DNA of 64,000 nt from Desulfobulbaceae bacterium BRH_c16a. Its GTDB lineage: Bacteria; Desulfobacterota; Desulfobulbia; Desulfobulbales; Desulfocapsaceae. Below, in pieces: positions 1-64,000 of the stretch (its first letter is position 1; the number at the start of each line of letters is the position of its first letter). The notes beneath the pieces were generated by a model that saw only the letters and a list, made by a program, of their open reading frames with translations, was not told the DNA's origin and did not search any database. The stretch covers positions 1-64,000 of the forward strand of contig LADS01000003.1 of NCBI GenBank assembly GCA_000961725.1. Reading direction: 5' to 3'. The translations under genes and the position numbers were made by a program.

Positions 1-535
1 TACTAAAAAATCGATTAGAACGATGAATTATTTCTCTTTTATCTTCTACAGAGAGCGCTTTTGAAATTATAAATTCACAATTCTTAAACATATATTTCCT
101 TCCCTTGCTCCATTCTTGAATTACCCAGTATTCATATATACAATTGTTCTTCTGTATTTGATCAAAACACCACATCTGACTCTCTATATGTTTTGATTGT
201 ATGACTAACCTTGCCCATGTGTGATGTTTAATACCTTTATGCATGTGATCCCTATCTACCGCGGGAGTTACTGAAAATGAATAGCCGTTAGACTTTACAT
301 ATTCAACAAGATGATCAGTATTTCTAGTATTATAGTATTCTGCCACCCCATTTTCAATAAACCAATATTGGATTTCATGGAGCTTTTTCCAGTGGATTTG
401 ATCCATTAACAAAAGTTCAGATGGATCATTAATTTTATTTTCCATATTTCTCTCATCTTTTTTTCCTGTTGAATCACATCCTGTATTAAGTACAAATATA
501 ACAAATAAAACTATCTTTAAATATTTACTATCCAT
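1..535 (-). CDS. putative lipoprotein, 3' end cut by the window edge
   Basis: Hand translation from ATG at 535 gives MDSKYLKIVLFVIFVLNTGCDSTGKKDERNMENKIND..., with an LNTGC lipobox. The part translated codon by codon has no stop. Absent from the ORF track because it has no stop inside the window. Confidence 0.55.
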   Translation of the reverse strand, partial: MDSKYLKIVLFVIFVLNTGCDSTGKKDERNMENKINDPSELLLMDQIHWKKLHEIQYWFIENGVAEYYNTRNTDHLVEYVKSNGYSFSVTPAVDRDHMHKGIKHHTWARLVIQSKHIESQMWCFDQIQKNNCIYEYWVIQEWSKGRKYMFKNCEFIISKALSVEDKREIIHRSNRFFS

Positions 536-1003
536 GGCTGCAATAGTTCCATTAAAAAAACGTTTTCACTCCATATAGGCAAGGCGTCATTAACCCTTCT
601 TGCCAAACATCGTATCGTTTAACTCTATTGCCACAATATTCAGTTGGATTGGCTCTGCTCCAGGCACATGATGAATAACTGAACCACCTGTTCGGGCAGA
701 GCCGGAAATCGGGGACAGGAAATCGGGAACAGACCACGGTTTTCTGATCAACAGCTGTTGTTTCAAACCGGCCAGACAAGAAGATAAGAAGGCATTAATC
801 GGAAAATTGATCATAGGTTGAAACCGCGCGAATATTATTGATTAAGAGCACCACTACGGAAATATATTCAATTTCTAAAATTACCTGCGGTTTAATATCA
901 ATGCCAAATAGTGCGCTTTATATCTCAGCCGTTAACTACTTGTCAATCACTATAAAATGGGGACAGACCTCGCTTGGCAATTGAGGAAAAATTATTAGAA
1001 AAC

Positions 1004-1705
1004 TTACACCTTATCTGATAGGTACTTCCGCGGCCTTCCCGGTTTTCCTGGAGTGATCCGGCGCCCCAAAGTCTTTTCCACTTCCGCTTTGAAACGTTTA
1101 TCGCCAAGGGCGTAATTGCCGTTTGTGGCATTTCTGATCTCATCTGCTATTCCGGGTGCCAATGCACTTCGAAATAAGGCACGGTACGCGGCCAGTCTTG
1201 CCGCACATGTCCGACCCAAGTTCATAAACAGGGGATGTTGGGACAGGTAGTCAGATTCCTCCCCTTGCGCATTGGCACGATAGCTTGACCACGGATAATC
1301 GCCGGGGTGTACAACAAGTCCTGCACGAACCGGGTTAAGCTCAATGTATTTCTGGCAGATGAGCAGATACCGTTCTTGCTGTGCTACGCAGGAACGGTAT
1401 CGCCCTTCCCAGAGCGTTCCGCTGCGCTGATAATAGCGGTTGACATATTGCACATACCGTTGCCCGAGCCGTTTCATTAGTATTCCAGTACTGCTTTTTT
1501 GGGTTGGAGTCACGAGGAGGTGAACATGATTGGTCATCAGTACATAAGCATGTACCGCGCACTCTGATTCATAGGCGTATTCTTTTAGCCACTCCAGAAA
1601 GTTCCGATAGTCTTCCCTGGCATAAAAACAGGCCTGACGATTATTCCCACGCTGGATCAGGTGGACAGGGATACCGGGTATCGTGATTCGAGGGCGTCTT
1701 GGCAT
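1004..1705 (-). mobile_element. REP-associated tyrosine (Y1/IS200-like) transposase, apparently intact
   Basis: MPRRPRITIPGIPVHLIQRGNNRQACFY...YVLMTNHVHLLVTP...GTLWEGRYRS...YIELNPVRAGLV, typical RAYT motifs including the HxH (HVH) motif. Start placed at MPRRPR inside the longer ORF. Confidence 0.88.
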
Positions 1706-2533
1706 TTCTCTCCCATGTTTGGATTGCGTTAATTGATCCTGGCTAACCGACACCTGATACTCCGTTGCCGATATGAGTTTTACCTTTTCAATTCTCCTCA
1801 TCAAGGGCTCTCGCATGCCGCCATTAAACACTTCCATATCCCTTCCGACGACGCTTGTAGCCCCCGAACAGCTCTGTCGTCGGCCACGTCTATAAACTTA
1901 TGAAGATTGTGAAAGTCTCCCCGGACGTAATGCATCGGAATTTTGTTATAAAGCAATGTAACATTCTATCGTTTCGATCGTTTCGATCGTTTTCCTCTTA
2001 AAGACAACCCAATATTCGAATATTGGGTTGTCATTATAGGTGATAGGGCTACAGGAAATTTGTGAGAGATATTGCCCAGTCTATTTTTCTGATTTTCTGT
2101 CGAAATTATCTTCTGATTCTTACAATTTTCTTACATTTCATAGTTTCGAAGCTTTCTTTATTAAAAAAGTCCAGTTTCCATTTTGATTAGCAAGGTCACA
2201 GATAAAATAAAAGCGGTCCAAACAGTTTCTTCGGAATGGGCATCCTCGGGATCCCCGTTGGTAAACCGTAACGGTTCACCAGTACCCCATTTTCGTCCGA
2301 TCAGGCCACCTCACATAGCCAACTATAGCTCGGCGACCTGCTTGAACGAACCTGGAGCACTGGATGAACGGTTACAGATCCGGGTTATGCAGTCTTTTGA
2401 TGCGTACCGGTGAACGATTACGGTAAACCAGTTGTGAATTTTACTTGGAAAGGCGTCCCGGTTCAGGGAATTGTAGTGGTTGATATCACGAATTGCCTGT
2501 ACGAAATCCTCTATCAACTCGTGGCTTTCTTTC

Positions 2534-2959
2534 TTAGGATATCCGTTCAATCATGGAGGCCCGCACCAGCACTGTGTTGTCGAAGGGGCAGACGTAGGTA
2601 TTAGCCGCAGTGTATAAAGAATAGATATTGGCAAAGAGTGGTTGCAGGTGGATCAACGGATAGTGACGGTGTCCGCCACCTGATAAACGAGCGAACGCGA
2701 TCAAGTCCTCCGGTCAATTTGCGCTCCTTCTGACCTTTTAAGCCGGGAAAAATTGCAAGAATGTTTCGATATCAAGCGTCGATCAACGCATTGGTAACCC
2801 TGATTGCGTCCCCGATCGATGCCGCGGGTTTTCCACATGACGCACTTCGTAGCCCCGCCGTTCCAATTTTCTCAGTGCCCGTTCACAGGTCGGCGCATTG
2901 TTGCCGAGGACCGGCACCAGGACTACACACACTGCTCGGTTTCTTTGTCTCGTGAACAT
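2534..2959 (-). pseudogene. decayed, frameshifted gene, possibly glycosyltransferase-like
   Basis: Coding-like fragments in shifting frames: MFTRQRNRAVCVVLVPVLGNNAPTCERALRKLERRGYEVRHVENP..., ..IDRGRNQ.., IFPGLKGQKERKLTGG.., LIAFARLSGGGHRHYPLIHLQPLFANIYSLYTAANTYVCPFDNTVLVRASMIERIS*. Confidence 0.45.
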
Positions 2960-3575
2960 TGACTCCCAAGGCTATCACCTGTTTGTCCGCCGGGATACCG
3001 ATGAACGAGAGCAGGTCCCTTAGGCCGTCTTCGGTGTTCAGCGCCTGATCGGTCTCGTACAATAGGATGTGCTCGGGGTACAAACGGATCATTTGGTCGA
3101 TTCGCGCATAATATTCGTTCCAGTAGCGGCGAATGCCTTCCTCCCGGTCCTGAGTGTCGTACTGCGGAAAGATGCGTGTCCAGTCTGGCTCATGATACCA
3201 GCCGAGCGCGGGACGCACGGCCCAATGGTTGGTCGGCAGAGGGTGGACTTGGTCGAGCCAGCGGCAGAAACTCTGGACGACTTCTTCCCGAGGTCGCCTG
3301 AGGCACACCATCCTGATTCCGGGCTCGACGGCAATCGCATCTTCCACATACGGCAGGTAGAACGACGCCACGTCACCCAGAACCCTCCCCTCCCGGGAGC
3401 GCCGCATCCGCACGAACCGCTCGCGGATCACCTGTTCTCCCGGCAGCTTTTTCCACGGTAGTCTGGGCCGCTCCTCGTGGGACACTTGCACTCCGGGCTG
3501 CCGGTTGAGCACATGCGCCAGGGAAAGCGTTCCACAGCGCCCACTGCCGATACCGAGTATGATGCGCTTGTTCAA
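2883..3575 (-). CDS. sulfotransferase family protein
   Basis: KRIILGIGSGRCGTLSLAHVLNRQPGVQVSHEE (PAPS-binding-like loop) ... MVCLRRPREEVVQSFCRWL ... ILLYETDQALNTEDGLRDLLSFIGIP. TTG start preceded by AGGAGAGG; the ORF-track start at 3680 is probably too long. Confidence 0.75.
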   Translation of the reverse strand: MNKRIILGIGSGRCGTLSLAHVLNRQPGVQVSHEERPRLPWKKLPGEQVIRERFVRMRRSREGRVLGDVASFYLPYVEDAIAVEPGIRMVCLRRPREEVVQSFCRWLDQVHPLPTNHWAVRPALGWYHEPDWTRIFPQYDTQDREEGIRRYWNEYYARIDQMIRLYPEHILLYETDQALNTEDGLRDLLSFIGIPADKQVIALGVNVHETKKPSSVCSPGAGPRQQCADL

Positions 3576-3624
3576 ATGGCCTCTCCTGTGTAAGTTTAAC
3601 CACAATTGACAATCATCACCGCCG

Positions 3625-4827
3625 TCATTGCGTATACCGACTTGCCGGCAATCGATCAACCGTGTTTGCGATACGCTCAATCACCAGTCTCTGATCATAT
3701 CCGGCATACCTTCCGGCCATGGTTCTCGCCCTTTGGCGAAAGGATTTATCGCCGAGAAGTTTGGCAAGAGTTGCTGGAAACTGGGCTACCAACCTGTCTC
3801 TCCGCACCGCTATGCCAACGCCCAGCAGTTCCATTTGCCGGGTCAATAACCACTGCTCGATAGTGGTAGGAATCATGAGCATCGGGACCCCGGCGAGAAA
3901 CGCATTTGCCGTCGTTCCATGGCCGGCGTGGGTGATCACCAGATCCGCCATCGCCAAGATCTCTGCAAGCCGGACCATGGTCGGGTAGATACGAATCGCC
4001 CCGCCGGCAAACGCGGCCAGGAGTGTTTCACTGACTCCAGGAATACAGGCTATCACCTCCGCATCGCTTCTTTTCAGCGTTTCGAGAATCAACTCAAGTT
4101 GGGAGATATTTCTCATATAGAGAAATATTCGATGAGCTTTGCGGCCTGTCCAGGATACGTTTATTCCTTCTTCGACAATGGATATCGGCCCGATGAAATG
4201 TCCAGCCCGACGTCCCCGGTAGTGATCCATCTCCGGAAAAGTCGCCAGCAGATTGATGTCGGCTTTGATCACATCCTGTATTTTGACGAATGAAGCATGA
4301 TCGTTACCGGCGCAGAACAGGTTGACACTCTCGAGGAGCGCCGCTTCCTTTGCCAGCAATTGCTCTTTGGTCCGCCTGAGATTTGGGCGAAAGCATGGAA
4401 ATGGCGCGCATTCAGGAGGATATTCGAACCCTGTATTCAATTGCAGACACGAAATGGCAGCCAGGCGAGCGGTAAAAACCGCCAGAGGTGCGTACTGCGC
4501 GATAATCACATCCGGCTGAAAAGATGCATAAATTCTTCGCCAGGCTGTCACCAGCTCGGTAAGGATTTCAGCGCTGCCGAATCCGGCTCGGTCGAGAATA
4601 TCGATGAAGCCGGCAGGAGGCGTCCCTCTTTTTTTTCCGGCAGCATGTTTTGGCGTCAGGATATAGCAGAAGCCGGCGCTTTCCAGCAAAGGTCCGGCTT
4701 CAGTCGCATCCTTAATAACAAAAAGGAGTTCATGTCCACACTGGCGAAGATGCTGCGCTACCGGCAATAGTTTGGCAATATGCCCGTAGTTTCCTCCCAG
4801 TTCCCAGGCCAATAAAATTCGTTTCAT
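3625..4827 (-). CDS. MGT/UGT-like glycosyltransferase
   Basis: MKRILLAWELGGNYGHIAKLLPVAQHLRQCGHELLFV ... ADLVITHAGHGTTANAFLAGVPMLMIPTTIEQWLLTRQMELLGVGIAV, GT-B UGT/MGT signature. Confidence 0.85.
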   Translation of the reverse strand: MKRILLAWELGGNYGHIAKLLPVAQHLRQCGHELLFVIKDATEAGPLLESAGFCYILTPKHAAGKKRGTPPAGFIDILDRAGFGSAEILTELVTAWRRIYASFQPDVIIAQYAPLAVFTARLAAISCLQLNTGFEYPPECAPFPCFRPNLRRTKEQLLAKEAALLESVNLFCAGNDHASFVKIQDVIKADINLLATFPEMDHYRGRRAGHFIGPISIVEEGINVSWTGRKAHRIFLYMRNISQLELILETLKRSDAEVIACIPGVSETLLAAFAGGAIRIYPTMVRLAEILAMADLVITHAGHGTTANAFLAGVPMLMIPTTIEQWLLTRQMELLGVGIAVRRDRLVAQFPATLAKLLGDKSFRQRARTMAGRYAGYDQRLVIERIANTVDRLPASRYTQ

Positions 4828-4983
4828 CAGGATATCTCCCGCACTGTATTGGCCCACCTTATTGGACGTCAGTTCCACTCCCTGCTATCATCTCGAAGAT
4901 CACCTGTTAGAAAACACCTTCAGGGCAGGCTCTTTTCTTACGTGTATCGGACTCATTAGAGGGCGGACTCTTCCAGAATCAAT

Positions 4984-6138
4984 CTATCTTACACCGACGA
5001 CGGTGAGCAGCATGAAGCAGTGGGAGAACCGCCCGGATTCCGGGATGAAACAGAGCACCCTGTCGCCGTCCTTGAGGTTGCCCGACTTCAGCAGCCCCTC
5101 CATCAGCAGGTAGATCGAGGCGCTGCCGATATTGCCGACTTCGGCCAGGTTGGTAAACCACTTTTCATAGGGAATCTCGAATCCCGCCCCTTTCATGCCC
5201 TGGTAAAACCTGTCGCGGAAGTAATCGGAAGAGTAGTGAGGCAGATACCAGTCGATGGACTCGGGACGAAGTTTGCGTTTGCCGGCTATTGCCGGAAGCG
5301 CCCTGGCCATTGCGGTCTTGACGATATGTTCGTCGAGGAGTTTGACATCCTGGCGCACGGCAAATACGTTCTCTTCGGCGGCGGCAAGGCTGCCGTTCAT
5401 CTGCCGCCAGCCCTGCACCTGACCGTCAGCCTGTTTTCTGCCGCCGGCATACATGCAGGTTTCCAGTTCGCCGGCGTACGAGCGGTTTTCAATCCATTCC
5501 ACCCGGTAACAGAGACCGGCATCGTTTTTTTTGCCCGAGACATAGGCGGCCCCGGCACCGTCGGAGAGCATCCAGCGGAGGAAATCGGCATCAAAGCCCA
5601 GGATCGGCTTTTTTTTCAGATCGGCCGCAGGCGCCGACTCGGCGCTGAAAAACCCGGCTTTCATATACGATGAGGCAATTTCCGAGCCGGTTGCCACCGC
5701 ATTGTCCACGGACCCGCAGGCGACATTCATGCAGGCGTATTTCAGGGCGGTCACCCCCGCCACGCAGATGCCCGCCGTGGTCACCACATCGCAGGGCGGC
5801 AGCCGCAGCTCACCGGCAACCATCACCCCGTGGCCCGGCATTGCAAGGTCGGGACTCGCCGAACCGCAGCAGAGGCATTCGATGTCGGCAGGTGTGAAAC
5901 CAGCGGTCGGCCGCAGTCGTCGTACCGCCTCGGCGGTCAGCTGGGCATTGGTATGGGTTGCCCGGCCGGTTGCCGGATCGAGAGCATAGTGTCTGGTATT
6001 GATCTTGTTATTGTTCAGAATCCGGCGTTTGGTCCTTGACGGGAGATTGTTTATCCGCCCGAGAACCTCTTCAATGTGATCGTTATCTACCGGCGCATTG
6101 GGGAGAAACGAGGCTAAATCGTTGATGAAGATATCCAT
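4984..6138 (-). CDS. 3-oxoacyl-ACP synthase III-like protein
   Basis: Active-site pattern TTAGICVAGVTALKYA (Cys), YLPHYSSDYF (His), VGNIGSASIY (Asn): an intact C/H/N triad of the KAS III type. Confidence 0.82.
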   Translation of the reverse strand: MDIFINDLASFLPNAPVDNDHIEEVLGRINNLPSRTKRRILNNNKINTRHYALDPATGRATHTNAQLTAEAVRRLRPTAGFTPADIECLCCGSASPDLAMPGHGVMVAGELRLPPCDVVTTAGICVAGVTALKYACMNVACGSVDNAVATGSEIASSYMKAGFFSAESAPAADLKKKPILGFDADFLRWMLSDGAGAAYVSGKKNDAGLCYRVEWIENRSYAGELETCMYAGGRKQADGQVQGWRQMNGSLAAAEENVFAVRQDVKLLDEHIVKTAMARALPAIAGKRKLRPESIDWYLPHYSSDYFRDRFYQGMKGAGFEIPYEKWFTNLAEVGNIGSASIYLLMEGLLKSGNLKDGDRVLCFIPESGRFSHCFMLLTVVGVR

Positions 6139-6140
6139 GT

Positions 6141-7451
6141 TCAGCTCTTCTGTATATGGTGATGCAGTTGTTTCATGAGGTCGGAATAGAGGGTGTAAAA
6201 TTCCTGGGTGGCAAGATTGGTCGGCAGTACCGCATTGGAAAAAGTGTAATAGTCCAGATCGGTGATGACCAACTCCTTATGCAGCCGGCGGTACAGTGCG
6301 GTCCCCGGAATCGGCGTAAGAATCGACGGAATCGGCAGGGCGATGGAAGAACTGTCGATAAATCTGCTCAGCCGCTCGAAGTCTTCATGGCCATAGTCGG
6401 GAGAAATGATGAAGTCGCCGATCACCCGGATGCCGATTTCAGCAAGAATCTGCAGGGCGGCGATGTTCTTCTGCAAACTGCTGCGCTTGTTCATGAGGCG
6501 CAGCCTGGAGTCGTCGATCTCTTCAAAGCCGATGACCACCGCGGCAAGGCCCGCCTCATGCCACAGCCGCATAAGGGCCGGATCGGCGACCACGGTATCT
6601 GCCCTGACATCGGCGACGATTTTTTTCTCGATACCAAGTTCAAGTATTCGCTCGGCCAGCACCTTGGCAATCGCCGGATCGCCGAAGGTATTGGCGTCGA
6701 CGAAGCGGATGAGAGGGATGTCGCCCAGCAGTCTCATGTCGCGGATGATCGCCTCGACACTGTGGCTGAGATACCGCCCGCCGGTCATCGAAGGGATCGA
6801 ACAGAACGAGCAGCAGTGGGTGCAGCCGAAGGCGGTGGCGACGAAACCCACTTTACCCCCTACTCCGCTCATGACATATTTGTCGCGATGGGCTTCGACC
6901 AGGTCGTAGCGCGGCGGCAGGTGATCGACCAGATCGGCAAAATCGTATTTTCGGACTGAGGGGGTAAAAACATCTCCGGGCCGCACCCGGACCACACCCG
7001 GAATGGCTGACGGCTCCCGTCCTTCCGTCAGGGCATCGACCAGCAGCCTGAACGTCAGTTTGCCGAGACCAACCACGACATAATCGAAACCATCCCGGTT
7101 AAAGTAGACAGGATCGCAGGAAGCATGGTGGCCGCCGACGACGACAACCGGGCTCTTGCCGACAAACCTTTTTTTGATCTCGCCGGCCAGCTTGATGACC
7201 GTATTCGCCTCACAGGTGACCGCCGTAAACCCGACGATATCCGGGCAAGTCCCTTCAGCCAGCAGCTTGGCAAAGCCATCCGGCTCGGCCTTCAGATCGA
7301 CGATCCGCACTTCATGACCGACGAGGTTGCCGGCCAGCACCTCGAGGGCCAGCGGCTCGCCGCGAAAGATCATCTTCAGCGAGGTGATGCCGAATTCCTC
7401 TTCGGGGATGGAACGCCCGCAGTTCGGCGGATTGATGAGCACGATATTCAT
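6141..7451 (-). CDS. B12-binding domain radical SAM protein
   Basis: N-terminal cobalamin-binding-like MNIVLINPPNCGRSIPEEEFG...DIVGFTAVTCEANTV; radical SAM cluster motif GCTHCCSFCSIPSMTGGRY (CxxxCxxC). Confidence 0.9.
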   Translation of the reverse strand: MNIVLINPPNCGRSIPEEEFGITSLKMIFRGEPLALEVLAGNLVGHEVRIVDLKAEPDGFAKLLAEGTCPDIVGFTAVTCEANTVIKLAGEIKKRFVGKSPVVVVGGHHASCDPVYFNRDGFDYVVVGLGKLTFRLLVDALTEGREPSAIPGVVRVRPGDVFTPSVRKYDFADLVDHLPPRYDLVEAHRDKYVMSGVGGKVGFVATAFGCTHCCSFCSIPSMTGGRYLSHSVEAIIRDMRLLGDIPLIRFVDANTFGDPAIAKVLAERILELGIEKKIVADVRADTVVADPALMRLWHEAGLAAVVIGFEEIDDSRLRLMNKRSSLQKNIAALQILAEIGIRVIGDFIISPDYGHEDFERLSRFIDSSSIALPIPSILTPIPGTALYRRLHKELVITDLDYYTFSNAVLPTNLATQEFYTLYSDLMKQLHHHIQKS

Positions 7452-7472
7452 GGGCCGGTTTTCCTCAGGTTT

Positions 7473-8801
7473 TCAGGGTCGTTTTCTCTTTCCGGCCGAG
7501 TATACCCATGCAATCATTGTCGTGCCAAGACAAAACGTCAGGAGCGCCAGGGTTTCCGGCAGGATCGCCCGCAGACCGCCGCCACGGAGAAGCAGATCGT
7601 AAAATCCGCTCTGCCCCCAGTAAAGGGGCGAAATCAGGCAGACCGGCCGGAGAAAATCCGGCAAGGCATAAACCGGCACCATAATGCCGCCGATTGCCGC
7701 GCCGATGACTATCGACACCGGGCCGAAGACGGCGATCTGCTCGTAGGTCCGACCGACCGTTCCAAGAAGTATGCCGTAGCCGCAGGCGGCGGCGATAATG
7801 CTGAGCAGTACCAGGGCAAAGAGCAGCGGCTCACTGCCCGGATCGAAAGCCGCTACCCCGAACAGGGGCAGGATAAACATGCCGGCGCCAAGAATGACGG
7901 CGAACTGGATCAGGCAGACGAAGGCATATGCGGCAATTTTACCGGACATGAAGGTGAGATAGCTGACGGGAAGAACACGCAGGCGCAGGAGGGTACCGGA
8001 TTCCCGCTCCTTTATGAGAGACCCTGCCAGCGGCACAACAATAAAGAAAATTCCGAAAATAGCCCAGGCCGGAACATTCTGCTGAACGGCGGTGGGCTGC
8101 CGGGTGAACCCCATCGCCGTGGTGAAATGTTCCTCAACCGGGATGAGGACAGTCTCCTCGAACAGCTGCGGCAGCAACTCCCTCACGCTCAACTGCGGCA
8201 GGGGGAAGGCCTGCATCATTTGCGTGTTTATGCCTTCGCTCATCTTTTCGGGAAGAAGCGCCAGACTGTGTTCGACAAAGAGTTGGGCCTGCACGCCTTT
8301 GACCACCTGGTCGAGCGCCGAACGCACCGCCGCCCGAAAACTCCCGTGCACCGTCGGATCAAACCATACCAGGATCTCGGGGATCACCGGGGAGGAGGGC
8401 GGCGCGCGGTCAGGAAAAAGATGCTGCGTAACCTTCTGCCGGGCGCCTTCGACTGCGTTTTCACTGAGCTCTTTCGGCAGGATCACGCCAAACTGATACC
8501 TGCCGGCAGCGACCAGCGAATGGACCGTTTCGGCGGAAAGCTCATTTCCCTCCAGCTGCTCGACCAGCCGGATGGTATCAATCCGGCCGAAAAGCCTGCG
8601 GACTTCGGCACCGATCGCTCCTTTATCGTTATCGACAAAAAGAACATCGACGTTTGTGGTCGTCACCTTGTCCTGGATAAGGGTAATGACGATCACCAGA
8701 AAGGCGGGCATGACAAAAAGCAGGACTAATCCCGCCCGGTCGCGGATGAGCAGGAGCAGTTCCTTGGCTATAGATGCCAGGAGTTTCGAGCCGTTCATCA
8801 T
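7473..8801 (-). CDS. ABC-2 type transporter permease
   Basis: Several TM segments; N-terminal LLLIRDRAGLVLLFVMPAFLVIVITLIQD and LIKERESGTLLRLRVLPVSYLTFMSGKIAAY, typical of ABC-2 permeases. Confidence 0.88.
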   Translation of the reverse strand: MMNGSKLLASIAKELLLLIRDRAGLVLLFVMPAFLVIVITLIQDKVTTTNVDVLFVDNDKGAIGAEVRRLFGRIDTIRLVEQLEGNELSAETVHSLVAAGRYQFGVILPKELSENAVEGARQKVTQHLFPDRAPPSSPVIPEILVWFDPTVHGSFRAAVRSALDQVVKGVQAQLFVEHSLALLPEKMSEGINTQMMQAFPLPQLSVRELLPQLFEETVLIPVEEHFTTAMGFTRQPTAVQQNVPAWAIFGIFFIVVPLAGSLIKERESGTLLRLRVLPVSYLTFMSGKIAAYAFVCLIQFAVILGAGMFILPLFGVAAFDPGSEPLLFALVLLSIIAAACGYGILLGTVGRTYEQIAVFGPVSIVIGAAIGGIMVPVYALPDFLRPVCLISPLYWGQSGFYDLLLRGGGLRAILPETLALLTFCLGTTMIAWVYSAGKRKRP

Positions 8802-8804
8802 CCG

Positions 8805-9560
8805 TTACTCCCGCAGGTGTTCGCCGGTTTTTTTAAGAAAAAGCTCGGCCAGATCGCCGCATCCTTCCGTCTGGGCGACCAGGTTTTCCGGCGTCCCTTC
8901 GGCGACAATCCGGCCCAGGTCGATGATCACCACTCGCCGGCAGAGGCGCTGTACTTCCTCCAGATAATGGGAGGTATAGACCATCGCCATCCGCTCATCA
9001 TTGAGGGCGGCGAGTTTTTCCATGATCAGATGGCGCGACTGGGCATCGATTCCCACCGTCGGTTCGTCGAGAAACAGCAACTCAGGCTCATGAATGATAC
9101 CGATAATCAGGTTGATGCGCCGTTTCATTCCCCCCGAATAGGCTGCCACCTGCCGGTTCCGCTTGTCATAGAGACCGAACATGTCGAGATAATACTTGGC
9201 CCTTTCCTCCAGCAAGTCCCGCTTAAGTCCATACATCCGGCCAAAATAGGTGATATTTTCAGAGCCGGTCAGGCGGTCGTAGAGGGCAATGTCCTGCGGC
9301 ACCAAACCGATCCTGCTCCGGACCGCCTCAGGATTGTTCCAGGTGTCGATTCCACTGATAAAAAGCGATCCCCGCTGCGGACGGAGAAGGGTGGTGAACA
9401 CGGAGATTAAAGTGGTCTTGCCCGCGCCGTTCGGACCGATAAGGCCACAGAATTCCCCCGGAAAGAGGGTGAGTGAAATGCCGTTTAATGCCGGCGCGTC
9501 GCATCCGGCGTAGGTGAGAAAAAGATCCTTGCCGTCCAGGAGCGGCGGGTTATCGGTCAT
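8805..9560 (-). CDS. ABC transporter ATP-binding protein
   Basis: Walker A GPNGAGKTT, signature YSGGMKRRINL, Walker B LLFLDEPTVGID. Start set at MTDNPPLLDG. Confidence 0.93.
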   Translation of the reverse strand: MTDNPPLLDGKDLFLTYAGCDAPALNGISLTLFPGEFCGLIGPNGAGKTTLISVFTTLLRPQRGSLFISGIDTWNNPEAVRSRIGLVPQDIALYDRLTGSENITYFGRMYGLKRDLLEERAKYYLDMFGLYDKRNRQVAAYSGGMKRRINLIIGIIHEPELLFLDEPTVGIDAQSRHLIMEKLAALNDERMAMVYTSHYLEEVQRLCRRVVIIDLGRIVAEGTPENLVAQTEGCGDLAELFLKKTGEHLRE

Positions 9561-9568
9561 CGCGGCGC

Positions 9569-10576
9569 TCAATGGAGGAGTTGCAGGATATCCGCATAGA
9601 TTCCCCGCTCGGCTTGGGCACATTCGCGCAGGATCCCGGCCAGCTCACCGTAGCTGTCGCCGGCTTTTGCCCGGCCTTTACAGAGCCGCGCCCCGGATAC
9701 GGCGAACCGCCGCCAGGTATCGCCGACCAGGGTCATCCGCTCGGACAAAGAGCCAAGCGGAGCAATTCCGGTGAGTTCGGCCGCTTCCTGCAGAAATGCA
9801 GCATACATGAAGCGAAAGCCTCCCCCGCCGGTGCCGATCTCCTCCTGCATCCTGATAAGCTGACCGAGGTAAAGCAGAGCCTGTTCCTCGCCCAGTTTCT
9901 TTGGCCATTTCTCAAGCCGATCGGCAAGAAAGCCAATGCCTCGGGTGCCGAGAAACGGCACCGGGGTCCGCAGCATGGTCTTGCTTACCGCGGCCAGGCC
10001 CTGTCGGACCGCAGCCGCCATGTCGGGGCTGGTTGGCACCGACTCCAGATAATACATCGCTCCTTTCGGCGCGAGACTCCCCTGGGCAAACCTGGCCCGC
10101 TGCAGATCGTCCCTGCGGCAGCGCACTACATCTTCAAAGACCGGATCGCTGATCAGGTATTCATCTTTATCGCGGCCGATGACCACCAGGTTGTGCATGT
10201 TGAAGTGGAAGCGGAAGGCCGGCGGGAAATAAGGCAGCCAATAGGCTCCGGTCTGACAGCCGACGGGAATGCCCTGGTCCAGTTTTTCGTCAAGGGCCGC
10301 CATGGCTTTGGCCTGCGAGCGGAATTTCTGTCGTCCCACCGTTACGCCAAGCCGCTTGGTCACTTTGCCGAAGATACTGCCGACACTGCACCGGAAGGTG
10401 GTGAGCGGCAGTTTGTTTATCTTGATAAACGGCAGATAGCCGAAAAAAAGTCCCTCACCGATCCCGAAGGCAAGCGCTTCGGAACAGGCAATATTATGAA
10501 AAAGGAGAAGATTCGAGGTTACCCCGCTTTCACAATGGGCCGACTGCCGGTGGGGAAAAGGGATGAGAGCGTCCAT
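9569..10576 (-). CDS. BtrH N-terminal domain-like protein (acyl-ACP:acceptor acyltransferase-like)
   Basis: MDALIPFPHRQSAHCESGVTSNLLLFHN...MHNLVVIGRDKDEYLISDPVF..., matching the BtrH_N pattern with candidate Cys/His/Asp residues. TGATG overlap with the upstream gene. Confidence 0.75.
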   Translation of the reverse strand: MDALIPFPHRQSAHCESGVTSNLLLFHNIACSEALAFGIGEGLFFGYLPFIKINKLPLTTFRCSVGSIFGKVTKRLGVTVGRQKFRSQAKAMAALDEKLDQGIPVGCQTGAYWLPYFPPAFRFHFNMHNLVVIGRDKDEYLISDPVFEDVVRCRRDDLQRARFAQGSLAPKGAMYYLESVPTSPDMAAAVRQGLAAVSKTMLRTPVPFLGTRGIGFLADRLEKWPKKLGEEQALLYLGQLIRMQEEIGTGGGGFRFMYAAFLQEAAELTGIAPLGSLSERMTLVGDTWRRFAVSGARLCKGRAKAGDSYGELAGILRECAQAERGIYADILQLLH

Positions 10577-11004
10577 CAGCGATGCCGGAGCGATTCCGGG
10601 GAAAAGGCTTCCGGTACGGTTTGCAACTCGGCGATGGAGACTCCGAAGACCATGGCATATTTCTGCAGGATACGCTCGGGCAGCCGCCGAAAAACCGCAG
10701 GCTTGCGATGCCGTATAACCCTCCACCTTGCCATGTTGACGTAGCTGGCCAACAGGCCGATATCCATCTGATGTCTCGCCTGATGATAGGCGATAGGGCT
10801 CAGTTCGCCGTTTTTCACCGACCGGTACGCTCTTTCCGTCTCCACAGCGATCAGTGCCCAGGCCTGGTCGTTGACGACGTTTTTGGCCTCCCAGCCAAGG
10901 CTCGGCGACAAGGTGTACTTGCCGTTACTGTTCACGGCATAGCACACCTCGTGACCATAATCACCGATCATGCCTTTATCCTGGGGAACTTCCTCTACTT
11001 TCAT
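10576..11004 (-). CDS. conserved-looking 142-aa protein, first gene of the BtrH-like cluster
   Basis: MKVEEVPQDKGMIGDYGHEVCYAVNSNGKYTLSPSLGWEAKNVVNDQAWALI...; overlaps the BtrH-like start by one nt (TGATG), indicating translational coupling. Confidence 0.7.
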   Translation of the reverse strand: MKVEEVPQDKGMIGDYGHEVCYAVNSNGKYTLSPSLGWEAKNVVNDQAWALIAVETERAYRSVKNGELSPIAYHQARHQMDIGLLASYVNMARWRVIRHRKPAVFRRLPERILQKYAMVFGVSIAELQTVPEAFSPESLRHR

Positions 11005-11220
11005 GTTTTGCCGCTTTTCAACACCCGGTTTATGACACAGGTGAAATATAATTATACTTATCTCGTCTGAAATTCGCCGATATTGACTCCTGCACAGGCG
11101 GCATGACCGAAGAATTCGGTGAGAAAACTAGCAGCAAGGTTCCCGAGTGTCAATTTTTTAATGGTCATGGCCTAAAAAGACCATCGATATCGATTTCTCC
11201 CATAAATCCCTTCAGGAAAA

Positions 11221-11955
11221 TCATGACCGTCCGGGCCCGGCCTCCTCCACAGACATGGCAATTTCCCGCTGCATCTGTTCAATCACCGCTATCGGATCCA
11301 GGGCTCTGGTGATCGGACGGCCGACAACCACGTGAGTGGCCCCGTTTTTCAGTGCCATCCCGGCTGTCACGATGCGCTGCTGATCGTCGCCGCTGTCTGT
11401 GATATTTGCTCCGGGCCGGATACCGGGTGTAACGATCAACAGTTTCTCGCCCAGCTCCCGCCGTATTTTTTCAGCCTCCAGACCGGAAGAGACCACTCCG
11501 TCGCAGCCCAGCTCGAGCGCCCTTTTTGCCCGGAAAGAGACAAGATCGGCAACCGAACCGGTCATCCCCATGGCCCGCATGTCCTCTTCGCCAAAACTGG
11601 TCAACACGGTGACGGCAAGGAGCTGCAGATCGCCCCGTGCGGAGACCGCCGCCCGAATAATGGGATCGTTGCCATGGATGGTGGCAAACGTCACGCCCCG
11701 GTCATTTACCTGTTGCACCGCCAGTTTGACGGTTTCGGGGATATCGAAAAATTTCAGGTCGAGCATGACCTTGTGACCGCGATCGACTATCCAGTCGACC
11801 GTGTCGAACCAGCTGCCCATGAACAGCTGCAAGCCCACCTTATAAAAAGTGCAGTGGGACTCGCACTTTTTTACCAGAGCTTTGGCCTCTTCCGGACTGC
11901 TCACATCGAGGGCAACGATTATCCGCTCCTGCAACGGTATTTTTTTATAGCTCAT
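11221..11955 (-). CDS. pyrF: orotidine 5'-phosphate decarboxylase
   Basis: IIVALDVSSPEEAKALVKKC...KVMLDLKFFDIPETV...VTPGIRP, OMPDC signature. Confidence 0.95.
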   Translation of the reverse strand: MSYKKIPLQERIIVALDVSSPEEAKALVKKCESHCTFYKVGLQLFMGSWFDTVDWIVDRGHKVMLDLKFFDIPETVKLAVQQVNDRGVTFATIHGNDPIIRAAVSARGDLQLLAVTVLTSFGEEDMRAMGMTGSVADLVSFRAKRALELGCDGVVSSGLEAEKIRRELGEKLLIVTPGIRPGANITDSGDDQQRIVTAGMALKNGATHVVVGRPITRALDPIAVIEQMQREIAMSVEEAGPGRS

Positions 11956-12210
11956 TTTTCTTCCTGTATTTTGATTCGCCGATGGCGATTTTTCTGGTCG
12001 AACAATCGCTTCCTTTTACCTGCTTCGGTCGTCTTTGGCAAGTTCATCAAAGATCACTCAAACAACCCTTATACCGGCTTCCTTTACAATTATATTTATG
12101 CATACTATAATTGATTCATAAAGAGTAAAATTGTCTTACGCTTTCTTGTCAGCTACTTGCAACGGCTCCGACGCCAAGGGTCAACCAGGATAAAAAGAAA
12201 GGAGATGCCC

Positions 12211-12495
12211 ATGACTGTAAAAATATTTATTAAAAGAAAAGTTACTCCGGCAAACGTACTCGACCTGACCGTCCTGCTGAAAAAACTTCGCAGTCTTACT
12301 CTCAACCAATCCGGCTACATATATGGTGAAACCTTGAAACGAGTCGACAAAAACGACGAATGCATGGTAATCAGCACATGGCGGTCGATCGATGACTGGA
12401 ATGCATGGCTGAACAATGATGAACGTATTGCCATCCAGAGTGAAATAGATCGGCTCCTTGGCCAAAAAACCGAATACGCAGTCTATGAAGTGTAG
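12211..12495 (+). CDS. antibiotic biosynthesis monooxygenase-like (ABM fold) protein
   Basis: TVKIFIKRKVTPANVLDLTVLLKKLRSLTLNQSGYIYGETL...MVISTWRSIDDWNAWLNNDER; AAAGGAG upstream. Confidence 0.75.
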   Translation: MTVKIFIKRKVTPANVLDLTVLLKKLRSLTLNQSGYIYGETLKRVDKNDECMVISTWRSIDDWNAWLNNDERIAIQSEIDRLLGQKTEYAVYEV

Positions 12496-12615
12496 CCTGC
12501 GATGCCCTGAAGCGCTCATCTCTCATTGTTTGAATGACTGCTCCAGGGGCGTTTCCAACACTTCTCCAGCCGAGTTGTTTTTTATCTGCGACTACAGTAT
12601 AATCCCGCCAAATTC

Positions 12616-12658
12616 ACTGTACCACACTCCTTCCCTGTGGTACAGTTGGTTGTTTTTT
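12616..12658 (+). terminator. intrinsic terminator
   Basis: ACTGTACCAC-loop-GTGGTACAGT perfect 10-bp stem followed by TTGGTTGTTTTTT. Confidence 0.8.
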
Positions 12659-12850
12659 CCCTTTTAAAACCGCTTTTTTTATCTTGAGGCTTTTTGCGTC
12701 AGGTTGAAATAATCACGATTTATCAGAAAGATTGTGCTTTCCTATTTACTTTACTGTTTTGATTCAACCACCCGCTTGGTGTAGGATGCAGTCCTTTGTT
12801 TTTTACCATACCAATCCACAATTCAACAGAGCCGAGGCAAAGACAAAAAA

Positions 12851-13129
12851 ATGATATTTGAAGGTGTTAAGCTCATGGTCGTCGGCATGACAACCGTCAT
12901 GCTTTTTCTTGTTCTCATGATTTTATTCATTAACGTCGTTGCCTTTCTGACGCGGAATGCTGCTTCCCGCGAGGTCGAAGCTATCAAAAACGAGAGGGAG
13001 CTCCAGGCACAGAACAGAAAGAAAGCCAAGGAAGCCAAAGAAACGGTTGTCGGGGATGCCGATGAAGATATCGCGGTAATCGCCGCTGCCGTTGCAGCGT
13101 ATGAGACTGAATGTTTTGCCCGAGCATAG
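12851..13129 (+). CDS. oxaloacetate decarboxylase gamma chain (OadG family)
   Basis: Short protein with one N-terminal TM (GVKLMVVGMTTVMLFLVLMILFINVVAFL) and a charged tail, immediately upstream of the OadA/OadB genes. Confidence 0.75.
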   Translation: MIFEGVKLMVVGMTTVMLFLVLMILFINVVAFLTRNAASREVEAIKNERELQAQNRKKAKEAKETVVGDADEDIAVIAAAVAAYETECFARA

Positions 13130-13310
13130 CTCACCTGCAGGTAAATTTTTTTCTTTAGGTCATTTTTATAACAATCGGATCCGAACCCGCGAGAGGAGAA
13201 GATTCCTGATTGCAGCCTTAACTTTTTAATATTTCACGATATCATTTAGAATGAAATAAAATTCAGGCCAAGCTGTAAGAACCCAATAACACAATACGAG
13301 GAGAAGAGCG

Positions 13311-15113
13311 GTGAGTAAAAAAGTTATTCAGTTCATGGACACGTCCTTTCGCGACGGTTTTCAGTCTGTATTTGGTGCAAGGGTATTTACCGATGACTTT
13401 ATGCCCGCCGTCAAGGCTTCCGTAGATGCGGGAATTACCAATATTGAAGCGGGCGGTGGTGCACGTTTTCAAAGTCTCTTCTTCTACTGCGGCGAATCCG
13501 CCTTTGACATGATGGACCGTTTCCGCAAGGAAGTGGGACCGAGCGTCGCCCTCCAGACCCTTGCCCGAGGCATCAACGTCGTTGCCCTGAGCCAGTGTCC
13601 CCGCGATATAATCGATCTGCATGCCAAGATGTTCAAGAAACACGGCATGACCACCATCCGGAACTTCGACGCCCTCAATGACGTCCGCAATCTCGAGTAT
13701 TCCGGTGAACGCATCGCCCACCACGGACTCAACCATCAGATCGTCATTTCGATGATGGAACTGCCTCCCGGCTGCAGCGGTGCCCATGATCCTGAATTCT
13801 ATATGAACCGGCTGAAGCAGATCCTCGATGCCAAAATTCCATTCCACTCCATCTGCTTTAAAGATGCTTCGGGTACCTCCAATCCGAGAAAAGTTTATGA
13901 AACCCTGAAGGCGGCGAGAAAGATCGTTTCCGACGATACCATCCTGTGGTTCCATACCCACGACACCGCAGGCCTGGGCATTTCCCAGAACATGGCAGCG
14001 GTCGAAGGCGGCGCCGACGGTATCGACCTTGCAAAATCACCGGTCAGCGGCGGTACCTGCCAGCCGGACATTCTCTCCATGATGCACGCGATGAAGGGTA
14101 CCGAATACACTCTGAATCTCGATTACGAAAAAATCATCCTGGCGATGAATGCGTTCGAAGAAGCCATGAAAGACTACTTCTTTCCGCCGGAAGCCAAAAT
14201 GGTCTCGCCGCTGGTCACCCTGTCGCCGATGCCCGGCGGCGCGCTCACCGCCAACACCATGATGATGCGCGACACCGGCACCCTCCATCTCTATCCACAG
14301 GTTATCAAGGAGATGTCCGAGGTTGTTGCGCGCGGCGGTTTCGGCACCTCGGTCACCCCGGTTTCCCAGTTTTACTTCCAGCAGGCCTACCTCAACGCCA
14401 CCCAGGGCAAATGGAAGAAGATCAATCCGCAGTACGGCAATATGGTACTCGGTTACTTCGGCCGCACCCCGGTTCCACCCGATCCGGAAATCGTCAAGAT
14501 CGCTTCCGAGCAACTCGGCAAACCGGTCTTCACCGACGATCCTCTCGATATTCTCGAGCCGGGAATCCCCAAGGCCACCAAAATACTTGAAGAAAACAAA
14601 TTGCCGGTCAACGATGAAAACATCTTCATCATCGCCAGCTGCGAGCAGAAAGGCCTCGACTACCTCCTCGGCAAAGCAGTCACCAATGTTCGAAAGATCA
14701 CCGATGCACCTGCCCCCGACAAGAAAGCTGCAGGCAAAAAGGCCGCTCCGGCCCCTGCTGCCGCTCCTGTCGCCATCGGCCCGCGCAATTACACGATCAC
14801 TGTCAATAATCGCCCCTACAATGTCTCCGTTTCCGAAGCAGGCGGCATCCAGGCAGCACCCGTTGCAGCACCGACCGCACCCGCTGCACCGGCTGTTGCG
14901 GGCACCGATGTTGAAGCCCCTACTCCCGGCAATATCGTGAAAATCCTGGTTGAAGTCGGCACTCTTGTTGCCAAGGATCAGCCTCTTGTGGTTATGGAGG
15001 CGATGAAGATGGAATCCGAGGTGAAATCACCCTGTGCAGGCAAGATCCTGGCGATTCATGTGTCTTCCGGTGATACTGTCCAGTCCTCCGACCTGCTTTT
15101 CACCATCGGCTGA
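13311..15113 (+). CDS. oxaloacetate decarboxylase/pyruvate carboxylase subunit B-type alpha subunit with C-terminal biotinyl domain
   Basis: MDTSFRDGFQSVFGAR (carboxyltransferase) ... Ala/Pro linker ... VVMEAMKMESEVKSP biotin attachment site. Confidence 0.9.
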   Translation: MSKKVIQFMDTSFRDGFQSVFGARVFTDDFMPAVKASVDAGITNIEAGGGARFQSLFFYCGESAFDMMDRFRKEVGPSVALQTLARGINVVALSQCPRDIIDLHAKMFKKHGMTTIRNFDALNDVRNLEYSGERIAHHGLNHQIVISMMELPPGCSGAHDPEFYMNRLKQILDAKIPFHSICFKDASGTSNPRKVYETLKAARKIVSDDTILWFHTHDTAGLGISQNMAAVEGGADGIDLAKSPVSGGTCQPDILSMMHAMKGTEYTLNLDYEKIILAMNAFEEAMKDYFFPPEAKMVSPLVTLSPMPGGALTANTMMMRDTGTLHLYPQVIKEMSEVVARGGFGTSVTPVSQFYFQQAYLNATQGKWKKINPQYGNMVLGYFGRTPVPPDPEIVKIASEQLGKPVFTDDPLDILEPGIPKATKILEENKLPVNDENIFIIASCEQKGLDYLLGKAVTNVRKITDAPAPDKKAAGKKAAPAPAAAPVAIGPRNYTITVNNRPYNVSVSEAGGIQAAPVAAPTAPAAPAVAGTDVEAPTPGNIVKILVEVGTLVAKDQPLVVMEAMKMESEVKSPCAGKILAIHVSSGDTVQSSDLLFTIG

Positions 15114-15130
15114 CAGGATGTAAGTTTTCC

Positions 15131-15155
15131 GTTTCCCGGTCTTTGACCGGGAAAC
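15131..15155 (+). terminator. hairpin followed by T/C-rich tract between the OadA and OadB genes
   Basis: GTTTCCCGGTC-TTT-GACCGGGAAAC, perfect 11-bp stem, then TTTTCTTCTTT. Confidence 0.65.
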
Positions 15156-15186
15156 TTTTCTTCTTTGCTCTTACCGGGTAAGTATT

Positions 15187-16701
15187 ATGAAAATCAAAAT
15201 TTTCATGCTTTTCCTGCTGGCATGGCTATGTACCTGGTCCTTCACGGCTCTCGCTGAAGACGGTACGATAGAAATAGTCTCGCCGGCAGACGCGAAAATC
15301 GTACGGGTTCTCGCCCACCTCAATGGCTTTGTCTACAGCGGCGACGAAATCGCAACCCTGAAGAAAGAGAACGGTACCATAATCGTTCTCAAAGCTGGTT
15401 CGGCCGGGAAAATCACCAGCATAGAGGCGATTCCCTACCAGAAGGTTCATAAAGGCGAACTGCTCGGGACCATTGCCGTAACCCAGGTCGTCGCCGACCA
15501 ACCGACTGTTGTCTCCGGCAAAAAACTGCCGCCTATCTCCGAACTCCTTGTCGATCTTGCAAAAACGACGGGTTTTTATGGTATCTACAAAGGACAGACA
15601 ACGCAGGACTGGACGGTCGGTATCGGCCGGGTGTTGATGATCACGGTCGGCCTCGTCCTTCTCATCCTCGGAATCTTCAAAGGTTTCGAGCCGCTTCTTC
15701 TGGTTCCCATCGGTTTTGGCGCCATCCTCTCCAACATCCCGATGGCAGGAATTGCCGAACCGGGAGGGATTCTCACCTACATCTATGATATTGGCATCGG
15801 GACCGGGGTCTTCCCGCTCCTTATCTTCATGGGTGTCGGAGCCTTGACCGATTTTGGCCCGATGCTTGCCAATCCGAAGACCATTTTGCTTGGCGGCGCC
15901 GCTCAGTTGGGCATTTTCGTCACCCTTCTTGGCGCACTCCTTCTTTCCGATCTCGTGCCAGGCATCAATTTTTCCCTGCGTGATGCAGCCTCCATCGGGA
16001 TTATCGGCGGTGCCGACGGCCCGACGGCGATCTTCCTGTCCAGCCAGCTCTCTCCCCGGCTGCTTGGTTCGATAGCCATCGCCGCCTACTCCTACATGGC
16101 CTTGGTACCGCTGATCCAGCCGCCGATCATGAGGTGGCTGACCACGGAAGAAGAAAGAAAAATCAAGATGGTCCAACTGCGGCATGTCTCCAAACTCGAA
16201 AAAATCATCCTTCCCGTGATGGTGCTTGGCATCTGTGCGGTTCTGCTGCCATCCGCCGCACCGCTGATCGGCATGTTCATGTTCGGAAATCTGGCAAAGG
16301 AGTGCGGGGTAGTCGACCGGCTTTCCGACACCATCAAGAACTCTCTGATGTATACTGTTATTGTATTTTTAGGTCTTGCCGTCGGCAGCAAGTTGTCCGC
16401 CGACAAATTTCTTAATCTCGAGACCCTGGGCATCCTTTGCCTGGGCATGATCGCTTTCGGCATCGGTACCGCCGGCGGTCTGCTGATGGCCAAACTGATG
16501 AATAAGCTCTCGAAAACCCAGATCAATCCGCTGATCGGCGCAGCCGGAGTTTCCGCGGTACCGATGGCCGCCCGGGTAGTCAACAAGGTCGGCCTGGAAG
16601 CCAATCCGCAAAATCATCTGATCATGCATGCCATGGGACCGAACGTTGCCGGAGTTATCGGCTCGGCCGTGGCTGCCGGTGTTCTTCTGGCGCTGCTGTA
16701 G
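15187..16701 (+). CDS. sodium ion-translocating decarboxylase beta subunit (OadB) with extra N-terminal signal peptide and lipoyl-like barrel
   Basis: OadB core: [15 protein letters not shown]...[23 protein letters not shown]...[13 protein letters not shown]. Preceded by [60 protein letters not shown]... Confidence 0.9.
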
Positions 16702-16720
16702 AATACACTTTATCCGCAAC

Positions 16721-16759
16721 AAAAAAGGGGTTGTCCAAGTATGGATAACCCCTTTTTTT
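16721..16759. terminator. bidirectional intrinsic terminator between convergent genes
   Basis: AAAAAAGGGGTTGTCC-AAGTAT-GGATAACCCCTTTTTTT. Confidence 0.88.
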
Positions 16760-16781
16760 ATTATATCTGCCGTTGCCTGGA

Positions 16782-17618
16782 TCAGCGCACCCGATTGACC
16801 TGCGGCTTGCCCCGATTTATCGTGCGCTCGTATTGAATTGCCGGGTAACCGAACCCCATGGCATAGCCTATCCGGTGGTTCTCGGGAATCCCCAGCCTCT
16901 GTTGCAGGGAAGGTACCAGATCGGTAATGGTCAGGGTCGCCAGACCGTTCCAGATGGTTCCCACGCCACAGCTCCGGGCATACAGCTCAAATGTCGTCAG
17001 GCCAATGAGACAGTCCTGCAGGGGCGAGGCGCTCTCCTCCAGCGCGGAAACAATGAGCAGATGGGGTGCTCCGCGAAAAAGGATATCCCTGCCGGAGCTC
17101 TTCCATGCCTCAATGATGTCGATAAACATCTCCATCCCTTCCGGCAGCAGGTTCTCGGCAATCAGTTTCTCGAGACCGGCAAAAGCCTCTGTCCGCAATG
17201 CATCGACCAGCGCCTTGTCATCGACCACGGTATAGAGCAGTTGCCGGTCGTTATGGCCGCTCGGAGCATGCCAGGCAACTTCGAGCATCTTGTCGATAAG
17301 CTCGGGATCTATATTCTTATCCTGATATTTACGCACCGACCTGCGGCCTTTTATCAGCAGCTCCACCTGCTCGGGATCAGGCATTTTGCCCGGCAATTCC
17401 AGGCCATCCTGCGGCCCGTGTCCGAGAATCGAGACCGATCCTTCACTGCAGATGGCTACACAGTGCAGACAGCCGATACAGTATCCTTCCTTATCCCCGT
17501 CAATCCCCGGGATACCCTTGTTCATATCGATAATCATTGCCGGACAGTCACTGGCACATTGTCCGCAACCGATGCAGGTTTCCACATCAACCACAAATCT
17601 GAGCATACGCTCCTCCAC
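16782..17618 (-). CDS. nitroreductase with N-terminal 2[4Fe-4S] ferredoxin domain
   Basis: CIGCGQCASDCPAMIID...CIGCLHCVAICSEGSVS then nitroreductase RRSVRKYQDKNIDPELIDKMLEVAWHAPSGHN. Confidence 0.9.
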   Translation of the reverse strand: MEERMLRFVVDVETCIGCGQCASDCPAMIIDMNKGIPGIDGDKEGYCIGCLHCVAICSEGSVSILGHGPQDGLELPGKMPDPEQVELLIKGRRSVRKYQDKNIDPELIDKMLEVAWHAPSGHNDRQLLYTVVDDKALVDALRTEAFAGLEKLIAENLLPEGMEMFIDIIEAWKSSGRDILFRGAPHLLIVSALEESASPLQDCLIGLTTFELYARSCGVGTIWNGLATLTITDLVPSLQQRLGIPENHRIGYAMGFGYPAIQYERTINRGKPQVNRVR

Positions 17619-17619
17619 A

Positions 17620-18432
17620 TTATCCTACTGTTTTTTTGACAATTTCCCGGTCAAAATAGTTGACTTCCATCCCGGCATCGACGACCAGGGTCTGACAGTT
17701 GATGCCGGATGCCCGGGCGGAAAGCAGGAATACTGCCGTATCTGCCGCCTCCTGAGTAGTAAGGGCCTTCTTTCTGAGCGTTGCCTTTTCGGCAAAGAGA
17801 TAGCTGTCGACATATCCGGGGATGCCGGCGGAAGCCGAGGTTTTCAAAAGTCCGGGGGCCACGGCGTTGAACCGCACCCGGGAAAATTCGGAAAAGCTCT
17901 TGGCGAGAAAGCAGAGCGACGAATCGAGGGCAGCCTTGATCGGCGCCATATAGCCATAGTTTTCGGCCGCCATCCGCGTAGTCGAAATGGAGATGGTCAC
18001 GACCGAACCGTCCTCGGCAAGCAGCTCCTTGAAATGGTTGGCAATGCTGATAAGGGAAAAGCAGGAGACATTGACCGCCTGGAGAAAATCGTCCTTTCTG
18101 GTGGCATGAAAGGGTTTCATCCCGTCGGTGTAGTTGGCAAAGGCAATCGAATGGACAATGCCGTCAATCCGGTTACCCCGGTCGGCGCCGATTGCCCGGG
18201 CAATCTGATCGCGCACCCGAATGATATTTTTTTCCTCTTCCACATCACAGAGAAAGACAGGCGAATCGGGAAAGAGCTTTCGAACGTTTTTCTCCCGCTC
18301 GGCCGAGCGCACCACATGAATAACCTCCGCCCCTTCTTCGGCAAGACCCCGGCCGATTGCACAGGCAACGGACTTTTTGTTGGCCAGACCGAAAACGACA
18401 AACCTTTTATTGCCAATCCCAAGAAAACTCAT
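17620..18432 (-). CDS. enoyl-ACP reductase (FabI-like SDR)
   Basis: [23 protein letters not shown] ... VHSIAFAN ... [16 protein letters not shown] (Yx6K) ... [15 protein letters not shown]. Confidence 0.82.
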
Positions 18433-18711
18433 AACCCTTTACATTCAATGAATAGAAACGGTCCCGCCGTGTGGCGGCAAGAATACTCTCACCCATCACT
18501 CCGACCCTCCTCGCCCTTGTCCACAGCATCAGTCGATACCATACACCAGTCCCAGGGAAAACAACAGCCTATAGCGCAGGGAAAGCACGGGAAAAGCCCG
18601 CCCGTTGCCATGAGAAGAACATTGAGTACAGCGCCTTTTTACGGTATATGGTTAAGAGTCAATAAGGTCCTCCCTTCATCATTGAAAACAGCAGAGTTCG
18701 GCATTACAACC

Positions 18712-20361
18712 ATGCAGAGATATATAATCGGAATCGACACCGGCGGCACCTACACCGATGCAGTCCTCCTCGAAAAACAGTCCGGCAAGGTTCTGGCGAA
18801 AGCCAAGAGACCTACCACCCATTTTGCCCTGGCCCGCGGAACCGGCGAAGCCCTTACCGAGCTTCTCCGCATAAGCGGTGCCGCGCCTGAAGATATCCAT
18901 TCGGTCTGTATTTCTTCAACGCTCGCCACCAACAGTGTGGTGGAAAACAAAGGGGCCAGGGTAGCGGTTATCGTTATCGGCTATGTCAAACACTTCAAGC
19001 TGCCGGTAAAGGCGGTAGTTTTCGTCAAGGGCGGGCACACCATCCAAGGCGAAGAAGAAGAGCCTCTCGACCTCGAATACCTGGTACCGCTGATCGAAGG
19101 CTTAAAAAATGAGGTCGATGCCTATGGGGTCTGTTCGGCAATGTCGATGAAGAACCCGACCCATGAACTGGTCACGGAAAAAGCGATCGGCATGCTCGAC
19201 CCGAAACCGGTCTTCTGCTCCCACCGCATCAGCCGGCTTACCGGAATGCAGGAACGCGCCGCCACCGCCGGACTCCACGCTCAACTGATGCCGGTCATGG
19301 AAGGTTTTGTCGCAGGGGTGCAGAAGGCCATGACGGAGCAGGGCCTTGCATGCCCTATGGTGGTTATCGGCGGCAACTGCAAGGCACTTTCCGCCGACCG
19401 GGCAATAGCCGAAGCCGCGATGACGGTCGCCAGCGGCCCCGCCTGTACCGCCCGGTTCGGTGCAGCCCAGGGCGAGGGTGAGTGTCTGGTCATCGATGTC
19501 GGAGGCACCACTACCGATATCGCCATGATTGAAAACGGCCTGCCTCTTCTTACCGCGGACGGCTGTCAGATCGGACTCTGGAAGACCCATATAGAAGCGG
19601 TCGATATGCATACCGCAGGAATCGGCGGGGACAGCCATGTCCATGTCGACGAGAAAGGGCAAATATCCATCGGCCCGTCACGGGTAACCCCGCTTGCCAT
19701 GGCAGGTAGTGAGATTCCCCCGCCGGGCAGCTGGCTCGGTACGGCGAACAGCTCACGCCTGATCGTTCTGCGGCCGGAGGCCAGGGACGAAGTACCTGAA
19801 AACGAGTTGACGGTCCTGCTCCGCGAGACCGGCAAACTCACCCCGGCCATAATCCGAAAACGCACCGGCCTCGGCGGCATTCCCCTTGATGTGCAGCTGG
19901 AACAGCTGACCCGCAGGCAACAGATCTTCGAATGCGGCTTTACCCCGACCGACGCCCTCCATGTCCTTGGCGAGATTGACCTCGGCGACCGGACTGCAGC
20001 CATAGAGGGGGCCGAGATCCTCGGCCGGGCCATGGGCATGAGCGGCAGGGCGTTTGCCGAACTGGTCCTCCGGCGCACGGAGGAGTTGATCGAGAACATG
20101 ATCATCGACTATATCGTCCGGCACTACTGGCAGAACTCGCTGGCCGGCTTCATCGCCACCCGCAAAAACCACCCTGTCCTCGGTGTCGACTTCTCCATCA
20201 AGATCCCGCTGATCGGCCTCGGCGCCGCCGCCCGCTATTTTCTCCCGAAAGTCGCCGGTCGCCTTGGGACCGACGTTTCTTTCCCGGAAAACTGCGAGGT
20301 CGGCAATGCGGTAGGCGCAGCGATGATCGGCCAGTCGACTGCCGATCGGAAAGACGAATAA
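18712..20361 (+). CDS. hydantoinase/oxoprolinase family protein
   Basis: MQRYIIGIDTGGTYTDAVLLE ... SSTLATNSVVENKGARVAVIVIGY ... VIDVGGTTTDIAMIENG. Start set at ATG 18712 inside the longer ORF. Confidence 0.9.
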   Translation: MQRYIIGIDTGGTYTDAVLLEKQSGKVLAKAKRPTTHFALARGTGEALTELLRISGAAPEDIHSVCISSTLATNSVVENKGARVAVIVIGYVKHFKLPVKAVVFVKGGHTIQGEEEEPLDLEYLVPLIEGLKNEVDAYGVCSAMSMKNPTHELVTEKAIGMLDPKPVFCSHRISRLTGMQERAATAGLHAQLMPVMEGFVAGVQKAMTEQGLACPMVVIGGNCKALSADRAIAEAAMTVASGPACTARFGAAQGEGECLVIDVGGTTTDIAMIENGLPLLTADGCQIGLWKTHIEAVDMHTAGIGGDSHVHVDEKGQISIGPSRVTPLAMAGSEIPPPGSWLGTANSSRLIVLRPEARDEVPENELTVLLRETGKLTPAIIRKRTGLGGIPLDVQLEQLTRRQQIFECGFTPTDALHVLGEIDLGDRTAAIEGAEILGRAMGMSGRAFAELVLRRTEELIENMIIDYIVRHYWQNSLAGFIATRKNHPVLGVDFSIKIPLIGLGAAARYFLPKVAGRLGTDVSFPENCEVGNAVGAAMIGQSTADRKDE

Positions 20362-20370
20362 GGCCGATGT

Positions 20371-20964
20371 ATGAAAATCCTGAGCGTTGCCGACAGGGTC
20401 GAGAAAGACCTGCTTGAAACGGTTGGCGGCGGTCCGGCCATCGACGGAGTCGAACTCATTTTATCCTGCGGCGATCTGCCGCCGGAATACCTGGCGGCCT
20501 TGCGCAACCGCTACGAGACCCCGCTGCTCTACGTGCTCGGCAATCACGATGTCCGCTATGGCGAGTCGCCTCCCTCCCGCTGTATCCCGGTCGACAGACG
20601 AATTGTTCAGTTCGAGAAAACGAAGATCGTCGGTTTCTCCGGTTCCAGATGGTATAATGGCAACATTAACCAATATACCGAGGAACAGATGGCAGGCTTT
20701 ATCGGCCGGCTGCGCTTTACTCTCTGGCGGCAAAAGGGGGTCGATCTGGTTTTGACTCATGCCCCGCCAAGGTTTGTCCATGATGCGGAAGATCAATGCC
20801 ACCGCGGCTTTCGCAGCTTCCGCCGGTTCATCGACAAATACCAGCCTCACTTCTTTATCCATGGCCACATCCATACGATGTTTGCCGATGATAAAGAAAG
20901 AATCACCACGGTCAATTCAACCTCGGTCATTAACAGCTATGGTTACTATGTTTTCGAAATTTAA
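20371..20964 (+). CDS. metallophosphoesterase (calcineurin-like)
   Basis: LILSCGDLPPEYL ... LYVLGNHDVRYG ... LTHAPPRFVHD ... FFIHGHIHT. Confidence 0.87.
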   Translation: MKILSVADRVEKDLLETVGGGPAIDGVELILSCGDLPPEYLAALRNRYETPLLYVLGNHDVRYGESPPSRCIPVDRRIVQFEKTKIVGFSGSRWYNGNINQYTEEQMAGFIGRLRFTLWRQKGVDLVLTHAPPRFVHDAEDQCHRGFRSFRRFIDKYQPHFFIHGHIHTMFADDKERITTVNSTSVINSYGYYVFEI

Positions 20965-22060
20965 CCCGTTCACGGCCCTGAAAAAGGCAATAACCGAGCG
21001 GGAGAAGAGCGATCAAGGCGAAAATCCGAGCAGTTTCAACACCCGGCAGGAACAGGAAGAGGCCTACGAAGCGATCGAAAGGGGGACTCTCATGGTGCCG
21101 CTGGAGAAGATCGTCGGCAGCGTCGGCAGGTATCATGATTTCGACAACCAGTTCAGGACCCCTTCCCATCATGTCGATGACCGGCTGAAAAGCATTATCT
21201 CCGCGATGAAGGAGGGTAAAAATATGCCGCCTATCTCCCTCTACCAGATTAAGGAAGGCTATTTTATCCTGGACGGGCACCACCGCTTCCGGGCGGCAAT
21301 AGAACTGGAACGTTCGCATATCCGCGCCCGCATCGTCGAACTGCTGCCATCCACCAATACCTTGGAGAACAAGCTCTATATCGAAAAGATAAGCTTTCGC
21401 GACAAGGCCGGCCTGACCGACAGCATCGACGTCACCGAACTGGGTCAGACCGACCATCTGGAATGGCAGGTCGAGGAACACCGCCGTGCCCTGCAAGTGG
21501 AGAAAAAACAGGAGATCAGCTTCAAACAGGCGGCCGTCGACTGGTACCGCACCATCTATCGGCCTCTGGCGACAATCATCGGCAACAGCGGCCTGGTGAA
21601 GTCTTTCCCGGGCAGAACAGTCGACGACCTGTATCTGTATATCTCAGTCCATCAATGGGAAGAAGGTAAAAAACGCAAATACGGGATCGGCATCGATAAA
21701 CTCATCCCCACAGACATGGAGGCCTTCCGGCACAAAATGGCAGAACATAAAGAACAGGAATACCCCGAAATGAAGCGGGAAATTACAGTCTTCATTCTCT
21801 TCAATGTCGATGGCAAATATGAACAGCAGATCTTCGACAAACTGCTCGCCCTCGAAGAGGTCACCGAAGTGCATACGGTTCACGGGTCGATCGATATGAT
21901 TGCCAAGATCACCCTGATGCGCGATCTGCTCTCCTCCGACGCCGAAATCCTCTCCCAGTTTATCCTCTCGACCATCAGGCAGTGGAAAGGCGTGCTGTCC
22001 ACCCAGACCCTTATTCCCGGCATGTCGCGGGTGAAAGATCAGGATCGTTGTCACCTCTAA
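20948..22060 (+). CDS. ParB-like domain protein fused to a C-terminal Lrp/AsnC-type ligand-binding (RAM) domain
   Basis: MPPISLYQIKEGYFILDGHHRFRAAIELE (ParB-like GHHR motif); C-terminal ITVFILFNVDGKYEQQIFDKLLALEEVTEVHTVHGSIDMIAKI (AsnC/RAM-like). Overlaps the phosphoesterase end by 17 nt. Confidence 0.72.
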   Translation: MFSKFNPFTALKKAITEREKSDQGENPSSFNTRQEQEEAYEAIERGTLMVPLEKIVGSVGRYHDFDNQFRTPSHHVDDRLKSIISAMKEGKNMPPISLYQIKEGYFILDGHHRFRAAIELERSHIRARIVELLPSTNTLENKLYIEKISFRDKAGLTDSIDVTELGQTDHLEWQVEEHRRALQVEKKQEISFKQAAVDWYRTIYRPLATIIGNSGLVKSFPGRTVDDLYLYISVHQWEEGKKRKYGIGIDKLIPTDMEAFRHKMAEHKEQEYPEMKREITVFILFNVDGKYEQQIFDKLLALEEVTEVHTVHGSIDMIAKITLMRDLLSSDAEILSQFILSTIRQWKGVLSTQTLIPGMSRVKDQDRCHL

Positions 22061-22497
22061 GCGGGCAACGGTCTCCCCGCCCACTCCGCCGCCTTCAGCG
22101 AAGCAATCGTGTCGCCGTAAAAAAAATCCCGGCACCCCTCCGTTATAATCAGCCCCTTGCGCACATCTCGAGAATTTTTTCAGGCGCACTGTGCCACTGC
22201 CCTGTCAGGCAAGCAACCCACCGCACGCAGCACCTTCGATCGGATGCGGTCGGCCAAATATTGAAGTGGCATGGATATTGAAACTCCCGAACAAAGAAAA
22301 GTAAGAATCTTAAAATTCCACCTGGACAGGCAACGGTATGCAGTCATCATTTTTCGTACAAAAGCATACCCCTGTACAGAGGCAAGGCTTTAAACCTGTA
22401 TTCCGATGAAACAAGAACCCTGTCCTGCATGGCAAGACAGAGTGCTTGCTCCGTCTTTTCGTGAAAAATCAGATAGCAGAGGGGAGGGTCTCTCATC

Positions 22498-22998
22498 ATG
22501 GCCGAATCGACCTCAAAATCGACCTTTCGGGCCGATGAAGTGCTGGATATGGCGATCCGGATTGAAAACCAGGGGGTAATTTTTTATGAGGCATGCCTGG
22601 CTGCGGATCCGGCGACAGGAGTGAAGTTGGTTTTCCAGTATCTTCTCGACCAGGAACACGAGCATATCAGTACTTTCGAAGAGATGCGGCAGCACCTGTC
22701 GGATTATCGGCTTCCCGAGAGTTATGCCGGCGAAACCGAAAGCTATATGAAAAGCTTTGTGAATGAAAAAGTCTTTATCACAGCGGAAAAGGGTGTCTTG
22801 GAAGCAGAGCATGTTGCCGATCCCTTCGAGGCGATCGATTACGGCCTTGAGTTCGAGAATCGGTCGATCATTTTCTACCAGGAGATGAAAAAGCTGGTGC
22901 CGGAATCTGAGCGGGAGGCAATCGAAAAAGTGATCGACCAGGAACGGGATCATAAAAGAAAGCTGGAATCGCTTCACCGGGAGATATCGAAACAATGA
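22498..22998 (+). CDS. ferritin-like (rubrerythrin-related four-helix bundle) protein
   Basis: DMAIRIENQGVIFYEACL ... QYLLDQEHEHISTFEEM ... GLEFENRSIIFYQEMKKL ... VIDQERDHKRKLESL: repeated E..E..H metal-ligand pattern. Confidence 0.8.
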   Translation: MAESTSKSTFRADEVLDMAIRIENQGVIFYEACLAADPATGVKLVFQYLLDQEHEHISTFEEMRQHLSDYRLPESYAGETESYMKSFVNEKVFITAEKGVLEAEHVADPFEAIDYGLEFENRSIIFYQEMKKLVPESEREAIEKVIDQERDHKRKLESLHREISKQ

Positions 22999-24044
22999 AG
23001 GCCAAACCCACCTTCGTTATTTCATCGTCGGACTTCGTTCAATTTCTGCAGGCAGTGATGGCGGAGAGACCTGTCATCGGCCCTCGCGAACGGGCGGACC
23101 AGCCGGGCTATTACCTCTTTGGCCGACTGGAGCGGGCCGAGGATTTCGTGGCCGAATACGGCACGACGACCATCCCGCCGAAAAAAGCCTTTGCCGCTTT
23201 AAAGGAGAAGCTCTTTACCTTTACTCTCGATACGCCCCCGGTGCTGAATCGCCACTTCGAGACATTTCCATTTGTCCTGCTTGGCGTCCATCCCTGCGAT
23301 CTCGCAGGCATCGATGCACTGGACCATGCCTACAGCCAGCCTCCGGCCGAGGTCCGCTGGGCCGGAGGTCGTGATCGGGCGACCATTATCGGTCTTGACT
23401 GCCGGCCCGATTCCTACTGTTTCTGCACTTCCCTTGGGACGGAATCGAACCGAATCCCCTGCGATCTTTTTCTCACCCCGATTGGTGAAGGATATCTGGT
23501 GGAAGTCCATTCCGAGGCAGGCAATACACTTCTCAAGAAGGCGAAAACCCGTAAACCGAAGAAAGAAGACCTGGCTGCGGCCGAATACTGGCGCAAACAA
23601 AAAGTGCAGAGCATCGTTCAGAAGTTTGATGCTCCGGTCAAAGACATCGCAGGTATTATCGAAGCGGGCGGCCTGACCCCGGTCTGGAAGGAGACGGCGG
23701 AAAGATGCTATAGCTGCGGATCCTGCAATACCACCTGCCCGGCCTGCTTCTGCTTCGAAATTACCGACGAGATCGACGCCGATCTTCACGGCGGCGCTCG
23801 ATACCGCACCTGGGATTCGTGCCAGCTCCTCGATTTTGCCGTGGTCGCCGGCGGCCACAATTTTCGCGGGGAGAGGTGGCAGCGGGTCAAGCACCGGTGG
23901 CAAAGAAAATTCCTCTACCTCTACCGTCAGTTCGGCAGGCCATACTGCACCGGCTGCGGACGATGCAGCCGCGCCTGCACCGCCGATATCAATATCGTCG
24001 ATGTGACCAACCGGTTAATAGCGTTGGCAGCAAAGGAGGAATGA
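22995..24044 (+). CDS. group 3b-type [NiFe] hydrogenase beta (4Fe-4S ferredoxin) subunit
   Basis: CYSCGSCNTTCPACFCFEI and PYCTGCGRCSRACTADINIVDV; ATGA overlap with the preceding gene. Confidence 0.87.
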   Translation: MKAKPTFVISSSDFVQFLQAVMAERPVIGPRERADQPGYYLFGRLERAEDFVAEYGTTTIPPKKAFAALKEKLFTFTLDTPPVLNRHFETFPFVLLGVHPCDLAGIDALDHAYSQPPAEVRWAGGRDRATIIGLDCRPDSYCFCTSLGTESNRIPCDLFLTPIGEGYLVEVHSEAGNTLLKKAKTRKPKKEDLAAAEYWRKQKVQSIVQKFDAPVKDIAGIIEAGGLTPVWKETAERCYSCGSCNTTCPACFCFEITDEIDADLHGGARYRTWDSCQLLDFAVVAGGHNFRGERWQRVKHRWQRKFLYLYRQFGRPYCTGCGRCSRACTADINIVDVTNRLIALAAKEE

Positions 24045-24929
24045 ATGTCCAAGCTCGATAGCAGGCAGATGGCGGGCGATACTGCGGTATTTTACGTACC
24101 GGATCGGGCGCGGGTGATTACCGCCCGCCGTGAGCCTTCGGCGATATTTCTCGAAATTGCCTTCGAAGACGGCCGGGCTCTCAACCATCAGCCGGGCCAG
24201 TTCGTTCAGGTTTCGGTCTTCGGCTACGGCGAGGCGCCGATCTCGATCTGCTCCTCGCCCACCAGGCCGGAGAGCTTCGATCTCTGCGTTCAGCCGAAAG
24301 GCAATGTCAGCCGGGTGATCGGCGCTCTTTGCCCCGGCGAATGGGTCGGTATTCGCGGGCCGTACGGCCGGGGTCATTTCCCCCTCGAGCATATGAAGAA
24401 CAAAGATATCCTGCTGGTGGCGGGCGGCATCGGCATCGCGCCCCTGCGCGGACTGATCCATTTTCTCTGCGATAATCGGAAAGAGTACGAACGGCTTCTG
24501 GTTGTCTACGGCGCCAGATCCCCATCCGATATTCTGTTCGGGGAAGAAATGGAGCAATGGGCCGAAAATCCCGGCCTCGATTTGTACCTGACGGTGGATA
24601 AGCCGGACAGATCATGGCAAGGCCGAACCGGAGTGGTCACCGAAGCGCTGAAGGAAATAAAGATCGACCCCGGCATTACCATTGCCGCCGCCTGTGGCCC
24701 TCCGGTGATGTTTCGGTTTATCGCCATGGAACTCTTGAAAAAACATTTGCTCGAGGCGCATATCTATTTTTCACTCGAACGGCGTTTTAAATGCGGGATC
24801 GGCAAATGCGGCCATTGTCAGCTAAATGATCTGTATGTCTGCCGGGACGGCCCGGTGTTTCGCTATTCCGATCTCCTCAAACGCACGGAAGCCGTCGAAG
24901 TCTGGGCTCCGGAGAAGGATCAAGATTAA
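24045..24929 (+). CDS. group 3b-type [NiFe] hydrogenase gamma subunit (FAD/NAD(P)-binding)
   Basis: GQFVQVSVFGYGEAPISICSSP; LLVAGGIGIAPLRGLI; C-terminal CGIGKCGHCQLNDLYVCRDGPVF [2Fe-2S] motif. Confidence 0.9.
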   Translation: MSKLDSRQMAGDTAVFYVPDRARVITARREPSAIFLEIAFEDGRALNHQPGQFVQVSVFGYGEAPISICSSPTRPESFDLCVQPKGNVSRVIGALCPGEWVGIRGPYGRGHFPLEHMKNKDILLVAGGIGIAPLRGLIHFLCDNRKEYERLLVVYGARSPSDILFGEEMEQWAENPGLDLYLTVDKPDRSWQGRTGVVTEALKEIKIDPGITIAAACGPPVMFRFIAMELLKKHLLEAHIYFSLERRFKCGIGKCGHCQLNDLYVCRDGPVFRYSDLLKRTEAVEVWAPEKDQD

Positions 24930-24949
24930 CCTGAACAGAGTAGGGGCGG

Positions 24950-25768
24950 ATGAAACCTTTTGCCAATAAACCACGGATCGCCTTTTTCGATTTCGCCTGC
25001 TGCGAGGGGTGTCAACTGGCGGTTCTCGAGATGGAAGAAAAACTTCTTGAACTGCTTTCCCATGTTGAGGTGGTCGCCTGGCGGGAGGTGATGTCGGAGA
25101 AGAGCGATGAATACGACATCGCGTTTTGCGAAGGGTCCATCACCCGGCAGGAAGATGTCGAGCGGATCGAATCTATCCGCGACAGGGCTGAAATTTTAGT
25201 TTCATTAGGAACCTGCGCGAGCATCGGCTGTCACAACGCCCTGAAAAACAAATGGCCCATGAGCGACGTGGTAAAACTGGTCTACGGCGAATCGGCTGGA
25301 CACATCGACACCATCCCTGCCCGCCCGATTGCAGATGTGGTCAAGGTCGATTACCGGACTCTTGGCTGTCCGGTGAGTCTTTCGGAGTTTGAAACGGTCT
25401 TCAAGCGGATCCTGACCGGCCAGGCCTATGAGCCGCCCAATCAGCCGGTCTGCGTGGAATGCAAACTGAACGATACCCTCTGTGTCTATGAAAAGGGCAT
25501 CGTCTGCCTGGGTCCGGTGACCCGCTGCGGCTGCGATGCAATCTGCACCGCCTTCGGCGACGCCTGCCGGGGCTGCCGCGGTCTTATCGACCAAGCCAAT
25601 ATTGAAGCGCCGGCACGAGTCCTATTCGGTGAAGACCTCCATCCCATCATGGCGGAGACCGCCCGGAAAAATAAGCTGAACCGCGAAGAAATCATGGCCA
25701 AATTAACCGTATATAATGACACGGCCACTTCCGCTAACAGGGAGGATTCTGCCGATGGCGACGGATAA
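24950..25768 (+). CDS. group 3b-type [NiFe] hydrogenase delta (small) subunit
   Basis: FFDFACCEGCQLAVLEMEEKLLELL ... SLGTCASIGCHNALKN ... CLGPVTRCGCDAICTAFGDACRGCRGL. Confidence 0.92.
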   Translation: MKPFANKPRIAFFDFACCEGCQLAVLEMEEKLLELLSHVEVVAWREVMSEKSDEYDIAFCEGSITRQEDVERIESIRDRAEILVSLGTCASIGCHNALKNKWPMSDVVKLVYGESAGHIDTIPARPIADVVKVDYRTLGCPVSLSEFETVFKRILTGQAYEPPNQPVCVECKLNDTLCVYEKGIVCLGPVTRCGCDAICTAFGDACRGCRGLIDQANIEAPARVLFGEDLHPIMAETARKNKLNREEIMAKLTVYNDTATSANREDSADGDG

Positions 25769-27056
25769 ATCACAAAAGACGATCCGGGTTCACCATGTCA
25801 CCCGCCTCGAGGGGCACGGCGACATCACTGCCGAAATCAAGGATGGGATCCTCCAGCAGGTCCGCTTTTCAGTGGTGGAGGCTCCCAGATTTTTCGAAGC
25901 CTTTCTTCGGGGCCATCATCATGCCGAGGTGGTCCATATGGCTTCGCGAGTCTGCGGAATCTGTGCAGTCAGCCACAAATGCGCCGCCCTGAAAGCCACC
26001 GAAACGGCGCTGGAGGTTACGGTCAGCAGGCAGACCGAGTTGTTGCGGCGGCTGGCTTACCATGGGGAAATACTCAGCAGCCATGTTCTGCATATCTATT
26101 TTCTGGCCGGTCCCGACTTCTTCGGTGTTCCCAGCATCTTCCCCCTGGTGGAACAGCACCGGGAGATGATCAGGAGGGCCATGCGGCTCAAAAAGCTGGG
26201 ATACGACCTCAGCGCCGTGGTGGCCGGACGCCACACCCATCCGATCTCCATGGTAGTGGGCGGCTTCACCTTCACTCATCAAACAAAGATACTGGCGGGG
26301 ATGAAAGACCGAATCCACGAAGGACTCGAGGATCTGCGCCTGACCGTGCGCACCCTTCAGGGCATCGATCTTCCCGACCTGGAGCGGGAAAGCGAATATG
26401 TCTCCCTCACTCATCCCGATCGATACGCTTTTTATGATGGCGATATCCTCTCCAGCGATCTGGAAAAAACCGTATCCCCCGACCGCTACCGGGAAGTAAT
26501 CGAGGAATACGTAGTCGACTATTCAACCGCCAAGTATGCCAGGTGGAACCGGCCGGAATACATGACCGGCGCCCTGGCCAGATTCAACAACAACTATCGA
26601 CAGCTGACCGATGGCGCCAAAACCGCCGCAGACGATCTCGGGCTGAAGCATCCCTGCCACAAACCTTTCATGAACACCATCGCCCAGATAGTGGAATGCG
26701 TCCATTGCCTGGAGGATGCTCTTAAGATTCTCGAGACACTGCTGGAGAAGGGAATTCAATCCGGAAAAGAACATGAGCGGGTCGAGGATCGCGCCGGCAG
26801 AGGAGTCGGCGCGGTCGAAGCCCCTCGGGGGATTCTCTTTCATGAATATGAATACGATGATGACGGCAAATGCCTGTCCGCCAACATGGTGATCCCCACC
26901 GCCCAGAATCTCGCCAATCTGGAGGCGGACATGCGGGCTTACATTCCGGTCATCGCCGGTGAACCACGGGAGACCATCGTTCACCGGCTGGAGATGCTGG
27001 TCCGGGCCTATGACCCGTGCATCTCCTGCTCTACCCATGTCCTTGATTGCAGATAA
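25755..27056 (+). CDS. group 3b-type [NiFe] hydrogenase alpha (large) subunit
   Basis: L1 motif RVCGICAVSHKCAA and C-terminal L2 motif DPCISCSTHVLDCR. Confidence 0.93.
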   Translation: MATDKSQKTIRVHHVTRLEGHGDITAEIKDGILQQVRFSVVEAPRFFEAFLRGHHHAEVVHMASRVCGICAVSHKCAALKATETALEVTVSRQTELLRRLAYHGEILSSHVLHIYFLAGPDFFGVPSIFPLVEQHREMIRRAMRLKKLGYDLSAVVAGRHTHPISMVVGGFTFTHQTKILAGMKDRIHEGLEDLRLTVRTLQGIDLPDLERESEYVSLTHPDRYAFYDGDILSSDLEKTVSPDRYREVIEEYVVDYSTAKYARWNRPEYMTGALARFNNNYRQLTDGAKTAADDLGLKHPCHKPFMNTIAQIVECVHCLEDALKILETLLEKGIQSGKEHERVEDRAGRGVGAVEAPRGILFHEYEYDDDGKCLSANMVIPTAQNLANLEADMRAYIPVIAGEPRETIVHRLEMLVRAYDPCISCSTHVLDCR

Positions 27057-27094
27057 TACATCTGCCAAGCCAGTGGGTAGAGGCTTTTTTTCCG

Positions 27095-28528
27095 CTACAT
27101 CAACGAGCCATTTACTAAAAAATGCGTATAGATGCTTGCCGCGTAACCGAGGGCTATTACCGGAGACCACTTGAGGTGGCCGAAAAAGGTATACTTGCCT
27201 CTGGCCTGACCCATAAGGGCCACACCTGCTGCAGAACCGATCGAAAGCAGGCTTCCGCCGACTCCCGCCGTCAGCGTGACAAGCAGCCACTGGCCATGCG
27301 ACATGTCGGGCATCATCGTCAGGACGGCGAACATGACCGGAATATTGTCGATAATTGCAGACAGCAGACCTACCAGGATATTTGCGGTTGTCGGGCCCCA
27401 GTCAAGGTACATCACTTGTGATACGAGCCCCAGGTAGCCCATGAATCCAAGACCGCCGACACAGAGAATAATGCCGTAGAAAAAAAGGAGCGTATCCCAT
27501 TCCGCCCGTGCGACTTTGGCAAAAATATCGAAAGGCACTATCTGGCCTATTCTTTCCTCCGCTTTTTTCTCGTCGTAGGTCGCACGGTTTCTGACATGCG
27601 TTCTGTTCAGATAATACCCGAACATTTTCAACAGCGATAAACCCGCCATCATGCCGACCATCGGCGGGAGCTTTAAAAAGTTATGAAAGCTTACTGCCGT
27701 GGCGATGGTCCAGAGAAAAAGACCGATTATCACCAGCGCCCCACGCTTCAGCTTCAAATCTTCGACACCTGTTTCCGGCTGCTTGTCAGGTACGGCAAAA
27801 CTCATTATGGCGGCGGGAACCAGCCAGTTGACGACGGACGGCAAAAACAATGCGAAGAATTCCTGAAACTGGACAATGCCCTTCTGCCATACCATCAGGG
27901 TGGTAATATCTCCAAAAGGACTGAAAGCACCACCTGCATTTGCCGCTACAACGATGTTTATACATGCCAGCCCGATGAATTTATTATCATCTTTGCCGAT
28001 AGCCATAACCACCGCACACATCAGAAGAGCCGTGGTGAGATTATCGGCAACCGGTGAAATAAAGAAAGCCAGGAGACCGGTAATCCAGAACAATTTTCTG
28101 AAAGAGTAGCCGGCATTCACCAGTTTAACCCTGAGAACCTCAAAAACCTGCCGCTCATCCATGGCATTGATAAAGGTCATGGCAACAAGCAAAAAAAGAA
28201 AAAGCTCGGCATATTCGAGAATATTATGACGGATGGCAGCCTCTGCCACATGATCGATGCCGTTCATCGCGTAGATCAGACCGATCACCCCCCATATGAT
28301 ACCCGCAGCCAGCAATACCGGTTTGGATTTGCGCATGTGGGTGACCTCTTCCACCATCACTAAAGCATACGCCACGACAAAGACAATCAATGCGAGGTAT
28401 CCGCCCCAGTGCATGGTCAGATTGAGGTTTACCCCGACATCTCCCGCTCCGGCGGCATAAACATCCTGCCCGAATCCCAGAACGGCGGCAAGGGCGGCAG
28501 TAAAGACAAAAAGGTTCAATTTCGGCAT
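27095..28528 (-). CDS. nhaD: NhaD-type Na+/H+ antiporter
   Basis: SPVADNLTTALLMCAVVMAIG ... NIVVAANAGGAFSPFGDITTLMVWQKG ... IDNIPVMFAVLTM, NhaD/ArsB-superfamily motifs. Start uncertain (28528, 28543 or 28603). Confidence 0.88.
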   Translation of the reverse strand: MPKLNLFVFTAALAAVLGFGQDVYAAGAGDVGVNLNLTMHWGGYLALIVFVVAYALVMVEEVTHMRKSKPVLLAAGIIWGVIGLIYAMNGIDHVAEAAIRHNILEYAELFLFLLVAMTFINAMDERQVFEVLRVKLVNAGYSFRKLFWITGLLAFFISPVADNLTTALLMCAVVMAIGKDDNKFIGLACINIVVAANAGGAFSPFGDITTLMVWQKGIVQFQEFFALFLPSVVNWLVPAAIMSFAVPDKQPETGVEDLKLKRGALVIIGLFLWTIATAVSFHNFLKLPPMVGMMAGLSLLKMFGYYLNRTHVRNRATYDEKKAEERIGQIVPFDIFAKVARAEWDTLLFFYGIILCVGGLGFMGYLGLVSQVMYLDWGPTTANILVGLLSAIIDNIPVMFAVLTMMPDMSHGQWLLVTLTAGVGGSLLSIGSAAGVALMGQARGKYTFFGHLKWSPVIALGYAASIYTHFLVNGSLM

Positions 28529-28814
28529 TATTCGAGTTCTCATTGTTAGTGTGATCATTATGCTGCTTTGGAATACACCGGCACTTGTATATGAAGTTGT
28601 CATCGATGGTCACGCTGTCCTGACCATGACGGCAACAAAAGCAGTCTTGAGCACAGATTACCTTCAAGCACCTCTTCGGTACAGTTTACCGACAAACATA
28701 CGTAAAAAAAAACATTAGGTCAAATAGATAAATGTGGTAAAATGGTTCGTAAAAAACGAATATATCATAGCCGCTTCCGGCAGCGCCGGATCATTTTCTT
28801 CACAGGATTCATTC

Positions 28815-29723
28815 ATGGAATGGCTTAACTATCATCATTTGTTTTACTTCTGGACTGTCATGCGAGAAGGGAGCATCACCGCAGCCTGCAGCAAGCTCAA
28901 CCTGGCACAATCAACTGTGAGCGCCCAGTTATCGAAATTCGAGGAAGTTCTGGGAATAAAACTTTTCATGCGTGTCGGTCGGGATCTCAAACCTACCGAT
29001 GCCGGACATCATGTTTACCGCTATGCGGACGAGATCTTTTCCTTAGGCAGTGAATTGATCGACTCTCTGCGGGGTCGGCCGGCAGTCGGACCCATCTCGC
29101 TGAAAGTAGGTCTGGTCGATGTGATTCCGAAACTTATAGCGCGCAAGCTTCTTGCGCCGGCAAGAAAAATACCCGAACAGGTCCGGCTGATTTGTCACGA
29201 AGGAAAAGAAGAGCAACTGCTTGCCGAACTGGCTCTGCACAATCTTGATGTGGTTCTGACCGATGCTCCGCTTCGTTCGAACTTAAGTATCAAGGCATAC
29301 AATCATCTTCTCGGTGAATGCGGTGTTTCTTTTCTGGGAGTGGAACGGCTCGCCCAACCGCTTCGGCACATTTTCCCCTATTCTCTTCATGGTGCCCCGA
29401 TGCTGCTGCCGATGGCTAAGAGTTCATTTCGTGGAAAGCTCGATCAGTGGTTTGACAGAATTGGAATTCACCCCGTAATAATTGGTGAGTTTGACGACAA
29501 TGCCCTGCTGAAGGTTTTTGGCCAAGCAGGTGATGGCATCTTTGCCGCACCGACGGTTATCGAAAAAGAAGTTGAACTGCAGTATCAGGTCCAGGCTATA
29601 GGCCGTACCGATAAAATCAGGCAGAAATTCTATGCTATCTCGGTGGAAAGGATAATCAGACATCCCGCGGTGGTGGCTATTTCCCAGGCTGCCCAGGAAA
29701 AGCTCTTTTTTGAATCACAATAA
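28815..29723 (+). CDS. nhaR: LysR-family regulator, NhaR-type
   Basis: MEWLNYHHLFYFWTVMREGSITAACSKLNLAQSTVSAQLSKFEEVLG; divergent from nhaD. Confidence 0.85.
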   Translation: MEWLNYHHLFYFWTVMREGSITAACSKLNLAQSTVSAQLSKFEEVLGIKLFMRVGRDLKPTDAGHHVYRYADEIFSLGSELIDSLRGRPAVGPISLKVGLVDVIPKLIARKLLAPARKIPEQVRLICHEGKEEQLLAELALHNLDVVLTDAPLRSNLSIKAYNHLLGECGVSFLGVERLAQPLRHIFPYSLHGAPMLLPMAKSSFRGKLDQWFDRIGIHPVIIGEFDDNALLKVFGQAGDGIFAAPTVIEKEVELQYQVQAIGRTDKIRQKFYAISVERIIRHPAVVAISQAAQEKLFFESQ

Positions 29724-30151
29724 CGTCGAGAGGGTGGCCGGCCGGGCAGAGGAAATGATAGGGAAATTCAACGAAACATATACAAGATGAATGCAGATAT
29801 CTTGATCAGCCGCTCGATCCGATCGAACGCAGCCGGCTAGGTCGAGAACCTAGCCGCTTCAGGTAAATTCCCGGGTTATTTTTCAGTTCCCAACCGATTG
29901 TTCCGCTAAATCCAATACACTATCCTACAGTCGGCATTTCAGAAGTCGACCAGAGTTTGTTTTTTCTTTCGGCAATCCATTTTCTCCCCTTCTCATGGTC
30001 GAGGATATGCCGGTGGGCCACTTTTTCCGGCTCCCACCCACAGCCCTTACAGAGGAAGGCATCTGCCATCGCTCCTTGCTCAGGATAATGAGACGGCGCA
30101 AAATGGACGATGCTTTCCACAACTTCATAACCCTTAAAGAGAAGGAGCAGT

Positions 30152-30754
30152 ATGATGTCAAAGGAACATACTTTTGTATCCCCGGGACCGGCAGGTCTCG
30201 GAGCGCTGGCGGTTGCCTGTTTTGGCTTTGGTGCGGTATTTTCCGGCAAGGTCGGTCTCGGAGGTCTCCCCCTTCTTGCCGCCTGGCTGGTTGGCGGCGG
30301 GATCGTCCAGTATACCGTGGCGGTGATGGAGCTGAAGGATCACAACATGACCGGCGGCAATGTCTTTCTCTTTTTCAGCGCCTTCTTCATGTTCGGAGCG
30401 GCACTTTCGGTTTTCGCCAAGTACCTCATGCTGTCGGGAATGATCGGCACGGTAAAGCCCGAATCGATGGTCGAAGGCTTCTGCTGGATGGCCGGCGCCG
30501 CCTTTCTCACCGCCGTGACCCCTTCCTACCTGAAAAGCCCGATCCCCCTGTTTCTGATCGTTCTGCTCCTTGACGTCGTCCTGTGGATGATCGTCGGGCT
30601 GGATATGGGCACCTTCGGCGCCGGGATTAAACCGACAATCGGCTACCTCCTCTACGCTGCCGGGTGGATTGCCATCTACCTGGTTGCGGCAATCGTCAAC
30701 AACAACATCTTTGGCCGGGTGGTACTGCCGACATTCGGGGCTTTGATTAAATAG
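30152..30754 (+). CDS. acetate uptake transporter (AceTr/GPR1-FUN34-YaaH family)
   Basis: GPAGLGALAVACFGFGAVFSGKVG ... GGGIVQYTVAVMELKDHNMTGGNVFLFFSAFFMFGAA. Confidence 0.87.
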   Translation: MMSKEHTFVSPGPAGLGALAVACFGFGAVFSGKVGLGGLPLLAAWLVGGGIVQYTVAVMELKDHNMTGGNVFLFFSAFFMFGAALSVFAKYLMLSGMIGTVKPESMVEGFCWMAGAAFLTAVTPSYLKSPIPLFLIVLLLDVVLWMIVGLDMGTFGAGIKPTIGYLLYAAGWIAIYLVAAIVNNNIFGRVVLPTFGALIK

Positions 30755-30810
30755 CCCTCGGGGTTGATTACCTTGTTTGTCAGATATACAACATCATTAT
30801 GGAGGATGCG

Positions 30811-32421
30811 ATGAAGGTACCCGATGTATGTCACGACGTCTTGAGTCCGGTCAAGTTTCTCTCACGGAGTGCGGCAGTCTATCCGGAGAAGGTGGCCGTC
30901 GTTCACGGTGAAAAACGATTTTCCTACCGCGAGTTTCAAGAGCGAGTCAACCGGCTGGCGAACGGCTTGAAAGCAATGGGCATTGTCAAAGGCGATAAAG
31001 TAGCATTTCTCTGCCCGAACATCCCGCCGATGCTTGAGGCACATTATGCAGTGCCGATGATCGGGGCGGTCCTGGTCAGCATCAATGTCCGTCTTGCACC
31101 CGGCGAAATCTCCTACATCATCAATCATTCCGATTCAAAAGCGGTATTCGTCGATACTCAGCTGGCAAGCTCGATCCTGCCCGTTCTCAGCGAACTGGAA
31201 GAGGTCAGGTTCTTTGTCAATATCTGCGATGCGACCGATGATCTCCCTCTTCCCGGCCGGGAGTATGAGTCTTTCCTGGCGGAGGGCTCACCTTCGTCCC
31301 CGGCGATAGAAGTCGACGATGAGTACCAGCTGGCGACGATCAACTATACCAGCGGCACCACCGGCCGGCCCAAGGGCGTCATGTATCATCACCGCGGCGC
31401 GTATCTCAACGCCCTCGGCGAGATCCAGGAAGCGGCGATGACCAGCGACGCCGTCTATCTCTGGACCCTGCCGATGTTTCACTGCAACGGCTGGTGTTTC
31501 ACCTGGGCGGTCACCGCCGTCGGCGGCACCCACGTATGCCTGCGACAGGTCGAAGCCGGGACGATCTTCCGGTTGATCATGGCGGAAAAGGTCTCCCATC
31601 TGTGTGCCGCCCCGACCATTCTCATCATGATGGTCTCCTATCCGGAGGCAAAACATCTGCAGCTGCATCGTCCTTTAACCATCCTCACCGCAGGCGCACC
31701 GCCGTCACCGACGGTGATCGAGCAGATCGAGGGTCTCGGCGCCACCATCATCCATGTCTACGGCCTGACCGAGGTCTACGGTCCGCACAGTGTCTGCGCC
31801 AGGCAAGGATCCTGGGACAGCCTGGGCCGCGAGGAGCTGGCCAGGATAAAATCACGGCAGGGGGTGGCCTATGTCACGGCCCTGTATATGGATGTCATGG
31901 ACATGGTGACCATGGAGCCCGTGCCTCGGGACGGCAAGACCATGGGCGAGATCGTCATGCGCGGCAATAACGTGATGCTGGGGTACTATAAAGACCAGAA
32001 GGCTACCGACGATGCCTTCCGGGGCGGCTGGTTCCACAGCGGCGATCTGGCGGTGATCCATCCCGACGGCTACGTGCAGATCATGGATCGCGGCAAGGAT
32101 ATCATCATCAGCGGCGGCGAGAACATCTCGTCGATCGAGCTGGAAAACGTCATCTACCGGCATCCCATGGTGCAGGAAGTGGCCGTCGTCTCCTCGCCCG
32201 ACCCGAAATGGGGGGAAGTTCCCAAGGCCTTCGTCACTCCCAAACCCGGCACGAATCCGACTGCTGAGGAAATCATCGACTTCTGCAAGGCCAATCTCGC
32301 CCGGTTCAAAGCCCCCAAGGAGGTCGTTTTCTGTGATTTACCGAAAACCGCCACCGGCAAGATTACCAAGTTCACGCTCCGGGACCGCGAATGGCAGGGC
32401 CGTGAGCGTAAGGTGAACTGA
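30811..32421 (+). CDS. AMP-dependent acyl-CoA synthetase/ligase
   Basis: INYTSGTTGRPKGVMYHHRG; YGLTEVYGP; GWFHSGDLAVIHPDGYVQIMDRGKDIIISGGENISSIE. Confidence 0.92.
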   Translation: MKVPDVCHDVLSPVKFLSRSAAVYPEKVAVVHGEKRFSYREFQERVNRLANGLKAMGIVKGDKVAFLCPNIPPMLEAHYAVPMIGAVLVSINVRLAPGEISYIINHSDSKAVFVDTQLASSILPVLSELEEVRFFVNICDATDDLPLPGREYESFLAEGSPSSPAIEVDDEYQLATINYTSGTTGRPKGVMYHHRGAYLNALGEIQEAAMTSDAVYLWTLPMFHCNGWCFTWAVTAVGGTHVCLRQVEAGTIFRLIMAEKVSHLCAAPTILIMMVSYPEAKHLQLHRPLTILTAGAPPSPTVIEQIEGLGATIIHVYGLTEVYGPHSVCARQGSWDSLGREELARIKSRQGVAYVTALYMDVMDMVTMEPVPRDGKTMGEIVMRGNNVMLGYYKDQKATDDAFRGGWFHSGDLAVIHPDGYVQIMDRGKDIIISGGENISSIELENVIYRHPMVQEVAVVSSPDPKWGEVPKAFVTPKPGTNPTAEEIIDFCKANLARFKAPKEVVFCDLPKTATGKITKFTLRDREWQGRERKVN

Positions 32422-32432
32422 GACGGACAAAA

Positions 32433-32489
32433 AAGATCCGGCTCTGCCCATGGGAGAGGCAGCGCCTTGCCGGTCGCGAGCCGGATCTT
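32433..32489. terminator. long-stem hairpin between convergent genes
   Basis: AAGATCCGGCTC ... GAGCCGGATCTT, 12-bp perfect stem. Confidence 0.6.
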
Positions 32490-32536
32490 GAAAAAATTGT
32501 TGAACAGCCGGGAGGTGTTTAAAAAAAGCAATCAGT

Positions 32537-34123
32537 TCAATCGGGAAAATCCGCTTTCAGAAACAACTTTCTGGTCATCCCTTTAAGTTCGAGGAATAAC
32601 TGATCAAGAGCAATGGTACTTGAATCTTCCTCTTGTAAAACTTTGCGATTCTGCACATCAATCAGAAAAACCTTGAAGTCCGGATTCTGAAAATCCGTCC
32701 CCCATCCGTTGACAAGACCTTGTCCTTCCCAGAAACTGAAAAAGTAGAGCACGACAAAATCGACCCCCCGCTGCCTTGCCTGATCAACTATCCCGTCCAT
32801 GTTCGGGTTATACTTATTCCAGGCTAATCCCCGCAAACCCTCGTCTTTCAGCAGGTTGGTGAGCTGAAATTGCCTGCGTCTATCGATACCCTCAAGGACC
32901 TCCTCCACGACATCGGGTACTCTCCCGTTCAGAAGTCCTGCAATGACATCGGCTTCCATGTGAAAGGCTGAAGGGAAAACAGCGACATGATTTCTCGGAG
33001 GAGCCTGCATCGCCGGTTGGTTTGCTGCAGGTCTTGTGTCTTCTCCCGATGATTGGCCGTGTGCAGTGGTTTTCTCAACTGCAGGAGCAGGCTCCGCGGC
33101 TGTTCCGTTAGTTTTCGGCTCCCTGGGAGACTGGGGCGGGGTAGCGCTCTGAGTGATCAAAGCCGGTGCAGGGGTGGAAGCCGGCTTTGCTTCTTGAGCA
33201 TTGGCAGGAGGACGCTCGGCGGCAAGAGCTTTTTTTGTCTGCCCCTTGAGGATGCGCGCCGGGGGTGTGGCAGTTTGAGTGGCCGGAGCGGAAGCCTGCT
33301 GCACGGCAGAGATTTTATGCTGCGATTGAGACACACTTTTATCTGAATTTTGTTGAACGCTTTTAACAAGATGACCGTATTCGATGCCTTCTTTTTCTTC
33401 ATGAAGAATGTCGCCGGTGGCGACTTTCTTGCTCACCTTGGTGATTCGAATCCGACCGGTGATAATCTGCTCCACATCAAGGACTTCACCGGTTTTCGGG
33501 TGCTTGATAACCTCTCCTTCTTTGTAGACGACGAAATCAGTGCCGGAGACCAGTCCGGCCATCGAACCAAGATCGATTGTTGCGGTTTTTTTATCCTTTT
33601 TCACGATGTATCCGGTGAGAGGAAAGTTTTGCATAATCTTGGCGGTGAGCTGTTTCACTAATTCATGATAATCTTTGTCGCTGTTGCTGCTGATACTTTC
33701 AGCAGCAATTATCGATCCGCTCTGGACGCTTATTATCCGAGCGTTGATATCCATGGTGTTCCTGACTTTGAGTATCGAACCAGTGATAATGACATCGACT
33801 CCGAGAAGTTTGCCCAATTGGCTGGCGGTGCTTTCATCGACCAGGCCGGTAGTGGAAAGGTTTTGTTCTGCAATTATTTTTTGCAGCATGGCCCGTTCGA
33901 CAACATCATAACGGCCACTTTGGACGATGCTGGTAATGAACCATTCGGACAAAATTGCCCCGATGCCTTCGGGTTCCATTTTTTCCCCAATCATCACAAA
34001 ATCAAGTACGGCAATTTTGGTGCGCTGAAATTCGGCCAGAACTGGAGTCGCAAAGACACAGACCATGACACACAACCCCGCAATAATCTGAACAGCCCGA
34101 TTGATGCTTACTTTTGATTTCAT
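32537..34123 (-). CDS. CsgG-family exported protein with low-complexity linker
   Basis: Signal peptide; TKIAVLDFVMIGEKMEPEGIGAILSEWFITSIVQSGRYDVVERAMLQKIIAEQ...GVDVIITGSI (CsgG-like); Ala/Pro/Thr-rich linker. Confidence 0.75.
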   Translation of the reverse strand: MKSKVSINRAVQIIAGLCVMVCVFATPVLAEFQRTKIAVLDFVMIGEKMEPEGIGAILSEWFITSIVQSGRYDVVERAMLQKIIAEQNLSTTGLVDESTASQLGKLLGVDVIITGSILKVRNTMDINARIISVQSGSIIAAESISSNSDKDYHELVKQLTAKIMQNFPLTGYIVKKDKKTATIDLGSMAGLVSGTDFVVYKEGEVIKHPKTGEVLDVEQIITGRIRITKVSKKVATGDILHEEKEGIEYGHLVKSVQQNSDKSVSQSQHKISAVQQASAPATQTATPPARILKGQTKKALAAERPPANAQEAKPASTPAPALITQSATPPQSPREPKTNGTAAEPAPAVEKTTAHGQSSGEDTRPAANQPAMQAPPRNHVAVFPSAFHMEADVIAGLLNGRVPDVVEEVLEGIDRRRQFQLTNLLKDEGLRGLAWNKYNPNMDGIVDQARQRGVDFVVLYFFSFWEGQGLVNGWGTDFQNPDFKVFLIDVQNRKVLQEEDSSTIALDQLFLELKGMTRKLFLKADFPD

Positions 34124-34599
34124 AGTTTATCCAAAGAAAAGGTGAATTAAGTGATGCGTATTATACCAGGTTTCAGGCGCATCCACTTAGGGTGATATGT
34201 ACTTGCTTTCTTCGAACTTCATAATAAAGAGCCCGATCTCCGATTTTTTCCAAGCTAACTTTTTCTGACGATTCCCGCAATTTTTTGTTCCGGACGTCTA
34301 ATGCCGATATTCAGGTCATTATACATCTTCCAGCATCCTTTTTACCAAGAGTGAATCCGGAAGACTCATTTTTCGGAGCAGTTTCAAACGAGAAAGGAAT
34401 CCCTGTGAATGATCTTTGTGATGCTGAAAATCTGAAAACTTAACTGGTGAGGAGGGAAGGGATAGGCTATCCTTGAAAGGGCGTGGTAATAAGCAGAATA
34501 AAATGTCAAGAGCGAGTAATTTTTCAGCCATGACCTGTTTCGGAAGCGCGCTGGTGCGCAGTCATTCGGCGCAACGGCTGAATGTGCACCGGGGGATAC

Positions 34600-35682
34600 G
34601 TGAAGATTGGAGCCTACTATTATCCGGGCTGGCATGCCTGCCCGGTCCGTGATGCCGCCTTTCCCGCAGGATGGAGCGAATGGGATCTGCTTGAGGGGGT
34701 GACGCCGCGGTTCGCCCTGCATCGTCAGCCGCTTCGTCCTCTATGGGGCCGGGAGGACGAGTCGATGCCTTCGGTATTTGCGGGAAAGATTGCCGCAGCC
34801 CGGCAGCATGGGATCGATTTTTTCACCTTCGCCTTCTATTGGTCGCGCGGCAAGCAGTTGCTGCAGGGCGCTTTGGAAAGGGGTTTCCTGCCGGCGGTGC
34901 AGGGGTCGCCGTTTCGTTTTGCCCTCATGTGGGCCAACCGCATGCCCCGCAAGGTGATGCCGGTGAAAGATCCGCAGGCGGCACTGATCGATCCGCAACG
35001 CCTGGTATATACCGATCCCGAGGATTTCCTCGAGTTCATACAACACGTGGGCGAACACTATTTTGTCCACCCCTGTTACCTTCGCATAGATGATGCGGCC
35101 TATCTCAGTATCTTCGATACCACGTTTTTCCTGCGGCAGCTGGGTCACGAACGCGTCCGTCAGGCCATCGCCGATGCCCGCGCATGGCTTGCGGCCAACA
35201 GCCTCGGCCCGCTTCATCTCGCCGCCATCGACCCCGTTCCCCAGGATCGACCCTTGCTCCGGTCCCTGGGGTTCGACAGTGTGACCCACTATGTCCTTCT
35301 GCCGGAATGGAAAGGCGACTGGCTGCAGGATTACGCCACGGCGGCGGCACTGAGAGCCGAGCAGTGGCGTTCGTATGCGCGGGAGAGCGGCCTGCCCTAT
35401 TGTCCTTCGGTATCGCCGGGCTGGGATGCCACGCCGAGGTCGACCGAATTCGGTCGCGAAAAACCGAGGCAATATCCATGGTGGCCCATTGTCACGGGCG
35501 GTACACCCGATTTATTTCGCAACACCCTGAGGCAGGCCCTGAAATACGCCTGCAGCCACTCCTCTCCCTGTTGCCATATAGCCTCGTGGAACGAGTGGAC
35601 GGAAGGGCATTATCTCGAACCCGACAGCAAATTCGGTTACGCCTGGCTTGAAGCCGTTCGGGAGGCACGACATGGATTGTGA
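34600..35682 (+). CDS. glycoside hydrolase family 99-like / WbsX-type protein
   Basis: VKIGAYYYPGWHACPVRD...GWSEWDLL ... FFTFAFYWSRGKQLL ... SWNEWTEGHYLEPDSKFGYAWLEAV. GTG start with upstream GGGGGAT. Confidence 0.83.
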   Translation: MKIGAYYYPGWHACPVRDAAFPAGWSEWDLLEGVTPRFALHRQPLRPLWGREDESMPSVFAGKIAAARQHGIDFFTFAFYWSRGKQLLQGALERGFLPAVQGSPFRFALMWANRMPRKVMPVKDPQAALIDPQRLVYTDPEDFLEFIQHVGEHYFVHPCYLRIDDAAYLSIFDTTFFLRQLGHERVRQAIADARAWLAANSLGPLHLAAIDPVPQDRPLLRSLGFDSVTHYVLLPEWKGDWLQDYATAAALRAEQWRSYARESGLPYCPSVSPGWDATPRSTEFGREKPRQYPWWPIVTGGTPDLFRNTLRQALKYACSHSSPCCHIASWNEWTEGHYLEPDSKFGYAWLEAVREARHGL

Positions 35683-36559
35683 GTGGACTTTTCTCAGTGT
35701 CGATGTGGAGCTGACCAATTATTGCGCCGAGAACTGCGCAATGTGTCCGCGGGACAGCCTGCAGCGTCCCCAGGGTTATATGTCCGAGGAGGTTTTTTCC
35801 CGGGTTCTCGAGGTCCTGGAGCAATTCCGCAGCCGGGTTACCTTCTCCGGTTTCGGCAATCCGACACTCCATCCTTGCTGGGCGGATTGCCTGAGAAGGG
35901 TGCGCGCCGCCGGGCTCCCAGCCGGCCTGGTGCTGCATCCTTCAGCCCTCACGCCCGAGAACCTGCAAGTATTGGCGGAGCATCCGCCTTCCCATCTGGA
36001 AATCTCTTTTCCGAATGTCGATCCCGCCCTTTTTGCCAGACTTTGCCCGCGGGCGGATTTTGATGAAGCCATCCGAAGAATTCTGCAACTGCGTCACGCA
36101 AACATCGCCCCGATGGTCTGCGTGGGCCTGCAGACCGCGGACTCCACCCAGTCGGCTAAACAGTACCGCAATTTCTGGAAGCCGCATGGAATTCGGACGC
36201 GGGTTTTTTCCTGCCATTCCCGCGGCGGAAATCTCCAGGACCGGTCGCTCATCCAGGCGGCGCCGACCGTATCGGGTTCCTGCGGGCTTCTTGCCCTGCA
36301 TGCCTTTGTTGCCTGGAACGGCGACCTGCTGGCCTGCTGCCACGACCTTACCGGCGAAACCCGCATAGGTAACCTTTGCGAGCACGATCCCCTGGATCTT
36401 GCCCGGCAAAAAGCCCTCTTTGCCGCAGACGGACCGCCCTGGAAACTGTGCCGAGGCTGCGATGAGTTTCGCAAAGGCTGGCCTCTGCCGGTCGGCGAGT
36501 GTCCGAAAGATCCCGCCCTTCGTGCCGATCAGTTGCGACGAACGACGCGTTGCCGATAA
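35672..36559 (+). CDS. radical SAM/SPASM-like protein
   Basis: VELTNYCAENCAMCPRD (CxxxCxxC) ... Cys-rich C-terminus CGLLALHAFVAWNGDLLACCHD ... CRGCDEF; 11-nt overlap with upstream gene. Confidence 0.87.
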   Translation: MDCEWTFLSVDVELTNYCAENCAMCPRDSLQRPQGYMSEEVFSRVLEVLEQFRSRVTFSGFGNPTLHPCWADCLRRVRAAGLPAGLVLHPSALTPENLQVLAEHPPSHLEISFPNVDPALFARLCPRADFDEAIRRILQLRHANIAPMVCVGLQTADSTQSAKQYRNFWKPHGIRTRVFSCHSRGGNLQDRSLIQAAPTVSGSCGLLALHAFVAWNGDLLACCHDLTGETRIGNLCEHDPLDLARQKALFAADGPPWKLCRGCDEFRKGWPLPVGECPKDPALRADQLRRTTRCR

Positions 36560-36595
36560 AATTCAAAACCGCTCTTGCAGCCGGACAGTCGACTC

Positions 36596-37070
36596 TTAGT
36601 ACCTTACAGATTGGTTTCTTGTTTTTTACAAGAAATCAATCTGACTAAAGGTACTTATCCCCTCTGTTGTGGGAGGGGATCACAGCCCTTGGGTTGCGGG
36701 CGTTAGCCCGCTTTAGTACCTTACAGATTGGTTTCTTGTTTTTTTACAAGAAATCAATCTGACTAAAGGTACTTATCCCCTCTGTTGTGGGAGGGGATCA
36801 CAGCCCTTGGGTTGCGGGCGTTAGCCCGCTTTAGTACCTTACAGATTGGTTTCTTGTTTTTTTACAAGAAATCAATCTGACTAAAGGTACTTATCCCCTC
36901 TGTTGTGGGAGGGGATCACAGCCCTTGGGTTGCGGGCGTTAGCCCGCTTTAGTACCTTACAGATTGGTTTCTTGTTTTTTTACAAGAAATCAATCTGACT
37001 AAAGGTACTTATCCCCTCTGTTGTGGGAGGGGATCACAGCCCTTGGGTTGCGGGCGTTAGCCCGCTTTAG
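36596..37070. repeat. four near-identical ~118-bp tandem repeats, each with three inverted repeats
   Basis: Units start at 36596, 36713, 36831 and 36949. Unit: TTAGTACCTTACAGATTGGTTTCTTGTTTTTTTACAAGAAATCAATCTGACTAAAGGTACTTATCCCCTCTGTTGTGGGAGGGGATCACAGCCCTTGGGTTGCGGGCGTTAGCCCGCT. Unit 1 is one T shorter. Confidence 0.97.
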
Positions 37071-37304
37071 GTATAATTGAGGATACTCCACCACAAAAAG
37101 GTGCCTACTTTCCTTTTCTTCCATACAGGTGTAAAAGGCACATGATTCATGGAGAGCGGATTGGGCGATTCGTTTTTGGGGGCAGTTTCCATCGATTGTA
37201 CAACCCGTGTATTGAAAGAAAGAGTCGGCAAGCACAAGCAGGCAGGAAAATGTCCGCTTACAATGAGAGCAGCATTTAATAATGCCATTCAAGGGAGGAA
37301 AAGA

Positions 37305-37883
37305 ATGAAGAAGATCATATGCATCCATGGCGGCCCCCGGAAAAACGGCAACACCCGAGCGGTAACCGCCCTGGCCATGGACGCCGCCCGCAGGCAGCAG
37401 GCCGAAATCGTCGACATCGACGCCACCACCTTGGATTTCAAGGTACCGGGCTGCCTCGGCTGTCACAAATGCCAGAAATCTGAGGAATTTCTCTGTTCGC
37501 TGGGCGATCAGGTGGCCCAGACGGTCGCGACCCTGCCCGCCTACGATGTAATCGTGCTGTCGACCCCGCTCTACTGGTGGAGCTATGCCGCCCAGCTGAA
37601 GATCTTCATCGACCGTATGTATTCCCTCTGCAAGTTCGGCGAAGACGGGAAGTACCGCATGGCGCTTGCCGGCAGGAAGCTGGCCCTGATCGCCACCGCT
37701 GGCGGACCGATGGAAAACAATCTCGAGCTGCTGGAGATGCAGTGGAGAATCCCCGCCGAAATGATGGGCTGCTCCTTCGAGTCCTGCCTTTTTCCCAATG
37801 TCACCGCAGCCCCGGGCACACTGGTGGACGATCGCGCGATTGCGGCGAAAGCCCGCGAGTTCGGCAAGATGCTTGCCTGCTGA
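37305..37883 (+). CDS. NAD(P)H-dependent FMN reductase/flavodoxin-fold protein
   Basis: MKKIICIHGGPRKNGNTRAVTALAMDAA ... CLGCHKCQ ... YDVIVLSTPLYWWSYAAQLKIFIDRMYSL. Confidence 0.88.
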   Translation: MKKIICIHGGPRKNGNTRAVTALAMDAARRQQAEIVDIDATTLDFKVPGCLGCHKCQKSEEFLCSLGDQVAQTVATLPAYDVIVLSTPLYWWSYAAQLKIFIDRMYSLCKFGEDGKYRMALAGRKLALIATAGGPMENNLELLEMQWRIPAEMMGCSFESCLFPNVTAAPGTLVDDRAIAAKAREFGKMLAC

Positions 37884-38237
37884 AAGGGGTCGTAAAAAGG
37901 GTCCGAGTGTGAAAGCGTGAATATGGCACGAAAGTGCCTCTTTGAACGTATCTGCGTCCCCAACGCCTGCATCATTCTGCTTATGTTTCCCTCCAGATGG
38001 AGGAGCAGCCTATCTCTCAACAGGTGTTGCATGACGCATTCGGACATACTATAGTAACAACATAACCCAACGAACCGACGCAATGCCCGGCACATAACCT
38101 GTCCAGTTACACCCACAAGGCTTCCCGCCCCACAACAGCCCCTTGGCATTGCATGAGCGGCAGAGCTTCCGACCTCTGCCAACGTTGGCATTCTTCCGGG
38201 TCGGCGAGTCCGACCCCCTCATGACTTGGAGGGAATC

Positions 38238-39623
38238 ATGACTGATCAGATAGCATCGACCTTACAGGCAAATTTTCGCGGACGGCTTATCAGCCAAAAA
38301 GATCCAGACTATGATGCCGCTCGTGCTCTTTTCAATGGCATGATCGACAAGCGGCCGCGTTTAATCGCGCGCTGCGTCGACGTCGCCGACATCATCACCG
38401 CAGTAAACTATGGGCGTGACCAAGGTCTCCTCATCGCGATCCGTGGCGGTGGCCACAACGGCCCCGGTCTCGGGAGTTGTGACGACGGTCTGGTGGTCGA
38501 CCTCTCAATAATGAGAAGCGTGCGTGTGGATCCGGCGACCAGAACCGTTCGGGTCGATCCCGGCTGTACTTCGGGTGACGTCGATCACGCCACCCATCCC
38601 TTCGGACTGGCCGTTCCCTTCGGCCTCGTCTCGTCTACCGGTGTCGCGGGCCTTACTCTCGGCGGGGGTACCGGTTACCTCACGCGCCAGTACGGTCTCA
38701 CGATCGATAACCTGCTCGAGGCAGACGTTGTTCTTTCCGACGGCAGTTTTGTGACTGCCGGCGAGAGCAGCCATCCCGATCTCTTCTGGGCTCTTCGCGG
38801 GGGTGGCGGCAATTTTGGCGTCGTCACGAGCTTCCTGTTCCGGGCCCATCCGGTCAGCATGGTTTACGCCGGTCCGATTTTTTGGGAAGCGACGCACGCC
38901 AAGGCGGTAATGCGGGCGTATCGCGAGTTCCTGCCGACAGTTCCCGAGGAACTGGGTACCTTCGTCGGCCTCAAGACAGTGCCGCCGATGGAACCATTCC
39001 CCGGGGAGTTCTGGGGTAAACGCGCCTGCGCCGTCATCTCCTGCTACAACGGACCCGCTGCCGAGGGCGAGAAGGAGATGGCACGACTGCTGCAAACCCT
39101 GCCTCCGCCCATCTTCAACTGGATGAGTGAGACGCCTTACCCGGCGATCCAAACGCTTTTCGATCCATTCTTCCCGCAGGGTCTTCAGTGGTATTGGAAG
39201 GGCGATTTCGTGAAATCCCTGTCCGACGAGGCAATCGACATGCACATCGCCCAGGCGGCCAAGGCGCCGAGCGCATTGTCGCTCATGCATCTCTATCCGA
39301 TTAATGGGGCGGTGCACCGCATTGCCAAGGATGCGACTGCATGGAGCGCCCGTGATGCAACCTGGTCAATGGTTATCGCGGGGATCGACTCCGACCCGAA
39401 ACAGGCCGAGGCTTTGAAGGCGTGGGGGAGAGGATACTGGAAAGCCGTCCACCCCTTCAACCTTGGCGGGGCGTATGTCAACTTCATGATGGACGACGAG
39501 GCCGCCGGCCTCATTGAAACGACCTACGGCGAAAACTACAAACGTCTAACGGCGGTGAAAGCGAAGTACGATCCGAAGAATCTTTTCAGGGTCAATCAGA
39601 ATATCCTGCCGGCAAATTCCTGA
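38238..39623 (+). CDS. FAD-binding oxidoreductase (PCMH/berberine-bridge-like)
   Basis: RCVDVADIITAVNYGRDQGLLIAIRGGGHNGPG ... GGGTGYLTRQYGLTIDNLLEADVVLSDG ... C-terminal NYKRLTAVKAKYDPKNLFRVNQNI. Confidence 0.92.
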   Translation: MTDQIASTLQANFRGRLISQKDPDYDAARALFNGMIDKRPRLIARCVDVADIITAVNYGRDQGLLIAIRGGGHNGPGLGSCDDGLVVDLSIMRSVRVDPATRTVRVDPGCTSGDVDHATHPFGLAVPFGLVSSTGVAGLTLGGGTGYLTRQYGLTIDNLLEADVVLSDGSFVTAGESSHPDLFWALRGGGGNFGVVTSFLFRAHPVSMVYAGPIFWEATHAKAVMRAYREFLPTVPEELGTFVGLKTVPPMEPFPGEFWGKRACAVISCYNGPAAEGEKEMARLLQTLPPPIFNWMSETPYPAIQTLFDPFFPQGLQWYWKGDFVKSLSDEAIDMHIAQAAKAPSALSLMHLYPINGAVHRIAKDATAWSARDATWSMVIAGIDSDPKQAEALKAWGRGYWKAVHPFNLGGAYVNFMMDDEAAGLIETTYGENYKRLTAVKAKYDPKNLFRVNQNILPANS

Positions 39624-39826
39624 TTGCCGACAGACCTGATGAGCGTCTGAACGGGATTTTGGGCGGCCCCGCCAGATCGCTGTCTCCCCAGTGACGGCAG
39701 CAGGAAGCCTGCGGTGCCAGCAGTCTATACACCGAGCGGACCGCATCGCTCGGGAAGCCTCGGGTGTAGAGCAGGGATAAACGCCGCCGCTTTTCAGCTC
39801 GAGAGGGATCGACTGCCGGTCGAGGG

Positions 39827-40087
39827 CTATTGACCGGCCTGGTCCTCGAGCCGAAGACGCAGTTCCGCCTCCAGTTGTTCGGCCACCCTTGTCATGGTTG
39901 CCGATTCGTGGACGGGGCCGGAATCGTTCCAGCCGACCCGGAAGGCCGTCTCCTTTTTCTGCCGGAACTCCGCTACCGAGCCGACGTATACTTTGTAACA
40001 CAGCAGTTTCTGCAGGATATGCTTTTCGGCCGAGCTGAGATCGCGCTCGGTATCGATTTCGCTGTTGTCGGCAAGATTGATGATCAT
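39827..40087 (-). CDS. small hypothetical protein
   Basis: MIINLADNSEIDTERDLSSAEKHILQKLLCYKVYVGSVAEFRQKKETAFRVGW..., coding-like composition. Confidence 0.5.
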   Translation of the reverse strand: MIINLADNSEIDTERDLSSAEKHILQKLLCYKVYVGSVAEFRQKKETAFRVGWNDSGPVHESATMTRVAEQLEAELRLRLEDQAGQ

Positions 40088-40263
40088 ATTCCGTTGTCTG
40101 CTTCAGGTTAATGAGAGGAAGATCCTTCATCTTAACCATGGATCGTCGCTGCCGTCAAATGAAGAAGGACCGCTTTTTTCTGATCCTTATGGTTGGAAAC
40201 GCACGGCCGGAAACAGGGATCACCTGGAATCACCTGTTTCCGCTTATCCGTGCGTTTTCCGGT

Positions 40264-41157
40264 TCAGGCCACCATCCTGACTTTGGAAACCGTGAGATCC
40301 TTTCGGTTTCTTTCGTGCTTGCCGTTGTCCGCAGGGCGCCGGCTCGGCCTGTCTGCAGTCGCGGGCATTTTCAAGACCTCTTTGATAGTCATCTCTTTGG
40401 GACCCTGGAAGGCCGGCACCCCGATCGTGATTTGTTCTTGCGGGATATTGAGCTGCAGCGTTCCGTGGAGTAAATCAGGCCAGGTGAAAATGGTCGACCA
40501 GTTCGAGTCGGTCTCCTTCTGCACGATCGAGTGATGAATCCCGTGCATGCGCGGGGTAACGATGACCCTCACCAGTTTTCGCTCGAATTCGATCGGAAGC
40601 CTGATATTGGAGTGATGGAACATGATTTCGAGCAGCGTCAGCAACTGCCAGGTGGAAAGCGCCAGGGGCGAGATTCCCAGAAAGAAGACCTGGGCGCCTC
40701 TCCACGGGGCCGATAGCAGCATCTCTACAGGATGAAACCGCAACGCAGTGGAGGCATCCAGGTCAAGGTCCACATGATGGGCCTGATGCAGGCGCCACAG
40801 CAGGGGAACCCGGTGGGTCAGATAATGCCAGACAAAAAGGGTGTAATCGAGCAGCACCACGGACAACAAGACTTCCAGCCAGACCGGCATGCGAAACATC
40901 CTGAGCAAACCGAAATTGCGCTGCTCGCCTACCTTCATGAGATACCCGGTCAAGGGCTTTTCCGAAGCCCGAATGGTGGCCGCTGTTGTGACCGACATGA
41001 AGAGATTTCGGACATTGCGCCTGATTTTGTCTTGCCGCGGTTTTCTTAAGGGGCGCTTGTTTTCAAAATACAAAATTGTCAGGGCAGTGCCAACGATCAA
41101 AAGACCGCTCAGCCACCCCGGGGGTTCACGATCCAGCAGGCTTGACCTTTTTTTCAT
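40264..41157 (-). CDS. sterol desaturase/fatty acid hydroxylase family protein
   Basis: His-box pattern WHYLTHRVPLLWRLHQAHHVD ... HHSNIRLP ... PRMHGIHHS. Confidence 0.9.
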   Translation of the reverse strand: MKKRSSLLDREPPGWLSGLLIVGTALTILYFENKRPLRKPRQDKIRRNVRNLFMSVTTAATIRASEKPLTGYLMKVGEQRNFGLLRMFRMPVWLEVLLSVVLLDYTLFVWHYLTHRVPLLWRLHQAHHVDLDLDASTALRFHPVEMLLSAPWRGAQVFFLGISPLALSTWQLLTLLEIMFHHSNIRLPIEFERKLVRVIVTPRMHGIHHSIVQKETDSNWSTIFTWPDLLHGTLQLNIPQEQITIGVPAFQGPKEMTIKEVLKMPATADRPSRRPADNGKHERNRKDLTVSKVRMVA

Positions 41158-41696
41158 AGCCGCTCCTCCCTTCCCGTTGCAGTCCGCGATGCGATCTTTC
41201 CAATACGCGGCGCCAGCCGGTGAACCGCTTCCGCCGTCAGGGTCCAGGCGACATGATTTCCAAGCTCCTTGGCGTTTAACTGCCAGGGAATTTTCTGTAT
41301 TCCCGGCGACACCCCCATAAGCGGGGCCATTGCGCCGTCGCAGCCAAAGAAAAACGGCACGGCAAAGGGGAGCCCCATGGCTTTACGGACAGCGGGAAAC
41401 TGTCGTCGGAGCCCGGCATAGATGAGACCCCACATGATCCCGTAGGCCACCCCGAAGGCCACCCGTGACCTGCGCACCTGCTCTTCGGTAAGTTCATGGC
41501 CCAGAATCTTGCGGGCAAAGTGCGGCCCGGCCATTTTATGGGCGGAATCCTCGCGGACCTGTTTTTCGCGGCGTTTTTGCTCTTCGCTGACCATCCTGCC
41601 GGTATATTTATCCACCTGGCCCACAACAGCTCCGGCCAGCAGTCCGGCGGCCACGCCCGTCAGAAATGTTCGAAAGGTGCTTTGTTTTGCATGCAT
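41154..41696 (-). CDS. DUF1440/YagU-like membrane protein
   Basis: FRTFLTGVAAGLLAGAVVGQVDKYTGRMVSEEQKRREKQVRED ... VAYGIMWGLIYAGLRRQFPAVRKAMG; 4-nt overlap with the hydroxylase gene. Confidence 0.65.
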   Translation of the reverse strand: MHAKQSTFRTFLTGVAAGLLAGAVVGQVDKYTGRMVSEEQKRREKQVREDSAHKMAGPHFARKILGHELTEEQVRRSRVAFGVAYGIMWGLIYAGLRRQFPAVRKAMGLPFAVPFFFGCDGAMAPLMGVSPGIQKIPWQLNAKELGNHVAWTLTAEAVHRLAPRIGKIASRTATGREERL

Positions 41697-41847
41697 AGGA
41701 TCCTCCTTGTAGGAAATTTTATAGACCACATCCATTGCCCCAACTCAAAGACTGGCTTCACTAAAAAAGGTCGCCGCCTGGATTACCGCACTGCCGATTT
41801 GGCGGATGCAGGCACAACTTCGCATCCTTGGGGGCTCCCGGGCTGGG

Positions 41848-42249
41848 TCATCCCCCGCTGCCCCAACTTCCCCCGCTGCCGTAGGGCCGGGTGAGGATTT
41901 CAAGCAGATGCCCGTTCGGGTCCTCAAAGTACAACCCGCGACCGCCGTCCCGGTGATTAATCTCACCCGGACTGCTTTGGTACGGATCGGCCCAGTAGTC
42001 AAGGCGGCGTTCGCGGATGCGGGCGAAGATCTCATCGAATTCGTTTTCGGTGATCAGAAAGGCATAGTGTTGCGATACGATTTCGCCTTCGGTATCGTAA
42101 AAGTCGAGATTCACGTCGTTGGCCGTCTTGACCACCTGGAAGGGGCCGAAGGGGGTAGCGTCGGGCAGTGCGAGAATCTCGGTGAGAAACCTGGCGGATG
42201 CCTCTTTGTCGTGTGCTTTTATGATGGTGTGGTTGAGCTCTACAGGCAT
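41848..42249 (-). CDS. VOC/glyoxalase family protein
   Basis: MPVELNHTIIKAHDKEASARFLTEILALP ... GGRGLYFEDPNGHLLEILTRPY. Confidence 0.9.
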   Translation of the reverse strand: MPVELNHTIIKAHDKEASARFLTEILALPDATPFGPFQVVKTANDVNLDFYDTEGEIVSQHYAFLITENEFDEIFARIRERRLDYWADPYQSSPGEINHRDGGRGLYFEDPNGHLLEILTRPYGSGGSWGSGG

Positions 42250-42289
42250 GGCGTCCTCCTTGAGGTTTAATCGGACCGATCGCGGATTT

Positions 42290-42805
42290 TCAACGGTTGA
42301 TCATTATTGCCGGGATGATCCTATAGTCGCTCTGGAAAACCAGGTTATGGAGGTCGGCACTGGCAATCGCCCGCAATATAGGCAGCTCGCCCTCCGCGTC
42401 ATCCCTGCTGAAGACATTCAGGGGCCAGTTACCGACCGTTGCTCCGCGCAGATGTGGGTGGTGGAACGTACTGCCGAAAAAGGCCTCCAGTGTGATAGGC
42501 TGAATGCGACGCTCCAGCTGCTCCGGCCAGCTCAACGTCCAGGTCGCATTGAGATCCCCACTGGCAGAGCGGAGCAGCCAGGTTGCCGTGACGGTGCCGG
42601 TGGCCAGAAGCAATGACTCGTTGATCTCCTCGAGGGTTTGTCGGGCATAGGGGTCCAGAAAACCGACCGCCTCGGCGAAGAGGCGTTCTTTATCCTCCCG
42701 GCTAACTGCACTGTCGCCGTGCCTGCCGTCGCGCAGATCGATGAAATGTCGCTGTAATGCCAGCAAATGGGCCGGGAGGGCTGCAGGGAAGGAATCTGAG
42801 GCCAT
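42290..42805 (-). CDS. hypothetical protein
   Basis: 171-aa ORF with RBS-like CAAGGAGG upstream of the ATG; no recognised family. Confidence 0.55.
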   Translation of the reverse strand: MASDSFPAALPAHLLALQRHFIDLRDGRHGDSAVSREDKERLFAEAVGFLDPYARQTLEEINESLLLATGTVTATWLLRSASGDLNATWTLSWPEQLERRIQPITLEAFFGSTFHHPHLRGATVGNWPLNVFSRDDAEGELPILRAIASADLHNLVFQSDYRIIPAIMINR

Positions 42806-42921
42806 GACATCCTCCTTGGGAAATGGATGAACGAGAGGGACTTGAGGAAAAATGTAAGCAGGATTGAAGAGGATGCCGGAAAAATCTATCCGGGATGAAA
42901 ACCGTGCGGTGGAAGGATGCC

Positions 42922-44214
42922 TCAGAGCGTGACCCGCGGCAGCTCCTCGGCCAGCGCCTGAAAGCGTTCGACATTCATCCTGATCCGCGCCAGCAGCTTC
43001 CGGGCGAAAGCCTGTTCATCCTCGTGCAGCCCCACGTCCGGCACCAACTTATCCAGACCGACCCGGACGGCTGTGCATAGCGACTTCAGGGTGGCAGCCA
43101 CCTGCCGCTGCGGCAGCCGGCAGGCGTCGCAGAACTCGGCCAGTTGATAGGGCAGGATCTCCTCGCTGACAAACTCGTCACCTATCGCCATGGCCAGATC
43201 GCGGTCGAACTCGTCATAGATGCCGATATTGAGCAAGTCGTAGCAGGGTGCCATATCTATCCCTCGCTTGCCGACGAAGAACGAGAGGTTTTTAGCGTGG
43301 GCGTCGCTGTTGTCGATCAGGAGCTGAAAGAAGGTCCACTGGAGCAGATCCCGGATCGCCCTGGCCGGAATGCGGCAGCGCCGGCATGCCGCGAAGAGCT
43401 GGGGCAGACTGGCGCCGGTGCGGATACGTGCCCCCTCTCCAGACTTGCCGAAAGGTCGCTCGTATTTGTAGGTCGGCGGCAGGTCGAGCATCTGACAACC
43501 GTCGATCAGGTGCAATCGCTCGACCTGAGCCCGGTGCCGGCGGCGGTCGAAGCGATCTACCACCAGCACCGGCTCTCCGAACCGTTGCAGGGAAACTTGA
43601 GCAACGGACAGCCCGGCCAGACGGGCCAGTTCCATGCAGAGGAACTCGTTGACCACCATGTGCATGTCCTGCCGCCTGCCGAATTTGAGGATATGAGTCG
43701 AGGCCAGTTCCCCCTCGCCGAACCCCATGACGCCGTCCGGCCTGATCAGGATCGGCAGCTTGTCCTGCACGCCGGTCACCGAGAGCCGCGGTTTGCCGTC
43801 CCAGCGGGCAATGGAGATCTCCCGGCGGCAGGCGATGCGTTTGGTCAACTCCTCGCGACTTACCGGGCGAAATTCAGTCGGCCACTTTAGCCCCTTTTCG
43901 CCATCGTAGAGAAAGCTCAAAGCCCCCGTCGTTTCGGCACCGAGCAAGGCGATCAACCCGAAAATGTTGCTTTTGGATATCTGATGATCGAGGGAAAGTT
44001 CATCGAGCCATTTCCCCTCGGGGAGCAGGTTGGCAAGAAAACGCTTGACCTGCTCCGACTGGCAGACGCCGGGCTGCAGATGCGGCGAGATCGGGTATCC
44101 TCGACTGGCAAGCCACGACGGCGCGTATTCCAGATGATAGCGGTCGTCCCTGCCCTGCAGAGTCACTGTTCCCAGGAGTTCGTGGTTCAAAAAGATGGTC
44201 AGACGCTCGGCCAT
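42922..44214 (-). CDS. hipA: HipA-like kinase toxin
   Basis: ISKSNIFGLIALLGAETTGALSF ... RLSVTGVQDKLPILI ... VLVVDRFDRRRHRAQVERLHLIDGCQMLDLPPTYKYE ... NSDAHAKNLSFF ... APCYDLLNIGIY. Confidence 0.9.
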   Translation of the reverse strand: MAERLTIFLNHELLGTVTLQGRDDRYHLEYAPSWLASRGYPISPHLQPGVCQSEQVKRFLANLLPEGKWLDELSLDHQISKSNIFGLIALLGAETTGALSFLYDGEKGLKWPTEFRPVSREELTKRIACRREISIARWDGKPRLSVTGVQDKLPILIRPDGVMGFGEGELASTHILKFGRRQDMHMVVNEFLCMELARLAGLSVAQVSLQRFGEPVLVVDRFDRRRHRAQVERLHLIDGCQMLDLPPTYKYERPFGKSGEGARIRTGASLPQLFAACRRCRIPARAIRDLLQWTFFQLLIDNSDAHAKNLSFFVGKRGIDMAPCYDLLNIGIYDEFDRDLAMAIGDEFVSEEILPYQLAEFCDACRLPQRQVAATLKSLCTAVRVGLDKLVPDVGLHEDEQAFARKLLARIRMNVERFQALAEELPRVTL

Positions 44215-44468
44215 CACTCCTCCCACGGCTCGATAACGAGATTGACGCCGAGCATGCGGCAAACGGCCAGGACGCTGGAGAGTTTGACGTCCCCCTTGGC
44301 CGTCTCCAGCCGGGTCAGGGTGTCCACGGCAACACCGCAGAAGGCAGCGGCCTCGTGGATACCAAGACCGGCCTGGGTGCGCCGGGCACGAATGAAACGA
44401 CCCAAGGTCACGGCATCCAGCGGGCCTAGTTGGGCAGGAGTGGGCAAGGGCTTGATGGTTTTCGGCAT
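44214..44468 (-). CDS. hipB: HipB-like XRE-family HTH antitoxin
   Basis: ARRTQAGLGIHEAAAFCGVAVDTLTRLETAKGDVKLSSVLAVCRMLGV; TGATG overlap with hipA. Confidence 0.87.
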   Translation of the reverse strand: MPKTIKPLPTPAQLGPLDAVTLGRFIRARRTQAGLGIHEAAAFCGVAVDTLTRLETAKGDVKLSSVLAVCRMLGVNLVIEPWEE

Positions 44469-44486
44469 GGTCTTCTCTCAGATATA

Positions 44487-44552
44487 TACTGTTACGGTAG
44501 TATATATAGCCGATGGTTGAGAACCGTCAAGATAAATACTGCTCTGACAGTA
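44487..44552. promoter_or_regulatory. two candidate HipB operators upstream of hipB
   Basis: TACTG-N6-TAGTA at 44487-44502 and TACTG-N6-CAGTA at 44537-44552: same geometry, centres 50 bp apart. Confidence 0.6.
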
Positions 44553-44563
44553 CAAATGACACT

Positions 44564-45379
44564 TTACTTGTACACATCTATGCCAAATATTTGCGGTTCT
44601 TTCCGAGTACTGCAATTCTCATTTAACCAGTTGGCAATATTTTTCCACTTGCTGTCTTCCATGACCCTTGCACCTGTGGGACAGTTTTTAATACAAGCAC
44701 AACAGCGAATGCAGAGCTCGACTTGAGTTGCCACGCTGCCATTCATTGAAATGGCTGCAGTTGGACATACATCGGCACACGTACCGCAAACCGTGCATGT
44801 GTCTTCTTTGGTCACTGGTGCAACGGCCAAAGATCGCACCCCGCCTTCATATGGAAACCTGCCGGGAATTTGCAAATCCATGAGGGCGTCAGGCGATTGT
44901 AACACTTTGATTTTATCCTTTATTTTTGTGCCAAAAGCCATCGCCTTTTGCACATCCAGGCTATCCGGACGTCCATTTGCAATGGGAACATCCTTTGTTG
45001 CAAAAGAGTGCTCCCCAATGAATGCAGCACCGGCAACCGGGTTAAAGCCCAACTCAATTGCAAGATCTTTTAACTCCAACAATGCATCTTCAAACTCCCG
45101 GTTCCCATAGACAACTATGAGAATCGCCAAGGTCTTGCCGGCTTTCAGTTGTTTGAACCTTTTGATTGCATCAGCCGGCAGACGACCACCGTAAACAGGT
45201 GCACCTATAATGACGAGTTCATCTGAAAATGGTGGTACTGTTTTTTGAACTCCTTGCGGAAGTGTCAGATTAATTTGCTCTACATCAGCAGCAGCGATAC
45301 CTTCAGCAATACTTTCCAATACTTTTCGAGTGGTTCCAGTGGGTGAAAAATAGATGAGTTTTACCTGTTTTATTTTCAA
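44564..45379 (-). CDS. EFR1-type flavodoxin plus 2[4Fe-4S] ferredoxin protein
   Basis: VKLIYFSPTGTTRKVLESIAEGI (flavodoxin) and CTVCGTCADVCPTAAISMNG...CIRCCACIKNCPTGARVM. TTG start after AAAGGAGG. Confidence 0.87.
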   Translation of the reverse strand: MKIKQVKLIYFSPTGTTRKVLESIAEGIAAADVEQINLTLPQGVQKTVPPFSDELVIIGAPVYGGRLPADAIKRFKQLKAGKTLAILIVVYGNREFEDALLELKDLAIELGFNPVAGAAFIGEHSFATKDVPIANGRPDSLDVQKAMAFGTKIKDKIKVLQSPDALMDLQIPGRFPYEGGVRSLAVAPVTKEDTCTVCGTCADVCPTAAISMNGSVATQVELCIRCCACIKNCPTGARVMEDSKWKNIANWLNENCSTRKEPQIFGIDVYK

Positions 45380-45435
45380 TGCATTTCCTCCTTTCATATG
45401 GCTCGAAAAAAAATCAACTCCTATGGGAAATCTCT

Positions 45436-45791
45436 TCAGAGTTCCAGCAAATGCTCATTTTTTTCCACAAGGATGGCATTGTAGCGCCCTTGGAATAAAT
45501 GGCCGACCCGATGATGCCGGAGATTGAATCTCTGGGTATACACGCCATTCAAATGTCGCATTCCCAGGGAAAGATTTGGGTCCTGTGTTTCCACCAGGAT
45601 GTGGCAATGGTTATCCAGCAGACAAAAAGCATGGACAACCAATTGTATTTATTAACAAGATTGCCGAGTATCTCCAGGAATACCAGCCGGTCAGTATCAT
45701 CCATAAAAATACTTTCCCGTGCGTTTCCTCGGAAAGTGACATGAGATACTGCTCCCGGATATTCTATTCTAAGTGGTCTTGCCATCGACAA
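45436..45791 (-). pseudogene. frameshifted and truncated REP-associated (Y1) transposase
   Basis: Frame 1 MARPLRIEYPGAVSHVTFRGNARESIFMDDTDRLVFLEILGNLVNKYNW; frame 2 VVHAFCLLDNHCHILVETQDPNLSLGMRHLNGVYTQRFNLRHHRVGHLFQGRYNAILVEKNEHLLEL*. Confidence 0.85.
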
Positions 45792-45859
45792 ACGTAACGC
45801 ATTATGTCCCCAGGAATTCCGGAGAGAGATTCCCCCGGCTACCCGATTAGCGGCCCACC

Positions 45860-46216
45860 CTAAATGGAAAACATAACTGCCTTATACGATAAATAAAATA
45901 CGCTAATAGTTATACCTGAAAACACAAGTGCAATGAACCAATTGAATGATCTTTTTATGTAGCCCCATACCCGCTTCAATATCCCAATATCCTTTGATGG
46001 TTTTGGTGTAATCTCAGCGAAGTAACTCTTCAATGCTATCATGGACAGAAACCAAAGCGGCAAAACCACTGCTGAAAGTTCCTGATCTGATTTCACTATG
46101 CTTTGTTCAAAGAAAATCACATATCCACAAAAGACGGATGATGCAATTAGCCCCAACCAAATGAGTAGTGATGCCTTCTCGAGCTTTAAAGCTATCTGAT
46201 GATAGAACTCAATCAT
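45860..46216 (-). CDS. small membrane protein
   Basis: 118-aa ORF with about three hydrophobic segments. Confidence 0.5.
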   Translation of the reverse strand: MIEFYHQIALKLEKASLLIWLGLIASSVFCGYVIFFEQSIVKSDQELSAVVLPLWFLSMIALKSYFAEITPKPSKDIGILKRVWGYIKRSFNWFIALVFSGITISVFYLSYKAVMFSI

Positions 46217-46285
46217 AGTTACCGTGGTCTGACCCCATCTGGTACCGAAAATTTCGGTATCTACGCCTAATCTAGCGGACCTGTC

Positions 46286-46987
46286 TTAGTCTTCCTTCAT
46301 TATTTTGATTGTTCTCTCATCGAGGCATGATCGCAAAAAGCTGTTCATGGGTTTCTGTTGACCTGTCTGATAAAATTCCAACATGAGATTATTAAATTCC
46401 AACTGGCGTTTTGCAGGAAGATTGATAACTGGGTATCCTTCGCTTAGCAAAAGTCCATTCATCATAAATCGTCCCATGCGTTTGTTGACATCATAAAAGA
46501 ATTGACTTCTTGCCATGGTGAGGAAAACATGGATGGCACGGTCATAAATGTCAGCAATTTGTTGTACTTCATTGACGAGAGACTCAAACAATAACGGAAG
46601 ATCCTCGGAACTCGGCGGCATATAGTCGGTTCCGGCAATAGTAACCGAGCCGGTGCGAAACTTGCCCCAGGCAAGTGCTTCGTTTTTACCGGCTATTGCG
46701 TGCAATTCACACGCCCTCTGCGCAGATATGGAGAAATCCCCTTGCTCCACCCATCGAAAAAGAGTGCGCCAGGCATTTGCCTGATTCAAGGCTATTTCTT
46801 GATCGGTAACTTTATACCCCCCGACAGTTATGCCATCCAGCAACGTCTGAATTTCCGGCAGGGTGAAAGGTATGCCTTCTAGATTTACTGCATCGTAAAC
46901 CAGCTCAGAGAGTTGGCGTTTTGCCAACATTAATGATCGCGCTTTGTTGGGTGGCATATGCCATACTGTATCCTGTGTCACTTTCAT
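46286..46987 (-). CDS. Fic/DOC family protein with atypical catalytic motif
   Basis: MARSQFFYDVNKRMGRFMMNGLLLSEGYP aligns to HPFxDGNKRxGR with His replaced by Gln. Confidence 0.78.
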   Translation of the reverse strand: MKVTQDTVWHMPPNKARSLMLAKRQLSELVYDAVNLEGIPFTLPEIQTLLDGITVGGYKVTDQEIALNQANAWRTLFRWVEQGDFSISAQRACELHAIAGKNEALAWGKFRTGSVTIAGTDYMPPSSEDLPLLFESLVNEVQQIADIYDRAIHVFLTMARSQFFYDVNKRMGRFMMNGLLLSEGYPVINLPAKRQLEFNNLMLEFYQTGQQKPMNSFLRSCLDERTIKIMKED

Positions 46988-47099
46988 TTCTCCGAATCAA
47001 TTTATCAAAAACGACCATCTCGTAAAAAGCCCAAATAGCTGCATGAGCAACACCATAAAACAACAATTTACCAGGCTGAACCGACAGCGAGCGATATTT

Positions 47100-47244
47100 T
47101 TAGATGGGCAAAAAGGACTGAATTAATTCTTTACCTTCTTCCACGCTTTCATCAACATAGTTGTCGACCAGGATGATCCGCCGCCGGGCCGGCAAAGGTA
47201 TAGGCATCAAAACCAGGGTCGATTATTCGATTTTTCTCAGTCAT
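47100..47244 (-). pseudogene. remnant resembling the C-terminal region of ORF6N/RhuM-like proteins
   Basis: ..GFDAYTF + PARRRIILVDNYVDESVEEGKELIQSFLPI*, frameshifted. Confidence 0.4.
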
Positions 47245-47506
47245 TTCTCTGCACCCTTTCCAGAACGACTGCTGCAAAGATCTCCGTATCTCCTGTTTCG
47301 GTGGTTTGAAATTCACCTTCGAAATACATATTTTCAGGTTCATGCTTCAGCGTTATCACGGTTGGCTGGTGAAAATTTTCGTAGCCGGTTTCATAACCGC
47401 TGACCAACACAGGTAATTCCTGGGGTAAGGTCTGCAAGACTTCAATCAACTGAGAAACGGTAAAATGGAAGACTTCTTTTTCAAGCTCTCCTTGGTTACT
47501 CATCAT
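47237..47506 (-). CDS. small hypothetical protein
   Basis: MMSNQGELEKEVFHFTVSQLIEVLQTLPQELPVLVSGYETGYENFHQPTVITLKHEP... Confidence 0.5.
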   Translation of the reverse strand: MMSNQGELEKEVFHFTVSQLIEVLQTLPQELPVLVSGYETGYENFHQPTVITLKHEPENMYFEGEFQTTETGDTEIFAAVVLERVQRND

Positions 47507-47651
47507 GCAATATCTCCCATCGCTCGGTTCTTGGTGGCTCCGACATCCTGACAATGTCTGCATGCTCGATTGTTCCCCTGGTTACAAAAGGATAAATTCT
47601 TGGCTCGATATGTGCGGCAAGATCGGACATGGAACAAAGATAACGAATTGT

Positions 47652-48030
47652 TCATCCTTCGACCTTCACCTTCGCCAAATTCTCGGCAATCAGCGCATTC
47701 AACCGCTTTTCCTCCTGCAACTGCTCCTCAAATTCCGCCTTCAACTTATAAAACCTCTCCTTGAAATCAAAATCATCCTCGTCATCGGCCAAGCCCAAAT
47801 ATCGGCCCGGGGTCAGCACATAATCCAGTTCCCGCACCCGTTTTCGATGTAGGCGGAGTTACAGAAGCCCTTTACATCCTCTTAATCGCCGTCCGGATTT
47901 CTCCAGTTGTGATAGGTGGCGGAGATCGCAGTAATATCTGCCGCCGAGAATTCCTTTGTTCGGCGATTGATCAGGTGGCCCAGGTTGCGGGCATCAATAA
48001 AGAGGATCTCATCAATGCGGTTGAATAATT
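47652..48030 (-). pseudogene. 3' remnant of a type I restriction-modification methyltransferase gene (hsdM)
   Basis: LFNRIDEILFIDARNLGHLINRRTKEFSAADITAISATYHNWRNPDGD* / [13 protein letters not shown] / [57 protein letters not shown], HsdM C-terminal signature. Confidence 0.78.
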
Positions 48031-48139
48031 TGATTGATAACGATTAATCATTCCTATTCCTTTCATCATCCAACGTGAAGGTCTGCCGTATTGAACGAGG
48101 CATGGGGGCAAACGATGTATGGGTTCAGGTTTTGAAAAA

Positions 48140-48565
48140 TCATTTTTTGAGTCTTTTCATGATCTTGCTAACAGTTGTATAGTGAATATGCAATTGATCC
48201 GCAATTTCCTTCATATTGTAACCATACTGTATGTGCGCTGTCTCTATCTGTTTATTTCGAGCTGCTTTATCCCTCTTTCCCTGCGGAAATAGTTCCCCAA
48301 GTGCTGGCCTGCCGGTGAATCTTTGAGCTCGCGGCACTTCGCCAATTTCTTTTGCTTCGCTCAGCCTGCTTTGGATATCCGCCACAAAATCCGAGCTGCC
48401 AAAGACGATCTGACCCACAAGTTTATTCCAGGGACTCTGCTCTTGTTTCAGTAGACCATCTGCGACAAACTTTCGATACACCTTGCGGGCTTCAGTTTTA
48501 TTTTTGGCAAACTGGTGCAGAATCCAGTCCACCTTCAGGAAATCCGGCGCCTTTCCTAGCAGCAC
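48140..48565 (-). pseudogene. C-terminal fragment of a larger REP-associated transposase
   Basis: VYRKFVADGLLKQEQSPWNKLVGQIVFGSSDFV...HIQYGYNMKEIADQLHIHYTTVSKIMKRLKK; no Y1 catalytic domain upstream. Confidence 0.6.
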
Positions 48566-48619
48566 CTTTTTAGGCCACTTGGATACTCCCCACTGTCTGA
48601 GTCGCCCGGCCCTCCCTCA

Positions 48620-49366
48620 TTACCGCGCCATCAGAGCGAACACTCCCCATCCAAGGTATTCACGTGTGTAAGCGGCGTGGCGTTTTGGTGCCGTGGTCAG
48701 TTGGGCTCGAACCTCTTTCGCAAAGTCGTCCTCGGGATTCGCTTCAAGCCATCGACGCATGGTGAGCCACTTGGCTGCCGCGTACCTGTCCCAGCCTTCC
48801 TGGTCTGCCAGAACCATTTCCACAACGTCGTAACCTAGTTCGTCGAAAGACGCGAGAAGTTCAGGAAGCATGAGAAAGTCGGAGATAGAATTGGCAAAGC
48901 ACTCCCTAGCTACGTCTTCCGTCGGTGGTAACTGCCGCCAGTAGGGCTCGCCAATGAGGATGACTCCGTTGGCGCTAAGACTCTTCGTCAGAAGCTCGAT
49001 GGCGCCGGCGACTCCCCCACCGATCCACGTGGCACCGACACAGGCTGCCACACCACACTTTTCGTCGGCTACGTAGCCGGTAGCGTCGCCATGGATGAAC
49101 TCGACTCGATCGGCGACGCCAAGTTCTTCAGCGCGGAGTTTCGCTTGCTTGCTGAACAACTGACTCATGTCGATGCCGACGCCGGTGATTCCGTAATCGC
49201 GTGCCCAGGTGCACAGCATCTCGCCCGAACCACTGCCTAGGTCGAGCACGCGAGTCCCCGGTTCCAAACGCAACACGGCACCGAGAGTGGCGAGCTTTTC
49301 TGGTGTGAAAGGATTATGGATGCGATGAGCACTTTCGGTGATGTTGAAGATCCGTGGAATATCCAA
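48620..49366 (-). CDS. class I SAM-dependent methyltransferase
   Basis: VLRLEPGTRVLDLGSGSGEMLCTWARDYGITGVGIDMSQLF. Confidence 0.92.
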   Translation of the reverse strand: MDIPRIFNITESAHRIHNPFTPEKLATLGAVLRLEPGTRVLDLGSGSGEMLCTWARDYGITGVGIDMSQLFSKQAKLRAEELGVADRVEFIHGDATGYVADEKCGVAACVGATWIGGGVAGAIELLTKSLSANGVILIGEPYWRQLPPTEDVARECFANSISDFLMLPELLASFDELGYDVVEMVLADQEGWDRYAAAKWLTMRRWLEANPEDDFAKEVRAQLTTAPKRHAAYTREYLGWGVFALMAR

Positions 49367-49510
49367 TGTAGAAAATCTCCTTACAGGTGTGAATAGATTC
49401 GGTCACTGCCTAACATGATGGTCGCCGGTTTATCATTCTCTTTCCTCATTTCTTGTTTACACTCAATTAAACGGTCGCTGTCCCAATTTTTCCGGAGGGG
49501 TTGGGAGAGG

Positions 49511-50692
49511 TTAGGCCTCGCCCTCTCCAGCCTGCTTCTGGACAGCAAACATGTCCACAAGATGACCCGGAAAGAGGATGCCGATACGGCCGTTCTTTTT
49601 GTTGAGTCCGAGGTCGCGCATGATCGATATCCGCTCGAATTGGGCGCGAAGACTTTCGGACAGACGACTGCGAAGGTAGTCGATAAAGTTGTCTACGACG
49701 TTGAGCTCATTGGCGAGTCGATGGAGGCCAACAGTCCTGATATCGACCCCAATAGATCGTTCCCACAGCGAGCGGTACTCTTTGAACACTGGCACCCGAC
49801 CATTGAAGAAGACTTCATTGAATTTGAGCTTCTCGAGGACCACGTTGCCGTGCAGCAGATCGTTCCGCTCGTTAACAAGGGAATGGTAGGCTTTGCAGGC
49901 ATCGTGAGCGTAGTCCACAGGCTTCTCAAAGCCAACGCACGTCATGTGCAAGGTCTTCACACGAATATCTATCGGCTGACGAATGGTGTTCTCGCGAAGG
50001 CGTTCATCGGCCTTGAGTTCGGGCCTCATAAGGACGAAGAGAAGCAGATTGACATACGCCTCCGCCATCACCGGAAGCATGGAACGGATACCGAAACAGA
50101 GCCCGAGCCCCTTAGTGTACTTCGCAAATATGTCACCCCAGCGATCATCGGGTATCTGATCAGAGCTGGTGAGGTCAGGGACAGCTTCGTCTTCAGGTCT
50201 TAGTTGGAGGGCGTCAAGTTCAGTACGCAACCTTTCGATAGCCGCCCGAAGTCGTTGATACGGATTGACGAATTCGATCCAGTCTTCGAGAGACTTCCGG
50301 ATCTCGGACATGAGCTTCCCATGGTTGGAGAAGTCGGCTTTGATCTGTTTGACCAACTCTTGCAGGAAGTCGCCGTCACAAGCGGTGCTTCCTAGCACCC
50401 ACACTTCTGTCCGAAAGTTCATCCCGAGGAACGAGAGCATTCCATCCTTGCTCCGCAACACCCACTCCCAATGAATCAGATTGTCTGAATCGTCCGTGCG
50501 CAGAAGATTCTGGATCCCGTTCGGGCGTCCAAAGCGCGCCGCGAAGTAGCAGAACAAATCACTCGGCGCGATCTCGTTTCGAAGGGTCAGAATCTTCCCG
50601 CCGTTGGGCCGATCTTCCCGCTGCATGTCCTCCAAGATCTCCTTGGTATGCGGACACGTAAGGCTTGAGAGGAAGTCAGAGGGTAGTGTCAT
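49511..50692 (-). CDS. uncharacterised 393-aa protein with HEPN-like Rx4H motif
   Basis: ...DACKAYHSLVNERNDLLHGNVVLEKLKFNEVFF...: R-N-D-L-L-H in a helical context. Confidence 0.7.
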   Translation of the reverse strand: MTLPSDFLSSLTCPHTKEILEDMQREDRPNGGKILTLRNEIAPSDLFCYFAARFGRPNGIQNLLRTDDSDNLIHWEWVLRSKDGMLSFLGMNFRTEVWVLGSTACDGDFLQELVKQIKADFSNHGKLMSEIRKSLEDWIEFVNPYQRLRAAIERLRTELDALQLRPEDEAVPDLTSSDQIPDDRWGDIFAKYTKGLGLCFGIRSMLPVMAEAYVNLLLFVLMRPELKADERLRENTIRQPIDIRVKTLHMTCVGFEKPVDYAHDACKAYHSLVNERNDLLHGNVVLEKLKFNEVFFNGRVPVFKEYRSLWERSIGVDIRTVGLHRLANELNVVDNFIDYLRSRLSESLRAQFERISIMRDLGLNKKNGRIGILFPGHLVDMFAVQKQAGEGEA

Positions 50693-50773
50693 CTTGTGAG
50701 GCCTAACCTAATAATCACCAGTCTATCCGGTGCATTTTATGAGTTGGAATTCGGTATGGTGTCCCTCCGATTC

Positions 50774-50831
50774 AGGGTCAAAATCTTTACCCGTGCCCGA
50801 TGAAATTTGTCACGGGTAAAGATTTGACCCT
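50774..50831. repeat. imperfect inverted repeat, ~21-bp arms
   Basis: AGGGTCAAAATCTTTACCCGTG-N15-CACGGGTAAAGATTTGACCCT; arms identical apart from one extra A. Confidence 0.92.
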
Positions 50832-51008
50832 CCACTTCCCCGATTGAGCTCTCTCTAAACCGCCATTTACCGATTTTCGGGGTGAGTCATTTCCTTTAAA
50901 ATATTCGGAATTCGATATTATTTCCCACGGAATTCGCCAGGATAATATCAATCCGTCCCCACATTTCCTACTTAGAATGTCAAGGCAAGCATTACCCAAT
51001 AACGGAAA

Positions 51009-52745
51009 TCAATGATTTTCAATCCTGAATAACTTGTCCGTTTGAGAGAGTTTTACAACAAAATACTCTTCACGGTTCAACTCTTCAGGCAGCTTGTCTT
51101 TGAGAATCGAAGCCACAAACTGAATGCCTTTGCTGTCTACTAATTTAGCAATTCTCAAGAGTTGATTGTCGTGCATCAACTCTTTTTTGTCATTGAGCAA
51201 AAAATGCAGGCACGGGATGTTCTCCTCGTCAGCAAAGAGCGTGTAGGCAATATCAAAACAGGAAATTTCTCCCTGCTTTTTCCCAGAGCTGAAGTTGGTG
51301 TTGAAGGCGCTGAACTTGTAGAGGCGTCTCCCTTTGTTTTTGCCGGAAGTGGTCATGGTCGGATCGACCTTCAAGGCATACTGCTCGCCGTAAAGGGCCT
51401 GGGAAATCGAGGAAAAGTGTCGATTGAACTTGTTAACCTGCCCCTTTATCTTTTGTTCAAAATCATCCGAAAAGAGTTCATTGTCAATTGCATCCAATCG
51501 TTGATCCAGCGATTTCAGGTTCGAGTCAATCTCGGTCAACTGCTGGATAACATTTTCAAACTCCCCTTTTTTTCGATGCTTCTCGTTGAGTTCTAAAATT
51601 AACTTTTCCAGTTCCGCAAAGGAATCACTGCGGGAGATCGCAGCAGATAATTCGGTCTCTTGCCTCAAGAGGAGGCTCAACTGTTCGGACTTGGCCTTGA
51701 TGTCGTTCTCAAGCCTCGGCAGATCCTTGGCGATGTACCTGACCTTTTCGGCGATCATTCGGTTGTGAAAAATGCAGAGTTCTTTAAAGGTTTTCTGAAT
51801 GCCCGCTATCCGGTCAGTAGCCTGCTTGTAAATCTGTTCCAGTTGGCGCTGATCGATCTTGGCGGCCCCTTGCTCAAGATCACGCCTTGCTTCAAGAATC
51901 AAGTCGCGCCGGATGTTCAGCCTGCCTATCTCCGAACTCAGCAGATTGAGTTGATACCTGACCTGGTTCAACTGATCCAAGTCAGCCTCAAAGCTTTCAT
52001 TCAGATTGAAATTTGCCTTACGCCGATTCAACAGATCAATCTCCCCCTCCAGAATGGCGAGGGCGGTTTCATAGGCTGATTTGGTTTGTTCCTTTTCCAG
52101 CCGGCCTTTAAAGGTCTGCTCCAGGCGGAGTTGGGTCAACAATTCCTGTTTGGCATCCCCCTGGTCGAAATCGCAGCCCAATAAAAAGAGATACAGGGTT
52201 TCATACTCGGCGTCGCTGGTAAAGCGATCGAGGGTTTTGAGGGTATTGTTGAGGCTTAAGTCCTTGTAGCGGATATTGTGAGAGATGATCTGCCTGAATG
52301 TCGGCTTCTTACCGTACTGGCCGGGAAAGAGAAGTTCGGTTAACGCCTCCTCAAATTCATCATCAGTAGTTTTGGCAACGCCATTGATCTTTTGCAGTTT
52401 CTGTTTTCTTGGCAAAAAGTTGCGCTCGATGTAAATTTCTGGGGAGTCTTCTTTGGCCAGATCTTCCTTGAGTACTAAGGTAATGCTCACCTTGTTTTCA
52501 AAGAGGAAATCCTTGACCAGTCGGTACTCTTCCTTTTTTTGTTCCGGATCGGTGTAGATCTGTTTTGCATTGGCGCCCAGACAGAAGTCAACCAGCATGA
52601 GCACCGTTGTCTTGCCTACGTTGTTGCCGGTCTCGGTTCCTTGGGCATTCGCAGTCTCATCGACTATCAGATTGATGCCGTTGTGAAATTGAATCTCTCG
52701 GATAACTTCGGTTTGGCTTGATATGGTCAGGGACTTCAGGAACAT
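51009..52745 (-). CDS. ABC-3C system DUF2326-type ATPase
   Basis: MFLKSLTISSQTEVIREIQFHNGINLIVDE...TETGNNVGKTTVLMLVDFCLGA (Walker A), central coiled coils. Confidence 0.85.
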   Translation of the reverse strand: MFLKSLTISSQTEVIREIQFHNGINLIVDETANAQGTETGNNVGKTTVLMLVDFCLGANAKQIYTDPEQKKEEYRLVKDFLFENKVSITLVLKEDLAKEDSPEIYIERNFLPRKQKLQKINGVAKTTDDEFEEALTELLFPGQYGKKPTFRQIISHNIRYKDLSLNNTLKTLDRFTSDAEYETLYLFLLGCDFDQGDAKQELLTQLRLEQTFKGRLEKEQTKSAYETALAILEGEIDLLNRRKANFNLNESFEADLDQLNQVRYQLNLLSSEIGRLNIRRDLILEARRDLEQGAAKIDQRQLEQIYKQATDRIAGIQKTFKELCIFHNRMIAEKVRYIAKDLPRLENDIKAKSEQLSLLLRQETELSAAISRSDSFAELEKLILELNEKHRKKGEFENVIQQLTEIDSNLKSLDQRLDAIDNELFSDDFEQKIKGQVNKFNRHFSSISQALYGEQYALKVDPTMTTSGKNKGRRLYKFSAFNTNFSSGKKQGEISCFDIAYTLFADEENIPCLHFLLNDKKELMHDNQLLRIAKLVDSKGIQFVASILKDKLPEELNREEYFVVKLSQTDKLFRIENH

Positions 52746-52969
52746 AGTTCAACGCCCCCTTGCTCGTTCAAGTTGACTAGATCCAACAAATACAACCAAT
52801 CAAGACACAAAACGAATACGGGCATGGTCATTCGGCGATGAACTTGTGTGTTCACATAAAGGTCCAGTATATCCGAAGCGGATTGCTCGCGAAGTGCTTC
52901 CAACACGAAGGCGCCGTTGTAATATATACTCTGTTCTGGATGGATGTTGTCAGGAAGCAGCATGGGCAT
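52736..52969 (-). CDS. ABC-3C system middle component (MC6-like)
   Basis: MPMLLPDNIHPEQSIYYNGAFVLEALREQ...; overlaps both neighbours in a three-gene cassette. Confidence 0.75.
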   Translation of the reverse strand: MPMLLPDNIHPEQSIYYNGAFVLEALREQSASDILDLYVNTQVHRRMTMPVFVLCLDWLYLLDLVNLNEQGGVELCS

Positions 52970-53915
52970 AACCTACCGGATTTTTAAATATCTTGCAGCG
53001 GATAAAGGCATCTACCACCAGAATATTCACACAAAGCTCCAGTTCTTCTGCCGGGATAGGGGTAAAATTGGCACCCTCTTGAACCCTTGCGATCACACAC
53101 TCAATAATCCTGAAAAAAAGGTCGTCATCACTCAACTGAGCCCTGTGGACCACATAATCACGTTTGATAGCGGTGAGGACAGATAAACTTTTGTTGTTCC
53201 CCTCTCTGTCATAATCCGCGTAGATGCGGGCGACCCGACTGTGGTGTGCCGAGTAATCTTCAATAATGTCGCGCGCTACATCAAGCTGATTGTGGTCGAT
53301 TTTATGATCAATGTTGAAGGGGATGGTTTCAACCGCCGAAGCGACACGATTCAAATCCTCCTTTGCCAGGATATTGATAATGGCAGCAAGGTTTGACTCA
53401 AGCCTGACTGGATCGATCGCAGTCACCAATTCCTTTTTGATCAAGGTGGCTATTCGGCTCAGATCGTCAATGCTGAGACCGTTGATACACCGTAGGGTGG
53501 AGGCGAGATCATGGATATCTTTTTGGGGATCGAAGGCCAAGTTGTGCGGATTAATAAAACTTTTTCTGCGCAACACGCTAGCATCATTTGAGATCGAGAT
53601 GAACTTAAAGGTATAGTCGGAATAGGACGAGAGATCCTTTGTAAGTGACAATTCCACTTTTTGCTTGGTGGTAGTGGCTGAGACTTGAGCAATGATTTTA
53701 TTTTTAAAATCTATTAAATCAATAGCTTCTGCGTTTGGCTTGATGGTATTCATATTCTTGAGCTGCCAACCGAACAGCTCATTGAAAAAATACGCGTAAA
53801 AGGTCTCGGCATGCAGGTGTCGGTCGAGAAAATTCAATTTACCACAAAGGGTTATTTCCGTGGCAAGAGCGGAGAGTTTTGTTGTGATGAAGTCAATGTG
53901 GTGTAACCTGCTCAT
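52950..53915 (-). CDS. ABC-3C system SMEK-domain-like protein
   Basis: MSRLHHIDFITTKLSALATEITLCGKLNFLDRHLHAETFYAYFFNELFGWQLKNMNTIKPNAEAIDLIDFKNKIIAQVSATTTKQKVELSL. Confidence 0.75.
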   Translation of the reverse strand: MSRLHHIDFITTKLSALATEITLCGKLNFLDRHLHAETFYAYFFNELFGWQLKNMNTIKPNAEAIDLIDFKNKIIAQVSATTTKQKVELSLTKDLSSYSDYTFKFISISNDASVLRRKSFINPHNLAFDPQKDIHDLASTLRCINGLSIDDLSRIATLIKKELVTAIDPVRLESNLAAIINILAKEDLNRVASAVETIPFNIDHKIDHNQLDVARDIIEDYSAHHSRVARIYADYDREGNNKSLSVLTAIKRDYVVHRAQLSDDDLFFRIIECVIARVQEGANFTPIPAEELELCVNILVVDAFIRCKIFKNPVGYAHAAS

Positions 53916-54469
53916 TAGGTCATCTTTATGTTTTTGTTTGGTTTGTCGGCCTTTTATTAAAGCCTAATATTTTGGATACCAACAATTCTTTTTTGATTTG
54001 GTGCCCAAGCTCAACAATCGATCAAGCTCTTTCCCTCAACGAAATATTCTGAGGGCAATACAAATGTAAAAAAACATAATATCAAACCATTATCTTCATA
54101 TTCATCCCAAACACATATCAAAGAAACAGGGCATGAGCAAGTTCCATCTTATCAACCTGAAATGGTTTTGAGGATTCTGAAACAGCAGAGGAAGAATTTG
54201 TCAAAGCAATATTCAAGAGGCCATTTTGGCCAGAGGTCTACATTAGATTGACGAATTCCATGAGATTGCAGTATACACTGGCAAACAATTGGATTCAGAC
54301 ATGGGGCGGGAATTTTAAACGTATTGAAAAGCAAAGATCCCGGTTTGGTCGTTGCTGATGAGGTAAAGGGTTCTTTAGCGATTACCCTGAGTTCGCACGT
54401 TCAAGAGAACACCCTGATGCCATTACAGTGACTTGTCACATTGCAGATAATAGCATCAGGGGAATCCTT

Positions 54470-55390
54470 TCACAACGCCTGCAGTTTTTCCGTCAGGACC
54501 GGCAGAAGCTGTTTGAGATCGGCGACGGCAAAGACGTCGGCGACATCGCCGATGGGGGCGTCTTTATCGGTATTGATCGCCACCACGAAGTCCGATTTCT
54601 TCATCCCGGCCAGGTGCTGGACCGCTCCGGAAATTCCGCAGGCGACGTAGAGTTTCGGCGAGACGGTAAGTCCGGTCGTGCCCACCTGGCGGTTGTGTTC
54701 GACCCACAGCGCATCGACCACCGGCCGGCTTGCCCCGTATTCGCCACCGAGGGCCTTGGCAAGACCGGCCACCAGGGCGATGTTTTCCGGCTTGCCGACG
54801 CCTCGCCCGGCACTGACGATGACCTCGGCTTTGGCCAGATCGACTCCGCCCTGTTCGGCCTTTTCGTAGCTGAGCAGGCGGACTTTGCCCTGGCTATCGC
54901 CGGTTATCGGGATGACCGTCGGCGTGTCTGCTGCCGGCTCGGCAAGGGAAAAGGCGCCGGCCTGGAGGGTGACAATCGTTATTTTGCCTTTGCTTTTCAG
55001 GGTCCGGCGCAGTTTGCCGTTGCAGGCTGGCGCCACCAGGGCTCCGTCCTCCACCGCCACCACCTCGGAGATCTGCGCGGCCTTCAGGCTGACAGCCAGG
55101 CGCGGGGCCAGATCCCAGCCGTAGGAGCTGTGGCAGAAGACGATCATCTCCGGTTGTTCTTTCGCCACGACTTCGAGCAGCAGTTGTTTATGGACTTCCG
55201 GGTTGTATTCGCCGAATTCGGCGACTTCGGCGAGATAGAGTTTGCCGGGGAATTTCGGCAGCTCGCCCGTTCCACTTGCCGTGAGGAACATGGCGCTTTG
55301 TGCCCCCATCATTTCGGCAAAGGCCTGCAATTCGGTATAACTGTCCAGGAGTTGTCCCTGTCTGTATTCTGCAATTAAGAGCATTTTCAT
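54470..55390 (-). CDS. etfA: electron transfer flavoprotein alpha subunit
   Basis: MKMLLIAEYRQGQLLDSYTELQAFA ... GRGVGKPENIALVAGLAKALGGEYGASRPVVD ... GLTVSPKLYVACGISGAVQHLAGM. Confidence 0.95.
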   Translation of the reverse strand: MKMLLIAEYRQGQLLDSYTELQAFAEMMGAQSAMFLTASGTGELPKFPGKLYLAEVAEFGEYNPEVHKQLLLEVVAKEQPEMIVFCHSSYGWDLAPRLAVSLKAAQISEVVAVEDGALVAPACNGKLRRTLKSKGKITIVTLQAGAFSLAEPAADTPTVIPITGDSQGKVRLLSYEKAEQGGVDLAKAEVIVSAGRGVGKPENIALVAGLAKALGGEYGASRPVVDALWVEHNRQVGTTGLTVSPKLYVACGISGAVQHLAGMKKSDFVVAINTDKDAPIGDVADVFAVADLKQLLPVLTEKLQAL

Positions 55391-55470
55391 GATTACTCCT
55401 TTAATTGTGCACGGTTTTTCTGTAGGGGCGCTTTGTGTTCTCTTTGCGACATGGTGCACACCGTACACCC

Positions 55471-55614
55471 CAATGTCATTAACTTAAGCTTTAGACTATC
55501 GGTCACATGCAGTTGATGGTGCATGAAATGCACCCTTGTATGAGCTCAACAATTTTGCCGAAATTTCCGGTAGAAGCAGGGTGCATTTCATGCACCTTTA
55601 AGTTGTTGACATTG
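55471..55614. repeat. nested inverted-repeat element in the etfB-etfA spacer
   Basis: Outer arms CAATGTCATTAACTTAAG / CTTTAAGTTGTTGACATTG; inner arms GGTGCATGAAATGCACC (55518-55534) / GGTGCATTTCATGCACC (55580-55596), each inner site also self-palindromic. Confidence 0.88.
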
Positions 55615-55686
55615 CAGCGCATAACCACAAAAGACACCATTATTTTTTTAAAGGTTGGTGTTGATTCTTTCCTTCATGTTTTTTGG

Positions 55687-56457
55687 TTATGCGAGTACGG
55701 CGGTTTTTTCTCTCAGGATGCCGATCAATCGGTCGGCAATGGATTCGACTTCGCCTTCGAGGAAGAGGCCGCCGCTCTTTTTCACCGGGAACTCGATCTT
55801 TACCGTTTCCTGCAGGCCGCCCGCCTTGTACAGGTCGGTTGCGGCGACAGTCAGCAACTCTTTCTTTTTAGCCTTCATGATATTCGGCAGGGTCGGGTAG
55901 CGCGGGGTATTGAGGCCCAGCTGACAGGTGACGAGGACCGGCAGATCTGTTTCTACCCTGGCTTTGATGCCGCCCTCAAGTTCCCGCTTGACCGTGACTT
56001 TGCCGGCCGCAAAGGCAAAATCAACTATGGTCGTTACCGCTGGAATATTCAGCAGTTCGGCGACCATCACCCCGACCTGGACGCTGCCCCGGTCCTGGGA
56101 CTGCATGCCGGTAAAGATCAGGTCGAAGTCTTTGCCCCCGGCGAATTCGGCGATGATCGACGCGATCTCGAAGGGGTCTTTCAGATGACTTGCGTCATCG
56201 GCGATATGGACACCCCGGTCGCAGCCCATCGCCAAAGCCTTTTTCATCGTCTCCTTGACCCGTTCCGGGCCGATGCAGAGCACGGTCAGGTCGCCGCCGG
56301 TCTGCTCTTTCAGCTGCACCGCCTGCTCGACCCCGTACTCATCATATTCGTTCATCCGCCAGGCGAGATCGCTGCGGTCGTACCAGAGGCCGTCGGCAGC
56401 GATCTTGAATTTCGATTCCATGTCCGGAACCTGTTTTATGCATACGAGAAGTTTCAT
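55687..56457 (-). CDS. etfB: electron transfer flavoprotein beta subunit
   Basis: MKLLVCIKQVPDMESKFKI ... MNEYDEYGVEQAVQLKEQ ... FTGMQSQDRGSVQVGVMVAELLNIPAVT. Confidence 0.96.
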   Translation of the reverse strand: MKLLVCIKQVPDMESKFKIAADGLWYDRSDLAWRMNEYDEYGVEQAVQLKEQTGGDLTVLCIGPERVKETMKKALAMGCDRGVHIADDASHLKDPFEIASIIAEFAGGKDFDLIFTGMQSQDRGSVQVGVMVAELLNIPAVTTIVDFAFAAGKVTVKRELEGGIKARVETDLPVLVTCQLGLNTPRYPTLPNIMKAKKKELLTVAATDLYKAGGLQETVKIEFPVKKSGGLFLEGEVESIADRLIGILREKTAVLA

Positions 56458-56483
56458 CTTCTTCCTCCTTTTCAATAAATTAT

Positions 56484-58478
56484 TTACTGTAAGCGCTCCG
56501 CCAGCAGTTCGGCGATATCGCGCGGTTTCATGCTCTCCTCGATATTCGCCCCTTTGACGCCGTCTTCAAACATGGTCAGGCAGAACGGACAGTTGGCCAG
56601 CAGCTGGCCGGTGCCGGTTGCGGCAGCCATCTCCACCCTTTTGATGTTGATCCTCGTGCCGAGCTTTTCTTCGGCAAGTATCCGGCCGCCGCCGGCGCTG
56701 CAGCAGAAGGCCTGGTCGCGGTTTTTTGTCATTTCGACAAGCTTGCCGCCTGCCGCGGCGATAAGCTCGCGCGGCGCATCATACATCCCGTTATGACGGC
56801 CGAGATAGCAGGAATCGTGGTAGGTACAGACGAACGGTTCGCCGTCCACGGCAAGTCTGCCCTCGGCCACGAGCCCGGCTAGAAATTCGGGATGGGACTG
56901 CACCCGGCAGTCGAGGCCGAGATCGCGATAGTCCTTGTTCAGGGTGTTGAAACAGTGCGGACAGGTGGTGACGATCTTTTTAATGCCATGCCCTTGAAGC
57001 GTCGCGATATTTTCCGTGGCAAGACTTTGGTAGAGATACTCATTGCCCATCTTGCGGGCCGGTTCGCCGCAGCATTTCTCCTCCTTGCCGAGAATGCCGA
57101 CTTTGATCCCGGCAGCCCGGCAGAGAGTGATAAAGCTCCTGGCCACCGCGATATTGCGCTTGTCAAAGCTGGCATAGCAGCCGACGAAATAGAGGATGTC
57201 GATCTCGGCATCTTCGGCCAGGCTTTTTACTCCCAAACCTTCCGCCCATTCGCCGCGCGAAGCATAGCCCATGCCGAGCGGGTTACCGTTGACCTCCAGC
57301 TGTTCCATCGCGGTCATCACCTCTTCGCCGGGGAATTCTCCTTCCATGAGAACGAGGTTGCGGCGCATCTCGACGATCTTGCCGACATGCTCGACCCCGG
57401 CCGGACAGATATCCTGGCAGGCCCGGCAGGTCGTGCAGGACCAGATAGCATCCCGGCCGACCGCATCGATGAGATCCGTCTGCGGGGTTTCGGCGGCAAG
57501 CTCGCCGATCCGCTGCACCACCTGCATCGGCGACAGCGGCTTGTCGGTCGCATGGGCAGGACATCGGTCCTGGCAGCGTTTGCACAGGGTGCAGGCATCG
57601 GCGTCGAAGATATCCTTCCAGGTGAGATCGGTCACTTTTGCCGCGCCGAAACTCTCGGCCTCCTCGTTTTCCAGATCGATGGTGGTGAGTTTTCCCACCG
57701 GCCCCCGATCGGCAAGAAAGGTGCCCGCGCTCGTTGTCAGGATATGGCGAAACTTGGTAAACGGCATGAGACCGATAAACAGCAAGGCCAGCACCAGATG
57801 GAACCACCACAAACCTTTGTGCATTGCAAGAAGCAGCTCCGGGCTCGTTCCGGCAAGGCTCCGGCCGATCGCCAGCCCCACCGGCGACCAGAGGGCAAGC
57901 GGGGTACCCAGCTCGGTGACCGCCATCCTCGCCCCTTCGATGACAAAGCCGGTGAGGAGGATGGCCAGCAGCAGGCCGTGCATGACGAAGTCGTCCATTC
58001 TGGTTTCGAGCCCCGGCGGCCGTACCACCCAGCGCCGCACAAGAAGACCGAGCAGCATGAGGATCGCCGCGAGGCCGGCAAGATCGAGGGTTATGCTGAA
58101 AATCTTATAGAAAGTGCCCTTGAGAAAGACATAGTCGAAAAAAAGGTCGGTGAAGTCGGCCTGGACGACAATCAGCCCGGTGCCGAGAAAGAGCAGGAAA
58201 AAGCCCCAGAAAAACACGGCATGGGCAACCCCCGGCCCCTTCACCCGCAGGACTCTGGTCTGCAGGAGCATGGTGCGCAACATCCCGCCGAACCGGGCAA
58301 GGGGCCGGTCGGTCCGGTGCATAGGTTTGCCCAGCCGGTATGTTTTCAGGCGGCGGAGAAAGCCATAAGCCAGAACGGCGAAGGCCGCTGCGGCGAGCAG
58401 ATACATCGGCACCACAGTTGCCGGACCATGGCCGATATTCCAGTATATTTCACGGGTAAATTCCATCGCTGTCTCCAT
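56484..58478 (-). CDS. membrane FeS oxidoreductase (HdrD-like/Etf:menaquinone oxidoreductase type)
   Basis: N-terminal TM cytochrome-like domain, CTLCKRCQDRCPAH and CTTCRACQDICPAGVEH clusters, C-terminal CCG motifs GKEEKCCGEPARKMG and CCSAGGGRI. Confidence 0.9.
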   Translation of the reverse strand: METAMEFTREIYWNIGHGPATVVPMYLLAAAAFAVLAYGFLRRLKTYRLGKPMHRTDRPLARFGGMLRTMLLQTRVLRVKGPGVAHAVFFWGFFLLFLGTGLIVVQADFTDLFFDYVFLKGTFYKIFSITLDLAGLAAILMLLGLLVRRWVVRPPGLETRMDDFVMHGLLLAILLTGFVIEGARMAVTELGTPLALWSPVGLAIGRSLAGTSPELLLAMHKGLWWFHLVLALLFIGLMPFTKFRHILTTSAGTFLADRGPVGKLTTIDLENEEAESFGAAKVTDLTWKDIFDADACTLCKRCQDRCPAHATDKPLSPMQVVQRIGELAAETPQTDLIDAVGRDAIWSCTTCRACQDICPAGVEHVGKIVEMRRNLVLMEGEFPGEEVMTAMEQLEVNGNPLGMGYASRGEWAEGLGVKSLAEDAEIDILYFVGCYASFDKRNIAVARSFITLCRAAGIKVGILGKEEKCCGEPARKMGNEYLYQSLATENIATLQGHGIKKIVTTCPHCFNTLNKDYRDLGLDCRVQSHPEFLAGLVAEGRLAVDGEPFVCTYHDSCYLGRHNGMYDAPRELIAAAGGKLVEMTKNRDQAFCCSAGGGRILAEEKLGTRINIKRVEMAAATGTGQLLANCPFCLTMFEDGVKGANIEESMKPRDIAELLAERLQ

Positions 58479-58574
58479 TGCCGGGAAAGCTCTTGTACGT
58501 TGTTGCGAATAAACAGCGGGAGATGGCACCCCCCGATGCCATCCTCCACCGAAAGGGGCGGGAGATACCCCTTT

Positions 58575-59720
58575 TTAACGGGTCAGTGCCGAGCCGATGA
58601 CAACCCGCTGAATCTCACTGGTGCCTTCGTAGATCTCGGTGATCTTGGCGTCGCGCATCATCCTCTCCACCGGGAATTCCCGGGTGTAGCCGTAGCCGCC
58701 ATGCAGCTGGACCGCCTGGGTGGTCACCCGCATCGCCGTCTCGCTGGCAAACAGTTTGGCCATCGCCGACTCCTGGGAATAGGAAAGCCCGGCACTTGCC
58801 CGATAGGCGGCATTGTAGACGAGCAGCCTGGCCGCTTCAACCTGGGTCGCCATATCCGCCAGCTGAAACTGCACACCCTGGAAGGCGTTCAAGGGCTTGT
58901 TGAACTGCTGACGCTCCTTGACATAGGTTTTGGTTGCGTCGAGCGCCCCCTGGGCAATCCCCAGAGCCTGGGAGGCAATGCCGATCCGGCCGCCGTCAAG
59001 GGTCTTCATCGCCACCTTGAATCCTTTCCCCTCTTCGCCCAGCATGTTGGCATGGGGCACCCGGCAATTCTCGAAGACCAGTTCCATGGTCGGTGAGGAG
59101 CGGATGCCCATCTTTTTTTCTTTTTTGCCGAAGGTAAATCCGGGGGTGCCCTTCTCGACAATGAAGGCGCTGATGCCGTGATGCTTTTCGGCTGCCCGGT
59201 CGGTCCTGGCAAAAATCACGTAAATCTCCGCCTCGCCGGCATTGGTGATAAAGATCTTGCTGCCGTTGATAATCCAGTCTTCGCCCTGCCGTACCGCAAA
59301 GGTTCTTGTCCCGCCGGCATCGGAGCCTGCCGCGGGCTCGGTCAGGCCGAAGGCACCCATCGCCTCACCCTGGGCAAGCGGGGTGAGGAACTGTTTTTTC
59401 TGTTCCTCGCTGCCGAAAAGATAGATCGGGTTGGAGCCAAGGGAGAGATGGGCGGAGAGCGTCACGCCGGTCGAGGCGCAGACTCTTGACAACTCTTCGA
59501 CGGCAATCGCGTAGCTCAGGTAGTCGGCACCCGCGCCGCCGTATTCCTCGGGAAAAACAATGCCGGTGAGACCGAGGTCGGCAAGTCTTGCAAACATCAG
59601 CTCGCGGTCGAAATGCTCCTCTTCATCACGCGCGGCGGCCGACGGGGCGACTTCGGTTTCGGCAAAGCTGCGGACCATTTCGCGAATAAGATTCTGCTCT
59701 TCTGTCAGTTCGAAGTTCAT
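58575..59720 (-). CDS. acyl-CoA dehydrogenase
   Basis: [19 protein letters not shown] ... [32 protein letters not shown]. Confidence 0.96.
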
Positions 59721-59820
59721 GGTATTACTCCCATTGTTGTATTTTGAAAAAGAGACGGAACTTTCCTGTCGATCCTGAAACAGGATCAGGCAATGCCGCT
59801 CTTCAGCACGTATTTTTGTC

Positions 59821-60270
59821 CTAGGCGTCTGGCGGAAGCTGAATCATGAGGACTCGCCCTGTAGCGCAGAGGGTCTCGCCGGCCAGCAGCTGCAGGTTGA
59901 CGGTCACCTTGCGCCCTTTGATCTCGGCCACCTTGCCGCGGATCTCGAGCTCCACGCCAAGCGGCGTCGGCTTGAGATAATCGACGGTGAGGGAGGCGGT
60001 GACAAACCGGGCTATCGGCTCGCCGCTCTCTTTCGCCTTTGCAGCGGCAGCGGTTGCGGCACCGTGGCAGTCGATCAGCGAGGCGGTCATGCCGCCGTAG
60101 AGAAAGCCGGGCACCCCGCCGGTATAGTCAGGCCCCGGAGTATAGCGGCAGACACACTCCTCGCCCTGCCAGTAGCTTTTGAGGTGCATGCCATGCGGAT
60201 TGTTTCGGCCGCAGCCGTAGCAATGCGCATATTCTTCCGGATAGAGATCCTGGATTGCCGAATCACTCAT
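59821..60270 (-). CDS. PaaI-like hotdog-fold thioesterase
   Basis: [18 protein letters not shown] ... [28 protein letters not shown] ... [15 protein letters not shown]. Confidence 0.87.
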
Positions 60271-60325
60271 GTTTTCCTCATCTGTTGGTGTTGCCTGTTT
60301 TTGTGCCGCCAGACTGCTGCGGCGC

Positions 60326-61180
60326 TCAGTAGCTGTAGAAACCCCTGCCGGTTTTCCGGCCCAGCCAGCCCGATTCGACATACTGGCGGAGCAGCGGACA
60401 GGGCCGGTACTTCGGATCGCCAAGTCCCTGGTGCAAAGTGTTCAGGATTGCAAGACAGGTATCGAGTCCGATGAGATCGGCCAAAGCCAGCGGCCCCATC
60501 GGATGATTCATGCCGAGCTGCATGACGCGGTCGATCGACTCCCGGTCGCCGACACTCTGGTAGAGACAGTATATCGCCTCGTTGATCATCGGCAAAAGGA
60601 TGCGATTGGCGATAAAGCCCGGAAAGTCGCTTGCCACCGCAGGGGTTTTGCCCATCCGCTCGGCCAGCGCCACGGTGGACTGAAAGGTCTTTTCGGAGGT
60701 GGCCAGGGCCCGGATCACCTCGACCAGCTTCATCACCGGCACGGGATTCATGAAGTGCATGCCGATCACCTTGTCCGGTCGTTTCGTCCGGGAGGCGATC
60801 CGGCCGATCGGAATGGAAGAGGTATTGGAGGAGAGGATGGTGTGCGGCGGACAGATCTCGTCCAGCCGGGCAAAAATCCCGAATTTGATTTCCTCGACCT
60901 CGGAGGCGGCCTCGACGACAAAGTCGGCTGCCCGCATGCCGACAAGATCGGTGCCGGGTTGAATCCGGCCGAGGATGGCCTTTTTCTCGTCTTCGGCTAT
61001 TTTGCCCTTCGTAACACTCCGCTCCAGGTTTTTGGCGATTATCGCTAAACCCCGGTCGACAAAGTCGGCGGAGATATCGTGAAGGATGACGTTCATCCCG
61101 CTCGCCGCCGCCACCTGGGCAATGCCCGCGCCCATCTGGCCCGCACCGATAACCCCGAAGGTTGTCGTTTTTGCATCCAT
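60326..61180 (-). CDS. 3-hydroxybutyryl-CoA dehydrogenase
   Basis: GVIGAGQMGAGIAQVAAASGMNVILHD ... SSNTSSIPIG ... GMHFMNPVPVMKLVEVI. Confidence 0.95.
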   Translation of the reverse strand: MDAKTTTFGVIGAGQMGAGIAQVAAASGMNVILHDISADFVDRGLAIIAKNLERSVTKGKIAEDEKKAILGRIQPGTDLVGMRAADFVVEAASEVEEIKFGIFARLDEICPPHTILSSNTSSIPIGRIASRTKRPDKVIGMHFMNPVPVMKLVEVIRALATSEKTFQSTVALAERMGKTPAVASDFPGFIANRILLPMINEAIYCLYQSVGDRESIDRVMQLGMNHPMGPLALADLIGLDTCLAILNTLHQGLGDPKYRPCPLLRQYVESGWLGRKTGRGFYSY

Positions 61181-61192
61181 GATACTCTCCCG

Positions 61193-62518
<1,326 letters not shown>

Positions 62519-62572
62519 TTTGGCACTCCTTTTCTTGGTTGTCGACATTGAAATCCGCGCCACCTGCAGGCC

Positions 62573-63997
62573 TCAGCTTACCTTCCGCTCCATCCCAAAC
62601 CATTCCCGGCTGCGCAGTTTGGCCTTGATGGTTTTGCCGGTGGCCGTTTTCGGCAACTGGCCGAACTCCACGGTTTTCGGGGCCTTGAACTGGGCGTGGT
62701 GGCTGCGGCAGAATTCGATTATCTCTTCTTCCGTCGGGGTCCGGCCTCGTTTCGGCACGACAAAGGCCTTGGGAACCTCGCCCCAGACCGGATCGGGAGT
62801 CGAGACCACCGCCACCTCGAGGACATCCGGGTGCTGGTAAATGATTTCCTCGATTTCGATGGAGGAGATCATGTCTCCGCCCCTGACGATCACGTCGCTT
62901 GCCCGATCGGTTATCTGCAGATAACCGTCGGCATGGATAACTCCGAGGTCGCCGCTATGGAACCAGCCGCCGCGAAAGGCCAGGTCGGTAGCCGCTGCAT
63001 CTTTATAGTAACCGGCCATGACGTTGTGCCCGCGCATCACCACCTCGCCGACGGTCCGGCCGTCATGGGGCACCGGCTCCATGGACTGCGAATCGACAAC
63101 CGCCATATGCAGGCTGGTGATCGAGGCCACCCCCTGCCGCGCCTTCATTTTCGCGACACTCTCCGGATCGAGCTCGACCCAGGGGGCCTGCCAGGCGCAG
63201 ACACTGTGCGGCCCGTGCAGTTCGGTGAGTCCGTAGACGTGGGTTATATCGGCACCGATATCTTCCATGCCCTGAATGATCACCGGTGAAGGAGAGGCAC
63301 CCGCGGTGAGCACCTGCAGAGGGCGGCGCAGCCTCACCGCCGGTGCCTCGGGGAAACAGATCATCATCAACAGGATATTGGGCGAGGCGCAGAGATGCGA
63401 TACGCTTTCTTTTTCTATCAGGTGAAACATTTCCTTGGGCAGACAGCGTCTGAGACAGACATGCGTTGCGCCCACCGCCGTCACCGCCCAGGGGAAACTC
63501 CAGCCATTGCAGTGAAACATCGGCAGGGTCCAGAGATAGACGGAATCAGGCCTGAGAGCCGATTCGATAATCTCGCCCAGGGTCTGCAGGCAGGTGGCCC
63601 GGTGGCTGTACATTACCCCTTTCGGCCGGCCGGTGGTGCCCGAGGTGTAGTTGATGGCGATGAGACTGTTTTCATCGCAATCCCCACTCGTTGCCGGCGG
63701 CGTTGCCGCCCCGCCCGCCAGGAACGTCTCATACTCAGGCCCTTTCAAGAGAGGCGCACAGGTATACTCGCAGATATTGACGAAGAGCGAAACCTTTGCC
63801 AGTTCCCCGGCTATCGGCTGGAGCTGAGCGGCGAACTCATTGTCGACAAAAACAGCTTTCGCATCGGAATGATCAATAATGTAGAGATATTCTCGGCTGG
63901 AGAGCTGGGTGTTGACACAGACCAGAACGGCACCGATCATCGGGATGGCAAAGTGGGCTTCAAGCATCGGAGGGGTGTTGGGACAGATAAAAACCAC
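62573..63997 (-). CDS. AMP-dependent acyl-CoA synthetase, 5' end cut by the window edge
   Basis: INYTSGTTGRPKGVMYSHRA; GWFHSGDLGVIHADGYLQITDRASDVIVRGGDMISSIEIE. Confidence 0.93.
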   Translation of the reverse strand: MVFICPNTPPMLEAHFAIPMIGAVLVCVNTQLSSREYLYIIDHSDAKAVFVDNEFAAQLQPIAGELAKVSLFVNICEYTCAPLLKGPEYETFLAGGAATPPATSGDCDENSLIAINYTSGTTGRPKGVMYSHRATCLQTLGEIIESALRPDSVYLWTLPMFHCNGWSFPWAVTAVGATHVCLRRCLPKEMFHLIEKESVSHLCASPNILLMMICFPEAPAVRLRRPLQVLTAGASPSPVIIQGMEDIGADITHVYGLTELHGPHSVCAWQAPWVELDPESVAKMKARQGVASITSLHMAVVDSQSMEPVPHDGRTVGEVVMRGHNVMAGYYKDAAATDLAFRGGWFHSGDLGVIHADGYLQITDRASDVIVRGGDMISSIEIEEIIYQHPDVLEVAVVSTPDPVWGEVPKAFVVPKRGRTPTEEEIIEFCRSHHAQFKAPKTVEFGQLPKTATGKTIKAKLRSREWFGMERKVS

Positions 63998-64000
63998 TTT

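Follow-up and report, generated by a model that had tools for sequence, protein, structure and literature searches.

Six co-directional open reading frames lie on the minus strand at positions 4984-11004 of the window, the 64,000-nucleotide stretch of Desulfobulbaceae bacterium BRH_c16a DNA analyzed here, and all of them were located where the initial annotation had placed them (Table 1). The genes form a compact operon in which darD and darE share a TGATG junction with a 1-nt overlap and the other gaps measure 2-21 nt: 8 nt between darE and the ABC ATPase gene, if the likely start at ATG 9560 (inferred from sequence) is taken rather than that of a longer reading frame at 9623, which would overlap the preceding gene; 3 nt before the permease gene; 21 nt before the radical-SAM gene; and 2 nt before darB. 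The limits first drawn for the cluster also held, since the same six genes, and no more, stand behind pyrF in close relatives, with the same-strand order kept there (loci L053, L054 and L055) and in L104, L112 and L114 as well. Conservation of gene order in other genomes had been chosen beforehand as a refutation test, and the neighborhood survey found this order to be widely kept. The glycosyltransferase and sulfotransferase-like genes that the window holds downstream of the cluster were considered as further members and rejected, their counterparts appearing in 0 of the other surveyed loci.

Table 1. Genes of the operon, in order of transcription, with positions in the window
Feature	Position	Strand	Length	Profile evidence
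DarD-type protein	10576..11004	-	142 aa	NF053536, 152.8 bits (cut-off 70)
DarE, BtrH_N + DUF4872 acyltransferase	9569..10576	-	335 aa	NF053550, 454.9 bits (cut-off 300)
DarF-type ABC exporter ATPase	8805..9560	-		ABC_tran, 104 bits
DarI-type ABC-2 permease	7473..8801	-		ABC2_membrane_3, 120.8 bits
B12-binding radical-SAM enzyme, darA position	6141..7451	-	436 aa	Pfam B12-binding and Radical_SAM
DarB/StlD-type ketosynthase-cyclase	4984..6138	-		NF005293, 538.9 bits (cut-off 450)

The 142-aa product of the first gene had been taken for an orphan, which it is not: it belongs to the NCBIfam DarG family, and in most of the surveyed loci its gene lies immediately 5' of darE. DarG and DarH of NCBIfam are the darD and darE of Azoarcus BH72, whose genes carry annotations such as "BtrH-like peptidase," "DAR-cyclase" and "DAR-aromatase" (PMC3949708). 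The BtrH_N-like identity of DarE had likewise been staked on a Pfam profile search, which returned BtrH_N at 160.7 bits (cut-off 29.7) together with DUF4872 at 187.7 bits (cut-off 28). Its predicted model (pLDDT 94.6) has AziU3/U2, CcbD and CtaG as Foldseek neighbors and bears the suspected Cys/His/Asp site as Cys15/His128/Asp144, the three residues being invariant in 58 of 58 sequences, so that profile and site both place the protein among the BtrH/DarH acyltransferases. The earlier proposal of carrier-protein-dependent acyl transfer is strengthened by the DarH match, the invariant triad and the CcbD/CtaG-like fold; that DarE would take its acyl group from a carrier protein is suggested by these two fold neighbors.

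The product of the last gene had been described as a KAS III-like synthase, KAS III enzymes condensing acyl-CoA with malonyl-ACP. A malonyl-ACP condenser of the FabH type is not what it is, as the protein scores as a StlD/DarB-type synthase, the kind that cyclizes two acyl thioesters, and matches StlD (PDB 5gk0) at E=2.7e-121. The intact Cys/His/Asn set claimed for it is present (Cys125/His301/Asn330), with Cys125 and Asn330 conserved across the family, an ACP_syn_III_C domain by Pfam and further residues at E153 and R370. The narrower exception-type profile NF053539, "dialkylresorcinol biosynthesis protein DarB," is missed at 456.7 against a cut-off of 550, and a DarB that is paired with DarA in the same phylum falls short of it too (520.8). 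The active-site columns of DarB are identical in the DarA-type and radical-SAM-type enzymes and no alignment column discriminates them, so that the idea of an active-site switch was dropped.

The slot directly upstream of darB, that of darA, is occupied by the cobalamin/radical-SAM gene. This exact correspondence of position was missed in the first sequence-only reading. Among 298 genomes of the phylum, DarB occurs in 22, in a single copy each; 12 of these carry a radical-SAM ortholog directly upstream (at least 630 bits) and 10 carry DarA, which is directly upstream in 9 (at least 423 bits) and is inferred in one from a fragment at another contig end, DarB there being contig-terminal too. Both partners together were found in 0 of the 22 DarB genomes, and neither partner in 0. 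A second sample of 80 loci from other genomes, examined with their flanks, gave the radical-SAM gene directly in front of darB in 79, the remaining locus running off its contig; the retrieved flanks contained no DarA. Cultivated carriers of the locus include Desulfofustis glycolicus DSM 9705 (L092), Desulfogranum mediterraneum DSM 13871 (L126) and Desulfuromusa kysingii DSM 7343 (L127). DarA is absent from the locus described here, and a profile search of the same genome returned only a short 74-bit flavodoxin-like match; DarA encoded elsewhere was rejected as a general answer, a 74-bit match being present in 4 of the 12 radical-SAM genomes, and short matches of this type also occur in several DarB-free genomes. 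The DarB tree is consistent with a single replacement, and hence with one event rather than many (support for the radical-SAM clade is 92, just below the starred level), for which reason the Fisher value of 1.5e-6 overstates the independent evidence. The notion that the radical-SAM enzyme is an anaerobic substitute for an oxygen-using DarA was not supported, haem-copper oxidase genes being present in 7 of 12 radical-SAM genomes and 6 of 10 DarA genomes, so that DarA occurs also in genomes lacking them. Outside the phylum the DarA pairing is not universal, since plasmid records of Bacteroides and Prevotella hold DarB-family genes without an adjacent annotated DarA.

DarE follows DarB closely: each occurs in 22 of the 298 genomes and 20 genomes have both (hypergeometric 8e-27, uncorrected for phylogeny), including genomes in which the two are unlinked (G031, G230 and G251). 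DarE lineages also cross between the two types, loci L102 and L079 grouping with DarA-type DarEs at a starred 98, a pattern that a similar acceptor ring would predict.

The radical-SAM protein has a B12-binding domain and a CX3CX2C radical-SAM core (C210, C214, C217), which make it a member of the B12-binding radical-SAM enzymes, and a T-C80-E-A signature. Its model (pLDDT 89.2) shows the N-terminal Rossmann domain and radical-SAM barrel common to enzymes of the HpnR, AprD4, TsrM and TokK types, though it forms a family of its own, marked by an invariant C-E-A motif. Among named profiles it comes closest to the hopanoid C-3 methylase HpnR, at 170.5 bits far under the NCBIfam equivalog cut-off of 650, and the best TM-score (0.79/0.76) belongs to AprD4, which is no methylase but a radical-SAM diol dehydratase, with the methylases TsrM, MgmA, CysS and TokK also among the structural neighbors. 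C80 aligns with Trp76 of TokK, the residue beneath the cobalt (PMC13331322), and this invariant cysteine is predicted to sit under the cobalt as well. A search of the openly readable literature found no relevant publication on DarB paired with a radical-SAM enzyme.

On balance, we lean towards reading the operon as a dar-type unit for ring building, acylation and export, with a cobalamin radical-SAM enzyme that acts on the DarB ring standing in for the flavodoxin-like DarA. The original outline of a cluster that builds, modifies and exports an acylated product is partly supported, and the cluster can be named more exactly as a variant of the known dialkylresorcinol kind. By analogy with characterized DarB and StlD, DarB would form a 2,5-dialkylcyclohexane-1,3-dione from two thioesters, one beta-ketoacyl and one enoyl, and the radical-SAM enzyme would act on this dione in place of DarA. 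Our best guess for the latter step is oxidative aromatization to a dialkylresorcinol, closely followed by C-methylation. The triad of DarE would serve to transfer an ACP-bound acyl group to a ring hydroxyl, and the ABC pair would move the ester outwards; export, as proposed initially, is plausible. It was correctly noted that no carrier gene stands beside the cluster, and no linked ACP or KS gene (darC, darJ) was found within or beside the six genes; but the ACP of primary metabolism need not be assumed, because contig C25 of the same genome holds a cluster of aryl-polyene type that includes an ACP, a KS-CLF fusion, an AMP-ligase and an ApeP-type dehydratase and would probably supply the acyl group, and in related loci an ACP or a KS/CLF pair adjoins the same genes. 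PF22817 was too weak to inform as a genome-wide polyene marker.

A bolder reading, which we consider less likely than not, is that the enzyme is a new, non-methylating cobalamin radical-SAM enzyme, with its cysteine under the cobalt, that oxidatively aromatizes the DarB cyclohexanedione, and that it replaced DarA functionally, once, and then spread in Desulfobacterota and relatives. The same operon could instead, though we think it rather unlikely, lead to a methylated cyclohexanedione ester, the enzyme C-methylating the DarB cyclohexanedione or its alkyl arm with no aromatization: methylation is given as the commonest cobalamin radical-SAM reaction in PMC11659888, HpnR is the nearest profile and four methylases are structural neighbors, dialkylcyclohexanediones are known as end products in the chiloglottones (PMC5515871), and the permease lineages divide by ring type, a clean separation of DarA-type and radical-SAM-type on the permease tree that is equally compatible with a changed and an unchanged product. 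However, C-methylation alone leaves the non-co-occurrence with DarA (0 of 22 genomes, 0 of 80 loci) unexplained, and the top structural match is a dehydratase. It is improbable that the enzyme acts on an acyl precursor ahead of the DarB step, or on the aryl-polyene moiety, with the loss of DarA in the same lineage being unrelated; DarB-radical-SAM pairs do occur without a nearby DarE in Syntrophaceae (loci L072, L074, L075 and L082), and polyene clusters contain B12 radical-SAM enzymes of another subfamily, but in 79 of 80 loci the gene is tied to darB, in the exact darA position, and not to DarE or polyene genes. That the six genes are chance neighbors, with a DarB product unrelated to DarE, is very improbable, for although the darD-E-F-I and radical-SAM-darB halves are often divergent or unlinked among surveyed loci, DarE accompanies DarB in 20 of 22 genomes and the six-gene order recurs in the loci named above.

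The proposed replacement of DarA amounts to an enzyme swap, open to testing, in a pathway of the pigment type (a flexirubin-like ring): within one phylum, some DarB lineages have the flavodoxin-like DarA and one large lineage has a cobalamin radical-SAM enzyme in the same slot, which would mean either a new, aromatizing reaction for radical-SAM enzymes or a family of anaerobe lipids built on methylated cyclohexanediones. It also brings the BtrH-DUF4872 and 142-aa families, present in dozens of Desulfobacterota genomes, into a dar/aryl-polyene context.

Among known systems, the carrier-protein-dependent acyltransferases CcbD, CtaG and BtrH resemble DarE in fold (TM about 0.62-0.70) and in the invariant Cys/His/Asp; their acceptor is an amine, whereas here it would be a ring hydroxyl. 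StlD, the isopropylstilbene ketosynthase-cyclase (PDB 5gk0-5gk2), is the closest solved structure to DarB, with a full-length match and Cys/His/Asn common to both, but other acyl substrates are expected here and the StlC/DarA-type partner is missing. The dar cluster of Azoarcus sp. BH72 (arcuflavin; PMC3949708) shares darB, darD, darE, darF and darI and likewise has its polyene genes elsewhere, but it has darA, together with darC (ACP), darJ (KS) and darK, where the operon has a B12 radical-SAM gene and none of these alongside; since the DarA aromatase is missing, the operon is better said to work like a dar cluster than assigned as a standard member. The flexirubin clusters of Chitinophaga pinensis and Flavobacterium johnsoniae (PMC3992019) have in common with it a DarB-family synthase, the logic of polyene plus ring and polyene-type genes in the same genome, but they possess DarA, whereas this operon has a radical-SAM gene instead and lies on a different contig from the polyene-type genes.

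The six tightly packed minus-strand genes described by the initial annotation are real, and its wider reading, a cluster that makes and exports a small acylated product, is partly supported: the six-gene observation stands, and the cluster is a variant of the dialkylresorcinol (dar) pathway with a conserved enzyme replacement. Genes 1 and 2 share a 1-nt TGATG overlap and the later gaps are 8, 3, 21 and 2 nt, figures that presuppose an ATPase start at ATG 9560. Pfam and NCBIfam searches gave clear names: the 142-aa protein, previously an orphan, is a 'DarG family dialkylresorcinol biosynthesis protein' (152.8 bits, cut-off 70), the BtrH-like protein (BtrH_N match borne out, plus DUF4872) is 'BtrH-related acyltransferase DarH' (454.9 bits, cut-off 300), and the KAS III-like protein is an 'StlD/DarB family beta-ketosynthase' (538.9 bits, cut-off 450) whose closest solved structure is StlD (5gk0, E 2.7e-121). 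NCBIfam's DarG/DarH are the darD/darE of Azoarcus sp. BH72, whose names we follow. No NCBIfam equivalog fits the B12 radical-SAM protein (top match HpnR, 170 bits, cut-off 650). The glycosyltransferase and sulfotransferase-like genes 3' of darB have counterparts in none of the surveyed related loci and look unrelated to the cluster.

Coordinates of features in the window and in surveyed loci (G, genome, G000 being the window's own; C, contig; L, locus)
Feature	Location	Positions	Strand	Remark
Six-gene operon	window	4984-11004	-	
B12-binding radical-SAM gene	window	6141-7451	-	darA position, directly upstream of darB
MGT-like glycosyltransferase	window	3625-4878	-	same strand, 3' of darB
Sulfotransferase-like protein	window	2883-3680	-	weak; same strand, 3' of darB
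ORF resembling REP-type Y1 transposase	window	1004-1837	-	by eye
HpnR-like B12 radical-SAM paralog	L137 (G000:C55)	6196-7554		248 bits, below 650 cut-off
Ketosynthase and chain-length-factor-like domains	L136 (G000:C25)	8554-10737		one 726-aa ORF
BchE/HpnJ-like B12 radical-SAM, different subfamily	L136 (G000:C25)	2611-4164		beside aryl-polyene-type KS/CLF
DarD-DarE pair, three in tandem	L050 (G230:C112)	6924-11431		upstream of ABC genes

DarB makes cyclohexanediones and DarA aromatises them, in agreement with the titles and annotations found. Immediately 5' of DarB, the phylum survey finds either an ortholog of the window's radical-SAM protein or a flavodoxin-like protein of about 310 aa (motif YYSQ[ST]GQL), which is covered by no Pfam or NCBIfam model, has a homolog adjoining a DarB-like gene on Streptomyces plasmids, and is treated as DarA because of its position, size and partner. 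DarB (NF005293) is single-copy in 22 of 298 genomes; radical-SAM orthologs (at least 630 bits; next best match 317) occur in 12, every one directly upstream of DarB, and DarA (at least 423 bits) holds that place in nine. In a tenth genome (G047), DarB sits at the end of one contig and another contig ends in a DarA fragment of 121 bits. These 12 and 10 make up the 22, none with both and none with neither. A wider scan of bacteria and archaea, one genome per species, gave 161 radical-SAM relatives; among the best 80, darB directly follows in 79 (the other contig stops 78 nt past the gene) and DarA is found in 0. Most carriers belong to the Desulfobacterota; one locus each is assigned to Acidobacteria, Holophagaceae, Verrucomicrobia and Neptunomonas, in binned genomes whose labels may be wrong. 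On Prevotella and Bacteroides plasmids (L145, L147), StlD/DarB-family genes come immediately after a TetR or HTH regulator, neither partner being annotated beside them.

In the DarB tree a single branch (SH-aLRT 92, not starred) sets off all 47 radical-SAM-paired rows, and DarA-paired rows do not form one group; the simplest reading is one replacement of DarA, retained since, and the Fisher value for mutual exclusion (1.5e-6, 22 genomes) is therefore not independent support. Oxygen as the reason for the swap is tempting and not supported. No DarB alignment column tells the two types apart, and variation at Cys125, Asn330 and Arg370 is slight or absent, so DarB probably carries out the same cyclisation with either partner.

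The DarE model (AlphaFold, pLDDT 94.6) matches AziU3/U2, CcbD and CtaG (TM 0.62-0.70), in line with the suspected acyltransferase class, and its proposed Cys/His/Asp site (Cys15, His128, Asp144) is invariant in 58 sequences; the CtaG entries among these structural matches include C11A, H128A and D144N variants. Of the 22 DarB genomes, 20 also have DarE, unlinked cases included, and DarE passes its cut-off in 22 genomes in all. At two radical-SAM loci (L102, L079) the DarE belongs to the DarA lineage (98, starred), and one DarA genome (G084) has DarE inside the radical-SAM lineage with weaker support; such crossing lends modest support to a similar acceptor ring in both types, but the permease tree separates the types and points against it. 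A third arrangement (L047-L051) has darD-darE-ABC with no DarB at the locus, the radical-SAM-darB pair lying elsewhere in three genomes and two being without DarB; L047 and L048 also have ACP, KS, CLF, lipid-A-type acyltransferase and MMPL-like genes.

The radical-SAM enzyme carries CX3CX2C and an invariant C80-E-A motif besides its B12-binding and radical-SAM domains; Ser, Pro or Asn replaces C80 in related enzymes from this set of loci. C80 aligns with TokK Trp76, the residue under cobalt, and the lower ligand of HgcA is thought to be a cysteine (PMC13331322). Structural neighbours are the methylases TsrM, MgmA, CysS and TokK, the ring-contracting OxsB and the dehydratase AprD4, which has the highest TM-score. 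On balance, we lean towards a dar-type pathway in which this enzyme stands in for DarA and acts on the DarB ring. The position of its gene, the exclusion of DarA and a DarB that is unchanged speak for a DarA-like oxidation of the ring, and aromatisation is our tentative, less secure choice of reaction; methylation, which the class prior favours, comes a close second.

No dedicated carrier protein adjoins the six genes, as first proposed. Contig C25 of the same genome holds an aryl-polyene-type cluster (MMPL exporter, LolA, ApeP-type dehydratase, KS-CLF fusion, ACP, ketoreductase, AMP-ligase and lipid-A-type acyltransferase), and in related loci an ACP or KS/CLF pair adjoins the dar genes; the link between the C25 cluster and the dar operon is likely, not certain, because the assembly has 6% estimated contamination. 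A FakA/DegV-like 583-aa ORF lies near the fusion, and BchE/HpnJ-like genes also stand beside aryl-polyene-type KS/CLF in L036, L039, L047, L048 and L050.

Azoarcus sp. BH72 couples its DAR ring to an aryl-polyene acid whose genes are not all linked, and both cluster types co-occur in other betaproteobacteria (PMC3949708). Its dar cluster encodes DAR-aromatase (darA), DAR-cyclase (darB), ACP (darC), a hypothetical protein (darD), a BtrH-like peptidase (darE), ABC ATPase (darF), a Phd/PilT pair (darG/darH), ABC permease (darI), ketosynthase (darJ) and darK (PMC3949708). The window shares darD-darE-darF-darI and darB with it, and has the radical-SAM gene where BH72 has darA, a replacement apparently undescribed in the open-access literature.
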